DNA of 64,000 nucleotides from Spirochaetae bacterium HGW-Spirochaetae-1 (GTDB lineage: Bacteria; Spirochaetota; UBA4802; UBA5550). The DNA lies in NCBI GenBank assembly GCA_002839375.1, contig PGXY01000010.1, positions 310,001-374,000 on the forward strand. Reading direction: 5' to 3'. The notes beneath the pieces are model-generated. The model ran no database searches and was not told the origin of the DNA. It saw only the letters and a program-made list of their open reading frames with translations. This document shows, piece after piece, positions 1-64,000 of this stretch. A program made the translations under genes and the position numbers. Position 1 is the first letter of the stretch, and each line of letters opens with the position of its first letter.

Positions 1-1128
1 CAGAACGGAAAATCTCTTGAAGAGGTGGATCTTTTCACTTTCGGGAAAGCCCGGTCCCTCATTCCATACCGATACCCTGACCCTGCCCGCATCTGCGCTG
101 ATATCCAGTTTTATGGTCGCCTGCTGCTCGGAGTATTTAACGGCATTGCTCAGCAGATTGGTCAGAACGATTTTCATCAGTTCGGGATCGCATTTGGTAA
201 CGGGGATATCCTGCGCTATGTTTTCCTGAAAATCGATCTGTTTTTCCTGGAGCATTACGGCGACTATTTCACGCGAATGAAAAACGACATCGCGGTAGAA
301 GTCGACGTTCTTCGGCTTGAGCTGGAACTGGCCTGTTTCTATTGAAGCCAGGCTGAGGTATTCACCGGCCAGGCTGAGGAGATATTCGGCCTTTTTTACT
401 ATCCGGTCTACGGCCTGTTTCTGTTTATCGGCAATCTCACCATAATATCCCTGGGAAAGCGTCTGTGCCGTCATGACGATTGATGCCAGGGGATTTTTAA
501 GTTCGTGGCTCACGAAACTCAGCATTTCCATGTAGGAGGAAATGGCGTATGAAAGCTGTTGAATATGGTACGCCTTTTCAACGGCCTGACCGAGCCGGTG
601 GGCATACGCCATGTGCAGGCTGACCTGGTGCCGGCTGTAGGCATTGGTCCGGCGTGACCGGCACATGAACATGCCGATATACCGGTCTTCGGATTTTAAA
701 GGGCATACCATGGATGACCTGATGCCTTCCCTGAGGAGCATGTGAGCCGATTCACTCATGGGATTGTTCCGGACATGTAATTCCATGTCATTGATGACGC
801 TGGGCATTCCGGAAAGAAAAACCCTCTGGATCGATCCGCCGATTATATCGGAAGCGAAGCCTTTTTTAAGATAGACCGGTTCATAGTCGGCCCGGACGAA
901 ATGGATTTCCATGCGCTGGTTGTCCTCTTCGATGAAGGCCACATCGATCCTGTCGCAGGGAATAATTTTTTTTATTTCTTCAAAGATGAAATCGAGGATT
1001 TCGTCGAGATATCTGCTTCCGGCCACCTTCATGTTAATATGAGACAGCACGGACCTTTCTGCGTCGGAAAAGGAAGATTCCGGTATGAGGTCTGATTCAT
1101 CAAAAAAAAGGAGAGGATCTTTTTCCAT
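1..1128 (-). CDS. GAF-domain sensor histidine kinase, C-terminus cut by window edge
   Basis: Reading leftwards from the ATG at 1128, the frame stays open to base 1, giving 376 residues without a stop. Residues about 30-170 form a GAF-like sensor domain with no membrane segment, so the protein should be cytoplasmic. A HisKA dimerisation domain follows, with the H-box SFVSHELKNPLAS, then the start of an HATPase_c domain whose N-box reads LTNLLSNAVKYS. The visible part ends in the ATP-lid region (LFKRFS), so roughly 40-50 residues are missing. It lies 87 bases downstream of hypE on the same strand and may be the last gene of a hypDE-kinase operon. It is clearly paralogous to the kinase at 26770-28047, sharing the SSYMEML linker and H-box context. 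The signal sensed is unknown. Confidence 0.88.
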   Translation of the reverse strand, partial: MEKDPLLFFDESDLIPESSFSDAERSVLSHINMKVAGSRYLDEILDFIFEEIKKIIPCDRIDVAFIEEDNQRMEIHFVRADYEPVYLKKGFASDIIGGSIQRVFLSGMPSVINDMELHVRNNPMSESAHMLLREGIRSSMVCPLKSEDRYIGMFMCRSRRTNAYSRHQVSLHMAYAHRLGQAVEKAYHIQQLSYAISSYMEMLSFVSHELKNPLASIVMTAQTLSQGYYGEIADKQKQAVDRIVKKAEYLLSLAGEYLSLASIETGQFQLKPKNVDFYRDVVFHSREIVAVMLQEKQIDFQENIAQDIPVTKCDPELMKIVLTNLLSNAVKYSEQQATIKLDISADAGRVRVSVWNEGPGFPESEKIHLFKRFSVL

Positions 1129-1215
1129 GGCACCTCGTTTTCATTTCTGGATTGCTGTTGTTTAGTATCGGCATTTTACCGTAAAACCGAAATGAAACAA
1201 TGACTTAAGCCGAAT

Positions 1216-2220
1216 TCAGCAAATCCGCGGCAGCTGTTCCTCCAGGAGCAGGGGCAGGATGCGCTTGCCGCCGATATCGGTTTCCACGTAGGCTTTGCCT
1301 TTGAATTCCCCGGTGATTTCACCGATGACGGCGGCATCTTTGCCATGGGCGTCCTCTTTAAGAATTTTCAGGATATCTCCGGCCCGGTCTTTTTCCACGA
1401 TGAATATGACTTTCCCTTCATTGGCGACGTACAGGGGGTCCAGGCCCAGGATGTCGCACATGCCGTGGACCTCTTCTTTTACCGGCAGGTTTTCTTCCAC
1501 GAGCATGGCGCTGAAGGGACGGTCTTTCACGATCTCGTTGAGTACCGAAGCTACACCGCCCCTGGTGGCATCGCGCATGAATTTTATTGATTCAGGAAAT
1601 TTTTTCGTGACTCCGGCGATCATGTGGTTCAGGTGCGCGCAGTCGGATTGCAGACCCCGGGAAAAGGAGAGCTGGTTCCGCTCGGCCATGATGGTCACGC
1701 CGTGATCGCCGATAGTGCCGTTGATGATGATTTTATCACCGATGGCGATCTCTCTTCTCTGTAACTCGTTTTCCAGGACGCCGATTCCCGTGGTGTTTAT
1801 ATAAATCCTGTCGCCTTTTCCCCGGGGAACGACCTTGGTGTCGCCCGTGACGATCTGCACACCGGCTGCATCGGCCTCTTTGCGCATGGATCGCATGATC
1901 TGCGTGAAGGTTTCCATGTCGAAGCCCTCTTCGAGGATGAGGCCGCACGAGAGATAGAGGGGGCGGGCGCCCATGACGGCCAGGTCATTGACCGTTCCGT
2001 TTACGGCGAGACTTCCGATGTCCCCGCCGGGGAAGACAATGGGAGTCACCACGAAGGTGTCCGTGGTGAATACGATCTGTCCCGGCGGTACGCTGAGAAC
2101 GGCCGAATCATCGAGCTGAATGCTTTCGTTACCGAGGATTTTTCGTATAACGTTGCTGATCATGTCGTTCATGAGCTTGCCGCCGCTTCCGTGGCCGGCC
2201 TGTATTTTATCCGTCATCAT
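1216..2220 (-). CDS. hypE: Hydrogenase maturation factor HypE (carbamoyl dehydratase)
   Basis: HypE dehydrates the carbamoyl group placed on its C-terminal cysteine by HypF, yielding the thiocyanate that becomes the CN ligands of the [NiFe] active site. The 334-residue product has the family start (GHGSGGKLMNDMI), the PurM-like ATP-binding fold (DDSAVL, FTTDTFVV, GTVNDLAVMGA, RDATRGG) and the diagnostic C-terminus PRIC, whose last Cys carries the modified group. The start was set at 2220 because this ATG overlaps the hypD stop (ATGA), showing translational coupling; a longer in-frame reading to 2367 would lie inside hypD. No hypC, hypF, hypA or hypB is visible here, so the rest of the pathway must be elsewhere. 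The likely client is the hydrogenase at 22530-24206. Confidence 0.96.
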   Translation of the reverse strand: MMTDKIQAGHGSGGKLMNDMISNVIRKILGNESIQLDDSAVLSVPPGQIVFTTDTFVVTPIVFPGGDIGSLAVNGTVNDLAVMGARPLYLSCGLILEEGFDMETFTQIMRSMRKEADAAGVQIVTGDTKVVPRGKGDRIYINTTGIGVLENELQRREIAIGDKIIINGTIGDHGVTIMAERNQLSFSRGLQSDCAHLNHMIAGVTKKFPESIKFMRDATRGGVASVLNEIVKDRPFSAMLVEENLPVKEEVHGMCDILGLDPLYVANEGKVIFIVEKDRAGDILKILKEDAHGKDAAVIGEITGEFKGKAYVETDIGGKRILPLLLEEQLPRIC

Positions 2221-3284
2221 TTTCTCCAGTATTTGTAATAGGCGGAGCAGGGTCCCTCGGTTGATACCATGCAGGGGCCCACGGGCCTTTCGGGTGAGCA
2301 GGCCTTGGCAAAGAGAGGACAGTCCGGAGGCAAAATGAGGCCGCGCAGGAGTTCTCCGCACTTGCATCCCGCGTGTTCCTTCGGTTCCGGCGGCGTGACG
2401 TGGAGCTTTCTCGAGGCGTCGAAATCGGCGTAGCCTTCGCGCACTGAAAGCCCGCTTTCGGGAATAACGCCGATGCCGCGCCAGGTCGCGTCGGATTTTT
2501 CAAAGACTTCGTACATAATTTCCCTGGCCCTGACATTGCCTTCTTTTTTTACTATCACGGGATATTCGTTCACCAGGGACAATTCACCCCTGATCAGTAT
2601 TTCAACGAGGGAGATGGTGCCTGTAAGGAGGTCCGGCGTTTCAAAGCCGGCAATAACGCAGGGTTTGTGGAAATCATCGACGATAAAGCGCCAAGCCTCG
2701 GAGCCCAGGATTGCGCTCACATGACCGGGCAGGATGAACCCGTCGATCCTCACCTCGCCGAGACTCAGAAGCGCGGCCACGGCAGGGGGAGTCAGCTTGT
2801 TTCCCGGCAGGATTGAGAAATTGGATATATTCCTTTTTTTCGCTTCCATGACGGCCGCGGCCTGGGTAGGCGCCGTGGTCTCGAAGCCCACGCTGAGAAA
2901 GACAACCTCCCTGCCGGGATTATCCACGGCGATGTCCAGGGATTCCAGGGGAGAGTATACCACGCGGATATCCATGCCGTCGCCCAATTCCCTGCCCAGC
3001 GAACTGTAGGAGGAGGGGACCTTGATCATGTCACCGAAGGTGGTCAGGATGGCATTATGCTCTTTGCCGACCTGGATGGCCCTGTCGAGATACTCATTGG
3101 CGGTGACGCATACGGGACATCCGGGACCGTCGATCAGGGTGAGTCCCTGAGGGAAAATATCCTTTACGCCGGATTTGAAGAATTCCGCCGTGTGGGTGCC
3201 GCAGACCTCCATGATGCGCAATTCATGGTCAAGCTTGATATCTGTCAGCCGGCGGGCGAGCTGTTTTATGGTTTCTTTGTTCAT
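2217..3284 (-). CDS. hypD: Hydrogenase maturation factor HypD (Fe(CN)2CO scaffold)
   Basis: HypD is the [4Fe-4S] scaffold that, with HypC, holds iron while CN and CO ligands are attached during [NiFe] hydrogenase assembly. The 355-residue reading shows the family motifs in order: EVCGTHT near residue 30, GPGCPVC near 60, the SVGFETTAP segment, LPGHVSAILG, and a C-terminal Cys-rich stretch (GCKCGELLRG, PPDCPLF, KACSP, GPC) that binds the cluster. ATG 3284 gives the usual family length. An in-frame TTG at 3365 would add 27 residues of unrelated sequence and is less likely. Neither start has a strong ribosome-binding site. The gene overlaps hypE by four bases and begins the minus-strand operon. 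The 265 bases upstream (3285-3549) presumably hold divergent promoters for hypDE and the kinase at 3550. Confidence 0.96.
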   Translation of the reverse strand: MNKETIKQLARRLTDIKLDHELRIMEVCGTHTAEFFKSGVKDIFPQGLTLIDGPGCPVCVTANEYLDRAIQVGKEHNAILTTFGDMIKVPSSYSSLGRELGDGMDIRVVYSPLESLDIAVDNPGREVVFLSVGFETTAPTQAAAVMEAKKRNISNFSILPGNKLTPPAVAALLSLGEVRIDGFILPGHVSAILGSEAWRFIVDDFHKPCVIAGFETPDLLTGTISLVEILIRGELSLVNEYPVIVKKEGNVRAREIMYEVFEKSDATWRGIGVIPESGLSVREGYADFDASRKLHVTPPEPKEHAGCKCGELLRGLILPPDCPLFAKACSPERPVGPCMVSTEGPCSAYYKYWRK

Positions 3285-3549
3285 AATGTTATATTCAGCA
3301 CCGGAATTGAATAGGATTTGAGAATAAATTATTATCAGTTTTTCGCAAAGGTGTTTTGAAGGCAAGTAAATAATTTTTCTTAATTTCTATTTTATGCGGT
3401 ATATCACACCTGCATTGAGGGATAATTACCCGGAGGCGTTATAAATAATGATTGCCAAATAATCAGAATTAAAGGAAATTGAATATTGGCTGAAAATATA
3501 CCTGCTCCCGTGTTAAAGACGGCAGTCCGGATAGTAACAGAGCATCATT

Positions 3550-5463
3550 ATGCCTATAAGAATGGTTTCCAGAATAAGAAGCAAAATATTTGCAAGCTTC
3601 ATCATGATTATTATCATGATCGGTGGCGGTGCTGTCATTATCGGCATTAAAATGATCAATGACAACATTGTCGCTCAGGCCTATGAGCAGGTACAGAAGC
3701 ACCTGGAAACGACACAGTACATGTATGACCAGGAGGGAAAGACGCAGTCGCTTTTCCTTCTCTATGTGTCTCATAAAGGCCAGATTGCCGATGCCGCTGA
3801 AGCGCGGAACCGCAGTATTCTTATCGCGAAATTAAAGGAAGTGAACCTCTCGCTTGAATCGGACATACTGGCAATTACCGATGCCCGGGGCCGTGTCCTG
3901 GCCCGTTTAAACAACAGTGACAATTATGGCGATTACGTGGGTGATATTGCCTGTATAAACCATGTATTGAAAGAAGGGAAGCCCTGCACCGGTTCGGAAA
4001 TTCTGACGAGGGATATACTCCTTGCCGAAGGTGAGGACGTGGCCCGGCGCACCTTTATCAAGGTGATACCCACTCCTCATGAAAGGAAGCTGAAAAAAGA
4101 ATCGGAAGACCGGGCCCTGGTCCAGATGGCCGCCTTTCCGATTTTTAAGAATAATACACTCGTCGGCATAATATACAGCGCTAAAATACTCAACAACAGC
4201 ATGTCTTTTGTGGACAGGATCAGAAGCCTGGTGTTCAAGGATGAAAAAATAAAGGGGCAGGATCTGGGCACCACCACTATTTTTCTCGATGATGTGAGAA
4301 TATCCACAAACGTGAAACGACTCGATGGGTCCAGCAGTATCGGTACGCGCGTATCCGAACAGGTCTATCACCAGGTTGTGGAGAAGAGGAGCACCTGGCT
4401 TGACAAGGCCTTCGTGGTGAACACCTGGTATATAGCCGCCTATACTCCCATATTTGACATAAATGAGAAGGTTATCGGCATACTCTATGTGGGGATTCTC
4501 GAGGATAAGTTTAATGCCATTAAAAGACAAACCATTGCATATCTTGTGGCCCTCATATTCCTCACCAGCATCCTGGCGTTTTTTCTGAACATTTATCTTC
4601 TTCGCAACATACTCAATCCCATTAAAAGTCTCATGATCGGAGCCAATGAGGTGGCGAAGGGCAATTTCAGCTATAAAATAGGGCGCCGGTACGAGGGAGA
4701 GATGGAACTGCTTTGCACTGCCTTCGATAAGATGGTTGACGCCATCGAAGAAAAGGATAGGGCCCTGAAGGAGCGGACCCAGCAGCAGATCATGCAGTCG
4801 GAAAAACTCGCCTCCCTGGGCCGCCTTGCCTCGGGCATCGCCCATGAGATAAATAATCCGCTCACGGGTGTCTTGACCTACAGCAGCCTGCTTCTCGATG
4901 ATCTGAAGGAAACGGAATATTCCGAGGATCTGAAGGTCATAGTGGATGAAACCATGCGGTGCCGGAGCATAGTCAGGGGGATACTCGATTTCGCCCGGGA
5001 GACCAAGCTGGAGAAACAGAGAACGAATCTGAACAAGATAATAATTGATTCCCTTTCAATTCTTGAAAAAAACTATAGATTCCAGAACGTTACCATACAT
5101 AAAGTGCTGGGCGATATACCTGACTTTAATATCGACGTCAATCAGATGATTTCGGTCATCAATAATTTCGCCATTAACTCGGCCGATGCAATGCCCGGAG
5201 GGGGATCACTCGTGGTTCAGACATGGTACGAGCATGGCAATCATGAGGTCGTGATGTCCATTACCGATACGGGAACGGGCATCAGCAGGGAAAATCTGAA
5301 AAAGATATTCGATCCCTTTTTTACGACAAAGGAAACGGGGCAGGGGACGGGGCTCGGCCTGGCCGTCACCTACGGGATTGTTGAACGGCACGGGGGAACC
5401 ATAGCCGTGGAAAGCACCGTTGGAGAGGGAACGACTTTTACAATTAGGCTTCCCGTTATGTGA
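3550..5463 (+). CDS. Membrane sensor histidine kinase with Cache-type periplasmic domain and HAMP
   Basis: The 637-residue protein has a first membrane helix near residues 15-38, a periplasmic region of about 285 residues that fits a Cache-family ligand-binding domain, a second helix near 327-350 and a HAMP linker (LNPIKSLMIGANEVAKGN). It then has a HisKA domain with the H-box SGIAHEINNPLTG and an HATPase_c domain with intact boxes (NNFAINSADAM, ITDTGTGIS, GTGLGLAVTYG). The Cache family usually binds small organic acids, amino acids or other metabolites; the ligand here cannot be read. A receiver-kinase hybrid follows 41 bases downstream and is the probable phosphotransfer partner. A long antisense frame at 3907-4845 is a shadow of this gene. 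Confidence 0.93.
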   Translation: MPIRMVSRIRSKIFASFIMIIIMIGGGAVIIGIKMINDNIVAQAYEQVQKHLETTQYMYDQEGKTQSLFLLYVSHKGQIADAAEARNRSILIAKLKEVNLSLESDILAITDARGRVLARLNNSDNYGDYVGDIACINHVLKEGKPCTGSEILTRDILLAEGEDVARRTFIKVIPTPHERKLKKESEDRALVQMAAFPIFKNNTLVGIIYSAKILNNSMSFVDRIRSLVFKDEKIKGQDLGTTTIFLDDVRISTNVKRLDGSSSIGTRVSEQVYHQVVEKRSTWLDKAFVVNTWYIAAYTPIFDINEKVIGILYVGILEDKFNAIKRQTIAYLVALIFLTSILAFFLNIYLLRNILNPIKSLMIGANEVAKGNFSYKIGRRYEGEMELLCTAFDKMVDAIEEKDRALKERTQQQIMQSEKLASLGRLASGIAHEINNPLTGVLTYSSLLLDDLKETEYSEDLKVIVDETMRCRSIVRGILDFARETKLEKQRTNLNKIIIDSLSILEKNYRFQNVTIHKVLGDIPDFNIDVNQMISVINNFAINSADAMPGGGSLVVQTWYEHGNHEVVMSITDTGTGISRENLKKIFDPFFTTKETGQGTGLGLAVTYGIVERHGGTIAVESTVGEGTTFTIRLPVM

Positions 5464-5504
5464 TATATTGATAAAAAAAATCCTGAATGAAAGAGAGAAT
5501 ACCT

Positions 5505-6575
5505 ATGGGACAACAAGTAAAAATTCTTATTGTTGACGATGAAGAAATAGTTCACAAAAGCTGTCTCCGAATCCTGAGAAACGAACAGTATGAAATGGAC
5601 ACGGCCTCCAATGCCGAGGAGGGCCTGGAGAAAATCGATAAAAAGAGCTATGACATCATTGTCAGCGATCTCATGATGCCCGGCATGGGCGGCATGGAAT
5701 TTCTCCGGATAATAAAAAAGCGCAATCTCGACGTGACCGTTATCATTTTCACCGGTTATGCCACGGCAGAAACGGCCAGGGAAGCGCTCAAGCTGGGCGC
5801 CTTCGATTACATCCCGAAGCCCTTTACGCCGGAAGAATTCCGCGACGTGGTGAAAAACGCCATTGAGTCCCGTCGGGAGAACTCCAATGCCAAGATGCTG
5901 GATCTCATGGCCATTGTGTCACATGAACTGAAAAGTCCCGTGGCCGTTGTGCAGACCACGGCTGAGACCCTGTATCGGGGATATTTCGGCAACCTCGATG
6001 AGAAACAGCAGGAAATCGTGGGAAAGATCATAAGAAACTGCCAGTACCTTGAGGATATAATCCGCAGCTATATTGACCTCTCCAGGATGGAAATTGATGA
6101 CATGGAATCCTTCAAGGAGAACATCGACCTGGTGAACGATGTCGTGGCTCCCGTCATTGACATTCCGGAAAACCAGGTCAATTACAGGAAAATGAAACTG
6201 GTCACGCTATTCAGGGCGACCCCCCAGGTTTTTGGAGATCCCAACCTGCTGAAGATAGTCGTCACCAACCTGGTGAACAATGCCATCAAGTATGGAAAGG
6301 AAGGTACGGACATACTTATCGAGGTCTGGAAGGAAGGGACTGAAGCCTGCTTTGCCATTCGCAACGAGGGTGTGGGGATTGCAAAACAGGATATCGAAAA
6401 CAGGCTTTTCAACAAGTTCGCGCGGCTGAAGCAGAAGGGGACCGAGGGCATAAAGGGCTCCGGTCTTGGCCTTTATATCTGCAAGAAAATCATAGAAAAA
6501 CACACCGGGAGCATGAAAGTGGAATCGGAAGAGGGGAAATGGGTCCGGTTTATCTTCTCTATCCCCGTCAGCTGA
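5505..6575 (+). CDS. Receiver-histidine kinase hybrid (REC-HisKA-HATPase), cytoplasmic
   Basis: The 356-residue protein begins with a receiver domain (ILIVDDEEIVHKS; phospho-acceptor in VSDLMMPGMGG near residue 50; FTGYAT; PKPFTP). It goes directly into a HisKA domain (IVSHELKSPVAVV) and an HATPase_c domain (VTNLVNNAIKYG, IRNEGVGIA, GSGLGLYICKK). There is no membrane segment or effector domain, so it probably receives phosphate from the Cache kinase just upstream and signals through its own kinase core. ATG 5505 was chosen because GAGAG lies at a suitable distance; ATG 5487 in the same frame would add six residues. The kinase half is related to the GAF kinases at 1-1128 and 26770-28047. Its last eight bases overlap the convergent gene at 6568. 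Confidence 0.92.
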   Translation: MGQQVKILIVDDEEIVHKSCLRILRNEQYEMDTASNAEEGLEKIDKKSYDIIVSDLMMPGMGGMEFLRIIKKRNLDVTVIIFTGYATAETAREALKLGAFDYIPKPFTPEEFRDVVKNAIESRRENSNAKMLDLMAIVSHELKSPVAVVQTTAETLYRGYFGNLDEKQQEIVGKIIRNCQYLEDIIRSYIDLSRMEIDDMESFKENIDLVNDVVAPVIDIPENQVNYRKMKLVTLFRATPQVFGDPNLLKIVVTNLVNNAIKYGKEGTDILIEVWKEGTEACFAIRNEGVGIAKQDIENRLFNKFARLKQKGTEGIKGSGLGLYICKKIIEKHTGSMKVESEEGKWVRFIFSIPVS

Positions 6576-7245
6576 GACGGTTCTTGTCACCGGTGATGAA
6601 GACGATTACGTTTTCGTCGATGAGGTATTCAAATTCCTTGCTCTGATCTATGGATGAGATGGGGAGGCGTGGTTTTATCAGGGGGTCGATCCTGAAGAGT
6701 TTTTTCAGATCCACGATGAAGGACAGGTGCTCGCTGCGGAACTTATTCTCTATAAAGACCGACATGTTCTCTCCGCCCAGGGAATATTTTGTCACATAAT
6801 AACTCTTCGTATCATTGAACACGGTGAGGAGTTTCTTGTCCTTTAATATCTTCGATGTCTCTTCAATATTAGTCAGGTTTACCTTGAAGTGGCTGTTCTC
6901 CTGCTTGTTTCCTGCTCCAACAAGGTGGAAACAGATGAGATCTTTTTCTTCTATCTTGTAAAAGTTTTTGAATACATAGAGCATCTCATTGATCTGCTGA
7001 AGTGCACTTTTCCTGGCAACTTTACTTTCCCGATGCGGGTTCGCGATGACTATATGGTTGGCTGCCAGGATATATTCTTTTCCCCTGCCGATTATTACCG
7101 TGGATATACAGGAACCCAAGACCAGGGAGAGGGTTTGTTTGTCCGAGATGAATTTAACCTCGTTGAGGGTGGGGCTGCAATATCTTTCTCCGGGGGGGAG
7201 TATGAATTCAGAAAAATCTGTTATCTTTATTTCATCGGTGTCCAT
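6568..7245 (-). CDS. Divergent CheD-like protein (possible glutamine deamidase)
   Basis: The 225-residue protein shows the CheD fold signature: a conserved Cys in LGSCIST (Cys46), a His 18 residues later in ANHIVIANP (His64), then HLVGAGNKQ and a region resembling CheD's N-to-D segment ending in SLGGENMS. In chemotaxis, CheD uses this Cys-His pair to deamidate receptor glutamines and can bind CheC. The match is remote: about 15 N-terminal and about 50 C-terminal residues lie outside the usual 160-residue domain, and the typical GGxxH motif is altered. No chemotaxis genes are in the window. The neighbours are Cache-domain kinases, so a role in modifying or sequestering a sensor is possible but unproven. 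ATG 7245 is preferred over a TTG at 7257. The stop end overlaps the convergent kinase gene by eight bases. Confidence 0.7.
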   Translation of the reverse strand: MDTDEIKITDFSEFILPPGERYCSPTLNEVKFISDKQTLSLVLGSCISTVIIGRGKEYILAANHIVIANPHRESKVARKSALQQINEMLYVFKNFYKIEEKDLICFHLVGAGNKQENSHFKVNLTNIEETSKILKDKKLLTVFNDTKSYYVTKYSLGGENMSVFIENKFRSEHLSFIVDLKKLFRIDPLIKPRLPISSIDQSKEFEYLIDENVIVFITGDKNRLS

Positions 7246-7445
7246 GTAATAGTTCAAAATCCTTCATTGCTGTATTGTCATCATTGTTATGAAGAGTATA
7301 TCAAAAATGACCTGTAGTCAAGCACTAACAGTTATAAAATTAAACTTAAATGAATTGAAAAATGAGGCAGGTGATTATAGTGTGACTTTGTCGGATTGTT
7401 ACGGAATATTTTTGCGCTTATAAAGAACAAAGATCGGGAGACCCG

Positions 7446-7940
7446 ATGGTTAAAACACTGACGGAAATTTTCACGGAAAGCGGGACTATAGACGATTTCA
7501 GAAAGAACGTCATGCAGCACGAGGGGCGCTTCCCCTTTGATGTCGACGATATGACCGGTCTTGGCAATGCCTATCTGAAAAGATATCCCGATTCTTTTGA
7601 AAACAGGAACAGTGAACATGTCCTCCTGGGCTATGAACTGGTAAGGATATGCATCACGGAAAAACTGGTTGCTTCCTGTGAAGAAAAAATTCAGGCAAAA
7701 ATCCGGAAGATGTTCGGCAGTATCCCCTGTATCGATCCCTGTGCGAAGGAATTAATCAGTGACATGGGCTATGAGGCGTCATGTATGGTCCTCGGAGAAA
7801 TGAGCAGGGTACTCGATGACATCAAGTTTACCATAGAGACTATGAAGCCGGGAGTTGTCAAGGAGCGCTATATCGGTGGAATCTCGAAGTTTTATAATAT
7901 CATCTATCTTTTAAAGATGAGCATGGAGAAGTACAAATGA
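7446..7940 (+). CDS. Uncharacterised 164-residue protein upstream of hybrid kinase
   Basis: I do not recognise a family. The product is soluble, predicted mostly helical, with acidic and hydrophobic periodicity, no signal peptide and no membrane helix. It has five cysteines, including a CIDPCAKE pair near residue 95 and CMV near 115, which could bind metal or form redox pairs. A GGGAG ribosome-binding site sits seven bases before the ATG. The gene ends 19 bases before the large hybrid kinase at 7960, in the same direction, so the two are probably co-transcribed. By position it could be an accessory sensor or regulator for that kinase. The 188 bases upstream hold no other gene I can support. 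Confidence 0.75.
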   Translation: MVKTLTEIFTESGTIDDFRKNVMQHEGRFPFDVDDMTGLGNAYLKRYPDSFENRNSEHVLLGYELVRICITEKLVASCEEKIQAKIRKMFGSIPCIDPCAKELISDMGYEASCMVLGEMSRVLDDIKFTIETMKPGVVKERYIGGISKFYNIIYLLKMSMEKYK

Positions 7941-7959
7941 TTTCCCGGGGCTCTCTGGC

Positions 7960-10914
7960 ATGAAATATCTTTTTTTTAACAGTATCCGGGGGCGGCTCAT
8001 ATTCTGGTTTTCAATCATTTTCGCCGCTTCTTTTATTGTTTACACGGTCATCAGTTACGTTCAGATGCGCGATGAAATCCTCGACCGGGAGAAAGCCAAG
8101 CTTGAATCAATCCGGGATCTGAAGGTGAGGGAAATCGACAGCTGGATTGACAAGATTGCCGGTGATATGCGGACCCTGATAAGCACCGAGGAGATCAAGG
8201 TCACGGGGCATAATCTCTGTATCGGCAGCCCCGTGGGGAAGAAGGAAAGCCAGTCCCTGGTGAGGCTTCTGGACAGCTATATCAATAATTATAACATATA
8301 TTATGAAATATTCATCGTCAGCGCCTTCAGCAGCACCATTGTTTATTCCACGAGCAGCGACAACGTGGGACAGGAACGACTGAACAATGCCTATATTTCC
8401 GAGACCCTGAAAGCCAATGATATTTTTATCAAGGATATTTACTATTCAAGGAACCTCAATGTTCCCACCATGACTTTTTCCATCCCCCTTTCCCCTGCGC
8501 GGTATTACGATACGAGGCCCGCGGGAGTACTGGTGGCAAGGATTTACCTGGAACGCTCCCTGTATAACTTTCTCCTGGACAGGACCGGCCTGGGCGGGAC
8601 CGGAGAAACTATGATAATAAACAGCAGTCTGACGGCCCTGAACAGGCTCAGGGAGTACGATGGTTTTCCCCTGACGCTGAAGGTCAAGGACGAGGCGTCC
8701 ATCCAGGCCCTGGCGGGCAAATCGGGCGTGTTGGAGTGCTCCGACTATCGCGGGGAAAAGGTTCTGGCGGCCTTCCGGCATATTCCCCGGCTCAAGTGGG
8801 GATTCGTGGCCAAGCAGGATATTCATGAACTGCTGTCCCCCATTTACAGCATGGTGGCCCAGAAAATTTTAATATTAATGTTCATCATGGGCGCTTTTTT
8901 CCTCGTGGGATTTTTCCTCTCCCGGGACATCACGGAACAGATAAACTCTCTCATAGCCGTATCGAACCGCATCAGGAGCGGTGATTATTCCTTCAGAATA
9001 ATGACCTCCCGGGATGATGAATTCAGCAGGCTGAGCGAGTCCTTCAATAAAATGGCCGATTTGATCATTTCCCAGCTTAATATACAGAAAGCCAGCTCGG
9101 AAATAATTCATGTCATGGTGTCGACGCTCAACCAGGATGAATTCAGCCGCAATGTTCTGAGAAAGCTCGTGGAAACAACGGAATCCATTATCGGCGCCTT
9201 CTACATTCTGACCAGGGACGGCAATGAGTTCAAGCACCTCACCTCCATCGGCCTGGATATCGACGCCATGGAAACATTTCATGCCGAGAGCCTGGAGGGG
9301 GAATTCGGCAGGGCCCTGGCTACAAGGGAGATCGCCAAGACAAGGAATATTTCACTGCAGTCCCTGGTGAAGCTGCGGACCATCGTGGGCGATGTTGTCC
9401 CTACGGAAATCATGACTATTCCCATAATCGTGAACAACAGGACCGTGGCCATCATATCCCTGGCGAGCCTCAAGGAGTACGACCCGGAAGCCATGACTAT
9501 CCTGGAAAGCATACGCCCCGTCATGAATACGGCCTTCGCCAATATCATCTCAGACGAGGAGACCCGGCGCCTGGCCAGGGAGCTTTCCGACAAGAACCAG
9601 CTTCTGATGAATCAGAAAACAGAGTTAGAGACTCAGGCGATGGAGCTGACGCGGCAGCGCGATACGGTGAGGAAGCAGAACAGGGAACTGGAGCAGCAGC
9701 GCGTCAAGGTAGAGGAGGCCAGCCGGCTGAAGAACGAGTTCCTATCGAACATGAGCCATGAACTGCGCACGCCGCTGAATTCCATCATGGCCCTGTCCAG
9801 GGTGCTCATCATGCAGACGAAGGAGAAGCTTGACGAAGAGGAGCGTGGATACCTGGAGATCATCGACCGGAACGGCGGCAAGCTGCTGGCCCTGATAAAC
9901 GATATCCTCGACCTGTCAAAAATTGAATCGGGAAGAATTGACCTTAAAATAAGAGAAATCTCCATCGAGTCCATTTTGAGGGTGATAGTTGATAACCTGG
10001 AACAGATGGCCGAGGAAAAGGGAATAAAAATCGTAATTGCCGCCGATGAGGACCTTCCCCGCGTTGAAAGCGATGAGTCCCGCATATACCAGATACTTCA
10101 GAACATCATCGGCAATGCCGTGAAGTTCACTGAACAAGGCGCGGTGACCGTTACGGTAACGAAGAGAGATGAAGAAGTAATAGTCGCCATTGAGGATACG
10201 GGCATAGGCATTGCTGAAACGGACCTTCCCCATATATTCGAGGAATTCCGCCAGGTCGACGGGACCCTTTCGCGGAAGTATAGCGGTACGGGCCTGGGTC
10301 TCACCATAGCCTCAAAATCGGCGCTGCTCATATCATCGAAGATAGAAGTGGAGAGCTCTCCCGGGATCGGCTCGTGTTTCCGCGTGATCATACCCGTTGC
10401 CTGGCGCGAGCCTGAACTAGCAGCGGTCAACGGCTCTGTAACCGTCCTGAATAAAGAACAGGAGCAGGCGAAGATCCTTGCGGGGGTTCCCGATACGGGG
10501 AGATTGACCGGGACGGCCGGTAATGCCATGGGTTCCGTTTATGGAAGGAAGACCGTCCTTGTAGTGGATGATGACCATGACAATATAATAGTCGTACAGG
10601 CCGTTCTTCAGAGCCAGTATGAAATACTCTACGCCTATGACGGGCAGGAAGCCATGGATCTTATAATGAAGGAACGGCCCGATGTCATTCTCCTTGACAT
10701 GTCCCTGCCGGGTAAAAGCGGCTTTGTCGTCGTCAAGGAACTCAAAACGAACGACCGAACGCGGCGCGTTCCCGTAATAGCTCTTACAGCCATGACCATG
10801 ACGGGAGACCGGGAGCGTATTCTCAGGGCCGGCTGTGATGATTACATACCCAAGCCATATAATATCGATGAACTGAAGAAAAAAATAGCTTACTGGATGG
10901 AGCTCACCACATGA
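7960..10914 (+). CDS. Hybrid sensor histidine kinase (Cache-HAMP-GAF-HisKA-HATPase-REC)
   Basis: This 984-residue protein has a membrane helix near residues 13-35, a periplasmic Cache-type sensor to about 295, and a second helix near 300-322 (ILMFIMGAFFLVGFF). A HAMP domain, a GAF domain near 385-540 and a coiled coil rich in Gln and Glu follow. HisKA has the H-box SNMSHELRTPLNS near residue 600, and HATPase_c is intact (LQNIIGNAVKFT, IEDTGIGIA, GTGLGLTIA). A C-terminal receiver begins with TVLVVDDDHDN, with the acceptor in ILLDMSLPGKSG. Such hybrids pass phosphate His to Asp and then usually to a phosphotransfer protein. The next gene overlaps by four bases (ATGA) and is a multi-domain relay protein, the obvious downstream partner. 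Confidence 0.94.
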   Translation: MKYLFFNSIRGRLIFWFSIIFAASFIVYTVISYVQMRDEILDREKAKLESIRDLKVREIDSWIDKIAGDMRTLISTEEIKVTGHNLCIGSPVGKKESQSLVRLLDSYINNYNIYYEIFIVSAFSSTIVYSTSSDNVGQERLNNAYISETLKANDIFIKDIYYSRNLNVPTMTFSIPLSPARYYDTRPAGVLVARIYLERSLYNFLLDRTGLGGTGETMIINSSLTALNRLREYDGFPLTLKVKDEASIQALAGKSGVLECSDYRGEKVLAAFRHIPRLKWGFVAKQDIHELLSPIYSMVAQKILILMFIMGAFFLVGFFLSRDITEQINSLIAVSNRIRSGDYSFRIMTSRDDEFSRLSESFNKMADLIISQLNIQKASSEIIHVMVSTLNQDEFSRNVLRKLVETTESIIGAFYILTRDGNEFKHLTSIGLDIDAMETFHAESLEGEFGRALATREIAKTRNISLQSLVKLRTIVGDVVPTEIMTIPIIVNNRTVAIISLASLKEYDPEAMTILESIRPVMNTAFANIISDEETRRLARELSDKNQLLMNQKTELETQAMELTRQRDTVRKQNRELEQQRVKVEEASRLKNEFLSNMSHELRTPLNSIMALSRVLIMQTKEKLDEEERGYLEIIDRNGGKLLALINDILDLSKIESGRIDLKIREISIESILRVIVDNLEQMAEEKGIKIVIAADEDLPRVESDESRIYQILQNIIGNAVKFTEQGAVTVTVTKRDEEVIVAIEDTGIGIAETDLPHIFEEFRQVDGTLSRKYSGTGLGLTIASKSALLISSKIEVESSPGIGSCFRVIIPVAWREPELAAVNGSVTVLNKEQEQAKILAGVPDTGRLTGTAGNAMGSVYGRKTVLVVDDDHDNIIVVQAVLQSQYEILYAYDGQEAMDLIMKERPDVILLDMSLPGKSGFVVVKELKTNDRTRRVPVIALTAMTMTGDRERILRAGCDDYIPKPYNIDELKKKIAYWMELTT

Positions 10915-13091
10915 TCAGGATCCTGGCGATCGACGACAATAACGATAATCTCATAACCATAACGGCCCTGATAAAAAGCTTCATGAAGGAATGCACGGTC
11001 ATCACGGCGGATTCAGGCCGGGAGGGAATCGACAGGGCCGTGGCCGAGCAGCCCGATACCATAATTCTCGATGTGAAGATGCCGGGCATGGACGGTTTCG
11101 AGGTCTGCCGGATACTTAAGTCGGAAGAATCCACCAGGCATATACCCGTGATTCTTCTTACAGCCATCAAGACCGATATCAACAGCCGCATCAGGGGACT
11201 GGAGATCGGCGCCGATGCTTTTCTTACCAAGCCCATTGACGAGGCTGAACTCATAGCCCAGATAAATGTCATGCTGCGTATCAAGAGGGCCGAGGATCTG
11301 CTCCGGAAAGAAAAGGACCTGCTGGAGGACATGGTCACAGAGAGGACCATCGCCCTGGTGGAATCGGAAAAGAAGCTCATCAAGGAACGGGATTTCATCA
11401 ACAGCCTTGAAGACGCGTCGCCGGCCTATTATGTAGCTCTCAGCACGTCAGGAAACATCCTGGCCATTAACCGGTCCCTCCTGGAAGCCCTGGAAATGCC
11501 CCGCGGCGATGTTATGAAAAAGAATTATATCGAAAATTTTGTATCACCGGCGGACCGGGAGATGGTTTTCCAGATATTCACCACGCACCTGGAGGACAGG
11601 AATCCCTCGATTATGGAGAGCAGGATAGTCTCCAGCCGGGGGACCGAGCTCCTGGTGGAATGGCACGGCAGGCCCTTCTACGGCAAGGACGGCGCCCTGG
11701 AATTTATCTTTTTCGTGGGACTTGATATCACGGAGCGCAAGAGGCTGGAGAAGATATTAATATCCAACAATGAAAAGGAGCGCCACCGCATCGGTCAGGA
11801 ACTGCATGATGTTCTGGGCCAGAACCTGGCGGGCATTGCCTTCAAGAGCGGCATTCTGAAACTCAAGTTTCTGGACAAGGAACGGGGGGCCGCCCAGGAT
11901 ATGGAGGAAATCGTCCGTCTCATCAACGATACCATCGACAAAACCCGCAGGCTGGCCAAGGGGCTTTCCCCCGTTGATATGGCTGCCGGCGGTATCATGA
12001 CCGCCATGGAGGACCTGCGCCGGAACCTCGAGTGTCAGTGCAGCGTTTCCTGCATCCTGGACCTGGATGAATCTATTTCAATCCGCGATGACCTGGAGGC
12101 CTCACATCTTTATTATATAGCGAAAGAAGCCGTGGATACGGCCGTTATCGGCAAGAAAGCCAGGAACGTTATAATATCCCTGGGACAGACGGACCGGAAC
12201 GTGGTTTTGAAGATTACTGATGATGGTGAAGCGGAGGTTGAGGAAAACGGCGGAAGCACCATGTCCATCCGGCTCATGAAATACCGGGCCTGGATTATCG
12301 GCGCCTCGCTCACCGTGGCCAAAAATGAGGGGGCCGGTACGGTGATAACCTGTGTTCTCCGGGACAGCAGGAAGGTGCCGGTCGTCGCCGGTGAGGAAGG
12401 CGTTCTCGGTGATTACCTGGTGGATAGTTCGTCCCACAAGGCCGGTGTGCTCATTGTCGATGACCATCCCATTGTCAGGGAAGGGCTTTCCCAGATCATA
12501 GACCGTGACGAAGAACTCTTTGTCTGCGGTGAGGCTAAAAATTCCGATGAGGCCATAAAACAGGTGCTGAAGCTGAACCCGCACCTGGTCGTCATGGATA
12601 TTTCCCTGGACGGCGCCAGCGGTATCGACCTCATAAAGGCGCTTCGGGTCCGCTTTTCGGGGCTTCCCGTGCTGGTTCTTTCCATTTATGATGAGTCAAT
12701 TTATGCAGAGCGGGCCCTGAAGGCCGGTGCCCGGGGCTATGTCATGAAACAGGAAGATCCCCGGACCGTGGTGAGTGCCATCAAAACAGTTCTTGAAGGA
12801 AAGCAGTACCTGAGTGAGAGGGTACGAGAGACCATCCTCAACCGTCTTCCCTTCGACGATTCGCGCAAGGAGCGATCCGCCATCGATTGCCTGACTATCC
12901 GGGAATTCGAAATATTTCAGCTCATCGGCAACGGGAAAACAAATAAGAACATTGCTGACAGGCTCAACATAAGCGTAAAAACTGTGGAAAATTATCGGGA
13001 CCGCATCAAGAACAAGATGAATTTTGAAAGTTCATCGGATCTGAACCAGTTCGCCATACAGTGGGTCATCAATCACAGCCGCGGGGAATGA
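10911..13091 (+). CDS. REC-PAS-HisKA_3-HATPase(degenerate)-REC-LuxR fusion regulator
   Basis: One 726-residue chain contains a receiver (residues 3-120, acceptor Asp54 in ILDVKMPG), a helical linker, a PAS domain (about 160-280), a NarX-like HisKA_3 domain with ELHD at His299, an HATPase-like domain (about 395-485), a NarL-type receiver (512-630, Asp563 in VMDISLDG) and a LuxR helix-turn-helix (655-720, KTNKNIADRLNIS). The ATP domain looks damaged. The N-box Asn is replaced (EAVDTAV, Thr410), the G1 box reads TDDGEAEV without its second Gly, and the usual GLGL motif is absent. It may therefore be phosphorylated by the hybrid kinase upstream rather than by itself. Membrane segments are absent. 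It overlaps the previous gene by four bases and should act as the DNA-binding output of the pathway. Confidence 0.92.
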   Translation: MIRILAIDDNNDNLITITALIKSFMKECTVITADSGREGIDRAVAEQPDTIILDVKMPGMDGFEVCRILKSEESTRHIPVILLTAIKTDINSRIRGLEIGADAFLTKPIDEAELIAQINVMLRIKRAEDLLRKEKDLLEDMVTERTIALVESEKKLIKERDFINSLEDASPAYYVALSTSGNILAINRSLLEALEMPRGDVMKKNYIENFVSPADREMVFQIFTTHLEDRNPSIMESRIVSSRGTELLVEWHGRPFYGKDGALEFIFFVGLDITERKRLEKILISNNEKERHRIGQELHDVLGQNLAGIAFKSGILKLKFLDKERGAAQDMEEIVRLINDTIDKTRRLAKGLSPVDMAAGGIMTAMEDLRRNLECQCSVSCILDLDESISIRDDLEASHLYYIAKEAVDTAVIGKKARNVIISLGQTDRNVVLKITDDGEAEVEENGGSTMSIRLMKYRAWIIGASLTVAKNEGAGTVITCVLRDSRKVPVVAGEEGVLGDYLVDSSSHKAGVLIVDDHPIVREGLSQIIDRDEELFVCGEAKNSDEAIKQVLKLNPHLVVMDISLDGASGIDLIKALRVRFSGLPVLVLSIYDESIYAERALKAGARGYVMKQEDPRTVVSAIKTVLEGKQYLSERVRETILNRLPFDDSRKERSAIDCLTIREFEIFQLIGNGKTNKNIADRLNISVKTVENYRDRIKNKMNFESSSDLNQFAIQWVINHSRGE

Positions 13092-13106
13092 TAGATACAG
13101 AGAACG

Positions 13107-13137
13107 TTTCCCTCCCCCGAAGTCCGGGGGAGGGAAA
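13107..13137. terminator. Bidirectional intrinsic terminator
   Basis: A 12-13 bp stem (TTTCCCTCCCCC pairing with GGGGGAGGGAAA) with a short AAGTC-type loop lies between two convergent genes, followed on the plus strand by a T-rich tract. It would end the signalling operon from the left and the MFS gene from the right. Confidence 0.85.
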
Positions 13138-13141
13138 TATT

Positions 13142-14392
13142 TTATTTTTTAGCAGCTGAACGAAGGGCCATAAGTGCGGCAGCGAGGCTGAGAACCAGAA
13201 GACCCATGTAGATATAAAAGGCACTGTGATATGAGCCGGTGTAGTCTCTCATGTAGCCCGAAAGCGGCGTACCGATCCCGGAGCCGATGGTCATGAATAT
13301 GCTTAGAATGCCGAATATCAGGGCGTACTGCTTGAGACCGAAACAGTGGGCTGTGACCAGGGGCGGTATGACGGTCTGGATGACATTGCCGAATCCGAAA
13401 ATGATGATGAACACAACGGCAAGCCAGAGCGAATTGATTTGTGTAAGAACGGCTATTCCCGCCATGACTATGGCCACGAAGAGGGTGATGGCAAAAACGA
13501 GACCCCTTCGGTCACTGATGGCGCCCAGGGATATCTTTCCCAGGACAGTCATGCCCAGGTAAGAACCGACGATCATGGCCGCAGCGCTTTTTGAAAATCC
13601 CAGATCACCGTTCAGGTAGGGATAGAGGTGCTGATTTATCCCCATGTTGATGACGCTGAAGAGAAGAGCCATGGCTGCCACCATCCAGAACACGGGAGAT
13701 TTTACCGCCTCGCCAACGGTGAAGCCCGCCGTGGAAACGTCTTCCCCGGGAGTCTGTGCGGCTTCGCCGTCGGCAAACTGTCCCATTTCCGCCGGGCTCT
13801 TTTTCATGACGAAGAGGGCGATGGGAATGCAGAAGGCCGCGGCCAGTATGCCGCTTACGATATAGGCGCCCTGCCAGCCGTATTCCATGTTGAAGAATTT
13901 CTGTTCAATGAGCCAGGTGACGAAGGGATTGAGCACCAGGCCGCCGATTCCTGTTCCGGCAAAAACGATACCCGTGGCCAGGCCCCGTTTTTTTACAAAC
14001 CAGTTGTTGATCATGGAGGTGACGGGGATGATATGGGTCCCGGCGCTTCCCAGGCCCATGATAACCGAGACGGCGTAGAACTGTCCCAGGGTCCGGCACT
14101 GTGAATAGAGTATGATTCCCGCTGAAAAGAGTGCGGTGCAGACGCCCATGATGAGGCGGATGCTGATCCGTTCGATAAGCTTGCCCACGATGATGGCTCC
14201 CACCATCATGGAAAGGGCCGCGATGGAAAAGAACAGGCTGAAATCGCCGCGGCTGAAATGGAGCGTGGAGACCACTTCCTCGATGAAAATACCTACCGTA
14301 TTGATTCCCAGACCGATACCGAAGAAAAAGAGAATAAAACCGCCGGCAACGATCCACCATCCGTAAAACTTTTCCCGTTTAGTTTCTGCCAT
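13142..14392 (-). CDS. MFS transporter, OFA (oxalate/formate antiporter-like) family
   Basis: The 416-residue protein has about twelve membrane helices in two halves split by a hydrophilic loop near residues 200-225. The N-terminal YGWWIVAGGF motif, followed by a helix containing GIGLGINTVGIF and the WFVKKRGLATGI loop, is typical of the OFA and related monocarboxylate groups of the major facilitator superfamily. These carry small organic anions such as oxalate, formate, pyruvate or lactate. The substrate cannot be read from sequence. Its place between a signalling block and a formate-hydrogenlyase-like operon makes a formate or other carboxylate role attractive, but that is inference from position. 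It is transcribed divergently from the lipoprotein gene at 14622; the 229 bases between hold the promoters. Confidence 0.88.
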   Translation of the reverse strand: MAETKREKFYGWWIVAGGFILFFFGIGLGINTVGIFIEEVVSTLHFSRGDFSLFFSIAALSMMVGAIIVGKLIERISIRLIMGVCTALFSAGIILYSQCRTLGQFYAVSVIMGLGSAGTHIIPVTSMINNWFVKKRGLATGIVFAGTGIGGLVLNPFVTWLIEQKFFNMEYGWQGAYIVSGILAAAFCIPIALFVMKKSPAEMGQFADGEAAQTPGEDVSTAGFTVGEAVKSPVFWMVAAMALLFSVINMGINQHLYPYLNGDLGFSKSAAAMIVGSYLGMTVLGKISLGAISDRRGLVFAITLFVAIVMAGIAVLTQINSLWLAVVFIIIFGFGNVIQTVIPPLVTAHCFGLKQYALIFGILSIFMTIGSGIGTPLSGYMRDYTGSYHSAFYIYMGLLVLSLAAALMALRSAAKK

Positions 14393-14621
14393 TCCGTTTC
14401 TCCCATTTTTAATTTTAGTTTATGAGTGATCCCCTTGATAAAGAAAATTGCTATGTACTGCAATGTCGAACAATGTACGAATATTAACACTATTACAATA
14501 ATGAATATAAAAGTCAAGAATTAAAATCAGGTTGGCAAAAACAGTCTGTCCGGTTTTTTATTGACAGATTACCATAAAAGAGTAACATGATTATATTATG
14601 CATTCAGGAGAGTGGGTATAT

Positions 14622-15722
14622 ATGAAAATTCAGATAGTATCAAAAATAATGTTCCTCCTGTTTTTTACGCCAGTCCTTATATTTGGTTGTTTTGCCGATT
14701 CCAATACGACCAACACAGAAAACAGGGAATCCCCCGAATATTTCGGACTGGATACCGGGGTAAATGATCCCAGTGCTGTGAGTTATTGCTACAGCGGTAC
14801 CAGTGATGAATGGATCATCGATTCTCCCGAAAGCCATGGAATTGACCGGGAAGTTTTGAAAAAGGTCGATGCGGCAGTATTCAGATTAGGAGGCCGCCAG
14901 GGATATGTCATTATCCATGATAATGTACTCATCCACGAAAAATATTATTACGGTAACAAGGACACCCTGAATATAGCCTGGTCAGTCACGAAATCCTTCG
15001 GCGCCACACTTATCGGAATTGCCTATACCATGGGCCTCCTCGATCTTGATGATCCTGTGACCAGGTGGATAGAGAGGCCATACTCAGCCATACATGAGAA
15101 TGCCACTATAAGGCATTTGCTCTGCCAGACTGCCGAAAGCGATCCTCCCGGCGATGAATTTAAATATGACAGTGCATTGGTCATCAATACATTGTCGACA
15201 ATAGTAAGCAAGGCATCGGGAATGCCATCAAAGGATTTTGCCAAAAAGTACCTCATGGATCCCCTGGGCATAAAAAAATATGTGTGGCTGGGCGACCTGA
15301 AGGGCAATATATTTTTCGGTGCAGGACTGAAAGCCTCATGCCGGAATCTGGCGCGACTGGGGCAGCTGTACTGCAATGGCGGTGTCTGGAACGGCGAGAG
15401 AATAGTTTCACAGGAATTTATTAACGAGGCAACGACGCCATCATTCCCCGAAGCCAACGCGGGATACGGTTTCCTGTTCTGGCTGAACCGTGACGCCGGG
15501 ACGTGGTACTCAGCCCTGGGGACAAAGGGGACAGGCAGGATGATACGCGACGCACCGGAGAATTCCTTCAGAGCCCAGGGTTTCTTCGGGCAGATCATCA
15601 ATATCATCCCCGACCTGAATATTGTGGCGGTAACCATGGGAACTACTCTTAACATTGAATCCCTGTATATTAACCGGCAGTTCTGGAATGCCCTGGAATC
15701 GGTCATTTTGTCGGTTGAATGA
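14622..15722 (+). CDS. Serine hydrolase lipoprotein of the class C beta-lactamase/esterase family
   Basis: The 366-residue product starts with a signal peptide and lipobox (VLIFGC, Cys23), so it should be a lipid-anchored periplasmic or outer-membrane protein. The penicillin-binding fold is shown by SVTK (Ser121 nucleophile, Lys124), a Tyr-Asp-Ser segment (FKYDSALV) in place of YxN, and a fold pattern of LDLDDPVTRW then IRHLLCQTA. Members of this family include beta-lactamases, D-aminopeptidases and esterases; which one applies cannot be told. ATG 14622 is preferred because AGGAGA lies ten bases upstream and the signal peptide begins there; an ATG at 14598 in frame would add eight residues. 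It stands alone, with no co-directional neighbour closer than 448 bases. Confidence 0.88.
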   Translation: MKIQIVSKIMFLLFFTPVLIFGCFADSNTTNTENRESPEYFGLDTGVNDPSAVSYCYSGTSDEWIIDSPESHGIDREVLKKVDAAVFRLGGRQGYVIIHDNVLIHEKYYYGNKDTLNIAWSVTKSFGATLIGIAYTMGLLDLDDPVTRWIERPYSAIHENATIRHLLCQTAESDPPGDEFKYDSALVINTLSTIVSKASGMPSKDFAKKYLMDPLGIKKYVWLGDLKGNIFFGAGLKASCRNLARLGQLYCNGGVWNGERIVSQEFINEATTPSFPEANAGYGFLFWLNRDAGTWYSALGTKGTGRMIRDAPENSFRAQGFFGQIINIIPDLNIVAVTMGTTLNIESLYINRQFWNALESVILSVE

Positions 15723-16050
15723 CTAATATGCCTGACAAAGAAGAAGGTTCGATATATCTGAAAAAAATAACAGGGCAACGGCAACTCATCACTTGTACAT
15801 AAGAAATGGTGCATTCATGAGCAAATGAAATTATAATACTCTGTAATAGATTGCTTAATATTTTAATTGGTTTTATGGATATCAATTTCACTGAATATGA
15901 ACAAAACCATGTAAATGTATGGGATAATTCCCTCCTGCCACAAAAGTTTTTTCCCCTATAGACAAACATTGCCATATATGGTATTTATTTACCAGACCTC
16001 ACAGATGGTGAAGGTCTGTTTGAATGGTTCGTAGACGTACATATATAGAG

Positions 16051-16127
16051 GGCATTGTTCCGGGGATTTCCCGCTTACCTCCGTTAGCAGGGAAGTCCCC
16101 GGAAAATGATGCCAACATTCCGGGGAT
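16051..16127 (+). promoter_or_regulatory. Leader with two mutually exclusive hairpins before the hydrogenase operon
   Basis: The decamer TTCCGGGGAT occurs at 16058-16067 and again at 16118-16127, and its near-perfect inverse GTCCCCGGAA lies between them at 16095-16104. The middle copy can pair with either flank. Pairing left gives a 15-bp stem (extended by GGCAT/ATGCC outside it); pairing right gives a 9-10 bp stem ending 44 bases before the ATG at 16171. This is the layout of an attenuator or riboswitch, but it could equally be an operator for a dimeric regulator with three half-sites. It matches no riboswitch class I know, including the molybdenum-cofactor motif. The rest of the gap 15723-16050 is AT-rich and holds a small CAGACCT/AGGTCTG hairpin near 15992 and no gene. 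Confidence 0.55.
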
Positions 16128-16170
16128 CTATTAAAATTAGCGGGAATATACCAGCTGAGGAGAAGACAGT

Positions 16171-18186
16171 ATGGATTATAAGGCCGGCATTTGTAATTTC
16201 TGTGGTACTGGCTGCGGTCATCTATTAAAAATGAAAGATGGCAGAGTCGATGGAGTATTTGTTTCTCAGAACCATCCCGTCAGCAAGGGCAGACTCTGTG
16301 TCAGGGGATGGCACATGCATGAACTTCTGAGGACTGAGGAAAGAATCACCAGCCCCATGATTCGCAGAAATGGGGTCCTTGAAAAGGTGAGCCTGGATGA
16401 AGCATTGGGTTATATCGCCGATAAAATCGGCAAAGATATAAAGAATCCCGCCGAGGAACTGGCCTTCCTGGCGTCGCCCCGTTCGTCCAATGAAGACGGT
16501 TATCTGCTCATGAAGCTCGCCAGGTCCGTGTTTAAAACCAACAATATCAGCATAGATTCCGAGTCCGGACACCGCAACAGTATCAATGTCATGCACAGGG
16601 GCACCGGCATGGCCGGTATGCTGGGCTCTCTTGAAGAGATTGAAAAGGCTGAATTCATCCTGGTTGTGGGTACCGATATAACAAAGCAGAATCCCATCGT
16701 GGGAAGCGAGATTCATAAGGCAGCGCTCAGGGGAGCGCAGGTCGTGACAATCTGCAGCAGGGAATCCCAGATTGCCAAATTAAGTAAAAAATTCGTACAG
16801 GTAAAACCGGGAACCAAAAAGATCGCCATCGCCGCCATGGCCAAGGCCATCATCGAGGATACCCTGTATGACAATGATTTCATCAAAAAACATACCGAAG
16901 GTCTTGACGGCTTCGCCAATGCACTGGGTGCCCTGAAGGACGAGGATATTCCCGCCTTGACCGGTGTGGAGTCCGAGGTCATCAAGGCCATCGCCCGTGA
17001 CCTGGTAAAGGCAAAAACCGCCATGGTATTTTTTTCATCGGGGATATCAGGACTCGATGAGGATACCATAAGCTACATCTACAACCTGTTCCTCCTGGCC
17101 GGAAAAGTGGGCAAAGAAGGATGCGGCGTCAACCCCATCACCGGCATCTGCAATCTGCAGGGAAGCTATGATATGGGCCTGGCCCCGGACCTCATGCCGG
17201 GGTATCAGTCACTTGGCGATTCAGCGGTTATAAAAAAATTCAATGAAGCATGGAAGACGGATCTCAACAGTAAGCCGGGCAAAGGCGTCTATGATCTGCT
17301 TCGTGACAGTTCATCGAAACTCAAGGCCCTCTTCATCGTCGACCATGATGAAAGCATTGTCAGGTTCAGCAAGGAGATGAAGAGCCTTGACCTCATCGTG
17401 TATTTCGGTGCCTTTGAAAACAGCTTTACCGACTATGCCCATGTGGTTATTCCAACGGCAAGTTACGTGGAGTATGACGGCACCTATACCAATACTGAGC
17501 GCAGGGTGCAGCTCTCCCGTCAGAAAACCGATGCGGACAAAAATGTTCAGCCGGCATGGAAGATATACGCCGCACTTGCAGGGAAGAAAGGAGCAAGCTG
17601 GAATTATGCCTCGGCCTCGGATATCATGACAGAAATTTCCCTTGTGACCGAAACCTATTCCGGTATCAGTTATGAAAAATTTACCGGACTTGGCGGCATT
17701 AAATGGCCATGTAATGATAAACATCCCGGTGGTACAGCCAGGCTTGATATTGCCGGTATGAAGGGAGCCCTGAAGTTCGTTCCCGTTTCCGGAACCTATA
17801 TCGTAAAGAAAGCCCAGGATCAGAATCCCTTCCTTCTCATGATGGGACAGGGGCAGCATTTCTGGCATCAGAACAATATCATGAAGAGGACCTTCATTCC
17901 CAAGAGGGAATATAATGCCACTCTTCTTCTCTATCCCCGGGGATACGTGGAAATATGCCCCGAAGACGCGAAGAAAATCGAGGTGCGGGACAAGTGGCCC
18001 GTGAAGGTCGTTTCAGCCCACGGTTCCATGCAGGTCGCCGTGAAGGTTACCGGTGATGTTAAGCCGGGAACTGCCTATGTGCCATATTTCATACAGGATA
18101 TGATTTCCGAGTTTCTCCTGGAGCACAAGGAGATCATAGATCAGGGCGAAAACGCCATAATCCCAGTAAAAATTGAGAAGGTGTAG
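16171..18186 (+). CDS. Molybdopterin-oxidoreductase (formate dehydrogenase-like) subunit lacking catalytic Sec/Cys
   Basis: The 671-residue protein belongs to the FdhF/NuoG superfamily. It has an N-terminal [4Fe-4S] site (Cys8, Cys11, Cys15, Cys43), the pterin-binding folds, and a C-terminal dinucleotide-binding barrel (GQGQHFWHQNN, YVEICPEDAKKI). Aligned by eye without gaps, E. coli FdhF TNNVDCCARVUH corresponds to TNNISIDSESGH here. The active-site selenocysteine is thus Gly133 (codon GGA at 16567-16569), while the neighbouring His is kept. A protein without Sec or Cys should not oxidise formate in the normal way. It is more likely an electron conduit, as in NuoG, or acts on something else. 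It is the first gene of the hydrogenase operon, two bases before the next gene. Whether it still binds Mo/W-pterin is unknown. Confidence 0.87.
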   Translation: MDYKAGICNFCGTGCGHLLKMKDGRVDGVFVSQNHPVSKGRLCVRGWHMHELLRTEERITSPMIRRNGVLEKVSLDEALGYIADKIGKDIKNPAEELAFLASPRSSNEDGYLLMKLARSVFKTNNISIDSESGHRNSINVMHRGTGMAGMLGSLEEIEKAEFILVVGTDITKQNPIVGSEIHKAALRGAQVVTICSRESQIAKLSKKFVQVKPGTKKIAIAAMAKAIIEDTLYDNDFIKKHTEGLDGFANALGALKDEDIPALTGVESEVIKAIARDLVKAKTAMVFFSSGISGLDEDTISYIYNLFLLAGKVGKEGCGVNPITGICNLQGSYDMGLAPDLMPGYQSLGDSAVIKKFNEAWKTDLNSKPGKGVYDLLRDSSSKLKALFIVDHDESIVRFSKEMKSLDLIVYFGAFENSFTDYAHVVIPTASYVEYDGTYTNTERRVQLSRQKTDADKNVQPAWKIYAALAGKKGASWNYASASDIMTEISLVTETYSGISYEKFTGLGGIKWPCNDKHPGGTARLDIAGMKGALKFVPVSGTYIVKKAQDQNPFLLMMGQGQHFWHQNNIMKRTFIPKREYNATLLLYPRGYVEICPEDAKKIEVRDKWPVKVVSAHGSMQVAVKVTGDVKPGTAYVPYFIQDMISEFLLEHKEIIDQGENAIIPVKIEKV

Positions 18187-18188
18187 CC

Positions 18189-19244
18189 ATGTATCTAATC
18201 AATAAGAATGACGTAAAGAAGATAGCGGAAGAGCTGAGCAAATCCTATGCAGTATATGGCCCTGTCGTGGAAAAAGAATCGGGTCAGACCTTCTTCGAGA
18301 AAGTTACTTCCATTGATGAAATAGACCTGGGCGCTCCCATTCCCTCCATGCCTCCCAAGGGAATCGTTTTTCCCCAGATCGAGTCGATCATGACCCATTC
18401 CTATAACAGGGAAACGAAGGAAGCGAAAGTGAAGGCCGAGTTCGGGCCCGAGCCCAAGGCCCTTTTCGGCCTGCGGTCCTGCGACCTGACGGGAATCATG
18501 TGTCTGGACCGGTTCATGATGGGACAGGAATATGTCGATGAGGTATATCTTGCTCATCGGAAAAAAATGTTTATCGTCACCAACACCTGCGCTATCCCTT
18601 TCAAACAGTGCTTCTGCGTATGTACCGACAGCGGCCCCAGCGCGAAAGAGGGCTATGATCTCAACCTGACCCTCATCGATGACAAGTACCTGGTGGAAGT
18701 TGGAAGCGAGAAAGGACAGAAACTCGTTGAATCCCTCGGTCTGCAGAAAGCCGGCGATGACTATGCCGGGAAAAAACAGACCGTGGTTGATGAGTCCATT
18801 GAACGATTTGAAATTATAGCCACGGACAATAAGGCGTGGGTCTCCCGGGCTATGAACCGGATGACTACGGGTTTTGTAAAGCCCGAGATCTGGGAATATA
18901 TCGGCAACCAGTGCTTCGAGTGCGGCGCCTGTTCTTTCGTGTGTCCGTCCTGTTCATGTTTCAATATTGAGGACGTCAACAGGCCCGATCACAGCGTGGT
19001 GAGGCTCCGCGCATGGGATTCCTGCTCTTTCGAGGGGTATACCCGGATGGCCGGCGACCACAATCCCCGGAAACCCGTAGAGGACCGCAGAAACAAAAGG
19101 TTCTTCTGCAAACTGTCATATTCTCAGTCGAAAAAATATCTGAGGCCGGGCTGTGTCGGCTGCGGTCGATGTGCATGGGTATGTCCCGGTGATATAGGTC
19201 TTCCCAATGTAGTTACCTATATAAGAAGAGAAATTACAGGGTAG
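18189..19244 (+). CDS. Sulfhydrogenase beta / AsrA-like 4Fe-4S protein
   Basis: The 351-residue protein resembles the beta subunit of archaeal sulfhydrogenases and the anaerobic sulfite reductase subunit A. An N-terminal region (FGLRSCDLTGI near residue 97, and a CAIPFKQCFC Cys-rich segment near 138) is followed by two ferredoxin-type [4Fe-4S] sites: CFECGACSFVCPSC near 240 and GCVGCGRCAWVCPGDIG near 320. In known complexes this subunit passes electrons between an FAD/NAD(P)H reductase and a partner enzyme. Here the reductase is the next gene (8 bases on) and the partner is the membrane hydrogenase. It starts two bases after the molybdopterin-family gene, so the two are translationally coupled. 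The homology is clear at family level; the exact electron route is inferred. Confidence 0.88.
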   Translation: MYLINKNDVKKIAEELSKSYAVYGPVVEKESGQTFFEKVTSIDEIDLGAPIPSMPPKGIVFPQIESIMTHSYNRETKEAKVKAEFGPEPKALFGLRSCDLTGIMCLDRFMMGQEYVDEVYLAHRKKMFIVTNTCAIPFKQCFCVCTDSGPSAKEGYDLNLTLIDDKYLVEVGSEKGQKLVESLGLQKAGDDYAGKKQTVVDESIERFEIIATDNKAWVSRAMNRMTTGFVKPEIWEYIGNQCFECGACSFVCPSCSCFNIEDVNRPDHSVVRLRAWDSCSFEGYTRMAGDHNPRKPVEDRRNKRFFCKLSYSQSKKYLRPGCVGCGRCAWVCPGDIGLPNVVTYIRREITG

Positions 19245-19252
19245 GTGATACG

Positions 19253-20098
19253 ATGAGCGATCATACATGTTCTAACAAACTAGTTACAATTCCGCAGATA
19301 GCGGTGGTGGAAGAGATTAAGGACGAGATCGAGGATGTAAAAACCTACTATCTTGTCTTTGAGGACAAAGAAATCGAGAAGGAGTTCAAGATCCGGTCAG
19401 GGCAGTTCGTAATGTGCACCATATTCGGTGCCGGTGAATTCGCCGTATCGCTTCCCCCGAGCCCGGAAAATGACCGTTTCCACATTTCAGTCCGGAACGT
19501 TGGTAAAGTCACGGGCGCACTCCATGAACTGAAAGTGGGCGACAAGGTGGGCATCCGGGGCCCCTTCGGAAACGGCTTTCCTTTTGAAGATATCAAGGGA
19601 AAAAATGTTATATATGTGGCCGGCGGTATCGGGCTGATTCCGCTGCGTTCCTCAATAGTCCATGTTCTGCAGCATCGGAAGGATTTCGGCAGGATCATCC
19701 TGCTTTACGGAGCGCGCACACCCAAGGATCTCATGTATCAGTATAATATCGAAGAATGGCAGAAGAGTGAGGGCTTCGAGACATTCATCTCCATCGACAA
19801 TGCCGTCGCAGGGTGGAACGGCCATGTGGGTTTCGTCAACCAGCTTATCGCAAAAGCCAATGTACCCGTGGACAACACCGTGGCATTCGTGTGCGGCCCT
19901 CCCGTCATGTTCAACAGCGTCATCAAAGAGCTGATGTCACGCGGTCTCAAGGATGACAGTATCATCTCCACGCTGGAACGGCATATGAAATGCGGGATCG
20001 GTAAGTGCCAGCACTGCGCCATAGGAAGAACGCTCGTCTGCACCGACGGCCCGGTTTATACATACAAGCAGATCAAAACTCTGGGAGAACAGATCTGA
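19253..20098 (+). CDS. FAD/NAD(P)-binding reductase, sulfhydrogenase gamma / AsrB-like
   Basis: The 281-residue protein is a ferredoxin-NADP reductase-type flavoprotein. It has an FAD-binding beta barrel (RSGQFVMCTIFG, then VGKVTGALHELKVGD and IRGPFGNGFP), a nucleotide-binding domain (VAGGIGLIPLRS, LYGARTPKDLMY, VCGPPVMFNSV) and a C-terminal [2Fe-2S] site (MKCGIGKCQHCAIG with a later VCTDGP Cys). This domain order is that of HydG of Pyrococcus sulfhydrogenase and AsrB. It gives the operon an entry or exit point for NADH or NADPH electrons, which ordinary formate hydrogenlyase lacks. Cofactor preference cannot be judged. A GGTG ribosome site precedes ATG 19253. The stop codon overlaps the start of the maturation protease (TGATG). 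Confidence 0.92.
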   Translation: MSDHTCSNKLVTIPQIAVVEEIKDEIEDVKTYYLVFEDKEIEKEFKIRSGQFVMCTIFGAGEFAVSLPPSPENDRFHISVRNVGKVTGALHELKVGDKVGIRGPFGNGFPFEDIKGKNVIYVAGGIGLIPLRSSIVHVLQHRKDFGRIILLYGARTPKDLMYQYNIEEWQKSEGFETFISIDNAVAGWNGHVGFVNQLIAKANVPVDNTVAFVCGPPVMFNSVIKELMSRGLKDDSIISTLERHMKCGIGKCQHCAIGRTLVCTDGPVYTYKQIKTLGEQI

Positions 20099-20598
20099 TG
20101 GAATTCATGGGAGACATCGAGAGCATCATGAGCGGCAAAACCTGTGTCGTGGGCATGGGTAATTACTATCGCTGCGATGATGCCGTTGGTCTCTATATAG
20201 TTGACACCATGACAGATAACGTCTCCTCGGAAAGAATAAGCATCATCAATGTCGAAGATGTTCTGGAAAGCTACCTTTTTAAAATAGCGGAACTGAACTG
20301 TGACAGGGTGCTCATAATAGACGCCGTGCAGACGGAGTCACCGTCGGGGTCCGTTATTTTCGGTAAAATAGACGACCTGGATGATGTGATACAAAATATT
20401 TCTACGCATAAGCTGTCATTGAAGCTGTGCGGGAATATACTGGAACAATACAACAAGGAGACGTATCTCCTGGGAATAGAAGCGGATACGACGGACTTCG
20501 GCGTCGGCATATCACAGGAAGTCAGGAAGAGCGCAGATATGATCGTGGATCTTCTGGTCCGCGCTATAAATTGCAGTCCAAAAGGAGTATATCAATGA
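20098..20598 (+). CDS. hycI: Hydrogenase maturation endopeptidase (HycI/HyaD type)
   Basis: This enzyme removes the C-terminal extension of the NiFe large subunit after nickel insertion. The 166-residue protein has the family start (VVGMGNYYRCDDAVGLYI, with the metal-binding acidic residue in CDD), the second acidic motif (LIIDAVQTE), and the STHKLSLKLCGN segment carrying the conserved His. The start was set at ATG 20098 because it overlaps the previous stop; the longer frame to 20005 lies inside the reductase gene. Its substrate is very likely the large subunit at 22530-24206, which keeps about 30 residues after its last Cys motif. Its own stop overlaps the next start (ATGA at 20595). Confidence 0.9.
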   Translation: MEFMGDIESIMSGKTCVVGMGNYYRCDDAVGLYIVDTMTDNVSSERISIINVEDVLESYLFKIAELNCDRVLIIDAVQTESPSGSVIFGKIDDLDDVIQNISTHKLSLKLCGNILEQYNKETYLLGIEADTTDFGVGISQEVRKSADMIVDLLVRAINCSPKGVYQ

Positions 20599-22493
20599 GC
20601 GGGAATATGTATGGAAACCTCTTGACCGGTATGACATTGCTGCTTATTTCAGCGGTCATAGCGCCGGTCCTAGCCGGTAAAAGAAAACTGGCCGGGTGGC
20701 TGAATTTTTTCTTTGTCACTCTGGCAGCCGTAATTTTTATCAATATATCGTACGTGCTCCTCTTCGGAGGCGGAGCAGCGCTCCTGGATCTGGATGTTTT
20801 CAGCATCGGTGCACTGTCCGACGGCTTTTCACTGGGCCAGTATAAAATATATCTTCTCATAGACAGCTTTTCGGCTTTCTTTATGGGAATTATATCTTTC
20901 ATGGCCGTTATGAGCGCCTTCTACTCCATCCAGTACATGGAGCATTATCCCGACTATGGGTTGAAAGGATATTATTTTCATTTTCCGCTATTCATCATGG
21001 GGATGGTAGGACTGGTCACCGTTGATGATCTCTCCATCGGTTTCACCGTAGCATGGCAGCTCATGACCATCGCATCATACTTCCTGGTGAAGTTTGAATA
21101 CAAGAAAAAAGAAAATGTGAAAAGCGCCAACAAATATCTCATACTCATGGAGCTTGCATGGCTGCTCATCATGGGCGGGACGATGCTTATAGACGGCGTT
21201 GCCCTTGGTGACCCTCTCCACACCATAACGGGAAAACTGGGAGCGCTACAGGGCGGCAAACTGTATGTCATATATGGACTTATTCTCATCGGGTTCGGTT
21301 TCAAGGCCGGTATTTTCCCCCTTGGACAACTCTGGTTGCCCGACGCTCACTCCATCGCGCCATCGCCCATCTCTGCTCTATTGAGCGGTGTTATGCTGAA
21401 GACCGGAATCTATGGAATCATCCGTACGTTCTTCTGGATGGTTCCTCACGGAACGGAAAGTCATTTTAACGGTACCATATGGGGAACGATAATCGCCGCC
21501 TGCGGCGGAGTGACTCTCTTTATCGGCACGGTCCAGTCCATGAAACAGAGTGATGCCAAGCGGCTCCTGGCCTACAGCTCCATTGGACAAATCGGCTATA
21601 TCGTATTCGCCGCCGGGGCCTCGCTTCTCATGATATCCTCCAGCAGTCCCTTTGTGAAAATGCTGGGTTTGATAGCGATAGTCGGCGCCCTATACCATGT
21701 TCTTAATCACGCCATATTCAAGGGACTCCTCTTCCTTACCAGCGGAAGTATTCTTTATGCGACGGGAACAAAGGACCTGAATAAACTGGGCGGGCTTATC
21801 ACCCTCATGCCCATAAGCGCCATAATAGCCGGTGTGGCATCCCTGTCCATTGCCGGGGTTCCTCCTTTCAGCGGATTCGCCAGTAAATGGACCATTATAT
21901 CCACATCACTGCTGGCCGGAAGCGAGATGCTTTTTCTGGCTATATTCGGCATCATCGCTCTCTTTACCAGCGCCGTTACACTGGCCTGTTATGTCAAATT
22001 TTTCGGTATGGCATTCACTTCTTCAGGAACCCAATGGACCGTGGAAAAGAAAATAAAGGAAGTTCCGGTAATGATGCTTGTTCCCAAGGTTATTCTTACC
22101 GTTCTCTGCATCGTTCAGGGACTGATTCCCATGTTCTATTACACCATATTCATAAATATATTCAAAAATTCGGAAGGATCCATCGTTCACGAAAGCTTCA
22201 AGGCCATGACGCTCTCAGGTTATGTATTTGAATCATCCATGGGCGTCTCGGTGAGCAACATGGAAGGCATTACCGCTTCTGCAGCTGTGCCCGCGGTTAT
22301 ACTTCTGGTAGTGGCAGTGGCCTTCTTGTTTTCCTGGCTCTTCAGTAAGTCGGGTGGTTCACAGGAACGCACCGCGGCGACCTGGCTCGGGGGATATCAG
22401 GATCTTAATAACCTGAACAGGTATAAAGACAGCAGTATGTTTGCTGCACTGAAAAATTTACTCTGGTGGACCGGGGGCAATGTTAAGAAGTAG
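20595..22493 (+). CDS. hyfB: Hydrogenase membrane subunit, NuoL/HyfB/HycC-like ion-translocating protein
   Basis: The 632-residue protein has about fifteen membrane helices and the proton-translocating antiporter-like core of complex I (FLVKFEYKKKE, GFGFKAGIFPLGQLWLPDAHS, the Lys-containing helix, YSSIGQIGYI, LYHVLNHAIFKGLLFL). In formate hydrogenlyase and complex I such subunits move H+ or Na+ when electrons pass to the active site. The start is ATG 20595, overlapping the protease stop, with AAAGGAG eight bases before it. A longer frame from 20427 runs back through the protease gene and is not real. Single antiporter-like subunits of this kind define the HycC/HyfB architecture; no extra Mrp genes are present. 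It ends 36 bases before the large subunit gene. Confidence 0.92.
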   Translation: MSGNMYGNLLTGMTLLLISAVIAPVLAGKRKLAGWLNFFFVTLAAVIFINISYVLLFGGGAALLDLDVFSIGALSDGFSLGQYKIYLLIDSFSAFFMGIISFMAVMSAFYSIQYMEHYPDYGLKGYYFHFPLFIMGMVGLVTVDDLSIGFTVAWQLMTIASYFLVKFEYKKKENVKSANKYLILMELAWLLIMGGTMLIDGVALGDPLHTITGKLGALQGGKLYVIYGLILIGFGFKAGIFPLGQLWLPDAHSIAPSPISALLSGVMLKTGIYGIIRTFFWMVPHGTESHFNGTIWGTIIAACGGVTLFIGTVQSMKQSDAKRLLAYSSIGQIGYIVFAAGASLLMISSSSPFVKMLGLIAIVGALYHVLNHAIFKGLLFLTSGSILYATGTKDLNKLGGLITLMPISAIIAGVASLSIAGVPPFSGFASKWTIISTSLLAGSEMLFLAIFGIIALFTSAVTLACYVKFFGMAFTSSGTQWTVEKKIKEVPVMMLVPKVILTVLCIVQGLIPMFYYTIFINIFKNSEGSIVHESFKAMTLSGYVFESSMGVSVSNMEGITASAAVPAVILLVVAVAFLFSWLFSKSGGSQERTAATWLGGYQDLNNLNRYKDSSMFAALKNLLWWTGGNVKK

Positions 22494-22529
22494 TCTTCAT
22501 GCTCTTGATAATTTGAAATGAGGTAGATT

Positions 22530-24206
22530 ATGAAATCAGAAACTTTACAAAAAGACCTTAAAAGCAAATTCGGCGGTGTGATTACAGGATTTGAAACCCC
22601 CAAACCCGATCGCCTCTATATAGATGTAAAAAAGGAAGGTTTCAAAAACGTCGCCTATGAACTGTGGCGAGATGGCGCACGGTACCTGGTGGGTGTCGGA
22701 TACGACAACATCAGCAGGGACGGTTCCCTTGGGATGATCCACTGTTTCGCTTATGATGGAGAAAAGCTCCTGGTGAACCTGAGAACAGCAACACCTGAAA
22801 AGGATCCGGTTTTCGATTCAGTGACTCCCGAGATTCCCGGTGCTGGATGGTCGGAAAGGGAATATCAGGATCTCCTGGGTATGAAGTTTACCGGCCATCC
22901 CAAGCCGAAAAAACTTGTTACGGCCGACGACTGGCCGGACAACATATATCCTCTCAGAAAGGATGTACCCTATGACCTGGTTCCTCCATCGGCGGAAGAC
23001 GTGGCATATCAGCTCGATGAATGCCCCGAGGGATGTTCTGTAATACCCGTTGGTCCCTTTCATCCATCATTGCACGAACCGAACCACTGGGCAGTGTATG
23101 TGGATGGCGAAACAATCAAGGGTGCCGATTACCGCGGATTCATGACGCACCGGGGCATTGAAAAACTCTGCACAACCCAGGTGAGCTATAATGAGATTCC
23201 TTTTATAGCGGAACGCATATGTGGAATTTGCGGATCGGTCCATGCAACGGCCTATTCACAAGCCGTTGAGGAAGCCGTTGGTTTAAAAATATCCCGCCGG
23301 GCTGAGTACATAAGGACTGCCATGCTGGAGATCGAACGTCTCCACTCGCACCTGTTATGGCTCGGTGTGGCCGGTCACCTTATCGGCTTCGATACGGTCT
23401 TCATGCAGTCATGGAGGGTGCGTGAGCAGATTATGTGGCTCTGCGAACGGATCACCGGAAACCGAAAGACATACGGCATGATAATCATTGGTGGCGTTCG
23501 CCGCGATCTGACGCCGGAGACGCAGAAAGAAATCCTCGATGTCCTCAAAAAAGTCGAGGAAGAGACCATGGTCATATTCAAAGCGATAAAAGGGGATACG
23601 GCCATCCATAAGAGAACCAAGGGTGTCGGTTTCATAACAAGGGAGCAGGCGGTTAAATGGAGTCTCGTTGGTCCCGTTGCCAGGGCCCGGGGCGTTGATA
23701 TAGATGTGAGAAGGGATCATCCCTACGCAGCTTATAACGATGTAAAATTTGATGTTCCCGTTGTAGACAGCTGCGACGTCTGGGGCACCGTGGTCGTGAG
23801 GATTCTGGAGATATTTGAAGCGATAAAAATAATCCGACAGTTATTTGATCAGATGCCCGCAGGGGAACTGATCACCGAAGTCGAAGAAGCTCTGCCGGCA
23901 TTGAAGCATGGAATATCCAATGTAGAAGCGCCGCGCGGTGAATCAGTCCATTATGTTATCACCGGTGAAGAAAACAGGCCTGATCGCTGGAGAGTGCGTG
24001 CCCCGACCTATCCGAACCTTCAGGGAGTTCCGGATATGCTGACAAACGATCAGTTTGCCGATTTCCCGATTATTCTGGGCAGTATAGATCCATGCTTTTC
24101 ATGCACGGACCGGGTCAATATTGTAAACGTCAGGTCGGGCAAAATCAAGGTTATGAACCGCCTGGAACTGGAAAATATGTCAAGAAACTATAAAAGGGGA
24201 AGATAA
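22530..24206 (+). CDS. hycE: [NiFe] hydrogenase large subunit fused to NuoC domain (HycE type)
   Basis: The 558-residue protein joins an N-terminal NuoC-like domain (about residues 1-170, ending near YPLRKDVPYD) to a NuoD-like catalytic domain, as in E. coli HycE. Both nickel-binding motifs are intact: RICGICGSVH (Cys231, Cys234) and DPCFSCTDR (Cys522, Cys525). This makes it a true hydrogenase rather than a complex I-related protein that has lost nickel. About 30 residues follow the second motif, close to the 32-residue tail removed from E. coli HycE, which fits the protease gene two genes upstream. It should reduce protons or oxidise H2 on the cytoplasmic side of the membrane. An AGGTAG-type ribosome site precedes the ATG. 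Confidence 0.96.
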   Translation: MKSETLQKDLKSKFGGVITGFETPKPDRLYIDVKKEGFKNVAYELWRDGARYLVGVGYDNISRDGSLGMIHCFAYDGEKLLVNLRTATPEKDPVFDSVTPEIPGAGWSEREYQDLLGMKFTGHPKPKKLVTADDWPDNIYPLRKDVPYDLVPPSAEDVAYQLDECPEGCSVIPVGPFHPSLHEPNHWAVYVDGETIKGADYRGFMTHRGIEKLCTTQVSYNEIPFIAERICGICGSVHATAYSQAVEEAVGLKISRRAEYIRTAMLEIERLHSHLLWLGVAGHLIGFDTVFMQSWRVREQIMWLCERITGNRKTYGMIIIGGVRRDLTPETQKEILDVLKKVEEETMVIFKAIKGDTAIHKRTKGVGFITREQAVKWSLVGPVARARGVDIDVRRDHPYAAYNDVKFDVPVVDSCDVWGTVVVRILEIFEAIKIIRQLFDQMPAGELITEVEEALPALKHGISNVEAPRGESVHYVITGEENRPDRWRVRAPTYPNLQGVPDMLTNDQFADFPIILGSIDPCFSCTDRVNIVNVRSGKIKVMNRLELENMSRNYKRGR

Positions 24207-24208
24207 TT

Positions 24209-25111
24209 ATGGAATTCCTGTACATCGTGATCAATATAGTGATTTTTCTTGCGCTGGCCCCGCTTTTCGAGGGCATTATCAGAAAGCTGACTGCCAGGGT
24301 TCAGTCCCGCCAGGGCCCGCCTGTTGTGCAGCCCTATTACGACCTGCTGAAGCTTTTAGGGAAGGAGAATATCAATTCGGCAGGAAACTGGGTTTTTAAA
24401 GCGGCCCCGCTCATGGCTCTCTCATCCATCCTGGCCGTCATAGCCTTTGTTCCGCTGGGATACAAAGAAAATGTGCTGACCAGTTATGCCGATGTCATCA
24501 CCATCATATACCTGCTCACGCTGGGCGGTGTATCCGTATTGCTGGGAGCCCTGGCAAGTAAAAACACCTTTGCCCAGATCGGGGCCAGCCGCGAAATGAT
24601 CACCATGATCATGGTGGAACCGGTGCTGGCCATGACATTCATCATGGGGGCCGTAAAAGTGAAAAGTCTTGGTATCGGAAGCACCATGTTCAGTGTGGCC
24701 CAGACCGGGTATGCCGTCTCCGTGGTAATCATGCTGGTGGTTTTCCTTGTGGCGTTGCAGGCCTTTGTGGGCCGTCAGCCCTTTGATATCACCGAGGCCG
24801 AGATAGAGATTCTCGAGGGACCCTTTATCGAGTACAGCGGACCCAACTACGCCATGTTCAAGTATTACATGATGCTGAAACAGATGTTCTACGCGTCCCT
24901 GCTGGTTACGGTATTCGCTCCATTCCTGCAGACCGGAATATATGCGCTGAATATACTTACCCAGCTTGTCGGGGTAGCCGTGGTTTTCGTGATCATCGCC
25001 CTTATCGGTTCAACGAACCCCCGGTTCAGGATCGATCAGGCTGTTCGATATTATTCCGTTCTCATACTGTTGTCGCTCTGTGCCGTGGGACTGTCAGTAT
25101 ATGGATTGTAA
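24209..25111 (+). CDS. hycD: Hydrogenase membrane anchor subunit, NuoH/HycD/HyfC-like
   Basis: The 300-residue protein has about eight membrane helices and the NuoH signature loops: FEGIIRKLTARVQSRQGPP, PYYDLLKLLGKE and PFDITEAEIEILEGPFIEYSGP. These loops form the interface between the hydrogenase peripheral arm and the membrane arm, and carry charged residues used in coupling. Length and motifs match HycD and HyfC better than the longer NuoH. The gene starts two bases after the large-subunit stop and ends 24 bases before the ferredoxin-like subunit. Confidence 0.94.
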   Translation: MEFLYIVINIVIFLALAPLFEGIIRKLTARVQSRQGPPVVQPYYDLLKLLGKENINSAGNWVFKAAPLMALSSILAVIAFVPLGYKENVLTSYADVITIIYLLTLGGVSVLLGALASKNTFAQIGASREMITMIMVEPVLAMTFIMGAVKVKSLGIGSTMFSVAQTGYAVSVVIMLVVFLVALQAFVGRQPFDITEAEIEILEGPFIEYSGPNYAMFKYYMMLKQMFYASLLVTVFAPFLQTGIYALNILTQLVGVAVVFVIIALIGSTNPRFRIDQAVRYYSVLILLSLCAVGLSVYGL

Positions 25112-25135
25112 AATCTAACAATAAGGAGAAAGACC

Positions 25136-25672
25136 GTGTGGTTAACGAGTAAAATAAAACAGGTACTGATGGTATTAAAACCGGGAGTCGTCACGCTGGG
25201 GTATCCTTTTACACCGCACCCGGCTCCGGAAAATTTCCGTGGACAGCCTCACTGGGACCACCACAAGTGCGTAGGATGCGGAGCCTGTTCCAATCACTGT
25301 TCCGCCCGCTGTATCCTGGTTCGGGACTACTGCCAGGAAATCAGGGTCATGCTCTATGACGGTTCTCGATGCACGTACTGCGGACGCTGCGCAGACGTTT
25401 GTCCCGAGAAGGCCATAACCATTTCAACGGAATTCGAACTGGCCACGGGAGATCGTGAGGATGTAACTGAAAGGCTGGAGCTTTTCATGCTCACCTGCCA
25501 GCGCTGCGGCCGTTGCTATGACATGGAGAATACCAATGCCATCGAACGTATGGATCTGCGTGGATACCGGTATGATTCGCTGGAGACGCGCGCCCTGATA
25601 AGAAAAACTACCGATCAGTTCGACCGGGAGCTTTTCGAGGCGACAAAGAATTATCAAAGACCCGTGAAATGA
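25136..25672 (+). CDS. hycF: Hydrogenase ferredoxin-like subunit, NuoI/HycF-like
   Basis: The 178-residue protein carries two full [4Fe-4S] motifs, CVGCGACSNHCSARC near residue 43 and CTYCGRCADVCPEKA near 80. A third Cys group, CQRCGRC near 120, is incomplete. It should wire electrons from the soluble arm to the NuoB-like subunit. The start is a GTG at 25136, supported by AAGGAG at a normal distance upstream and by the lack of an earlier in-frame start. The third Cys group is in the region where HycF differs from NuoI and may contact the extra soluble subunits. The stop is followed within a few bases by the next gene's ribosome site. Confidence 0.92.
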   Translation: MWLTSKIKQVLMVLKPGVVTLGYPFTPHPAPENFRGQPHWDHHKCVGCGACSNHCSARCILVRDYCQEIRVMLYDGSRCTYCGRCADVCPEKAITISTEFELATGDREDVTERLELFMLTCQRCGRCYDMENTNAIERMDLRGYRYDSLETRALIRKTTDQFDRELFEATKNYQRPVK

Positions 25673-25682
25673 GGTGATGAGA

Positions 25683-26213
25683 ATGTTATCTAAACTGGCT
25701 AAAAAATCTTTTCCCAAGTCGCTCTGGCTGTATCACTGCAATACCGGGGCGTGCAACGGATGCGATATAGAAATTCTGAATGTACTGACGCCATATTATG
25801 ATGTTGAGCGTTTCGGTATAAAACTGGTGGCTTCACCGCGACATGCCGATGTAATGCTTGTTTCCGGCGCCGTTACCAGGCCTACATTTCCCCTGGTGAA
25901 GAAGGCCTTCGAAGCATTGCCGTCACCGAAACTGGTTTTCGGCATCGGCTCATGCGCCACGGGCGGCGGATGCTGGTTTGACACCTACAATGTTACCGGC
26001 GGCGCCTTTAAGGCCATACCGGTTAATTACTATATACCGGGATGCCCTCCCAGGCCGGAAGCCATCATCTACGGTGTCGCGCTTGCCCTGGGCCTCGTTG
26101 ACAAGAAAGCCGCTCCTGTAGAGATGAAGCAGATGGAATTCCCCATCGACATGTACGAACAGGGGAAAGAATGGGAAGAGAGGAATGTCATATACCGGCT
26201 GCTGGAGGATTAG
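25683..26213 (+). CDS. hycG: [NiFe] hydrogenase small subunit, NuoB/HycG-like
   Basis: The 176-residue protein has the NuoB-type cluster ligands: a CNTGACNGCD segment near residue 20, GIGSCATGGG near 85, and YIPGCPPRPE near 120. Together they hold the proximal [4Fe-4S] cluster next to the NiFe site. Three in-frame starts are close together (GTG 25674, ATG 25677, ATG 25683). ATG 25683 is preferred because GAGGTGA at 25671 gives a normal spacing. It is the last of the nine structural and maturation genes of the operon; the receiver protein at 26259 follows after 45 bases and may be in the same transcript. Confidence 0.93.
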   Translation: MLSKLAKKSFPKSLWLYHCNTGACNGCDIEILNVLTPYYDVERFGIKLVASPRHADVMLVSGAVTRPTFPLVKKAFEALPSPKLVFGIGSCATGGGCWFDTYNVTGGAFKAIPVNYYIPGCPPRPEAIIYGVALALGLVDKKAAPVEMKQMEFPIDMYEQGKEWEERNVIYRLLED

Positions 26214-26258
26214 AACGATAGTCCTTTGTACCTTATAAATTTTCTGTGGAGATATGTT

Positions 26259-26663
26259 ATGAGCAAAAAAATCTTGATAGTGGATGATGACAAGGACCTG
26301 GTTCAGACCATAACAGCGGTGCTGAAGCACAACGGTTTTGACGTGGTGGAGGCATACAGCGGTACGGAGGGATTGAAAAAACTCCTCCTGGAAAAACCTG
26401 ACCTGATCATTCTCGATATAATGATGGAAACCGATACGGCGGGTTTCGAAGTGGCCTACCAGATACGGAGCGCCCGGGAAAATTCGCGGTACAGGGATGT
26501 TCAAAAAGTACCCATCATAATGCTTACGGCCATAAACCAGGTGACCAACTCACGTTTTTCACTGAATGAAAGCGAGAGCTTTTTACCGGAAGTCAATGAT
26601 TTTCTGACCAAACCCGTGGATATCGACGACCTGGTCAGAAAGATACATGCACATATAGCGTAA
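26259..26663 (+). CDS. Stand-alone receiver (CheY-like) response regulator
   Basis: The 134-residue protein is a single receiver domain: KILIVDDDKDLV, acceptor Asp in LIILDIMME near residue 55, the Thr in IIMLTAIN, and the Lys in FLTKPVD. An insertion of about ten residues with Phe and Ser-rich sequence (RFSLNESESFLP) lies before the last strand. There is no output domain. ATG 26259 is preferred over the 26226 frame start because it begins the domain and TGGAGA lies upstream. It follows the hydrogenase operon by 45 bases and converges on a GAF kinase gene across a shared terminator, so kinase and receiver may be partners. A role in hydrogenase control is only suggested by position. Confidence 0.9.
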   Translation: MSKKILIVDDDKDLVQTITAVLKHNGFDVVEAYSGTEGLKKLLLEKPDLIILDIMMETDTAGFEVAYQIRSARENSRYRDVQKVPIIMLTAINQVTNSRFSLNESESFLPEVNDFLTKPVDIDDLVRKIHAHIA

Positions 26664-26732
26664 AGGTCTCTTTTTGTTTATTTGTTAATCAATTATTACA
26701 ACATCTGCTAAGATGCCATTAACAACAAATTT

Positions 26733-26762
26733 AATCCGCGTTACAACGCGGATTTTTTTTTA
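26733..26762. terminator. Intrinsic terminator between convergent genes
   Basis: AATCCGCG pairs with CGCGGATT around a six-base loop, followed by nine T residues on the plus strand. It closes the hydrogenase-receiver transcript; the A-rich left side gives weaker T content for the kinase transcript arriving from the right. Confidence 0.85.
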
Positions 26763-26769
26763 AACAATT

Positions 26770-28047
26770 TTATGATAATGGGATTTCAAATGAAAATTCC
26801 GCCCATTGGCCTTCATCAGAATCGGCCCGGATACGGCCGTTATGAAACTGAATGATCTTCCAGCTCGTGTAAAGACCGATACCCGAGCCCTTGCGTTTCA
26901 TGAGCTCCTTGCTTTCCAGGCGTGAAAACTTTTTAAACAGGCGATATTTCTGATCCGGTGAAAAGCCGGGGCCTGTATTTCGAACGGTAAACATAAAAGT
27001 ATTCTCTGCTGCACTGCAGGTGATATCCACGCTTCCGCTGGTATTGCTGTATTTCACGGCATTGCTCAACAGGTTGTTTACAACGATTTTCATGAGCATG
27101 CGGTCACAGGCAATCACGGGCAGCCCGGGATCGGCAGCTGTGGTAAGAGTTATTTTTTTTTCTTCAAGCTGGGGCTGTATGATTTCCAGGGATTCCCGCA
27201 ATATATCTGCGTTGAAATCGGTTTTTTCCTTTTTCAGTTCCATGGCGGAGCTTTCAAAGCGGGAGAGGGTGAGATACTCCGCCGCCATGTCGCGGAGGTA
27301 TTGCGCTTTCTTTACCATCCTGTCGATATAGTCCCGGTGTTTTTCGCTGAGCTCACCCATGTATCCCTGGACCATGGTGGTACCCAGGGTAATTATGGAA
27401 TCCAGCGGGCTTTTCAGCTCATGGCTTACGAAACCCAGCATTTCCATGTAGGAACTCATGGACTGGGCCATCCTGTTTATAGTCCATGCCTTTTCAACGG
27501 CCTGACTGAGTCGTTCCGATACGGCCAGGTGGAGCATGATATCATGGCTTGAATAGGCTGATTTATTCTTTGAACTGAAGAAGAGGAGACCCACAGGCCT
27601 TTTTTCTACCCTGAGCGGGCATGTCATGCTGGACATGATATTTTCTTTAAGCAGTAGTTGCGTGGATTCGCTCAGGGGATGTTCCAGGTAGTAGGCCTCA
27701 AGGTCGTTAATGACCCGGGGAGTCTCCGATGAGAATACCTGTTCCAGGGAGCTGCCCCGGGAGTCGGCGGTATAGCCGCTGTCCAGGTATACCGGTGAAT
27801 AACCGGTAATCACATGGTAGAGTACCATGCGGCTGCCGTTTTCCTCAAAAAAGGCGATGCCGATGCGGTCCGCGGGAATAAGATGCTGCATCTGGTGAAA
27901 ATAAAAATGCAGAATTTCCTCAAGGGAATTGCCGGCGGCTATTTTCTGATTTATGAAATCAAGAACCTGTTTTTCTTTTTCAGATATTGATTCCTTCTGA
28001 ATGCCGTTGTCCCTATAATAAACCAGTGTCTCGCGGGAATCACTCAT
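26770..28047 (-). CDS. GAF-domain sensor histidine kinase
   Basis: The 425-residue protein has a GAF domain near residues 30-190, a linker SSYMEMLG, a HisKA domain (FVSHELKSPLDSI) and an intact HATPase_c domain (VNNLLSNAVKYS, VRNTGPGFS, GSGIGLYTSWK). There is no membrane segment, so the signal must be cytoplasmic. Domain order and linker match the truncated kinase at 1-1128 so closely that the two are recent paralogues. It lies 17 bases downstream of the Na/Pi symporter gene in the same direction and is probably co-transcribed with it. It converges on the receiver gene at 26259, a possible phosphoacceptor. Confidence 0.93.
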   Translation of the reverse strand: MSDSRETLVYYRDNGIQKESISEKEKQVLDFINQKIAAGNSLEEILHFYFHQMQHLIPADRIGIAFFEENGSRMVLYHVITGYSPVYLDSGYTADSRGSSLEQVFSSETPRVINDLEAYYLEHPLSESTQLLLKENIMSSMTCPLRVEKRPVGLLFFSSKNKSAYSSHDIMLHLAVSERLSQAVEKAWTINRMAQSMSSYMEMLGFVSHELKSPLDSIITLGTTMVQGYMGELSEKHRDYIDRMVKKAQYLRDMAAEYLTLSRFESSAMELKKEKTDFNADILRESLEIIQPQLEEKKITLTTAADPGLPVIACDRMLMKIVVNNLLSNAVKYSNTSGSVDITCSAAENTFMFTVRNTGPGFSPDQKYRLFKKFSRLESKELMKRKGSGIGLYTSWKIIQFHNGRIRADSDEGQWAEFSFEIPLS

Positions 28048-28064
28048 AAACCCAACCTTTCAAC

Positions 28065-29750
28065 CTAAAAATACCGCAGGCCCGATATACCCTCGGCGAT
28101 GTTGTAGGAATGGTCTCCTATCTTCTCAAAGCTGGTGAGCATATCGATGAAGATGAGCCCTGAATCCACATCGCAGAGATTTTCGCTGAGACGCTGTACA
28201 TGGTCCTGGCGCATTTCCCGTCGCAGTTCATTGATCCTGTTCTCGATGACATCGGCCTTGGTCATAATGTTGGCCGACGAATTGAAATTGTGACCAATGA
28301 GGTTCAGGAAGTCCGCAACCTTCCCTGATATCTCGTGTACCTGGCGCGTGGCCGATTCGGTGAATTCGATTTTATTTTCATATTTTCTTCGCAGAAGTCT
28401 CAGCAGGGACACGCAGTGGTCGCCGATACGTTCCAGCTCGTTCACTCGCTGGAGCATGCAGCTTATTTCATGGCTCTGTTCCTGGGAGATGGTGCCCTGG
28501 GAAATTCTCACCAGGAAGGTTGATATTTCCTTTTCTAAAAGGTCGGTGTGGTTTTCCAGGGTTTCTATCTTCTCAACGTTTTGGCCCAGTTTTGTCGTGG
28601 GATTGTCGAATATATCCATGACCATCTTGAACATCTGGGTGACGATATCCATCATGCGTTTCGTTTCAAGACGGGCCTGGTTCAGGTTCATGGCGGGAGT
28701 AGAAAGTAGCGAAGTGGAAATGAATTTCAGGTGGAATTCCTCCTCTTCGGGTTTTCCTTTTTTTGCCGGTACCAGTTTAGTTGCTATGGCGGCAAGAAAT
28801 CCCGTGAAGGGCAGAAAAAGAAGGGTGTTCGCTACGTTGAAGGTGGTGTGAAAAGCCGCCATGTGGTCGGCGATGACCCGCTCCCGGACAAGCTGGTCAA
28901 TGGAAAAGGGATCGCCTGGAACAATCCAGTCGATGAAGGGAATGACAACCGGTTTGAAAAGAAAGATCATCCACGTGACGCCTAATACATTGAAGAGCAT
29001 GTGTACGCGGGCCGCCCTTTTTGCCGAGATCGATGAACCTATGGAGGCAATATATGCAGTAATGGTGGTGCCGATGTTTTCACCAAGGATAAGGGCACAT
29101 GATGTAGGGAAATCGATTATACCGTTTACGGCCAGGGTCATGGTCATGGCCATGGTGGCACTCGATGACTGTACTATCATGGTGATGACTGAACCTACCA
29201 TTATAGCCATGAAGGTACTGAAAAGATCATCGGCTCTATACGTGGCCATGAAGTTCATGATCGATTCGGAACCCCGAAGGTCCTTAACTGAATCACTCAT
29301 GAAGGAAAGGCCCAGGAAGAGCATCCCGAAGCCCAGGAGGACTTCTCCCCAATAGGTTACTTTTTCCTTGTTCATGAATCGAAGGAAAAAACCAATGGCT
29401 ATAGAGGGCAGGGCAAGGGTGGTTATCTTGAATTTAAACCCGATGATGGCCACGATCCATCCCGTTACCGTGGTGCCTATATTTGCTCCCAGGATGATGC
29501 CGATGGACTGTTCCAGGTTGATGAGGCCGGCGCTTACAAAGCTTACCAGCATGACCGTTGTGGCGCTCGAAGACTGAATAATGGAGGTGATACCAAAACC
29601 GGTGAGGACGCCTTTAACACGGTTGTTGGTGACTTTCCATAATACGTTTTTTAACCCCTCGCCAGTGGCGTTCTGGAGGGATTCGCTCATTACTTTCATT
29701 CCGTAAAGAAAAAGCCCAAGTCCACCCAATATGGTTGCGGTTAAAAGCAT
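28065..29750 (-). CDS. Na+/phosphate symporter with C-terminal PhoU-like domain (NptA family)
   Basis: The 561-residue protein has two inverted membrane repeats, each with the QSSSAT signature (ITSIIQSSSATTVM near residue 55 and MIVQSSSATMAMT near 195) and the GANIGTT/GENIGTT loops that bind Na+ and phosphate. About 220 C-terminal residues form a helical PhoU-like domain (ELERIGDHCVSLL, SFEKIGDHSYNIAEGI). In related bacteria such proteins import phosphate with sodium or export excess phosphate. It begins a short minus-strand operon with the GAF kinase downstream. The 193 bases to thiH hold no gene I can support. Confidence 0.93.
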   Translation of the reverse strand: MLLTATILGGLGLFLYGMKVMSESLQNATGEGLKNVLWKVTNNRVKGVLTGFGITSIIQSSSATTVMLVSFVSAGLINLEQSIGIILGANIGTTVTGWIVAIIGFKFKITTLALPSIAIGFFLRFMNKEKVTYWGEVLLGFGMLFLGLSFMSDSVKDLRGSESIMNFMATYRADDLFSTFMAIMVGSVITMIVQSSSATMAMTMTLAVNGIIDFPTSCALILGENIGTTITAYIASIGSSISAKRAARVHMLFNVLGVTWMIFLFKPVVIPFIDWIVPGDPFSIDQLVRERVIADHMAAFHTTFNVANTLLFLPFTGFLAAIATKLVPAKKGKPEEEEFHLKFISTSLLSTPAMNLNQARLETKRMMDIVTQMFKMVMDIFDNPTTKLGQNVEKIETLENHTDLLEKEISTFLVRISQGTISQEQSHEISCMLQRVNELERIGDHCVSLLRLLRRKYENKIEFTESATRQVHEISGKVADFLNLIGHNFNSSANIMTKADVIENRINELRREMRQDHVQRLSENLCDVDSGLIFIDMLTSFEKIGDHSYNIAEGISGLRYF

Positions 29751-29943
29751 GGGTATAACCTTCCTTCATATCATTTAATTACTATTCATATCAGCGAACA
29801 GGTGCTGCAAGGATATACGTTGTATAAAAACAGATTACAAGAAAATGAATGATATTTTACCACGTGCCACGTTAAATTGATCTTGCCATACAGACAAGAA
29901 GAATATTTCCAAAAGGATATGAAAAATCAGCAAATTGTAAATA

Positions 29944-31056
29944 TCAGCGGCCCAGGAGGTCGCGGTCCCAGTCTTTCCATACCGGTTCAAAACCCCGTGA
30001 CTGGATGACCCGGGCCATCTCTTCCGGGGAGCGCCCGTCTTCGACATGGAACTGGTAATCGGCCACATCGAGTCCTGAATAACCGCCTGGCTCCGTGGAG
30101 GAGCCGGCACTCATCATGGTTATTCCCAGTGGGAACAGGTTGTCTCGCAGGTTCGCCGGTTCACGTGTGGACAGGACCAGGCCTGCATCGGGAAGGAGCA
30201 TTCTGAAGGCGCATATGAGATGCACCAGGTCGCGGTCCCGGACCTGAGTGAAGGGGTTGAACCCTCCCGGCGCTTCGCGGAGACGCGGGAATGAAACCTG
30301 GATCTGCGTTTTCCAGTAGGTTCTGGTCAGGTACAGGGCATGCAATGCCGTGTAAAATCCCTCGATCCTCCAGTCCGACAGGCCCAGCAGAGCGCCGATG
30401 CCGATTTTCCGCAGGCCCGCCAGGCCTCCCCGGTCCGGACCCTCGAGGCGGAAATAAAAATCCCGTTTTTTGCCGGCGGGATGAACATGGCTGTAAACGG
30501 CCTTATCATAGGTTTCCTGGTACAGTGTGAGACCGTCAATGCCCGAGGCCGCCATTTGTGCGTATTCATCGGTTTCCATGGGATAGACCTCAATGGACAC
30601 GGAGGCAAACCGGGAATGGATTCTTTTCGCCACTTCGGCCAGCATGGATACGGGTACCCGCCCTTTATGTTCCCCCGTGAGGAGCAGTACATGCCTGAAG
30701 CCTCTTTTATAGATGATATCGGCCTCATGCTCTATCTGGTCCATCGTGAGAGTAACCCTGCGGATGGTGTTGTTTTTATTGAATCCGCAGTACAGGCATG
30801 AATTGACGCATTCGTTGGAGATGTACAACGGCGTATAGAGCTGGATAACATTGCCGAAACGCATTCTGGTGATGTGCGATGCGAGCCCGGCCATTTCCTC
30901 GAGAAAGGAATCGGCAGCGGGCGAAAGGAGCGTAAAGATATCCTCGTCGTGAAGATGCTCCCGTTCCAGGATATTCTTCATGTCGGCTGTGCCGGCATTG
31001 TATATCCTTTCTCTCACCTGGTCCGGAGCGTACCTGTCGAATATTTCCGTGAACAT
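29944..31056 (-). CDS. thiH: 2-iminoacetate synthase ThiH (radical SAM)
   Basis: ThiH splits tyrosine with a 5'-deoxyadenosyl radical to give dehydroglycine for thiamine thiazole synthesis; the reaction is oxygen-sensitive. The 370-residue protein has the radical-SAM motif CVNSCLYCGF (Cys83, Cys87, Cys90), the LLLTGEHKG segment, YQETYD and the C-terminal region ending QFHVEDGRSPEEM, all typical of ThiH. Length is normal. It starts six bases after thiG and shares its transcript. Use of ThiH rather than the oxygen-dependent ThiO fits an anaerobic life style. Confidence 0.95.
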   Translation of the reverse strand: MFTEIFDRYAPDQVRERIYNAGTADMKNILEREHLHDEDIFTLLSPAADSFLEEMAGLASHITRMRFGNVIQLYTPLYISNECVNSCLYCGFNKNNTIRRVTLTMDQIEHEADIIYKRGFRHVLLLTGEHKGRVPVSMLAEVAKRIHSRFASVSIEVYPMETDEYAQMAASGIDGLTLYQETYDKAVYSHVHPAGKKRDFYFRLEGPDRGGLAGLRKIGIGALLGLSDWRIEGFYTALHALYLTRTYWKTQIQVSFPRLREAPGGFNPFTQVRDRDLVHLICAFRMLLPDAGLVLSTREPANLRDNLFPLGITMMSAGSSTEPGGYSGLDVADYQFHVEDGRSPEEMARVIQSRGFEPVWKDWDRDLLGR

Positions 31057-31062
31057 GGCGGC

Positions 31063-31851
31063 CTACCGGAGAAACCCTGTGAGGGGACTTGATGCCTCGG
31101 CCGTGTCTCTGGCCGCGGCAGTACGGGCCAGGAAGGCCTCCCGTCCGGCCTCGACGCCTTTTTTGAAAGCCCGTGCCATAAGGACCGGATCACCGGCCAC
31201 GGCAATGGCCGTGTTGACCAGGACGGCATGGGCCCCCATTTCCATGGCCAGTGCGGCATGGGAGGGTGAGCCCAGACCGGCGTCCACCACTACGGGGATT
31301 TTAGACATTTCAATTATTATCCGCACATTATCCTCTGTTCTGAGACCCTTGTTGGACCCGATGGGTGCCCCCAGGGGCATCACCGTGGCAGTTCCCGCTT
31401 CTTCCAGGTGTTTGGCCAGGATGGGATCGGCATTGATATACGGGAGAACGATGAATCCTTCTTTAACCAGGACCTCGGCTGCTTTCAGTGTTTCAATGGG
31501 GTCAGGGAGCAGATACCGGGGATCGGGCGTTACTTCCAGTTTAAGCCAGTTGCCGTAGCCCATGGATCGTGCGAGCCTGGCAAGGCGTATGGCCTCTTCA
31601 GCGTCACGGGCGCCCGATGTATTTGGGAGTAACTGAATGGATTCAGCGGACATGACGGTCTTCAGCATGTCATCATCGGGATTGTCCAGGTCGACACGCC
31701 GGAGGGCAACGGTGACCATTTCTGAACCGGAAGCCTCAATGGCCTGTTTCATTATTGCGTGGGAGGAAAATTTACCGGTGCCGATAAAGAGCCTGGAGTT
31801 GAATTTTTTCCCTGCTATAATCAATTCATCAGTGGCGTTATTATTGTGCAT
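31063..31851 (-). CDS. thiG: Thiazole synthase ThiG
   Basis: ThiG condenses deoxyxylulose phosphate, dehydroglycine and ThiS-thiocarboxylate into the thiazole phosphate of thiamine. The 262-residue protein shows [10 protein letters not shown] near the start, the Schiff-base Lys in [29 protein letters not shown] and [13 protein letters not shown], all diagnostic. It leads a thiGH operon. The usual partners thiS, thiF and thiE are not next to it, and no TPP-riboswitch-like sequence was seen in the 369 bases upstream, so the sulfur carrier must be encoded elsewhere. Confidence 0.95.
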
Positions 31852-32220
31852 AATGCTCCTTTTCGTACGCTATCCAGTATTAAATATATGTAAATATCCG
31901 GTAAATGTTTCCTGAAATCGTGATAAAACAGATGGTTTCAAGACTGAACATCCGCTCAGAAAATGATAAAGGTACATTACTTTAATTTTTAGGAGCTTTG
32001 TCAATGATTATCAGGTAAAAGCCGTATTTTTACGATGATCATGGGGGTCAGAGCATGATTTTATCTTAGTTTTTTACTGGACACTAGTTGGAATGATATA
32101 TAAATTGTAATATGGGCAAACATTAAAAGAAGTTTTTACATTGAAATTGCCCACAAGGAAACATCCGTTAATGTTTTTTGGAAGTTTCCTTATATTTATA
32201 TTAATGGTCTTTCAAATCAT
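31852..32220. other. Intergenic region between thiG and rnpB
   Basis: This 369-base AT-rich gap separates divergent transcripts and should hold the thiGH promoter on the minus strand and the rnpB promoter on the plus strand, though neither is clear enough to place. It contains GGGGTCAGAGC at 32044-32054, a word also found near 53.1 and 53.8 kb, and an AAGGAAAC/GTTTCCTT inverted repeat near 32156-32192. No ORF with support was found. Confidence 0.6.
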
Positions 32221-32627
32221 AGCTAAAAAAGGGGAACAGGCGGTCGCGCTGGCCCGCTGTAAAGCGGGCGGTGAGGAAAGTCCGAACACCGAAGGGCAGG
32301 GTGCCGGGTAACGCCCGGGCGTCGTGAGGCGACGGAAAGTGCAACAGAAAATATACCACCACCTCACCCCCCTTACCCCCCTCTCCATATGGAGAGGGGG
32401 GTAAGGGGGGTGAGGTGGTAAGGGTGAAATGGTGAGGTAAGAGCTCACCGCGCCGGCAGTAATGCAGGTGGCAGTGTAAACCCCACCCGGTGCAAGACCA
32501 AGTAGACAGCCGCTCAAGGACTGCCCGTCCAAGGCTGTGGGTAGGTCGCAAGGAGGTGTATGGCAACATGCATCCAAGATAGATGGCAGCTTAAACAGAA
32601 TTCGGCTTATGATCCCCTTTTTTAGCT
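32221..32627 (+). ncRNA. rnpB: RNase P RNA, bacterial type A
   Basis: RNase P RNA is the ribozyme that trims the 5' ends of pre-tRNAs. The conserved cores are present in order: GAGGAAAGTCCG near 32273, AGGGTGCCGGGTAACGCC near 32298, GTGCAACAGAAA near 32339, TAAGGGTGAAATGGTGAGGTAAGAG after the P12 arm, CCACCCGGTGCAAG near 32484, GTAGGTCGC near 32541, and ACAGAATTCGGCTTAT near 32595. The first 15 bases and the last 15 are perfectly complementary and form P1, whose right arm with its T-run may double as the terminator. Minus-strand ORFs over this region are shadows. The P12 arm is unusual and listed separately. Confidence 0.96.
32358..32419. repeat. 62-base perfect inverted repeat forming the P12 arm of rnpB
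   Basis: Bases 32358-32386 and 32391-32419 are exact reverse complements (29 bp), and the ATAT between them is itself palindromic. The arm sits exactly where E. coli RNase P RNA has the P12 helix, between ACAGAAA and AAGGGTGAAA. It is almost pure pyrimidine on the left and purine on the right (runs such as CCCCCC TTA CCCCCC). P12 varies in length between species, but a perfect, bulge-free stem of this length is unusual and suggests expansion or insertion of a small palindromic element. Confidence 0.9.
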
Positions 32628-32684
32628 TGATAATATACAGAAAAGATAAAGCATTATGTTCATCATAATCAGCGGGGTTTGGCC

Positions 32685-33002
32685 ATGAAAAAAACTATTA
32701 TCGCGTCAATTCTCCTTTTTACCTTCATGGGTGGTGTGGTATACAGCAGTTACCAGGTCGTCGATGTCTATATCTGCGAGGAAGGCATGGTCCTGGCTGA
32801 AATAACGGCCAAATCCATTGTGAGCCGCAAAGAACTATACCGGGCCAGCTACTGCGATTGTCAAGGCGTGAACGATGATATGAAGAGCAGAGTAAAGAAA
32901 GGCAGCTGGGAACGGGAAGGGTTTAAATACGAATATGGTTCCTGCGAATCCCCGAAAAACAGGGTCTTCCGCTGTGTCTGCGTTGGGACTGATAGATATT
33001 AA
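32685..33002 (+). CDS. Small exported cysteine-containing protein of unknown function
   Basis: I do not recognise this 105-residue protein. It starts MKKTIIAS with a hydrophobic N-terminal segment to about residue 22 that could be a signal peptide or a single membrane anchor. The remainder has six Cys residues in a short span (ICEEG, YCDCQG, GSCESP, RCVCVG), arranged as pairs that could form disulfides in the periplasm. An in-frame TTG two codons earlier is an alternative start; ATG 32685 is preferred, with GGGG upstream as a weak ribosome site. It stands between rnpB and sppA in the same direction, 99 bases before sppA. Confidence 0.65.
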   Translation: MKKTIIASILLFTFMGGVVYSSYQVVDVYICEEGMVLAEITAKSIVSRKELYRASYCDCQGVNDDMKSRVKKGSWEREGFKYEYGSCESPKNRVFRCVCVGTDRY

Positions 33003-33101
33003 TTCTCCACGGCATTTTTTATTCATTGCACGTTAACCGTATGTTCAGGGATAGATGGAAGTCCGCCGATATTAGCCATATAAATATTTCAGGATATAAT
33101 A

Positions 33102-34052
33102 ATGGACAGAAATAGAAAAATTCTCATATCGATCCTCGCCCTCCTGGTTCTCTCATCGGTGATTGCCATCGTTGATATCAGCCTCAGGATTCAGAAAACA
33201 CAGGATACGCAATTCGCCCTGGCAACTCCCAAGTTCGGACCGGGAATCGGGCTTGTGCGGATTGAAGGCCCCATTGAGATGTCATCGGGAACCAGCGCCC
33301 TGGGCCTGAAATCGGGCGCCGAGGCTATTATCCAGCGCCTTGATGATCTCGAAAAAAACAGCAGCATCAAGGCTGTTGTCATACGGATCAATTCACCGGG
33401 CGGGACCGTGGCCGCTTCCCAGGAAATATACCAGAAAATCTGGCGCCTCAGGAAAAAGAATATTCCCCTGGTAGTTTCCATGGCCGATGTGGCTGCTTCG
33501 GGAGGATACTATGTGGCCTCGGCCTGCAATTATATTATGGCCAACTATGGAACCATCACGGGCTCCATCGGCGTCATTGCCTATTCACCTAACCTGAAGC
33601 GTCTCTTCGAAAAACTGGGAATACAGATGAACGTGATCAAGAGCGGCAGGTTCAAGGATATTTTGTCAACGCACCGGGACCTGGCGCCCGAAGAAAGGAT
33701 CATGATCCAGGAGATGATCGATGCATCATACCGGAAATTTCTCAAGGATATCGCCCTGGGCCGGAACATTAATATCTCCGATATCGAACCCATAGCCGAT
33801 GGCCGTGTTATGAACGGCGAGGCTGCACTGAAATATAAACTCATCGACGGTCTCGGCGATTTCGAAGACGCTGTGAACAAGGCCAGGGAACTGGCCGGAC
33901 TTTCGGAAGACGCACCGGTGTACGATGATATCACACATCCCTTTCAGCAGCTTCTCATGAATATGGAGGGGATGTTCCGCGGCCAGACCATCCTCAAGGA
34001 AGGGATGGACTATAATAATCTTTATAAGTTTGAATACAGGTACCTGCCATGA
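33102..34052 (+). CDS. sppA: Signal peptide peptidase SppA (short, single-domain form)
   Basis: SppA is a membrane-anchored serine-lysine protease that degrades signal peptides left in the membrane. The 316-residue protein has an N-terminal membrane anchor (residues 8-28), the IRINSPGGTVAASQEIY segment, the nucleophile in VAASGGYY (Ser133) and the general base Lys in SGRFKD (Lys185). The ClpP-like fold with GTITGSIGVI is typical. Its length matches the short SppA of Gram-positive and many other bacteria rather than the double-length E. coli enzyme. The stop overlaps the start of the membrane protein gene downstream (ATGA), showing coupled translation. Confidence 0.94.
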   Translation: MDRNRKILISILALLVLSSVIAIVDISLRIQKTQDTQFALATPKFGPGIGLVRIEGPIEMSSGTSALGLKSGAEAIIQRLDDLEKNSSIKAVVIRINSPGGTVAASQEIYQKIWRLRKKNIPLVVSMADVAASGGYYVASACNYIMANYGTITGSIGVIAYSPNLKRLFEKLGIQMNVIKSGRFKDILSTHRDLAPEERIMIQEMIDASYRKFLKDIALGRNINISDIEPIADGRVMNGEAALKYKLIDGLGDFEDAVNKARELAGLSEDAPVYDDITHPFQQLLMNMEGMFRGQTILKEGMDYNNLYKFEYRYLP

Positions 34053-34660
34053 TTATTGCAACCCTGCGTTCCCTGCGGTGGGCCGATTATTTTCTGTTCA
34101 CCGTCATTGACCCGCGGGCCCTGTACCGGCAGATAAAAAGCAATGATCCCCGGGCCATGGCACTGAGCTTCACCGTTCCGGTCATTGTGGCCATTACGGA
34201 ACTGCTCACCGGTTCTCTCATGGGCCGCCCCACGTCCTTTTTCTTCTACAAAATATCATACGGATGGATTCTCCATTCCATGGTGCTGGTTTTTTTAATC
34301 ATTATCACGGCTGCCCTCATGGACTTGATAATACAGTTCATGGGAATGAAGGGGAATGTGAGGGAATTGATAATTGTGATCAATTATGCTATTTTTCCCA
34401 AGGTATTTCTCCTTCCCCTGGTTTACATTTTCAAGGTGGTTAATTTTGCCCCGGGATTTTTCTACGTGCTTTTTTCCCTGGGACTTTTCATATGGTCCGC
34501 ATTTATCACCATCCAGGCCCTTTCGGAAATGCATGCCACGGATTTCGGCAAGGCATTGCTCATCTTTCTTTTTCCCATCCTGCTTATGGGAATATTTATC
34601 TTTTTCGGTTCCGTGCTGTTCTTTTTCAGCGGTATGGGATTGATTTCCAGCATGATCTGA
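34049..34660 (+). CDS. Yip1-family multi-spanning membrane protein
   Basis: The 203-residue protein has a short cytoplasmic start followed by about five membrane helices (near residues 40-60, 75-100, 110-135, 140-160 and 175-200). The arrangement and the IDPRALYRQI start resemble bacterial Yip1-domain proteins, whose role is unknown. It overlaps sppA by four bases and is certainly in the same transcript, so a link to membrane proteolysis is possible. No catalytic motif is visible. Family assignment is moderate because it rests on topology and the N-terminal pattern. Confidence 0.7.
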   Translation: MIIATLRSLRWADYFLFTVIDPRALYRQIKSNDPRAMALSFTVPVIVAITELLTGSLMGRPTSFFFYKISYGWILHSMVLVFLIIITAALMDLIIQFMGMKGNVRELIIVINYAIFPKVFLLPLVYIFKVVNFAPGFFYVLFSLGLFIWSAFITIQALSEMHATDFGKALLIFLFPILLMGIFIFFGSVLFFFSGMGLISSMI

Positions 34661-34709
34661 TACATCTTTATAAATAACGTTAAAATACATAAAAAAAAAC
34701 TTATATATA

Positions 34710-34738
34710 TTGACATATTAAGAAAATAAGAATATACT
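34710..34738 (+). promoter_or_regulatory. Near-consensus sigma-70-type promoter
   Basis: TTGACA at 34710-34715 and TATACT at 34733-34738 are separated by exactly 17 bases in AT-rich sequence. The expected start near 34745 lies 30 bases before the small ORF at 34775. This is one of the clearest promoters in the window. Confidence 0.8.
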
Positions 34739-34774
34739 AAAAGTATGTAATAATAAGAAAAATGAGGTGCTATT

Positions 34775-34876
34775 ATGAGAACATATATGATGTGTTTAAA
34801 CCATGAATGCTCCCTGAAAGCGAAAGTAAGCGAATCGCAGATTGGCGATTATCTTGAAAGCCTTTCATGGATTTAG
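34775..34876 (+). CDS. Putative 33-residue small protein with own promoter and terminator
   Basis: The frame starts at ATG 34775, nine bases after the core of a GAGGTG ribosome site, and ends at TAG 34874-34876. The product begins MRTYMMCLNHECSLKAKV and ends YLESLSWI; it has two Cys flanking NHE, is roughly neutral and has no signal peptide. It resembles no family I know. A near-consensus promoter lies upstream and a strong terminator 53 bases downstream, so this is a free-standing transcription unit of about 220 bases. The unit could also be a regulatory RNA with a chance ORF; the good ribosome site argues for translation. Confidence 0.55.
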   Translation: MRTYMMCLNHECSLKAKVSESQIGDYLESLSWI

Positions 34877-34928
34877 AGGGCATACCAACAGAAAAGTTTA
34901 ACATAAAATCTCCTTGCTACAGCTATTG

Positions 34929-34966
34929 AAAAAAAGGGGGTAATCCGAAAGATTACCCCCTTTTTT
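34929..34966. terminator. Strong bidirectional intrinsic terminator
   Basis: A stem of about 17 bp (A-run, GGGGG, TAATC pairing with GATTA, CCCCC, T-run) around a CGAAA loop lies between the small gene at 34775 and the convergent glucosidase at 34980. The A-run on one side and the T-run on the other let it work in both directions. Confidence 0.92.
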
Positions 34967-34979
34967 AATTAAGCGGTAA

Positions 34980-37355
34980 TCACTTGTTTTTTTGCATAAT
35001 AATTATTTCAGTCTTATTCTGCAAGGCAATGTTGAGACTAATGCTCAAAGTCCTGGTGTTCCTGTCATATACATGCTGCATGTTGTCCACTGTCGAGGAG
35101 ACCTCTCCCGGTTCAGTGATCATGTATAACTCGAGTGTAACGTTTCGGTGTGCCGGCTGATTGTCAAAGGAACCTTCAACGGGGGGAATGAGAATGCCTA
35201 TTTCATCTTCTTTCTGCCGGAATACAATATGCTGCAAGGCATACCGTCCTTTTTCGTATTCCCTGGTGCGGCCGTCATCCTCGTAGAGAAAGGAGGCGCC
35301 GTTGAATGGAGGATACATGCGTATCTCTATATCGGAAAAGCGGTGATCATCGGCGATGAAGGGCATGACGGGACCCATGATGACCGGTTTTCCTCCCAGG
35401 ACAAAGAGAGGGGCTCTGTCCCCGGGAGGTGATATTATCTCCCGGGAAGGGCCGCTGTGGCAGGTCCCGTCCCAGATGTCATACCACTGTCCCTTGGGGA
35501 AATATATCTCACGCGTGTTTGATGTATCCGATACGAGGGGACAGAGCATGAGGGAGTCTCCTATCATGACCTGGTCTGCGATGGACAGGGTTTCGCGGTC
35601 TTCCTGGAATTCCAGGCACAGGGGGCGGAGGATGGGGATGCCCGTGATGGAGGCCTCGTGGGCCAGGCGGTAGTAGTAGGGAAGGAGACGGTAGCGCAGG
35701 TCCGCATGGCGCCGGAAATTTTCCTCGCACGATTCGTCGATGCCCCAGGGATTTCTATCCTCATCAAAAGGAGATGAGAAATACCGGGCCAGGGGACTGA
35801 ATATGGCCCACTGGGTGTAGCGCTTATGGAGAAGGGCCGATGGTTTCCGGTAGAGGCCCAGCACATCGGCGCCCCAGTAGGCATAGCCCAGGAGGCTCAT
35901 GTTGAGGCCGCAGCGCATGGTGGCGGCAATATGTTTGAATTCCGGTGTCTGGTCTCCCAGAAAGATGCCGGGAAAGCGCTGGGTTCCGGCCCAGTTAGTG
36001 CGGGAGAAGACCAGTGCTCTGTCCCCGCGGTGATATTCCTGTGATTTTTCAAACACGGCCCTGGTATAATAAAAGCTGTATATGTTATGAAACTCACTTT
36101 TTACAAGACCTGTGGATGAAACAGCCGTTTCCGGCAGGTATTCGCCGCCGTCATTTTTAAAAAAATACACACCGTCGTCCAGGAGGGGCTTCTGGAGGTC
36201 GAACCACCAGTTCACCGCATCGGGATCGGTAAAATCGGGAGCCCCGCCCCGTCCCAGCCACCACGTAACATTTTTATGGGCGAAATATTCTTTTTTATCA
36301 GCTTCTATATAGAGTTCATGGGCGTTGTCGCTGGAAAGAAAGGGAACCCCCCGGGGAGCATTTTTCACATAGAGGCGCACCAGCAGCTTGTACAGGCTCA
36401 GGGCCTTTTTATTGATGTAGGGCGTATATATGAGACCGGCTCTGACCCCATGGGTTTTCATCCTTGCAAGCATGGCCTTATGGTCAGGGAAAAGCTTTTT
36501 CCTCCAGGTAAAGGTGTGAAATCCCTGCTCCCAGTGGTAGTCAAAAATGACGGCGTCGAGGGGGATATTTTTTACCCGGTGCTGTTCTATCCGCGCCAGG
36601 GTCTGTTCCTGGTTTTCCACGGGATATGCCGTGTTCCAGAGCCCGAAGGCCCAGAGAGGAACCAGGGGCGGCCTTCCCGTGAGGGAGGTGTAACGCTCAA
36701 GGATCATTCTGAAGGAGGGACCATAGATGAAGACATAGTCCAGTGACCCGCCGGAGAACCTGATGGTGAGCCTGCCCCGGGGCTTGTTGATCCGGGTCAT
36801 ACCCCGGTGAGCATTTAATATCAGTATCATGTATCCCCTGTCGCTGAGAAAACAGGGAAATGCTGAATAGGTCCGTTTATGCTGGGTAAAGGCCGGTGCT
36901 TCGTGGTTGTACAGGGAAAGGGAACCGTCCGTTCGCCGGAATGCATTGAACCATTCACCGAAGCCGTAAAATCCCTCGCCGGGTTTTGCTGTTATGTCAA
37001 AGAGAAGAGGGTCCTTTTCATGGATGTGCTGCTGTATGATTGTAGTCCCGTCGTGATTAATAGCCAGGATATTACCTGCAGTCTCCAGGGATAGCGAAAG
37101 CCGGTTATGGGAAGTTGAAGATATGGAGCCGTTTTCATCAATTGAAGCGGGGGTGCCGGGCTGCATGTCATGGGGGAGCAATACATCCCTGGCAAAAGGG
37201 GCTTCCCTGAAATCGCCCTTTGCATCGGTACAGAGGCGAACCGTGCCTTCATTGATAAAATATGCCCTGGCGAAGGGGCGGTTTATTGCCCCGAGAAATA
37301 TGCAGGATTCCATGCCGGTCATAAGGATTCCTCTCTCAAGCCTGATTGCAGCCAT
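34980..37355 (-). CDS. Glycoside hydrolase family 31 alpha-glycosidase
   Basis: The 791-residue enzyme has an N-terminal beta-sandwich, a catalytic TIM barrel and C-terminal beta domains, as in GH31. Key sequences are the FGLWNTAYPVENQEQ and DAVIFDYHWEQG segments, the nucleophile in FFKNDGGEYLP (Asp402), RTNWAGTQRFPG with the probable acid/base in FLGDQTPEF (Asp468), and WGADVLG. No signal peptide is present, so it should act in the cytoplasm on imported alpha-linked sugars or glycosides. The nucleophile context (KNDGGE) differs from the common WxDMNE, so substrates other than maltose-like sugars are possible. It stands alone on the minus strand; no sugar transporter adjoins it. Confidence 0.92.
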   Translation of the reverse strand: MAAIRLERGILMTGMESCIFLGAINRPFARAYFINEGTVRLCTDAKGDFREAPFARDVLLPHDMQPGTPASIDENGSISSTSHNRLSLSLETAGNILAINHDGTTIIQQHIHEKDPLLFDITAKPGEGFYGFGEWFNAFRRTDGSLSLYNHEAPAFTQHKRTYSAFPCFLSDRGYMILILNAHRGMTRINKPRGRLTIRFSGGSLDYVFIYGPSFRMILERYTSLTGRPPLVPLWAFGLWNTAYPVENQEQTLARIEQHRVKNIPLDAVIFDYHWEQGFHTFTWRKKLFPDHKAMLARMKTHGVRAGLIYTPYINKKALSLYKLLVRLYVKNAPRGVPFLSSDNAHELYIEADKKEYFAHKNVTWWLGRGGAPDFTDPDAVNWWFDLQKPLLDDGVYFFKNDGGEYLPETAVSSTGLVKSEFHNIYSFYYTRAVFEKSQEYHRGDRALVFSRTNWAGTQRFPGIFLGDQTPEFKHIAATMRCGLNMSLLGYAYWGADVLGLYRKPSALLHKRYTQWAIFSPLARYFSSPFDEDRNPWGIDESCEENFRRHADLRYRLLPYYYRLAHEASITGIPILRPLCLEFQEDRETLSIADQVMIGDSLMLCPLVSDTSNTREIYFPKGQWYDIWDGTCHSGPSREIISPPGDRAPLFVLGGKPVIMGPVMPFIADDHRFSDIEIRMYPPFNGASFLYEDDGRTREYEKGRYALQHIVFRQKEDEIGILIPPVEGSFDNQPAHRNVTLELYMITEPGEVSSTVDNMQHVYDRNTRTLSISLNIALQNKTEIIIMQKNK

Positions 37356-37556
37356 ATCAGGGAAAATGCCTGATTGTCCGTCTGTTTTGAAATAATATCA
37401 GACCGGGCAGTAAAAACAACGAAAAAAAAGGGTTTGCTCATAAAGTAACCGGAACAGGTAAAAATTACTTTACGATTTTATCTATGCTGCTGTATATTTA
37501 TGTCCGATAACCATAATAGATATGTTATTCGTAAAATACACGCCGGGAATACCGAT

Positions 37557-38513
37557 ATGAAGATAAAACTCTGGGGGGTCAGGGGATCCATACCAACGCC
37601 GCTGAACGGTGAGCTCATTGAAAACAAGGTACGCAGGGCGCTTAAGCTGGCCACTCCCGGGGACGTTACGTCCGATGAGGCCATTAATACATTCATCCAG
37701 ACACTCCCTTTTTCCGTAAAGGGAACCTATGGCGGCAATACAACGGCAGTACAGGTTACCACCGACGATGGTGACATCATCATGATTGATTGCGGTTCCG
37801 GTATTATAAACCTGGGTAAGGAGATGCTGAAGGGACCCTTTTCAAAGGGAAAGGGTGTTGCCAGCGTGTTCCTCACCCACACGCACTGGGACCATATACA
37901 GGGTATTCCTTTTTTTGCTCCCTTTTATTTCGAAGGCAACCGGTTTAATTTCTATTCGCCCTTCGAGGACCTGAAAAAGCGGCTGGAATATCAGCATTCG
38001 CCTGATCATTTTCCCATTTCGCTGGAATATATGCCTGCTACAAAGGAATTTTTTCGGGTCGCCGAGGATGAGGAGTTTTACCTTAACGATATACGCGTCT
38101 TCACCAAGCGGATGCCCCATCCGGGAGGTTCCTACGGATACCGGATAGAGCATAATGGCAGCGTATTCGTTTATACCAGCGACTGTGAATTTAATATAGA
38201 TGAGATCGACACCATCAACCAGTATAAGGAACTGTTCCACGATGCGGATCTGGCTCTTTTTGATACACAGTACACCTTCGAGGAATCGATAAACAAGCTT
38301 GACTGGGGCCATTCCTCGGCCTCCATCGCCATTGATATTGCCGGGGGCTTTAATATCAAGCACCTGGTCCTCTTTCATCATGATCCCAATTACAGCGACG
38401 AAAAGCTCGATAATGTCCTGGCCAACGCGCGCATCTATCAAAAAATGAACGCGAAAAAGACCGGCAAGCTAAAGGTCGATATCGCCTACGAGGGCCTGGA
38501 GATAGATATATAA
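37557..38513 (+). CDS. Metallo-beta-lactamase-fold hydrolase
   Basis: The 318-residue protein begins MKIKLWGVRGSIPTP, the usual start of this subgroup, and has GTYGGNTT, the metal site motif THTHWDHIQG near residue 105, a Cys-Asp pair in YTSDCEF, DTQYT, and GHSS followed by VLFHHDP. These are the two-metal ligands of the beta-lactamase fold as in RNase Z- and phosphodiesterase-like enzymes. Similar proteins are often fused to or found near cyclic-nucleotide and signalling domains; the substrate is unknown. ATG 37557 fits the family start, though ATG 37500 in frame would add 19 residues and cannot be excluded. It is transcribed divergently from the glucosidase. Confidence 0.88.
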   Translation: MKIKLWGVRGSIPTPLNGELIENKVRRALKLATPGDVTSDEAINTFIQTLPFSVKGTYGGNTTAVQVTTDDGDIIMIDCGSGIINLGKEMLKGPFSKGKGVASVFLTHTHWDHIQGIPFFAPFYFEGNRFNFYSPFEDLKKRLEYQHSPDHFPISLEYMPATKEFFRVAEDEEFYLNDIRVFTKRMPHPGGSYGYRIEHNGSVFVYTSDCEFNIDEIDTINQYKELFHDADLALFDTQYTFEESINKLDWGHSSASIAIDIAGGFNIKHLVLFHHDPNYSDEKLDNVLANARIYQKMNAKKTGKLKVDIAYEGLEIDI

Positions 38514-38574
38514 TCACATAATTTTCGTAACAATATTCCCGCCATGAATTCGAATACTAATAACTTAATTTGTC

Positions 38575-38603
38575 TTGACAGCCCTGCGGCATATGTATAT
38601 GCC
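38575..38603 (+). promoter_or_regulatory. Probable promoter of the ArfA-like small gene
   Basis: TTGACA at 38575-38580 is a perfect -35 box. The -10 box is less clear: TATGCC at 38598 gives 17-base spacing, TATATG at 38596 gives 15. Either would start the transcript shortly before the AGGAGGTG ribosome site at 38616-38623. Confidence 0.55.
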
Positions 38604-38628
38604 CAATCATCAATCAGGAGGTGCTGCC

Positions 38629-38823
38629 ATGAAGAAAAATGACGGCAGAAAGGAAATTCTTAAAATGATTCATTCCGGTCTTCGGCTCAACACACCGGCG
38701 CCGAAGCGGGAAACGCCGAAAAAGGCGTACACGCGAAAGAGCAAACACAAGAGGAGGTTCGATACCTCCTCTTATTTTTTTCCCCGCATGGATCTTCGCC
38801 TCGTCCTTTTATGTAATCTCTGA
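38629..38823 (+). CDS. Candidate ArfA/BrfA-like alternative ribosome-rescue factor (non-stop mRNA gene)
   Basis: The 64-residue basic protein starts at ATG 38629, five bases after a perfect AGGAGGTG ribosome site. A strong intrinsic terminator (38749-38781) lies inside the frame, over codons 41-51, while the stop codon is 40 bases further on. Most transcripts should therefore end without a stop codon. E. coli ArfA and B. subtilis BrfA use this design: tmRNA normally destroys the truncated product, and when tmRNA is short the truncated form recruits a release factor to stalled ribosomes. The protein also looks like ArfA: Lys/Arg-rich middle with KKAYTRKSKHKRRF (ArfA has GSYMRKGKHGNRG) and a dispensable hydrophobic tail (LRLVLLCNL). 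The similarity is by eye; function is inferred. Its 3' end overlaps the convergent kinase gene by 15 bases. Confidence 0.68.
   Translation: MKKNDGRKEILKMIHSGLRLNTPAPKRETPKKAYTRKSKHKRRFDTSSYFFPRMDLRLVLLCNL
38749..38781 (+). terminator. Intrinsic terminator inside a coding sequence
   Basis: AAGAGGAGGT pairs with ACCTCCTCTT around a TCGAT loop, followed by A and seven T. It is positioned within the small basic ORF, upstream of its stop codon at 38821-38823. On the minus strand no T-run follows the stem, so it does not serve the convergent kinase gene well. Confidence 0.9.
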
Positions 38824-41358
38824 CTGTACAACAGGAAGTAAAATTAGAAATTCCGTTCCACCATCAGGAAGGTTGCAGGCGCTTATCTGACCGCTGTGCC
38901 TGTCGTTGATGATGTATCGTGACACATAGAGGCCGAGTCCCGTTCCGGCCCCGGGGATTTTTGTGGTGAAAAAAGGATCGAAGATGCTGTTGATATATTC
39001 CGCAGGGATACCCGGCCCATTGTCGCGGATGGATATGGAAATCATGACATCGTCCATGGCGGTTCGAATAATAAGCTGCGGTCGGTAGTCCTCTTCCTTG
39101 CAGGTGCTCATGGCCTGCGAAGCGTTTTTGATGATGTTGAGTAGAACCTGTTGTATTTCATTTAAGACGCAATTGACCCGGGGAAGTGAGGCATCGAATT
39201 TACGGCTGATTTGAATTTTACGGAAATCATATCCCTTTTTCAGATTGTAATCCTTTGACGCGAGATTAAGTGTTTCATCGATGATGGAGTGAATATCATA
39301 TTCTTTCTTTTCGATGGAGCCCTTCCTGGAAAAATTCAGCATATTGACGACGATAGCCGCAGCTCTGTGTCCCGCCTCTTCGATGCCGTCCATATACTGG
39401 TTGATACGCCGTGATTTAAAGTATTCATGTGCCGATTTAAGATCGAGACCCAGTTCAGCTGCCGTTTCATTGTTTTCCTTTCGTGACGGATCAAGGCGTC
39501 GTCGTATTGACTGGACGCCCTGAACAATGATGGAAAGGGGATTGTTGATTTCATGGGCCATGCCTGCCGAAAGACCACCGATGGTCATCATTTTTTCCGT
39601 TTGCAGGATGAGGTCTCTTGTCCTCATTTGTTCTGTTATATCAATGAGAATGAAGAGACGAAGGGGAAGAGCCTTGGTAATATAGATTTCGGTTTCACGT
39701 GTGTTTCCATACCCTGTCGATAGTCTGAAGTGCCCAAGGTATATCATTTCACCGTCATGCAGATTCGCGGAATGGAGGAGTATCTCTTCCATGGCTTTAC
39801 GGCGGACCTCTCCATCGGGGAGAAGTTTTGTTATAAGTTTATCTGAATCTGTCACGTCATCGATATCGTTGAAATAGGTCCGGCGGAAGGCACCGTTTAT
39901 ATAGCTGATAGTCCCTTCGTTTTCAACGATCAGGGGCAGTGGAAGATTCTCGACAATTATCCGGATCTGTTTCTCGTTCTGTTCCAGCAGGATCTGCGAG
40001 GCAATAAGCTCCTCGTTCTGCGCCTCGAATTCCTCGTTGGCCGCTTCCAGTTCTTCCAGGGTGGCGTGCATTTCCTCGTTTGTCGCCACCAGTTCCAGGT
40101 TTTTTTCTTTCAGACTCAGCTCGGATGTTTCAAGGCTTTTCCTCATTATATTCAGCTTGTCCATGAGACCCAGTGAAACAAGGACCATGAGCAGGGTCCC
40201 GGAGACATGTACGGTGTTGCTGGTAAAAAGATTAAAGGGAATAACGCCCCATGCGAGAAGGTTGGACAGCATTTGCCCAATCAGCTGTGCCGTGAATCCG
40301 GCAAGGATGAAGTAGGCCTGCCGGTTTTTTCTGAAGGCGCCGGCCAGGGCAAGAATTATGAGCAGGGGAGATGCGATGAGACCCAGAATGAGTACTATTT
40401 TTATTGAAACCTGGTAGGGAGCGAGAATTGATACGGGAAGCATGACTGCTCCCGGAATGATCACCAGAGCTGTTATCAGTTTATGAAAGACGGGGAACGA
40501 TTCTTTCGTTCTGAGATGTGCCGTGAAGTAGAGACCGATAAAGGTCAGGGCTCCTGAAATGGAAAAGGGAACGGCGTGTTCCTGGAACCATATGGAATTG
40601 GGCCACAGATGCTGGTAGCCATAACCGAGATGGGCCAATTCATATATCAGCCAGAAGATCAAAAAAGAGGCTAACAGACCATATACCCGGTCCCTTTCAG
40701 ACAGGAATAAAAAGAGATTATGCAGGACCAGCATGATAAGGATTCCATACAGTCCCCAGAGAATCATCTGTTCTCCGTTGCTCTGGCGGATATAGGCGGG
40801 GAACGTCATAATTTCCAGGGGTATTTTCATGGCGCTGGTGGACTCGATGCGCAGAACGCAGGTGACAGGTTGTTTCTCCTGCTCAAGATGAAAAACAAAG
40901 TCATTGCTTTCGATAGGCCTGCTGCCATATGGTTCAGCATCACCGGTATGGACATGTCCCGTGATTCGTCCCGCTTTGATGAGATAAAGGTCTATACTGT
41001 TAAGAAGGGGGTTTTGGAGACGAAGCAAAAGGGGCGACAGGGTTTTTCGCGAATCCAGGAATGTAAATCGTATCCATATAGGGTATTTCAGAAAACTCAG
41101 GGATACGACGTCTCTGTCCTGGGATATCCAGTTTGCTGATTTCACCACGTCTTCAATAGTCATGCTGCCCGATGTATCGGAAAGCATTTCCGACCAGGAG
41201 CCGGTGTAAGTGTCGGTGAAACCGTCTTCCAGGTTCAGTACTGATTTTTCAACGGGCGCGGCGGTCACAGCTACGGCGGTTATAATAAGTATCGTGATCA
41301 GTCTTATGAATAACACTAGAAGTATCCCATTTCCATCAAGATTGATTCGAGGTGTCAA
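38809..41358 (-). CDS. 7TMR-DISM sensor histidine kinase with PAS domain
   Basis: The 849-residue protein has a signal anchor, a periplasmic beta-sandwich of the 7TMR-DISMED2 type (about residues 40-190, with YPIWIRFTF and LRLQNPLLNSIDLYLI), seven membrane helices to about residue 405, and a Glu-rich coiled coil with NEE and EEL repeats. A PAS domain (IVENLPLPLIVENEGTISY), a HisKA domain (SAGMAHEINNPLS) and an intact HATPase_c domain (LLNIIKNASQAM, IRDNGPGIP, GTGLGLYVSRY) follow. This sensor class may bind carbohydrates and is common in spirochaetes and some other groups. No response regulator is adjacent. The last 15 bases overlap the small ArfA-like ORF coming from the other side. The gap 41359-41601 holds only a weak 61-codon frame. 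Confidence 0.93.
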   Translation of the reverse strand: MTPRINLDGNGILLVLFIRLITILIITAVAVTAAPVEKSVLNLEDGFTDTYTGSWSEMLSDTSGSMTIEDVVKSANWISQDRDVVSLSFLKYPIWIRFTFLDSRKTLSPLLLRLQNPLLNSIDLYLIKAGRITGHVHTGDAEPYGSRPIESNDFVFHLEQEKQPVTCVLRIESTSAMKIPLEIMTFPAYIRQSNGEQMILWGLYGILIMLVLHNLFLFLSERDRVYGLLASFLIFWLIYELAHLGYGYQHLWPNSIWFQEHAVPFSISGALTFIGLYFTAHLRTKESFPVFHKLITALVIIPGAVMLPVSILAPYQVSIKIVLILGLIASPLLIILALAGAFRKNRQAYFILAGFTAQLIGQMLSNLLAWGVIPFNLFTSNTVHVSGTLLMVLVSLGLMDKLNIMRKSLETSELSLKEKNLELVATNEEMHATLEELEAANEEFEAQNEELIASQILLEQNEKQIRIIVENLPLPLIVENEGTISYINGAFRRTYFNDIDDVTDSDKLITKLLPDGEVRRKAMEEILLHSANLHDGEMIYLGHFRLSTGYGNTRETEIYITKALPLRLFILIDITEQMRTRDLILQTEKMMTIGGLSAGMAHEINNPLSIIVQGVQSIRRRLDPSRKENNETAAELGLDLKSAHEYFKSRRINQYMDGIEEAGHRAAAIVVNMLNFSRKGSIEKKEYDIHSIIDETLNLASKDYNLKKGYDFRKIQISRKFDASLPRVNCVLNEIQQVLLNIIKNASQAMSTCKEEDYRPQLIIRTAMDDVMISISIRDNGPGIPAEYINSIFDPFFTTKIPGAGTGLGLYVSRYIINDRHSGQISACNLPDGGTEFLILLPVVQSEIT

Positions 41359-41601
41359 TTCCCCGGTTTTCGACTTTTAGTATATGGCAGATGAACTGGC
41401 ATTGCAATATATTTTTCCTATGACGGGGGAATATTCGGCCTATCTTCGGATGCTGCCGCAGGAGGGCTGTACAGGAGAGTCATGCATTTATATGAGGGAG
41501 TTGGTCATTGAATCGTTTCCGCGTATAGGCGGAAACGTGGTGGGCGCAGGTGCCGGTAAAAATTTATAAATACGGCCGGTTCAGGCCCGGGAAAAGACTT
41601 A

Positions 41602-43404
41602 TTACCGGGCTGCTCTCTTGCGGTCGATTTTACCGAGGATTTTTTTCCTCATGCGTATGTTCTTGGGCGTGATCTCCAGGAGCTCGTCGTCGTCGATAAA
41701 CTCCAGGGCCTGTTCCAGGCTGAATGTCCGGGGAGGGATCAGTTTTATGGCGTCATCTGTTCCCGAGGCCCTGATATTGGTAAGCTTTTTCGTTTTACAG
41801 GCATTCACATCCATGTCGCTTTCCCTGCTGTTGGAACCCACGATCATGCCTACATACACTTCCGTGCCGGGATAAATAAAGAGCTCGCCGCGTTCCTGGA
41901 GGTTGTCCAGGGCGTAAGCCACGGCCGTGCCGTTTTCCATCTGGACCAGGGCTCCCCTGGTCCGTGTGGGAATATCGCCCTTGTATACATCATAATCAAT
42001 AAAACTATGATGTATTATACCCGTACCACGTGTCTCTGTGAGAAATTCATTCCTGAACCCGATGAGTCCGCGTGACGGGACTTTGAATTCAAGGCGCGAA
42101 TAACCATCGCTACCCTGAACCATGTTGGTCATTTCGCCTTTGCGAATGCCGAGCATTTCGATAACCACTCCGACAAACTCATCGGCCACATCGATGACTG
42201 CAAGCTCCATGGGCTCATAGGTTACGCCATTCAATTCCCGGTATATTACCTCGGGGCGTGAAACCTGAAATTCGAACCCTTCGCGGCGCATGTTTTCAAT
42301 GAGAATGGCTAGTTGCAGCTCGCCCCGCCCTTTGACGGTAAAGGTTTCGGCATTACCGTTCTTTTCTATGATCATGCTCACATTGCTCTGACGTTCTTTT
42401 TCAAGACGTGTCCATACAGCCGTGGAAGTAACATATTTTCCTTCCCGCCCCAGGAAGGGGGAGTTATTGGGCAGAAAAGTTACGGAGATGGTTGGTTCGT
42501 CGATCTCGATGGATGATAACTGTTCCGGGTTTAACCGGTCGGCAACGGTGTCGCCGATGTCAATGCTCTCCATGCCTGCCAGGGAAACAATGTCGCCGGC
42601 TTCGGCTTCCTGTATCTCTACCTTTTTAAGGCCTGAGTAGGCAAATATCTTCACTATACGGGAGGGGACACGTTTCCCATCGCGTTTAATGAGCATGATA
42701 TCATCACCGCGGCAGACCTTACCGTTGTGGATTCTGCCGGTGCCCAGGCGGCCCAGGTAGTTGTCGTAGGCGATTGCCGACGTGAGGAATTGAAAGGGAA
42801 GTGTAGCGTCTCCTTCAGGTTGTGGAACATGATTTACAATTGTTTCAAAGAGGGGAATTACATCGTTATTGGTGTCCTTCAGTTCATATCGGGCATAGGC
42901 ATGTTTTGCCGATGCGTATATGACGGGAAAATCGAGCTGTTTGTTCGTTGCATTGAGCTGCACGAAGAGGTCGAAAATCATGTCAAGGACCTGTACCGGT
43001 CTGCTGTTGGGGCGGTCAACCTTGTTTATTACCACGATGGGGCAGTGTCCCATTTCCAGGGACTTTTTGAGAACATATTTCGTCTGCGGCATAGTGCCTT
43101 CAAAGGCGTCCACCAGGAGCAGTACGGAATCTACCATTTTCATGATTCGCTGGACCTCGCCGCCGAAATCGGAGTGCCCCGGCGTATCAACAAGGTTTAT
43201 CTTGCAGTCCTTGTACATGAGGGAGGCATTTTTTGAGAAAATAGTGATCCCTCTCTCTTTTTCCAGGTCATTGGAGTCCATGATCCGTTCTTCCATGTGC
43301 TGGTTTTCCCGGAATGTACCGGTTTGGCGGAGCATGGCATCGACGAGGGTGGTTTTCCCGTGATCAACATGGGCAATAATAGCGATGTTTCTGGTTTTTT
43401 GCAT
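41602..43404 (-). CDS. typA: Ribosome-associated GTPase TypA/BipA
   Basis: TypA is an EF-G-like GTPase that helps ribosome assembly and growth under stress and cold. The 600-residue protein has the G1 motif AHVDHGKTT near residue 10, the switch segment [23 protein letters not shown] and SAKHA, then domains II, III and V and the TypA-specific C-terminal domain ([39 protein letters not shown]). Length is normal for the family. It is a single-gene unit; the 220 bases to recQ contain divergent promoters but nothing else I can support. Confidence 0.96.
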
Positions 43405-43624
43405 ATATGTCCTCTTTGGATTGAACGGCAGTGGGCCGGATAGGTTCTTCTTCTAATGGTTACCTGATTTTCGGAAAACTGTAAGAAGAAGGACAAACTG
43501 CATTAACGGTTGATTTTTGGCGAGCATTTTTTTAATGATGGAGAATAAAATAGTGGAAGTTAAACGGTATGTTTATTAACAGTGCTTTTTTTACTGTATA
43601 TTCAAGAGGATCAGGGAAAAGCAG

Positions 43625-45085
43625 GTGAATGATATAAACACAGATAAAACCTCCGATATGGTTGAAATAAAAAAAATCTTTCAGATTACGGCCTTTCGTG
43701 CATCCCAGGAGGAGATTATCAACCGCATTCTGGACGGGAAGCACTGTCTGGTCATCATGCCCACGGGTATGGGCAAATCACTCTGCTACCAGGTTCCCGC
43801 ACTGATGCTTGATGATCTTACCATTGTCCTGTCCCCGCTCATTGCCCTCATGAAAGACCAGGTTGATGCGCTGAAGGCCAGGGGAATCGACGCCGCTTTC
43901 ATAAATTCATCACTGAGCGGCCGAGAGCGCCGAGAGCGTTACCGCCAGGTTGTCCGTGGCCGGTATAAAATTCTTTATGTTTCTCCCGAGCGCTTCAGAA
44001 AAAGTGATTTTCTCGATTCGATAAAAGAACGAAAGATTTCACTGCTTGCCCTGGATGAGGCTCATTGCGTCAGCCAGTGGGGAAATGATTTCCGGCCCGA
44101 CTATTCCAGGATTGCCGAATACCGGCAGATACTGGGTAATCCCGTCACTGCGGCATTTACGGCAACGGCAACGAAAAGAGTGCAGGAGGATATTATCACG
44201 CAGACGGGCATTTCCCCCTCCCTGGTCATGACGTTCAATGAAGGCGTGTGCCGGCCCAACCTGAATCTCCAGGTGCTCAGCGTCATTGATAATAATGAAA
44301 AGTATGATATTATTTATGAACGGATCAGGGAAAACCGCGGTCCGGGGATTATTTATTTCAATCTCATTAAAAGCATAGAAGCTTTCGGCGAATGGCTTGA
44401 TATGAAGAAGATTCCGTACCTGGTCTATCACGGCAGACTCTCCGCCGAAAAGAGGAAGGCGGTTCAGCAGCGGTTCCTCGCTTCTGACAAGGAGATCATG
44501 CTGGCAACGAACGCCTTTGGTATGGGCATAGACAAGCCCGACATCCGCATGATCATTCATGCCGAAATCCCCGATTCCGTCGAATCATATTACCAGGAAA
44601 TCGGCCGAGCCGGCAGGGACGGCGACGCTTCGCAATGCCTGCTCATCTACGATGAGAATGACCTGGCAGTGCAGATGGACTTCCTGCACTGGCGTAATCC
44701 CGACGCCTCATTTATAAAAAAAACCTATGATCTCATCAAAGCCCTGGGGCAACAGATAAACAGCTATACCTACGATGAGCTGCAGGAGAAGCTGGTGTAT
44801 AAGCATGCCGGGGACCACCGGCTTCAGACTGTTCTGAATATTTTAGACCGGCATGGCATTACAACGGGAAGTATGGAGCATCATAATCTTAAGGTTGAAG
44901 ACACTCTCCACGAGGAATTACTTTCAGAGGATTTCCTGGAAGCGAAGCTGAAGGCTGACCGGATGCGTCTCTACGACATTCTGCAGTATGTAAAAGAAGA
45001 AGGGTGCCGCCGCGAATATATATATGGATATTTCCATATGCCGCTGGATAATTGCGGGAACTGCGATTTGTGCCTCGGGAACTGA
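43625..45085 (+). CDS. recQ: ATP-dependent DNA helicase RecQ, short form
   Basis: RecQ unwinds DNA 3' to 5' in repair and recombination. The 486-residue protein has the full helicase core: FRASQEEII (motif 0), MPTGMGKSLCYQ (Walker A), DEAHCVSQWGNDFRPDY (DEAH box), TATAT, and the second RecA domain with YHGRLSAEKR, TNAFGMGIDKPDIR and QEIGRAGRDG. The C-terminus keeps a zinc-binding Cys set (EGCRREYIYGYF, NCGNCDLC) but there is no winged-helix or HRDC domain, making it shorter than E. coli RecQ (about 610 residues). The start appears to be GTG 43625; ATG 43658 is a possible alternative. It converges on the next gene with only four bases between stops and no terminator. Confidence 0.93.
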   Translation: MNDINTDKTSDMVEIKKIFQITAFRASQEEIINRILDGKHCLVIMPTGMGKSLCYQVPALMLDDLTIVLSPLIALMKDQVDALKARGIDAAFINSSLSGRERRERYRQVVRGRYKILYVSPERFRKSDFLDSIKERKISLLALDEAHCVSQWGNDFRPDYSRIAEYRQILGNPVTAAFTATATKRVQEDIITQTGISPSLVMTFNEGVCRPNLNLQVLSVIDNNEKYDIIYERIRENRGPGIIYFNLIKSIEAFGEWLDMKKIPYLVYHGRLSAEKRKAVQQRFLASDKEIMLATNAFGMGIDKPDIRMIIHAEIPDSVESYYQEIGRAGRDGDASQCLLIYDENDLAVQMDFLHWRNPDASFIKKTYDLIKALGQQINSYTYDELQEKLVYKHAGDHRLQTVLNILDRHGITTGSMEHHNLKVEDTLHEELLSEDFLEAKLKADRMRLYDILQYVKEEGCRREYIYGYFHMPLDNCGNCDLCLGN

Positions 45086-45089
45086 AGGA

Positions 45090-47093
45090 TCAGAGGACGT
45101 CGACAACGACACAGCTGATGTCATCGTCAAAGGAATCGCAGCGGGAGAAAACCCGCAGCTCATCGATAAGCGATGAGACCGTATCGGACGGGGTCCGAAG
45201 GGCAGTGGCCCCGATAAAGGATTCAAGGCGGCCGCTGCCGAATAACTCGCCTGCGGGATTCATGCATTCGACTATACCGTCGGTGTAAAGAACGAGACGG
45301 TCGCCGGTGAGAAGCTGGAAAGATTCAACGCTGAAATTAATGTCAGTCCGCCAGCCCATGGACGTTCCTTTTACGTAAAGCTCTATGCAGCCATTGATGC
45401 TTTTTCTGAAGAGCAGGGCCGGATGGTGCCCGGCATTGCTGAACCGGCATTGTCTGGTCTGTTTATCGATGGTGATGACAAAGGCAGTGATGAAATGAGA
45501 AGGCATGGCGTATTGAAAGACCGTTTTATTGATGGCTCCCAGCAGTTCATTTTCGCTGCACCCGGGGTTTTCCGCGTTATCAAAGGCGTTTTTAACAATG
45601 AGCGCAAGGAAAGCGCTTGAAAGTCCGTGCCCGGCAACGTCAGCGATGAGAAAACGGATAGTATCCTCGTTCTCGCAATAGGTGTAAAAATCGCCTCCTA
45701 TCCTGTCCATGGGAATACAGAGTGAATCAATGCTGAGTCCGTGTATATCGGGAAAGCTGGAGGGAAGCAGGCGCGTCTGGATATTCCTGGCGATTTCCAG
45801 CTCCGATTCAATGGCTTCATTTCGTTCCTGGAGAAGACGGGTCCTCTCGGCGACCTTCAGTTCAAGTCTTTCAATGAGCTGGGCCTTCATGTGGCGCATA
45901 ATGGAGAGCTGATCGCTGAGAAAGTAGGATATGAGTATCACCAGGCCGGGGAGGGCCGTCTTGAAATAATCGAAGTCAGGCACCAGTGTGTAGGCCCGAA
46001 GGACTTCCAGAAGGGCGCCGGGCAGCAATATCCCCATACCGGCCAGTACCGGGATATAATCCCATCTTTTCTCCAGCACGGTCCGTACCGTATTTTCAAT
46101 TATGATGAAAATGATATAGAGAAGGGATGACTGCCACAATATGCGGGGAATCGTGAAACCATTGATCTCGCGGATAAAAAGGAATGACAGGGCTGATGCG
46201 GCAAGGACGGCGATAATCCCTTTGTCAGGTAAAGTAAGATTCTGCTGAAAGAGTTTTCTCAGAAGGACAATGAATGAAACGGTTGCGCCTATGCCTGCAA
46301 TGTACTGAAGAATATGGAAAAAAAGAAAGGTGTCGGTATAAATATATTTTATCTGGCCAACGCAGACAAGATACACGGCAATGCACAGGGAGAAAAGGGC
46401 GAAAGCGCGCTGCTGATAGTAGAGCGGGCTGGTTGTCTGGGAAAAGAGCAGGAAAACAAGGGCGATGAGCAGGTAAAATGCGATAAATATGGTTTCAAGG
46501 ATGTATTCCGATTCAATACGTTTAAGAATACTCCGGGTATCGCCAGCCAGGAAGTATCCCCAGATCATGCCGGCGGAATCTTTAAGATATCCACGGGTGC
46601 GTACGGCAAGGATATTGTCTCCCGCAGTGTTAATGAGGTTCGTGGGGATGTGGTATATGCGCATCCGGTCAAAGGCATGGCTGGTCTCATCATTTATATT
46701 TCCGGTTTTTCCGATAAGGGTCCCATTGAAATATACTTCATCGGTGTCGCATATTTTCCCAAGAATTATGGAATACATGGGAAGATTATTTTTAGACGGG
46801 AAACGTAGGATGGTGCGGTACCAGGCTATACCGGAATGACGGGGAAAGAGTTCCATGAGGTTCCCAGGGACGGCAATTGTATCCCAGTGTGAATCGTCAC
46901 TATCAGGGTCGGCATAACGGGGAGAATCGGCGGCTGTGACTCTCCAGAAACCTTCCAGAGAGACTGTTCCTTTTTCCGCAAGGACGAACCGGGAATCATT
47001 TTGCATGGCTGATTTTCCCATGCCCGTGACGAGGATGCCTGCCCAAAAGACTGCAGCTATGAAAAATATGAACAGTGCTATTTTGTTTTTCAT
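45090..47093 (-). CDS. 7TM membrane PP2C (SpoIIE-type) serine phosphatase with periplasmic jelly-roll sensor
   Basis: The 667-residue protein has a signal anchor and a periplasmic domain resembling the sugar-binding sandwich of family 2 glycosidases (LEGFWRV, SHWDTIAVPGN, AWYRTILRF, VYFNGTLIGKTG). Seven membrane helices (about residues 200-400) and a coiled coil follow. The C-terminal SpoIIE-type PP2C domain has intact metal Asp motifs: DRIGGDFY, IADVAGHGLSSAF and YTDGIVECM. Such phosphatases usually dephosphorylate anti-sigma antagonists or STAS proteins, linking an outside signal to sigma-factor release. No STAS or anti-sigma gene adjoins it. It is convergent with recQ. Upstream, 47094-47333 contains the promoter for the next plus-strand gene. 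Confidence 0.91.
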   Translation of the reverse strand: MKNKIALFIFFIAAVFWAGILVTGMGKSAMQNDSRFVLAEKGTVSLEGFWRVTAADSPRYADPDSDDSHWDTIAVPGNLMELFPRHSGIAWYRTILRFPSKNNLPMYSIILGKICDTDEVYFNGTLIGKTGNINDETSHAFDRMRIYHIPTNLINTAGDNILAVRTRGYLKDSAGMIWGYFLAGDTRSILKRIESEYILETIFIAFYLLIALVFLLFSQTTSPLYYQQRAFALFSLCIAVYLVCVGQIKYIYTDTFLFFHILQYIAGIGATVSFIVLLRKLFQQNLTLPDKGIIAVLAASALSFLFIREINGFTIPRILWQSSLLYIIFIIIENTVRTVLEKRWDYIPVLAGMGILLPGALLEVLRAYTLVPDFDYFKTALPGLVILISYFLSDQLSIMRHMKAQLIERLELKVAERTRLLQERNEAIESELEIARNIQTRLLPSSFPDIHGLSIDSLCIPMDRIGGDFYTYCENEDTIRFLIADVAGHGLSSAFLALIVKNAFDNAENPGCSENELLGAINKTVFQYAMPSHFITAFVITIDKQTRQCRFSNAGHHPALLFRKSINGCIELYVKGTSMGWRTDINFSVESFQLLTGDRLVLYTDGIVECMNPAGELFGSGRLESFIGATALRTPSDTVSSLIDELRVFSRCDSFDDDISCVVVDVL

Positions 47094-47252
47094 TCAGACC
47101 GGGTGATAGACATTATTATCATAGACAAAGTGTGGGAAAGTGTCCGGTTAAGTCAAGGAAAATCACGTTGACTGCTGCGCCATTACGGAGGAGCAGTGTT
47201 TGTGGCAACATTTAAATCGCAGGGCTATTTTTGTATGGGTTCTTTAAATACA

Positions 47253-47282
47253 TTGACACGATACTGATGAATATTCTATTAT
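47253..47282 (+). promoter_or_regulatory. Sigma-70-type promoter of lipoprotein-kinase operon
   Basis: TTGACA at 47253-47258 and TATTAT at 47277-47282 are separated by 18 bases. Transcription from about 47289 would precede the GGGGG-A ribosome site and ATG at 47334. Confidence 0.7.
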
Positions 47283-47333
47283 AAACACTATTATACTCAA
47301 AATTGTAACAGCGCGTTTTATTTAAAAGGGGGA

Positions 47334-47906
47334 ATGATGCATAAAATAGCTTCAATAATGATATTTGCCGTAATCTTTGCTGCGGGATGCGGCACTATTA
47401 ATCAGAATATCCAGGCCAGGAAGAATCTCTCAAAGTGCAAGTATGACCTGGAAAAAATTGAACTGAAGAAGGTCAACCTCAAGGGCCTTGATATAAAGAG
47501 TATCGATTTTACCGGTTACCTGAAAATAACGAACACAACTACCGGCGAAGTGGCCCTGGATCATATCGACGGGGATATTTATCTTGATAAATATAAAGCT
47601 TCTACATTGGCGCATAACAGGATGCTGCGTATAAAGGCCGGTGCATCGGTCGTGGAGGAGCTTCTTTTGCAGGTCCCCTTCGAATCGGCACTGAAGGCAT
47701 TGGGGCATAGACCTGCAGATATAACCGTTGTTGCCAGGCTGCATATGAATCTGCTCATCGGTACTTTCACCCTGCCGACTCCCATCGTCATCGAAGTCAG
47801 GAAAAAGTTTCCCATTCCCTACGACAAAATCGAGGATGCCATAGTGAAGCAGACTAAGAACATCGATGGAAATACGGTAAAGAAAAAATTGAAGAAGATA
47901 TTCTAA
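47334..47906 (+). CDS. LEA2/WHy-type periplasmic lipoprotein
   Basis: The 190-residue protein has a signal peptide with lipobox FAAGC (Cys19), so it should be lipidated. The mature part, a single beta-rich domain, resembles LEA14/Water-stress-hypersensitive-response proteins (VNLKGLDIKSIDFTGYLKITN pattern split over several strands, later LLQVPFES). Such domains are thought to bind or protect other envelope components; no enzymatic residues are visible. An AAGGGGG ribosome site sits just before ATG 47334, with a second ATG one codon later. It ends four bases before srkA and is coupled to it. Confidence 0.75.
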   Translation: MMHKIASIMIFAVIFAAGCGTINQNIQARKNLSKCKYDLEKIELKKVNLKGLDIKSIDFTGYLKITNTTTGEVALDHIDGDIYLDKYKASTLAHNRMLRIKAGASVVEELLLQVPFESALKALGHRPADITVVARLHMNLLIGTFTLPTPIVIEVRKKFPIPYDKIEDAIVKQTKNIDGNTVKKKLKKIF

Positions 47907-47909
47907 CCC

Positions 47910-48965
47910 ATGAATGAATTTTTTTACAACCTGACGCCCGATATTGTTTTAAGCGCCATAGAGAGAAGCGGGTTTGAACCTACGGGTCACTGTATGACTC
48001 TGAACAGCTATGAGAACCGTGTTTATGACCTTCGCCTGGAAGACGGGGCACACATCGTGACGAAGTTCTACCGTCCCGGCAGGTGGAGCAGGGATCAGAT
48101 ACAGGAGGAACATGATTTCCTTTTTCAGCTGCGTGATGACGAGATTCCCGTGTGCGCACCCCTGCGGTTCTCCGACGGGACGACAATACACCAGGCCGAT
48201 GATATTTATTATGCTGTCTGGCCCCGCACCGGAGGCAGGGTCCCCGATGAACTCCAGGACCGAGAGCTGGAAACATTGGGACGGTATCTTGCCAGGATAC
48301 ACAACAACGGCGCGGCAAAACCGGCACTCCACAGGATACACCTGACCGGGGAAACCTATGGCCTGCAGCCCCTGGCATTTCTTGAAGAGAAGGGATTTTT
48401 GCCGGAGCACTGTCGGGAGCGATACGGGAATGCCGTGCGGGAAATTGTGGACATATTTGAAAAACTCAGCGCCGGGGTTCCCGTGCAGAGAATACATGGT
48501 GATTGCCACCTGGGAAATCTGCTCAAGGGATCTGAGGGATATTTCTTTCTGGATTTCGATGATTTTCTTACGGGACCCGTTGTGCAGGATGTATGGATGA
48601 TAGTCCCGGCCCGGGACCGGGAAGGTCTTCGTCAGCGTGAACTGTTTCTTGAGGCATACCGCCAGTTTCGGGATTTCGACGATTCCTGGCTCCGCCTCAT
48701 CGAGCCCCTGCGTTCACTCCGGTATATCCGTTATGCCGCATGGCTGGCACAGCGCTGGGAAGATCCGGCATTTCCCGCGGCTTTTCCCCATTTTGGCACC
48801 GTGGAATACTGGGAGGATGAAACCCGCGACCTGGAAGACCAGCTTGATTATTTTTACGGCAGCGGCGTTGATCTCCCTCCGGGAATAAGAAAGGCCGAGA
48901 AGGAGGAGGATGCGGAGAAAGACCTGACAAATAAGGATTTTTTCTGGGACTGGGAGGACAAATAA
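47910..48965 (+). CDS. srkA: Stress-response kinase A (YihE/SrkA), aminoglycoside-phosphotransferase fold
   Basis: SrkA is a Ser/Thr protein kinase of the APH superfamily that limits cell death under envelope or antibiotic stress. The 351-residue protein begins near-identically in pattern to E. coli SrkA (NLTPDIVLSAIE, LNSYENRVYD, FYRPGRWS), and has YYAVWPRTGGR, the catalytic loop IHGDCHLGNLL with its Asp, and the metal site FLDFDDF. Length is slightly longer than E. coli owing to an acidic, Lys-rich tail. It lies four bases downstream of the lipoprotein gene and converges on a TPR gene across about 20 bases without a visible terminator. Confidence 0.92.
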   Translation: MNEFFYNLTPDIVLSAIERSGFEPTGHCMTLNSYENRVYDLRLEDGAHIVTKFYRPGRWSRDQIQEEHDFLFQLRDDEIPVCAPLRFSDGTTIHQADDIYYAVWPRTGGRVPDELQDRELETLGRYLARIHNNGAAKPALHRIHLTGETYGLQPLAFLEEKGFLPEHCRERYGNAVREIVDIFEKLSAGVPVQRIHGDCHLGNLLKGSEGYFFLDFDDFLTGPVVQDVWMIVPARDREGLRQRELFLEAYRQFRDFDDSWLRLIEPLRSLRYIRYAAWLAQRWEDPAFPAAFPHFGTVEYWEDETRDLEDQLDYFYGSGVDLPPGIRKAEKEEDAEKDLTNKDFFWDWEDK

Positions 48966-48984
48966 ATGAACGAAATGGTTTCGT

Positions 48985-50502
48985 TTACTTCTCTTTTTTT
49001 CTATCTTCTTTGTTAACTTCATTTTTTATTTCATTCCCGCCCTGGGGTTTTTCAGACTCCATTGTGCGGAGAATGCGGATTGATTCATTGATGTAGTACA
49101 TGTCCTTTTTATCTTCCCTGTCGCGGTTCTTCATCAGGTACGTTCGGGCCTTTTCATTATCCTTTCTGATCAGGTATATCCTGCCCATGTAGTAATTGAC
49201 AGCAGCCTCATGTTCCGATTCAGGTGTTATCCTGTTAAAGCACGACAGGGATTTTTCAATCTTCCCGGAATAAAGATAATTTCGTCCGTAATTGAAATTC
49301 AGATCATCGTCGCTCATTATCCCCGGATCGTCTTTTTTTCTATCCTCGATTTTTTCCAGGTAGTAAATTGTTTTCTCCGTAAAGCGGAGCCGGTCAAAGA
49401 TTGATGCGTTAACCACGAGGGCGAAGCTGTTGGACCCCTGTTTCAGCAGTATGTTTGCCGTCATGATGGAATAGGTGTCGTACTCATTTTTTCTGAATGA
49501 ATCGAGCAGATATTCAAAAAAATCATTCTTCTCTTTTGCTTCAAATTTTTCCAGCTCCAGAAATTTGCCCGCTGTGAATATCCAGAAGTCTTTATCGTGG
49601 TCCTGGATTCCCTTTTTCCTGTTTTCGATGAAACGGGTGAATAGGGATGCATATTCGCCGCCTGACATATATCCCAGTATGCCCGTTGTATAATCGTTGA
49701 AGATATCGTCAGTTACTGTTTGAGTGATTATTCCGTAATACTCATAGGCCTCTTTAAATTCCTCCAGGTAAATGCAGGATCGGGCCAGGTTGGCCAGGTT
49801 GATGGCGTCCTTGCCGTCAATTTTGTAAGCTGCCTTGAACTGCCTGTATGCTCCGGAAATATCCCCCTGCTGAAAATAGACTGCTCCCAGGTCACAAACT
49901 GCCGGGGCATACGAGGGGTACCGGTCAATGCATATTTTGAATAGCCTGACCGCTTCATCATAACTGTTGTCCTTGTACAGTTTCCCCGCAAGGTCATTGA
50001 GTATATACGGTGTGTTATTATCCTCTTTAAAGTTGACAAGGTATAAATCAATTACGGAAAAATACTTTTCGAAGTTCCTCATCACGGCATAGGAATTGAG
50101 CAGGTTGAAATAAGCATTACTGTAGGTTTTATCAATTTCAATAATCTTAAAATAAATAGTTTCCGCCTTTTTGAAAATCTCTTTCTCATAGTATGGAACG
50201 GGAGTGAAAATTTTGTTGAAATTCTCCTGATTGAATTCTCCCATTCCACTTTCTCCATCTCTGATACCGGCGGCGGTTGAGTCGAATTGAATACCTTCTT
50301 TATAAGCCATGTTGCGGTACACACAGCCCAGGGCGCACAGGGCTTGCAGGTCAAGGGGATTCTTGTCAACGGCCTGCTGCGCCATTTTTTCAGCCGCCTG
50401 AAAATCTCTTTTTCTTATCAGCTCATCCACGTCATCGTGAATTCCCGCCAGCAGGGGGAAATGGATGAGTGTGAACATGAGAATAATGACGGCTTTTTTC
50501 AT
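48985..50502 (-). CDS. Exported TPR-repeat protein
   Basis: The 505-residue protein has an N-terminal signal peptide (MKKAVIILMFTLIHFPLLAG) and is then almost entirely helical, with repeated TPR-like units (for instance ALCALGCVYRNMAY, YAPAVCDLGAVYFQQGD, DAINLANLARSCIYLEEFKEAY, LNFNYGRNYLYSGK). The C-terminal 30 residues are highly charged. TPR arrays bind partner proteins; the partner is unknown. The PQQ-propeller gene lies 95 bases upstream in the same direction, and two-gene units of scaffold and propeller proteins would make sense in the periplasm. No enzymatic motif is seen. Confidence 0.85.
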   Translation of the reverse strand: MKKAVIILMFTLIHFPLLAGIHDDVDELIRKRDFQAAEKMAQQAVDKNPLDLQALCALGCVYRNMAYKEGIQFDSTAAGIRDGESGMGEFNQENFNKIFTPVPYYEKEIFKKAETIYFKIIEIDKTYSNAYFNLLNSYAVMRNFEKYFSVIDLYLVNFKEDNNTPYILNDLAGKLYKDNSYDEAVRLFKICIDRYPSYAPAVCDLGAVYFQQGDISGAYRQFKAAYKIDGKDAINLANLARSCIYLEEFKEAYEYYGIITQTVTDDIFNDYTTGILGYMSGGEYASLFTRFIENRKKGIQDHDKDFWIFTAGKFLELEKFEAKEKNDFFEYLLDSFRKNEYDTYSIMTANILLKQGSNSFALVVNASIFDRLRFTEKTIYYLEKIEDRKKDDPGIMSDDDLNFNYGRNYLYSGKIEKSLSCFNRITPESEHEAAVNYYMGRIYLIRKDNEKARTYLMKNRDREDKKDMYYINESIRILRTMESEKPQGGNEIKNEVNKEDRKKEK

Positions 50503-50597
50503 GGTTTCTCTCAGGTCTATTCCGTGATTAAGGACATATACTTTCTTTGTATGCGGATAATTCTTTTTGTCAAGAAAGAATCATAAGGGAAATACAT

Positions 50598-53225
50598 CTA
50601 TTCGCCGGGGTATCCCACGATTATTTCAGACCTGGCTGCGGGATAGGTGTCCACCATGAAATAGGCGCGTGCCTTTCCCCGGAAACCCTTTTCTTCGAGA
50701 TGAAGGGTTACTGTGCTGATCGTGCCATCCTCGCGGGACTCAACAAAAGTTTTCCGTGCGTAATTGGCCTGGACCGGCTTATTGGTTGCTGTGTCGACAA
50801 GAAGTATACCATAAACATGTTCTTCTCTTTTCAATTGGCCGCCGGATATTTTTGCCGAGACATATTCTTTTTCTGCGTGGAAGGAGACAGCCCCTGCATT
50901 CTCAGGTCCCGTTGTGTATCCTTTGCCGTGGAGCTTTAAATTACAGCCTCCGTAAATATTCATGAGACCCGTATCAAACTCCGACATGCCCGTCAGTTTT
51001 AGAAACTTGCCGTAAAATTTAATTTCATCACATCGGGCTATGGCGTTAAGGGCCGGTCTTGCGGAAATCGCTCCTGTCGCAGGATTTGCTTTAAAGGCCA
51101 GCCTGTACAGGGCGTATGGCATGTCCCAGGTCCCGTTGAAATCCAGGAGGAAACCGTCATAGTTGTACATGGTAACGAGCCCACGGTCATAATCCAGGAT
51201 AAGAGGAAAACGGTCCTGCAGGGATGTGTCAGCCACGGTTTGTCCCGATTCACCGTCGAGCTTTCCCCTGATACCCCAGATTATGGCATTATTGCCTTTT
51301 CCTTCCACGATGCCGTAGAGATAGTGAAGGGAATCAAAGCCGATCTGGTTCCACGACGGGAGGATGGCCGGGCTCGGAGCTGCCAGGCGGCTCATTTCAA
51401 ACATGGTAGAGGGATCTCCTGCTTTTACCGGTATCCGGTATGGCATGTTTCCATTTTTTCTGGGACGTACGCGGAATGAAAATGTCCGATCAAATTCGCC
51501 GCCCCTGTTGCCGCCGAAAAATTTCAACCCGAAGCGCGACAGTCCCGTGATATAGGGACCTTTCAGCCTGACCGCAAGCGTTCCGCCTTCGGGGCCCGTC
51601 CATGTCTCTCCGGGGATGATTGTTATAAACTGGCGATCGGCCGAAACCTTGACCCTGCCTTCGGTTCCGCCCGTGAAGGTAACCTCAAGGGAATTGCCGT
51701 CAATGGCAGCCAGAACCGTATCGCCGTTTTTTCTGACGAAAAGGGAGAAGGCCAGGGGTTCATTAGCGTCGATTTCTTTCGGCGCTTCAATCTGAAGGCC
51801 GCCGAAACGGGTAGTGAAGAAAAGGAAATTGCCGTCTTTCGGCAGATCCTCGCCGGGACCCGGGGTGCAGCGGACATCGGATTTTCCAGCCGTTGAGAGT
51901 GGATAGTCGTAGGGAATGAAAAATATCCCGCCGCTCTCTCCCGCTATGTAAACGCCCTGGCGCCCCAGTGCCGGCGATGCGTTGAGATCATTACGGTCTT
52001 CGTCGATGCAGCGGTATGCCCATCGGAGAGTACCATCGGGATTGATGCAGAAGAGCCGTCCTTCGCCGGAACCCACATAAATGACATCATCGGCATCGAC
52101 TGCCGGTGACGACCTGATGGGCTCCCGCGTATCAAAGGCCCATTTGAGACTTCCATCGACGGGATTTATTGCATACACCGTGCCGTCGGCCGATGGCTGA
52201 ATCACCGTGCCGTCCTTGAGCTGTGCGGGACTGGCATAGATATGCCCACGGGCGCCGAACTTCCATAGGGCGGAACCGTCTTCCTGGGCATAGGCCCTGA
52301 GTATGCCGTCAAATCCGCCCACGAGAGCGGCGCCGCGGGGACTGTCCGAGGTGAGCATGATGGTTGCCGCATTGGTTCCCAGGCCGCCGCTGGTCCACTG
52401 CTCCCGGGAACTTTCGCTGTCGTAGCAGAAAACATTTTTCAGGGCAGCAAAACAAGTGCCGAAAAATATCCTTCCTGTTTTGGTGTTCACCGCCGGCAAA
52501 GACCATACCATTTCATTGGCAAGGTACTGAGTTTTACCCATGCCAGTCTCCCTGTCCAGGGCATAAACCAGGTAATTATCATTGGGAGCCAGGAGGGTCC
52601 CATCGTGGAGCATGCCCACATTGCCTTCGAACCAGTTGAGATTGTAGGTCTTGAGATCGAATTTTTCCTTTACCTCCTGCGGAGAGTGGGCTTTGAATTT
52701 CCAGAGGAGAGTCCCCTTCAGGCGGTCAAAGGCGTAGACATGGCCGTCACCGGAGCCCACATAGACCCTGTGCTTATCATCGAGAAGTGCCGAGGAATCG
52801 ATTATCTCTCCAGTGAGATGACGCCATTTAAGCTTACCAGTTTTATTAATGGCATAGAAATAATGATCGGCCGATCCGATATAGACGGTCCCGTCACCAT
52901 CGACCACGGGAGAACTGAAAATACCCTTGCCGGTTTCATAGGCCCAGGGCCTGAGGCCGGATTTTTCAGGCATTACTTCACTCCGGCCGTTCTGAAGGGC
53001 ATTGCAGCGGAATTTCGGCCAGGGGCTTCCCGGGTCAAGGGGGAGATCGTAGGTGAATTTTGCGTTATCCGCTGCCGTGGGTGAGGGCTCTGACCCCGGT
53101 TTCATGATATAGTCGGTACAGCTGATACATGACGATGATATATATAGAAGAAGGATGCAGATTGCTGTATAAAGGATATGGATTTTTTTAAATGTGTAGT
53201 TGGCACGAAAGTCTTTCCATGTCAT
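50598..53225 (-). CDS. PQQ-type beta-propeller lipoprotein with C-terminal extension
   Basis: The 875-residue protein has a signal peptide ending near ISSSCISC, a likely lipidation site, then a Ser/Pro/Thr linker. Six or more PQQ-like blades are visible (VDGDGTVYIGSADHYFYAIN, KHRVYVGSGDGHVYAFD, SADGTVYAINPVDGSLKW, DDVIYVGSGEGRLFCINPDG), covering residues about 70-450. The C-terminal 400 residues form further beta-rich domains I do not recognise. It resembles BamB-like or PQQ-dependent enzyme propellers, but no catalytic quinone residues were identified, so it is more likely a binding or assembly protein. It is upstream of the TPR gene on the same strand. Confidence 0.85.
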   Translation of the reverse strand: MTWKDFRANYTFKKIHILYTAICILLLYISSSCISCTDYIMKPGSEPSPTAADNAKFTYDLPLDPGSPWPKFRCNALQNGRSEVMPEKSGLRPWAYETGKGIFSSPVVDGDGTVYIGSADHYFYAINKTGKLKWRHLTGEIIDSSALLDDKHRVYVGSGDGHVYAFDRLKGTLLWKFKAHSPQEVKEKFDLKTYNLNWFEGNVGMLHDGTLLAPNDNYLVYALDRETGMGKTQYLANEMVWSLPAVNTKTGRIFFGTCFAALKNVFCYDSESSREQWTSGGLGTNAATIMLTSDSPRGAALVGGFDGILRAYAQEDGSALWKFGARGHIYASPAQLKDGTVIQPSADGTVYAINPVDGSLKWAFDTREPIRSSPAVDADDVIYVGSGEGRLFCINPDGTLRWAYRCIDEDRNDLNASPALGRQGVYIAGESGGIFFIPYDYPLSTAGKSDVRCTPGPGEDLPKDGNFLFFTTRFGGLQIEAPKEIDANEPLAFSLFVRKNGDTVLAAIDGNSLEVTFTGGTEGRVKVSADRQFITIIPGETWTGPEGGTLAVRLKGPYITGLSRFGLKFFGGNRGGEFDRTFSFRVRPRKNGNMPYRIPVKAGDPSTMFEMSRLAAPSPAILPSWNQIGFDSLHYLYGIVEGKGNNAIIWGIRGKLDGESGQTVADTSLQDRFPLILDYDRGLVTMYNYDGFLLDFNGTWDMPYALYRLAFKANPATGAISARPALNAIARCDEIKFYGKFLKLTGMSEFDTGLMNIYGGCNLKLHGKGYTTGPENAGAVSFHAEKEYVSAKISGGQLKREEHVYGILLVDTATNKPVQANYARKTFVESREDGTISTVTLHLEEKGFRGKARAYFMVDTYPAARSEIIVGYPGE

Positions 53226-53319
53226 GACGGGCCTCCTGGTAAATGAATATATATTCAGTTAAAGAGGAGGGGGTAAAAAAGTCAAGGACTATATACGTTA
53301 TATATGATATGTGTTTCTG

Positions 53320-53625
53320 TTAATTCTTCTGCGATCGGTCCACATGGGCCCGTACCATGGCAATATCATACTGCTTCATGGCTCTGACGTGGGAATAATT
53401 CTGGTATACGGGGCGTATGTCCAGGGTCCATCCCGCCTTTTCAGCAGCCGAAATAAAGGTGGGTGCATCGGTGATATTATCCAGGAAGATAAGGGTGCCG
53501 CTGATGTTTACATAGGAATTTGATGAAATTTCTTCCAGCAGTCCCAGGGAAAGGCAATCCTGCAGGGGAACCTGGAGCCAGCTGTTTTCTGCATCTTCGT
53601 GCATGATATATTCGTTATTTTTCAT
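53320..53625 (-). CDS. Hypothetical protein, 101 residues
   Basis: I do not recognise this protein. It is soluble and mixed alpha/beta, with a pattern of short strands (NISGTLIFLDNI, WTLDIRPVY) and an Ala-rich helix, and ends in a basic DRSQKN tail. There is no signal peptide. It lies 94 bases upstream of the PQQ-propeller gene on the same strand and could be the first gene of that unit. A ribosome site is present but weak. The coding call rests on length, frame quality and placement. Confidence 0.6.
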   Translation of the reverse strand: MKNNEYIMHEDAENSWLQVPLQDCLSLGLLEEISSNSYVNISGTLIFLDNITDAPTFISAAEKAGWTLDIRPVYQNYSHVRAMKQYDIAMVRAHVDRSQKN

Positions 53626-53984
53626 ATAGCTAATCCTCTAAGATATACTAAGAATATATTTGCGAAAAATTTCTATTACATTAACACTGTTTAAAATGAC
53701 ATTGCATATTAATCAACTCTTTATTGGTATAAATTCAGTTTTTTCTGTAAAAAAAGGAACGATATGAATATATTTTGAGGCTCTGACCCCTGCTGATTAA
53801 TCCATGGCATTCATTACGGAGACCCCGGCTGATAAACTTATGCTGTATATAAATCGAAAGTAGCCACCCATGAGAGGGGTTGAAAATTCATGATTCTACG
53901 TGATCAGAAAAGACATTGACAGTGCCCGGGGGAGCTCCGATAAAATAGGAAAAATTCTTTTTCTATAAGTGCAGGAGGTTGAAT
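53626..53984. other. Intergenic region upstream of rmuC
   Basis: This AT-rich 359-base gap holds divergent promoters for the 101-residue protein and rmuC, though none is clear. It contains GGCTCTGACCCC at 53779-53790, an inverted copy of a word found at 32044 and at 53086-53097. An AGGAGG ribosome site for rmuC lies at 53973-53978. No ORF with support was seen. Confidence 0.6.
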
Positions 53985-55244
53985 ATGGAATATGCGGGAA
54001 CAATGCCGATTGCTGCAGCGGCGGGCGGATTTCTGCTTGGCGGGCTCACGATCTGGCTTATCATGAGCATGAGAGCCGGAAGGATCATGGTCTCCCTGCA
54101 GATTGAAAACGCATCGCTGCGAAAGGAAAAAGAGGCAGACCAGTCTAAGATCGAATGGTTGGAAAATGCCGAGAAGAAGATGAGGGATGTTTTCAGCGCC
54201 ACGGCAACGGAGGCCCTGCGCAACAATTCTCAGCTTTTCATGCAGCAGTCCAGGGACCAACTGAGCGGTCTGCACTCTGTGATCCGCGGAGACTGGAATA
54301 CCCATAAGGAAGAATTCAGAAATATCATCAATCCCATTGAAAAGGATCTGGACAGGCTGGACAGGCAAGTCAAGGTAATGGAGGAAAAACGTGAAGGAGC
54401 TTACAGGTCTATCGAGACCCACATACTTTCTTTAAGCAGGGCACATCAGGAGCTTCAACAGGCTGCCACAACCCTGTCGCAGGCACTTAAATCATCTTCC
54501 GTTCGGGGAAAATGGGGAGAAGTGCAGCTCAGGAGAATAGCCGAGATGGCGGGTATGATGGAGCATGTGGATTTTTCCGAACAGACCGCCACTGATACAG
54601 GGACCGGCCGTCCCGATATGATAGTGCGCCTGCCAGGCAAGGGGATTATACCCATCGATGCCAAGGCGCCCATGCGGGCGTATCTGGCCGCCAGCGAAGC
54701 CACGGGTGAGGAGGAAAGGCGGAGGTTTTTTGCAGAACATGCCAAGGCCCTGCGCAGCCATGTATCATTGCTCTCCAGGAAAGAATACTGGAGCCAGTTT
54801 GAGTCAAGCCCGGAATTTATTGTTATGCTCGTCCCCTATGAATCGGGGCTGTCGGCAGCCTTTGTCACAGATCCGGCCCTGCTTGACGACGCCCTGAATA
54901 ACCGGGTTATCATCGTGTCGCCTGCGACCATGCTGGCTCTTCTAAAAGTAGTGTCCCTGGGATGGATGCAGCTGCATGTTTCGCAGAATGCCCGACAGAT
55001 CGCCGATCAGGGGAAGGAGCTTTACAAGCGCCTCGGAGTGTTCACTGCCAGGTTCAACGATGTGGGGAGTAAAATTTCAGCATCGGTGAAAAGCTATAAT
55101 GAAGCTGTCGCCTCCATGGAAGGCCGCCTCATTCCCGCAGCCCGCAGGCTGAAGGAGTTCGGCGCCGGTTCAGAGGAGGTGCCGGGGGGCGAAATGGTCG
55201 AAACCCAGGTGCGCGCCCCCCTACAGATGGATGATGAGGATTAA
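53985..55244 (+). CDS. rmuC: DNA recombination protein RmuC
   Basis: RmuC is a predicted nuclease-like, coiled-coil membrane protein that limits recombination at inverted repeats. The 419-residue protein has an N-terminal membrane helix (GGFLLGGLTIWLIM), a long coiled coil to about residue 140, and the RmuC core: SSSVRGKWGEVQLRRIAEMAG, GRPDMIVRLPG, IPIDAKAPM, and FVMLVPYES-like EFIVMLVPYESGLSAAF. ATG 53985 is preferred because AGGAGG lies seven bases upstream; a TTG two codons earlier is the only other option. It converges on the ferritin-like gene with 10 bases between stops. Confidence 0.93.
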   Translation: MEYAGTMPIAAAAGGFLLGGLTIWLIMSMRAGRIMVSLQIENASLRKEKEADQSKIEWLENAEKKMRDVFSATATEALRNNSQLFMQQSRDQLSGLHSVIRGDWNTHKEEFRNIINPIEKDLDRLDRQVKVMEEKREGAYRSIETHILSLSRAHQELQQAATTLSQALKSSSVRGKWGEVQLRRIAEMAGMMEHVDFSEQTATDTGTGRPDMIVRLPGKGIIPIDAKAPMRAYLAASEATGEEERRRFFAEHAKALRSHVSLLSRKEYWSQFESSPEFIVMLVPYESGLSAAFVTDPALLDDALNNRVIIVSPATMLALLKVVSLGWMQLHVSQNARQIADQGKELYKRLGVFTARFNDVGSKISASVKSYNEAVASMEGRLIPAARRLKEFGAGSEEVPGGEMVETQVRAPLQMDDED

Positions 55245-55254
55245 ATTTCAGAGC

Positions 55255-55794
55255 CTATTGACCGCCTTTGTTCAAGATGAAGCCTTTTGAAGCGGGGCCC
55301 GTATCGGCCGGTGTTCCCGCGATGCGTGCCAGGAAAGAGGCCCCCAGTTTTTTGATATGGTCGTCGATATTATCAAAATAGTTGAAGTGTTCCTGTTCCT
55401 CGTCCACAATGACCTCAAATAGTTTCATGCTGGAGCTGTCGCCGTTTTCGCGGCATACCAGGATGAACTGGTTATATGCATCGATAGCATTATCCTCCAG
55501 GCCGGCATCAAAAGGGAAAACGGCTTCAACGGCCTGGCCCCGGGTCACTTCAGCAGCCTTTTCGGAAACGGGTTCTCCGCCCAATTCCTTTATGCGCTCG
55601 GCAAACATTTCGGCATGACGCATTTCGTCGATAGCGATGAGCTTCATGTTCGCTGCCAGTTCCCCGTAATCCATGTCGTCCAGGTTGTAATGCTGGTTCA
55701 TGTACTGGTGTATCACATGCAGCTCCATGGATCTGGCCTTGTTAAGTACTTCGATCACTTTTTCCCGGCGTTTCTCTCTGTTGTTTTCAGCCAT
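55255..55794 (-). CDS. Bacterioferritin/ferritin-like di-iron protein
   Basis: The 179-residue protein is a four-helix bundle with the ferroxidase ligands of the bacterioferritin class: Glu in SMELHVIHQYM (helix A), EMRHAEMF (helix B), and EEQEHFNYF (helix D). It should store iron or detoxify peroxide in the cytoplasm. ATG 55794 was chosen because AAGGAG lies eight bases upstream; a longer frame to 55821 adds nine residues with a poor site. A 17-residue tail after the fourth helix (GPASKGF) is extra compared with short bacterioferritins. It stands alone. Confidence 0.85.
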   Translation of the reverse strand: MAENNREKRREKVIEVLNKARSMELHVIHQYMNQHYNLDDMDYGELAANMKLIAIDEMRHAEMFAERIKELGGEPVSEKAAEVTRGQAVEAVFPFDAGLEDNAIDAYNQFILVCRENGDSSSMKLFEVIVDEEQEHFNYFDNIDDHIKKLGASFLARIAGTPADTGPASKGFILNKGGQ

Positions 55795-56326
55795 TATCAA
55801 ACTCCTTTTTGTTTTAGTCATATTAGTGGCATACTATTTCACCACATTGAATCGGCGTGGGATTTAAGAATTTATTCTAGTACAGGAAGGTTAGTCGAAG
55901 TCAAGTTTCATTTTTTTAAGTAAAAAGTAAAAATTAAGGATATTTTTCCCAAAGGCGTGATTTTCTCAACAGGCATACTGCCCGATTTTTATGGAAAGTC
56001 TATAATACCCCTCTCCCTGTCTTGATACGGATTCAAATCGCAGAGACACCGAGGCTGCCACTGTAGTGGGATACCTCCAGGCCTGATCAATGGTGCAGGT
56101 GTATGGTCTCGCTGAAAAGCCCAGGAAGAAACACCAGCATCAGGATCAAGGTAATTGCCAGTACCAGTGACATGATCCTGCTCCCGGTATAAATATACGA
56201 ATTGTAGCGGGAATATCAATGAAAGATGAGCCTGGAGTTTATTTTACCATTAATTTATTGACACGATTGGAAAAATCAAAGAATACTAGCTTATACACAG
56301 AGCTTCCGGTAAAATACAGGAATCAA
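55795..56326. other. Intergenic region with no supported gene
   Basis: About 530 bases separate the ferritin-like gene and the lipoprotein gene. The left part is AT-rich promoter sequence. From 56000 to 56220 the composition is higher in GC and a 76-codon minus-strand frame runs through it, but that frame has no ribosome site and resembles nothing, so I read it as chance or a decayed gene. No repeat or RNA was recognised. Confidence 0.55.
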
Positions 56327-57247
56327 ATGCAAATAGTTAAATTAATATTTCCGCTTATATTCCTTGCCCTGTCAGGGGAATCGGGGTGTGAACGCGCCGA
56401 TCTTTTCAATGAAATGAATGGACCAGCGGTGATGACCGATGCAAAGGCAATTACCTCCTTTTCATTTACAACCCTGGGAATTACGGCGACAATTGATGAC
56501 ATTGCGTATGCCATAACTGCCACGGTACCCTATGGAACGGATGTCACGGCCATGGTAGCCTCCTTTGCCACAACAGGGGCCTCAGTCCATATCGGGGCGA
56601 CACTGCAGATAAGCGGGAGTACTCCCAATGATTTCAGCAGCCCCGTAACATATACTGTAACTGCCGGTGACGGTTCCATGCAGGATTATTCCGTCACTGT
56701 GAATATTGCCGCGGGAACACCCTATGAAATACTGCATGACACCGGGTCCAATTCGGCGTGGTTCGGTGGAGATGCCAATTATGCCGGTGGCCGCAACGTT
56801 GGCCAGGGACAGTCCGTACTTATAGACCAGGATATTATCCTGGAGAGCTTTTCAATTTCGATGGCAACACCCTTTGCAAACAATGTTGATTCAAGCACCG
56901 GCGATGTTACGCTCCGGCTGATCATACGGAATGCCGGCGGCGTCATGCTGGATTCAATTGATCTCGTAGTTCCCGCGTCATATTCGGGCGGCTGGATAAC
57001 CTGGACTCCTATCAATATGAGTGTCGCCTCCGGTACGACTTTGATTTTTACGGCCTATCTTGTGGGCGGATATGATACAAATGAACTTACGGCCTACATA
57101 GATGCAAACCTTGTCACTGATTCATACAGCAACGGACGGAGATATGATATCAACGGGGCGTATACTGACGCCGCCATGGAAACGTGGTCCAACTGGGGGA
57201 CGCAGGATTATGATCTTCATTTCTGGCTCCAGGGAATGATCCCATGA
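56327..57247 (+). CDS. Secreted lipoprotein-like protein with Ig-like (DUF5018-type) domain
   Basis: The 306-residue product has a hydrophobic signal segment (KLIFPLIFLALSG) followed by a Cys in GESGCERAD that could be lipidated, though the lipobox is not ideal. A DUF5018-like beta-sandwich follows near residues 35-125 (ITSFSFTTLG, PYGTDVTAMVASF, PVTYTVTAGDG), then a second beta-rich domain of about 180 residues with many Gly, Ser and Thr that I do not recognise. Such proteins are usually surface-exposed in spirochaetes and Bacteroidetes. ATG 56327 was picked because the signal peptide begins there; the frame runs back to 56219. It is 45 bases before the next gene. Confidence 0.78.
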   Translation: MQIVKLIFPLIFLALSGESGCERADLFNEMNGPAVMTDAKAITSFSFTTLGITATIDDIAYAITATVPYGTDVTAMVASFATTGASVHIGATLQISGSTPNDFSSPVTYTVTAGDGSMQDYSVTVNIAAGTPYEILHDTGSNSAWFGGDANYAGGRNVGQGQSVLIDQDIILESFSISMATPFANNVDSSTGDVTLRLIIRNAGGVMLDSIDLVVPASYSGGWITWTPINMSVASGTTLIFTAYLVGGYDTNELTAYIDANLVTDSYSNGRRYDINGAYTDAAMETWSNWGTQDYDLHFWLQGMIP

Positions 57248-57292
57248 ATAAGACCATTCCAGAATACTGCTTGTGTCCCATAGAAAAAAGTA

Positions 57293-58117
57293 ATGAAAAA
57301 TAGAGTTCTGCTAATAACAATCATTCTGCTGCCGGTCGTGATTACTTCAGTCAGGTCCGGACCCCGGATTAAACTCAATTCTTCGGAACATTACCGGACA
57401 ATTCAGGGTGAGCTGGTTTTGAATATTGAAGTATATACACAGCACACAGAAAACAGGAATATAATTAAAGCCCCTGTTGTACTGCACTACAATATTAATA
57501 ATCTGAAAATTTTTAACGCTGATGCAAAGAAGTATATTTCCCTTTTCAAAAAAGAAAAACCTTCCCTGGATATACCAGGAACAAGCCGGGCTTTCAATGA
57601 GAAGGGGAAGAAGATGAGCGGGCAGGCTATTTATGTTGAGGAATTTTCCCGGGGATATGAGGAAATCGGCGGTGAGCGCCGCATGGTCACGGAAAAATAT
57701 GTCAGGGGAACGACACATCGCGGGATAGATTTTATACTGACCGTTCCCAATTTTATTGAAACGGTTACGAAAAATCCCGCATCATTTAAATATGTGATGA
57801 TGCTCCGGGATGTAAAGGGTTCGGCAAAAGAAAGCATTGAGTCCGAAGGATATCAAAGGCTTTTAATTCCCGGAATGGGAGAACAGGTAATTACGTATGG
57901 ACTGCATGCCGAATTCAGCCTGGATCAGCTTGTACATGACGGCATAAAGGAAAAAACAAAACTGCCAGAAATTGACGGGGAAAAACTCATAGATTTTCTT
58001 CTCAAACCGGCGGGTTTCACTGTTTTTGAGCTGCGTGGCGAAACGGAATTCACTCCTGAATCGGGCGGCGGAAAAGCCTTTTATTATGGTTCATTGATGC
58101 TGAAGGCGGATTTATAG
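57293..58117 (+). CDS. Secreted protein of unknown function
   Basis: I do not recognise this family. The 274-residue protein has a signal peptide (VLLITIILLPVVITSVRS) and is then predicted to be beta-rich, with alternating charged and hydrophobic residues throughout, no Cys in the mature part and no catalytic motif. It begins 45 bases after the DUF5018-like lipoprotein in the same direction and is likely part of the same transcript, so the two may act together at the cell surface. It converges on nadD with 15 bases between stops. Confidence 0.75.
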   Translation: MKNRVLLITIILLPVVITSVRSGPRIKLNSSEHYRTIQGELVLNIEVYTQHTENRNIIKAPVVLHYNINNLKIFNADAKKYISLFKKEKPSLDIPGTSRAFNEKGKKMSGQAIYVEEFSRGYEEIGGERRMVTEKYVRGTTHRGIDFILTVPNFIETVTKNPASFKYVMMLRDVKGSAKESIESEGYQRLLIPGMGEQVITYGLHAEFSLDQLVHDGIKEKTKLPEIDGEKLIDFLLKPAGFTVFELRGETEFTPESGGGKAFYYGSLMLKADL

Positions 58118-58132
58118 TGAAGTGGGCTCACT

Positions 58133-58714
58133 CTATGTGTTCGCTTTATAAAGGTTTTTTTCTTTGATGTAATCATACACACCCGTCGGTAGCAGATCTG
58201 CGGGATCTTCCCCGCGGCTTATCATTATACGTAAATCCGTTGATGAAACAGTTTTAATATTATTGTCAAGATAGTGAATGGAAAATCCTTTGTCCGACAG
58301 CAAAGGGGGATTCAATTCCCTCCTGAAAACAAGGAATTCGGCAATCTGTTTTAATTCTTCAACCTTCCGCCATGTATGCAGGATCGGAAGCAGGTCATCG
58401 CCGATCATGATGATCGGTTTCTTCTCCGGATTGTATTTTTTATACAGATATTTTACAGTTTTGATGGTGTATGATATACCTGATCTTTCCGTTTCCCATG
58501 GTTCCAGCATGAAGGGGGTTCCCTTCAGGGCCAGACGGAGCATGTGTATGCGGTGGCGCGGCGCGATCATTGACTCATTGTTTTTATGAGGCGAGAGACG
58601 GGAAGGAACAAAAAGGATTTTATAGTCGGGATAGGTTTCAGCTGCCTTTTCCGCAATATACAGGTGCCCCCGATGTACGGGATTGAATGCTCCGCCGAAT
58701 AGAATTATATTCAT
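58133..58714 (-). CDS. nadD: Nicotinate-nucleotide adenylyltransferase NadD
   Basis: NadD adenylates nicotinate mononucleotide in NAD synthesis. The 193-residue protein has the nucleotidyltransferase start FGGAFNPVHRGHL near residue 5, VPSRLSPHKN, SYTIKTVKYL, MIGDDLLPILHTW and the ISSTDLRI-type motif (SSTDLRIMIS). ATG 58714 was chosen because the family always starts just before this motif; the frame runs on to 58762. Genes often next to it (rsfS, obg) are not here. Confidence 0.94.
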   Translation of the reverse strand: MNIILFGGAFNPVHRGHLYIAEKAAETYPDYKILFVPSRLSPHKNNESMIAPRHRIHMLRLALKGTPFMLEPWETERSGISYTIKTVKYLYKKYNPEKKPIIMIGDDLLPILHTWRKVEELKQIAEFLVFRRELNPPLLSDKGFSIHYLDNNIKTVSSTDLRIMISRGEDPADLLPTGVYDYIKEKNLYKANT

Positions 58715-58935
58715 GACAGTATATGAGTTCCGTTTTTCATGTATAACACTAAAACTCTTCAAAGGTATTTGTAAAGGAAAATTTTAGCAGTACAAATGGG
58801 GAAAAATCGCTGGACAGAATGATCCGGGCACAGGTAATTTAGTGTAGATATTATTGGGAAAATGAAAACCTTTTTCCGGTATTAGGGGTCTTATAATTAA
58901 GGGAACTTTTAAAGAATATTCAGGGATATCTGTAT

Positions 58936-60099
58936 ATGAGTAAAAAGAATAATGGCTTCTTATATGAATTGTGTATTTTCTGTTTCAATTTCGTTTCGAA
59001 AATAATGCGACAGAAGCCCCACCTTCAGGGAAAGGAAAATCTGCAGAATCTTCCGGGACCGGTAATATTCACCGTCACCCACGACAGTTATTTTGAGATT
59101 CCCTCACTATCAAAAGTATATTATTCCCTGAAGCCCCGCCCGGGATTTCTCATAATGGGAAAGGATGATTTTTTAAGCGGTAACTACCTTGCCAGTAATT
59201 TCGGGAAAAAAAGTCGTGTCCTGAGGAGTCTGTTTACTCTCCTGGACAAAACGGGCCTTCCCGAGGCTTTTTTCAGAAGAATGCGCCTCATCACCATCCA
59301 CCGGCCTTTTATCGAATCATATTCCAGGAAAAAAGCCGTGATCCGGAATGAGATAGGTGAAAAGATGTCGCAATTTAAAACTGAGCTGAAGGACGGCATG
59401 TCCACTCTTATTTTTCCCGAAGGTACAACCTGGGGCTACGGAGGATTGAAAAGACTCAGGAGCGGGATATATCAGCTGGTGTCGGGGGCTTATACGAACT
59501 TCAAGAGAAAGGTCTATATCCTGCCCATCAATGTCAAGGTAGACCGCTGCGTTAAGGGTAAAAAAGACATATTTATCCGTGTGGGAAAGCCGGAATTTTT
59601 TGTCAGATCAGCAGAGTCCTTTAATCATCACCTCGAAAAAATTATAAAAGGACTGCATACCATTACGCTGAGCCAGATAGCCTCCTTTTATCTCCGGCGC
59701 CTGGCAGAGTTGTATGATGCGGGGCAGGCCCCCCTGAGGATCACCCGTGATGATCTGCGCAGAGAACTGGAGGCCGTTGTGTCAAAGACCGCATCCATGG
59801 TAAAAGGCCGACGGCTGCCCTATATGGATGAAGGGCTTTTTGATTCACACTATCTTGCGAAAAAGACCGATGCCTTTATAAAATTCTGCCTCGACAAAGG
59901 TTATATTTTAAAAAATTCCCAGGGAGATACGCGCATCACCTTTATTGTTAATGCGAAAAGAATTCTGGATATGCATTCCATGAAAACATTCCGGAAACTC
60001 AATCCGCTGGGATTCAGCGCCAATGAACTCCTTTCGCTGGGAGAGGATAAAATACGGCATCTCTTCGATGATGTGATAAAAGATATTGTCCCTGCCTAA
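58936..60099 (+). CDS. 1-acyl-sn-glycerol-3-phosphate acyltransferase-like protein (PlsC fold)
   Basis: The 387-residue protein has the acyltransferase motifs THDSYFE (motif I, His and acidic residue, near 48) and IFPEGTTWGYGG (motif III, near 160). They lie within a PlsC-type domain of about 220 residues that should transfer fatty acyl chains to glycerophosphate or a similar acceptor at the membrane. The C-terminal 150 residues form an extra helical region, with RRELEAVVSKTASM and a later DKGYILKN segment, not found in ordinary PlsC, so the acceptor may differ. There is no signal peptide. It converges on cstA across a shared terminator. Confidence 0.84.
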   Translation: MSKKNNGFLYELCIFCFNFVSKIMRQKPHLQGKENLQNLPGPVIFTVTHDSYFEIPSLSKVYYSLKPRPGFLIMGKDDFLSGNYLASNFGKKSRVLRSLFTLLDKTGLPEAFFRRMRLITIHRPFIESYSRKKAVIRNEIGEKMSQFKTELKDGMSTLIFPEGTTWGYGGLKRLRSGIYQLVSGAYTNFKRKVYILPINVKVDRCVKGKKDIFIRVGKPEFFVRSAESFNHHLEKIIKGLHTITLSQIASFYLRRLAELYDAGQAPLRITRDDLRRELEAVVSKTASMVKGRRLPYMDEGLFDSHYLAKKTDAFIKFCLDKGYILKNSQGDTRITFIVNAKRILDMHSMKTFRKLNPLGFSANELLSLGEDKIRHLFDDVIKDIVPA

Positions 60100-60112
60100 A
60101 CAACCAATGAAT

Positions 60113-60147
60113 AAAAAAAGGTCCCGGTTGTTTGGGACCTTTTTTTA
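60113..60147. terminator. Bidirectional terminator between acyltransferase and cstA
   Basis: An A-run plus GGTCCC pairs with GGGACC plus a T-run around a GGTTGTTT loop. The symmetry allows it to stop transcripts from both convergent genes. Confidence 0.9.
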
Positions 60148-60162
60148 TTCTGTTTGCAGCCA

Positions 60163-61896
60163 CTATGCTGTTTGTTTATGACGCGTGAATCGGTTTATGA
60201 CCAGGTATACGACGCCGATGGATAAGGCGAAGAGCAGGGCATCGGTAACCATGAGGATGTAATTTCCCTTTTTCTGGTAATTGAAGAACAGTATCACCAG
60301 CGATGCCATGGTGGTGACCATCATGAATATCCCCGGCAGGAGCGTGAAGACAAATTTTTTCCCCCTCATCAGCAGCCAGCTCGAGACGGCAAAGAGGGCC
60401 AGGGCAGCCAGCAGCTGGTTGGCTGTACCGAAGATGGGCCACAGGGCGCTGAAGGCATTGCTGTAGGCCAGGACCCACATGAGAATAACTGACAGCCCCG
60501 AGTTGAACCAGAATTTTTTCATGATAGCGGGGGGATTTTTAAACAGGATTGCCCAGAGTTCTTCGAAAAGATAGCGGTTAAGGCGGACTGCCGTATCCAG
60601 TGTCGTAATGACAAAGCCCTCCACAAGAAGTATGCCGAATACGGTACTCAGGGAGATACGAATACCCAGTGCCTGGTTGAAGAGATGCCCGGCTCCCAGG
60701 GCAAAACCCAGGATGGGGTTTGATTTAACGCCGGGGTCCGTAGGCCATACAATTGATTTGTAATCGGCGAAAGAAAGGGTGGCTCCCAGGGCGATAAGTA
60801 CGCACACTGCCAGGGCGGACTCGAGGAGCATGGCATTGAAGCCGACCTTGCGGGCATCTGTTTCATGTTCAAGCTGCTTGGATGTCGTTCCTCCCGATAC
60901 AAGGGCATGAAATCCCGATATGGCTCCGCAGGCTATGGTTATGAACATCATGGGCCAGATCAGTCCCAGGCTTTTAACCCCCTCGTCGAGATTGAAATTG
61001 GGCATGGATATGACAAAGCCTTCCATGCCTCCCTTCAGTATGGCTACGAACATGAGGATGAGGCCGCCGAAAAGAATCTGCGAGTTGATGAAGTCTCTGG
61101 GCTGTAGAATAATCCATACCGGGGCTCCCGCTGCGAGAAAAACATAAACAGAGACAATTATCATCCATGTTTTAGCCGGCAGCGCTATGGGGTGAAGAAT
61201 GCCCATATATACTGACAGGACGCATATTGCCGTTGCAAGGGGAATGGCGAGAAAAGAAGATATATTTTTTTTATAAATCAGCCATCCGAGAAAAGGCGAT
61301 AAAAGAGTTATGAAAATAACCGACGTGGAGGCGATGCCGCCGATTTTTCCCATGACCACACCATCCACCGTCACAGTTTTAAGAATGGTGTCGGAATCGG
61401 TTACTCCCAGTTTGTCAACAGGCCAGAGCGAAGTGAGGGACATGGATGTGGCATTTAAAAATGACGATGTCACCAGGATTATCATGAGAATGGTAAAGGA
61501 TATGAAAAGATTGAATCCCGTGTTCCCCATGGTTTTCTTTGCCACTTCCGCCATGGATTTGCCGCCCTCTTTCATGCAGATGAACAGACCGGTGAAGTCG
61601 TGAACGGCTCCCATAAATATGCCGCCCAGGACAACCCAGAGCCATGCCGGTATAAAGCCGTATAATATGGCTACCGTGGGGCCCAGGATGGGACCGGCCC
61701 CGGCGATGCTGGAAAAGTGGTGGGCAAAAACCACGTAGGCCTTCGTGGGCACATAATCCACGCCGTCATTGACTTTTTGCGCAGGAGTTGGACTGGAATC
61801 ATCTTCACCCAGTGTTTTTGCTATGAAACGTGCATAAAAACGACCGGCGAAGAGGTACGCAATTATCGCAATTCCAAGATATACGAGAATATTCAT
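60163..61896 (-). CDS. cstA: Carbon starvation protein CstA-like peptide/pyruvate transporter
   Basis: CstA-family proteins import peptides or pyruvate, mainly during carbon starvation. The 577-residue protein has about fifteen membrane helices and the family signatures: AYVVFAHHFSSIAGAGPILGPTVA near residue 55 in split form, GGIFMGAVHDF, ALVSGGTTSKQLE, VLVEGFVITTLDTA-type IEGFVITTLDTAVRLNRYL, and FGTANQLLAALALF. It is shorter than E. coli CstA (about 700 residues) but matches shorter bacterial members. It may feed pyruvate into fermentation that yields H2. It is a single-gene unit. Confidence 0.92.
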   Translation of the reverse strand: MNILVYLGIAIIAYLFAGRFYARFIAKTLGEDDSSPTPAQKVNDGVDYVPTKAYVVFAHHFSSIAGAGPILGPTVAILYGFIPAWLWVVLGGIFMGAVHDFTGLFICMKEGGKSMAEVAKKTMGNTGFNLFISFTILMIILVTSSFLNATSMSLTSLWPVDKLGVTDSDTILKTVTVDGVVMGKIGGIASTSVIFITLLSPFLGWLIYKKNISSFLAIPLATAICVLSVYMGILHPIALPAKTWMIIVSVYVFLAAGAPVWIILQPRDFINSQILFGGLILMFVAILKGGMEGFVISMPNFNLDEGVKSLGLIWPMMFITIACGAISGFHALVSGGTTSKQLEHETDARKVGFNAMLLESALAVCVLIALGATLSFADYKSIVWPTDPGVKSNPILGFALGAGHLFNQALGIRISLSTVFGILLVEGFVITTLDTAVRLNRYLFEELWAILFKNPPAIMKKFWFNSGLSVILMWVLAYSNAFSALWPIFGTANQLLAALALFAVSSWLLMRGKKFVFTLLPGIFMMVTTMASLVILFFNYQKKGNYILMVTDALLFALSIGVVYLVINRFTRHKQTA

Positions 61897-61996
61897 AATG
61901 GAACCTCTGCAGGATAGTATTTACATGAGCATAAGTTAGTAATGGCAAACCGAATCTTGGCTGTCAAGAATGATATGGGCTGGCCTGGCAATATTT

Positions 61997-62031
61997 AAAA
62001 GGGGGATGGCCCTTTCGGGACACCCCCCTTT
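61997..62031 (-). terminator. Probable terminator of the ferredoxin operon
   Basis: AAAAGGGGG pairs with CCCCCCTTT around a loop containing CCCTTTCGGG, itself a small hairpin. Read on the minus strand, the stem is followed by a short T-run. It lies 113 bases past the stop of the ferredoxin gene and before cstA. Confidence 0.6.
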
Positions 62032-62143
62032 AATATCGGATGGAGGTCCTTTGAAAAAATGGATTAAGAGAGCATTATTTTTTTCTGATTAGAATGGCTA
62101 TAAGGTTATTGTCAAGACCTCTGTTTTTCCTGCGGCATACCGT

Positions 62144-62527
62144 TCAGTATTGCCTGGGCATAGTCATTGCATCAGTCTGTGTGAGTCTTTTGTAATAATA
62201 ATTCGGATCAAAGTGCGTCGTGATGCTGATAGCTCCATGAGGGCAGACCGCACCGCAGTCGAAACAAGCGACACAAAGAGTTGCTCCGCGTTTTGTTTTC
62301 TCCACGCAGGGGATGCCGTATTTACCGCCGCTTGCCTTCCCTGACAGGATGTCCATTTTTGTTACGGTTTCAGTCGACAGGCATCCTCCGGGGCAGATGG
62401 AAATGCAGATGCCGCACTCTCTGCATGTATTCGCATCGAAGATAAGATCACCGGAGTTGATCCCCCGGGGTGTATCGTAATCGGGAATCCGCAGTCTATC
62501 GAGAAGTGAATATTTAATCTTTTTCAT
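62144..62527 (-). CDS. Two-[4Fe-4S] ferredoxin domain protein
   Basis: The 127-residue protein carries two cluster motifs: CRECGICISICPGGC near residue 33 and CVACFDCGAVCPHGA near 85. They are separated by an unusually long linker with an additional Cys (YGIPCVEKTKRG). This is longer than a standard bacterial ferredoxin and suggests a dedicated electron donor. ATG 62527 is preferred because GAGAA lies just upstream. It begins one base after the stop of a nitroreductase gene, so it probably supplies that enzyme or the SDR upstream. Its charge and lack of signal peptide place it in the cytoplasm. Confidence 0.88.
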   Translation of the reverse strand: MKKIKYSLLDRLRIPDYDTPRGINSGDLIFDANTCRECGICISICPGGCLSTETVTKMDILSGKASGGKYGIPCVEKTKRGATLCVACFDCGAVCPHGAISITTHFDPNYYYKRLTQTDAMTMPRQY

Positions 62528-62528
62528 A

Positions 62529-63284
62529 TTATTCTCCCTGGTTGTCAAAAATAGGCTGTCCGCCGCTGCCTTTTCTATACCATTCCACTACCTGGGTCTC
62601 CCGGGGAACCATGCCGTCGGCCCGGGGTTTCTGCCAGCCCAGTGCCATGCAGACTTCAAGGCGGTAGGGGAATTTAATGCCGAACTGTTTTCTCCATTTC
62701 GGATAGTACATGAGCAGCTTGATCAGTCCTATCCAGCAACTGCCGGCTCCCAAACTATGGGCTGTGAGGGCCATGTTCTGACCGCAGATACCGATGTCGA
62801 TGGCAGGCACAGAAACACCGCGCTTATCTTCTACAAGAAGGATGATAGTGGGGGCGCCGTGGAAAATAAGGGTTTTTCCCTGGGCTATCATGGACAGCAG
62901 ACTGAAAGGGACGGCATGCAGTTCATTAGGAAGGACCCTGATGGATATTTTAGCCATGGGTTTGGTTATGAAACGTCTGAGTCGGCCGCCTCGTGTGTAA
63001 TCCAGCAGGAACATGAAGAGCTTGGCTATCCGCAGTGCGTCCTTCTCCATTTTTGCCAGTATTTCCGGGTCATTTACTACGATAAAGCGCCAGGGCTGCA
63101 TATTGCCCGCCGAAGGAGCGAACCTTCCGGCCTCGAGAATTCTCCGGATCATACTGTCGGGCAGCGGTTCCTTTTTGAAAGACCGGATGCTTCTCCGTTC
63201 CATGATTATTTTTTCAACGGCGTTCCACGGCATTCCTTCTCTGTATGTGCCAATCGGCGAAAAAGTTTCACTTGGTGCATTCAT
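62529..63284 (-). CDS. Nitroreductase-family flavoprotein
   Basis: The 251-residue protein shows the FMN-binding nitroreductase motifs: IIMERRSIRSFKKEPLP near residue 28, ILEAGRFAPSAGNMQPW near 50, FIVVND, and LGAGSCWIG near 180. Such enzymes reduce nitro groups, quinones, flavins or other substrates using NAD(P)H or ferredoxin. It lies between an SDR and a ferredoxin gene with near-zero spacing, pointing to a three-gene redox operon. The substrate cannot be read. A 12-residue N-terminal extension before the first motif is unremarkable. Confidence 0.91.
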   Translation of the reverse strand: MNAPSETFSPIGTYREGMPWNAVEKIIMERRSIRSFKKEPLPDSMIRRILEAGRFAPSAGNMQPWRFIVVNDPEILAKMEKDALRIAKLFMFLLDYTRGGRLRRFITKPMAKISIRVLPNELHAVPFSLLSMIAQGKTLIFHGAPTIILLVEDKRGVSVPAIDIGICGQNMALTAHSLGAGSCWIGLIKLLMYYPKWRKQFGIKFPYRLEVCMALGWQKPRADGMVPRETQVVEWYRKGSGGQPIFDNQGE

Positions 63285-63309
63285 AGTTCCTCCGTATTAA
63301 ATGATTCCA

Positions 63310-64000
63310 TTAATTTTTTAAGCCGAGGTACCTGTCCATGATTCCTTTTTTATATCCCCATCCCAGTCCCCTGAAATAGAGTTCCGGATTCAGTCGCTTC
63401 ATCACCCAGGAGAATTTTCCGTCAAGCTGCGTGATGACATAGAGCCGTCTTTTTTCGATTGATTTTATGATATGCAGGGCGATCTGTTCCGAGCTTGTTT
63501 TCGACTTCTCAAAGAAACGTTCTGCCAGAAGGCGCTGACGTTCATCGGGGGATTGGAACTGGTCCATGAGATTAGTTTTGAAAAAAGTGGGGCATACCAC
63601 CGTGACGCCGATACCCGTCGGTTCCAGTTCCCCGCGCAGTGTTTCCGACAGGGAAATTACGGCGGCCTTGGTGACATTGTAGCACGACATCTCGGGCAGG
63701 GATGCTATCCCGGCATTGGAAGCTACATTGACAATGTATCCCGATCCCTGGTTTTTAAAAAAGGGGATAAAAGTTCGGCATCCGTATATGACACTCTTGA
63801 GGTTGATGGCCAGAATCCATTCCCACTCGTCGAGGGGAATTTTTTCCATGAAACCGGCGCCCGCCACTCCTGCATTGTTTACAAGAATATCAACGCCGCC
63901 CCATTCCTTCATGACCAGGTCTTTTAGTTTTTCCAGGTTCATGGGAACAGTGACATCGCAGGGAGCTTCAAGAGCTTTTCCTCCCGCCTCGTTTACCATG
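63310..64000 (-). CDS. Short-chain dehydrogenase/reductase, N-terminus cut by window edge
   Basis: The visible 230 residues belong to a classical SDR. They show VDILVNNAGVAG, the catalytic Ser in VNVASNAG, and the catalytic Tyr and Lys in SCYNVTKAAV, with VVCPTFFKTN after them. The nucleotide-binding GxxxGxG start and about 40-50 residues lie beyond base 64000. The C-terminal 60 residues (FSWVMKRLNPELYF) extend past the core and look membrane-associated or amphipathic. It is 25 bases upstream of the nitroreductase gene and is probably in the same operon. NAD or NADP preference cannot be told without the N-terminus. Confidence 0.9.
   Translation of the reverse strand, partial: MVNEAGGKALEAPCDVTVPMNLEKLKDLVMKEWGGVDILVNNAGVAGAGFMEKIPLDEWEWILAINLKSVIYGCRTFIPFFKNQGSGYIVNVASNAGIASLPEMSCYNVTKAAVISLSETLRGELEPTGIGVTVVCPTFFKTNLMDQFQSPDERQRLLAERFFEKSKTSSEQIALHIIKSIEKRRLYVITQLDGKFSWVMKRLNPELYFRGLGWGYKKGIMDRYLGLKN

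Follow-up and report, generated by a model that had tools for sequence, protein, structure and literature searches.

Repeats within the gene for RNase P RNA have reportedly been found in heterocyst-forming cyanobacteria, where Vioque is said to have described, in 1997, short tandemly repeated repetitive (STRR) sequences located in helix P12 of the molecule. The STRR sequences are tandem heptamers. Repeats in P12 of the RNase P RNA are thus already known from this cyanobacterial precedent, and the locus considered here is a variant with a palindromic, REP-like repeat. In the intervening sequences of 23S rRNA helices, which are excised by RNase III, an extra hairpin is tolerated at the variable helix tip of an essential RNA, while the Rickettsia palindromic elements are palindromic repeats that reside inside genes, chiefly protein genes. 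P12 itself, according to PMC2858038, is devoid of any universally conserved nucleotide and is sometimes dispensable, the latter with a citation of Vioque 1997. In PMC3116915 and PMC3733652, REPs and REPINs are short dispersed hairpins, often arranged in inverted pairs, and PMC3733652 also describes, for one genome, REPs inserted within small GC palindromes. The abstracts and passages of the open-licence literature that were consulted contained no report of a REP-like element in rnpB.

The present locus shares with the STRR sequences the presence of a genomic repeat family inside the RNase P RNA gene, yet differs from these tandem heptamers in being a single long palindrome, akin to a hairpin repeat dispersed in the genome, with no tandem unit visible by eye. 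It shares with the 23S rRNA intervening sequences an additional hairpin that caps a variable helix of an essential RNA, and with the Rickettsia elements a palindromic repeat inside a gene, although its sequence is different and the gene is rnpB rather than one coding for a protein. As with REPs and REPINs, the related repeat in the source genome (G000) is a short dispersed hairpin, with 12 copies against 0 for the control and more copies in some relatives, and inverted pairs occur among the copies. Twelve copies are a low number for a REP family. The repeat departs from REPs and REPINs in its tail, GTGAGG(T), which is neither of the tags, GTAG or CGTC, given in the title of PMC3733652, in that no Y1 transposase gene (RAYT, PF01797) of G000 was found with the repeat tail within about 1.5 kb, and in that the P12 copy sits inside an RNA gene.

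The window analysed in this work is a stretch of DNA of 64 kb, in which cmscan detected a full-length gene for RNase P RNA of class A, its score (against a gathering score of 100) and its match over the full model length placing it in this class (Table 1). A whole-genome search of the 5.2-Mb G000 gave this one match. The cmscan alignment locates the bases that are extra relative to the RF00010 model as an insertion at the tip of P12, and the remainder of the gene outside the P12 arm is intact and well conserved. The original prediction of a perfect 29-bp palindromic P12 arm with an ATAT tip proved exact in its coordinates, since two arms of 31 nt (32358-32388 and 32389-32419) are 100% complementary with zero gap; the 5' arm, which had been called almost all pyrimidine, indeed counts 26 pyrimidines out of 31 and no G. 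When folded as RNA, the segment 32354-32424 reaches -71.2 kcal/mol, compared to a mean of -34.4 for its shuffles, and none of 200 dinucleotide shuffles was equally good. A search of the entire window for inverted repeats with arms of at least 18 nt and a spacing of up to 100 nt recovered five others, of 18-22 nt and 73-83% complementarity. About 50 nt 5' of rnpB, at 32118-32176, two 18-nt arms with 83% complementarity and a spacing of 23 nt form an imperfect inverted repeat, and a small ORF of 107 aa with a VVDVYICE motif lies 3' of the gene, at 32679-33002. A sequence similar to this ORF is also present 3' of rnpB in G011 and G019 (L073, L074), and the neighbourhood therefore looks conserved.

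Table 1. The rnpB gene and the parts of its P12 arm, in window coordinates
Feature	Position	Strand	Basis
rnpB, class A RNase P RNA	32228..32624	+	RF00010, 306.4 bits, model 1-367; sole genome match
Distal P12 arm, a perfect palindrome; 29-bp RNA helix with 4-nt loop	32358..32419	+	31+31 nt, 100% complementary; z -10.5 for 32354-32424
ATAT tip, AUAU loop of the P12 hairpin	32387..32390	+	Direct reading; fold
CC-ACC, probable 5' strand left over from the native P12 base	32356..32360	+	Inferred from ACCGCC of relatives; fold
GGT-AAGGGTGAAA, probable 3' side of what we take to be the native P12 base, with what is presumably the conserved J12/11 segment	32417..32429	+	cmscan alignment; same anchor in relatives
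REP-like core ACCTCACC...GGTGAGGT, part matching the dispersed repeat	32361..32416	+	nhmmer profile; BLAST

A BLAST search of G000 with the segment 32350-32428 returned eight loci outside rnpB, with E values from 6.5e-4 to 1.24, seven of which represent one family of hairpin repeats, to which the eighth (L009) does not belong. The best copies in G000 are about 80-85% identical to the arm, the top one at 85% over 40 columns. The whole-genome search that the original prediction had proposed for the 62-base element produced no exact second copy, either by BLAST or by a pattern search that matched P12 alone, but it did reveal 12 related copies: a motif pattern gave 14 matches in G000, two in P12 and 12 elsewhere, and none when the pattern was reversed. 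At the BLAST loci, the repeat takes the form of a hairpin, CCCCCTCTCC-loop-GGAGAGGGGGCCGGGGGGTGAGGT or near it, and the 12 copies have the end GTGAGGT in common. In four of them an inverted tail begins 69-70 nt upstream, thereby forming a REPIN-like pair with outer ends near ACCTCACCCC/GGGGTGAGGT, and two further copies, C7:412894 (-) and C7:413069 (+), make up a wider inverted pair. Nine copies do not overlap mechanically called ORFs of at least 100 aa, two overlap partially and one, at C11:155186 (L087 1499-1538), lies inside an ORF of 785 aa, so that the repeat may be part of a gene for a protein. The motif also appears in 33 of the 58 relatives searched, with 572 matches in summed whole-genome counts versus 8 for the reversed pattern, and is most abundant in G004 (144) and G012 (128); in some genomes, for instance G051 with 13 matches and a control of 2, most of the matches do not look like members of the repeat family. 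Variants with TTA or TAA in the middle of the repeat exist in relatives, such as GAGAGGGGTTAGGGGTGAGG in G033 and G037.

The correspondence between the arm and this repeat extends to its ends. An nhmmer profile built from the 12 copies, without P12, matches the arm on both strands, at 32376-32416 (+) and 32401-32361 (-), with an E value of 2.9e-4 each; no match at E<=10 was obtained in the reversed window or in the rnpB loci of the other 53 relatives, and the other matches of the profile are L123 and L124, treated below, with E values of at least 0.015. The arm and the repeat unit have identical bases in 22 of 26 columns, and the P12 ends ACCTCACC/GGTGAGGT, at 32361 and 32416, are the same outer ends as those of the paired copies. 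In alignment to the genomic repeat the G000 arm scores 31 (27 for its 5' half alone, with the arm cut at the middle), compared to at most 18 for the other arms, the best being that of G016 (CACCTCACCCTTGTAAGGGGGATGAGG), which, as a guess, might be a decayed form of the same repeat-derived arm. Shuffled arms score as high in 12 of 20000 cases when dinucleotides are preserved and in 3 of 20000 for mononucleotides; the arm being rich in G and C, these figures leave a chance similarity that is not negligible. The arm departs from the repeat in its middle, where it reads GTAA and the 12 other copies read CC, CA or CT. The difference is symmetrical in both P12 arms, and its source would be either a donor from a diverged subfamily, a correction of the palindrome after insertion or co-evolution of the arms.

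The distal P12 arm of G000 thus probably derives from a copy of the dispersed REP-like palindrome that entered the tip of the native P12, and a mobile-hairpin origin appears largely supported. A REP-like element, with a hairpin core CCCCCTCTCC-loop-GGAGAGGGGG and an outer tail GGGGGGTGAGGT, would enter the tip of a short native P12 hairpin and, once present as RNA, the palindrome would prolong P12 without a break, outward from the conserved core. As the element is palindromic and reads as such a prolongation, the ribozyme could keep working, and the arms would stay, or become, perfectly complementary, either through compensatory selection acting on the helix or because template switching corrected the palindrome. 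In this scheme we infer the insertion event, its enzyme, the tolerance of the ribozyme and the correction step. The native P12 stems of relatives, exemplified by CCGCCCC-GCAA-GGGGT, resemble the small GC palindromes described in PMC3733652 and look like a target of this type. There are also observations that weigh against an insertion: the 12 copies in G000 are fewer than those in G003, G004, G012, G015 and G017, whose P12 arms are without this repeat, and to this are added the lack of an exact second copy in G000, the GTAA mismatch in the middle of the arm, and Y1_Tnp genes without the repeat tail. An empty site was not encountered in the relatives, all of them from other genera, nor was a target-site duplication established.

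Five Y1_Tnp (PF01797) genes are present in G000, and a linkage of the repeat to the Y1 transposase was rejected, the GGGGTGAGG/CCTCACCCC tails being absent within about 1.5 kb of all five. Across the 59 genomes, the counts of the motif and of Y1_Tnp show a weak correlation (Spearman 0.33, p 0.01, with no correction for kinship); at least six motif matches go with no Y1_Tnp in four genomes, and five have at least four Y1_Tnp and no motif. Perfect hairpins adjoin two Y1_Tnp genes, one with a stem of 32 bp (L042 955-1025) and the other with a stem of 19 bp (L043 1330-1374). They are unlike the P12 repeat, and may be the own targets of the adjoining transposases.

The exact complementarity of the arms, together with the symmetry of their differences from the repeat, is also consistent with local growth of the palindrome, whereby a short native C/G stem would have been lengthened by slippage and template switching and would resemble the repeat in composition only. 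Long clean arms of unrelated sequence do occur in relatives, with 20 bp in G049 and 15 bp in G030. However, the arm fits the repeat in its order and at both of its ends better than nearly all of its own shuffles, and the BLAST loci are concentrated in one family, which renders local growth an unlikely account of the arm. Palindrome expansion, one of the two ideas of the original prediction, is unneeded as the source of the sequence, yet may explain the perfect complementarity that the arms have at present.

The search for rnpB covered 59 genomes, G000 and 58 others from its family, order and phylum, none of which is from its own genus; the order is represented by 46 genomes, so that a wider rnpB search added none. 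In 54 of the 59 (G000 included) rnpB was found, the other five having no match, and 51 P12 arms were readable. Left out were G014 and G037, in which stretches of N interrupt P12 and delete P10-P12, respectively, and G050, in which the anchors failed. The N stretch in the rnpB of G014 (L072) coincides exactly with P12, and may reflect masking or an assembly gap due to a hairpin or repeat. The readable arms have a median length of 29 nt and attain 45 nt or more in 11 cases, including 6 of the 19 within the same family; many are short clean stems, at odds with the original view that P12 is usually bulged or internally looped. The unbroken 29-bp helix of G000 is the longest of the 51, the next being 20 bp (G049) and the median 6. 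Within a single genus (g4), arms of 21-25 nt (G003, G015, G018) alternate with arms of 68-74 nt (G012, G017, G019), which indicates that P12 changes quickly. In an rnpB tree from which most of P12 had been removed, G000 was unplaced and the bootstrap was unsettled.

An ordinary inherited helix, gradually lengthened under selection favouring the stability of P12 or its binding of protein, and with no mobile element, would suit the wide variation of P12 length in relatives and the good conservation of the rest of rnpB, but is very improbable, as the alternation within genus g4 is not gradual and the arm sequence of G000 is absent from the other 50 readable arms. The original prediction had associated such a helix with an arm conserved in all relatives and with no other copies; since none of the 50 arms shares the sequence and 12 related copies exist, both halves fail, and the insertion of a small mobile hairpin, borne out in part, emerges as the better of its two ideas.

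Other P12 arms in the relatives are repeat-like as well. A second arm type, CCCCTCGGCTYCGCTCGGGGC..., is common to G012, G017 and G019, and G004 has it too, at 95% across 38 nt. With the 74-nt arm of G017 as query against 20 genomes of the family, matches at E<=1e-3 were located only in rnpB, in four genomes, while a 17-base pattern of this arm type gave 18 matches in 8 of the 20 genomes, 11 of them outside rnpB, and one for the reversed control. One of these matches, a palindrome elsewhere in the G017 genome (L122), is identical to its arm at 47 of 64 columns, and others are half-matches or not hairpins of that kind; a dispersal of the arm type of G012, G017, G019 and G004 appears weakly supported. 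The arm of G004, in an rnpB of 627 nt, extends over 285 nt and includes a 24-nt unit, GTTGCTCTGAGCAGGGTCGAAAGA, repeated 6.5 times in tandem (L066 454-609; Tandem Repeats Finder, applied to this locus only), and thus looks closer to the STRR sequences than does the arm of G000. The P12 arm of G002 measures 65 nt.

A further case was encountered in a collection of 84,980 species, which was scanned for the 3' anchor of rnpB with CCTCACCCC within 20 nt. The GGGGTGAGG-tailed form was detected at no fewer than two loci, L123 in a Candidatus Bipolaricaulota MAG and L124 in a Candidatus Acetothermia MAG, a lower bound because the scan requires exact anchors and may omit near relatives. Both loci belong to RF00010 (198.2 and 190.1 bits) and, as they lie outside the set of phylum neighbours searched, they would come from a phylum different from that of G000. 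The P12 of L123 agrees in 63 of 69 columns with a dispersed element of its own genome (L132, G059:C2, beside 22985-23049), an agreement that extends to the unpaired loop, and the motif has 108 matches in that genome (reversed control 1). The genome of L124 (G060) has 35 (control 0), and the P12 of L124 retains just the ends, CCCTCACCCC-GGCT-GGGGTGAGGG, and could be a collapsed copy of the repeat. The strongest evidence that a P12 arm can arise from such a repeat comes from L123, a clearer case than G000 itself. The rarity originally ascribed to such an arm agrees with the at least two loci of the GGGGTGAGG-tailed form in the scan, but has to be tempered by the repeat-like arms in four relatives and an arm of the same kind in another phylum.

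The proposed insertion suggests how large peripheral arms may be acquired by an essential ribozyme. A selfish palindrome would do almost no harm where it lands on the tip of a hairpin that is already present, because it is read as a prolongation of that helix. A testable origin is thereby offered for the large variation in P12 length, and older and fresher insertions may provide a natural series from which to learn where RNase P RNA can accommodate extra structure. It is conceivable, though doubtful, that palindromic repeats from several unrelated families generally use P12 as a landing site in different bacterial phyla, and that the 29-bp helix of G000, long enough as an RNase III substrate, leaves the mature ribozyme as a natural RNase P RNA of two pieces, severed in P12 and joined through its core.

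In the rnpB of G056 (L069), which still scores 256.4 bits, ACAGGGGTCAGGTCTCAACATTTGACA and the complementary sequence form a long inverted repeat in P3 that looks like a small mobile element. The rnpB genes of L123 and L124 are without 24 model positions near P19 and contain, as judged by eye, hairpin-rich extra sequence near P3. In both loci a fluoride riboswitch is found about 40-60 nt 3' of rnpB.
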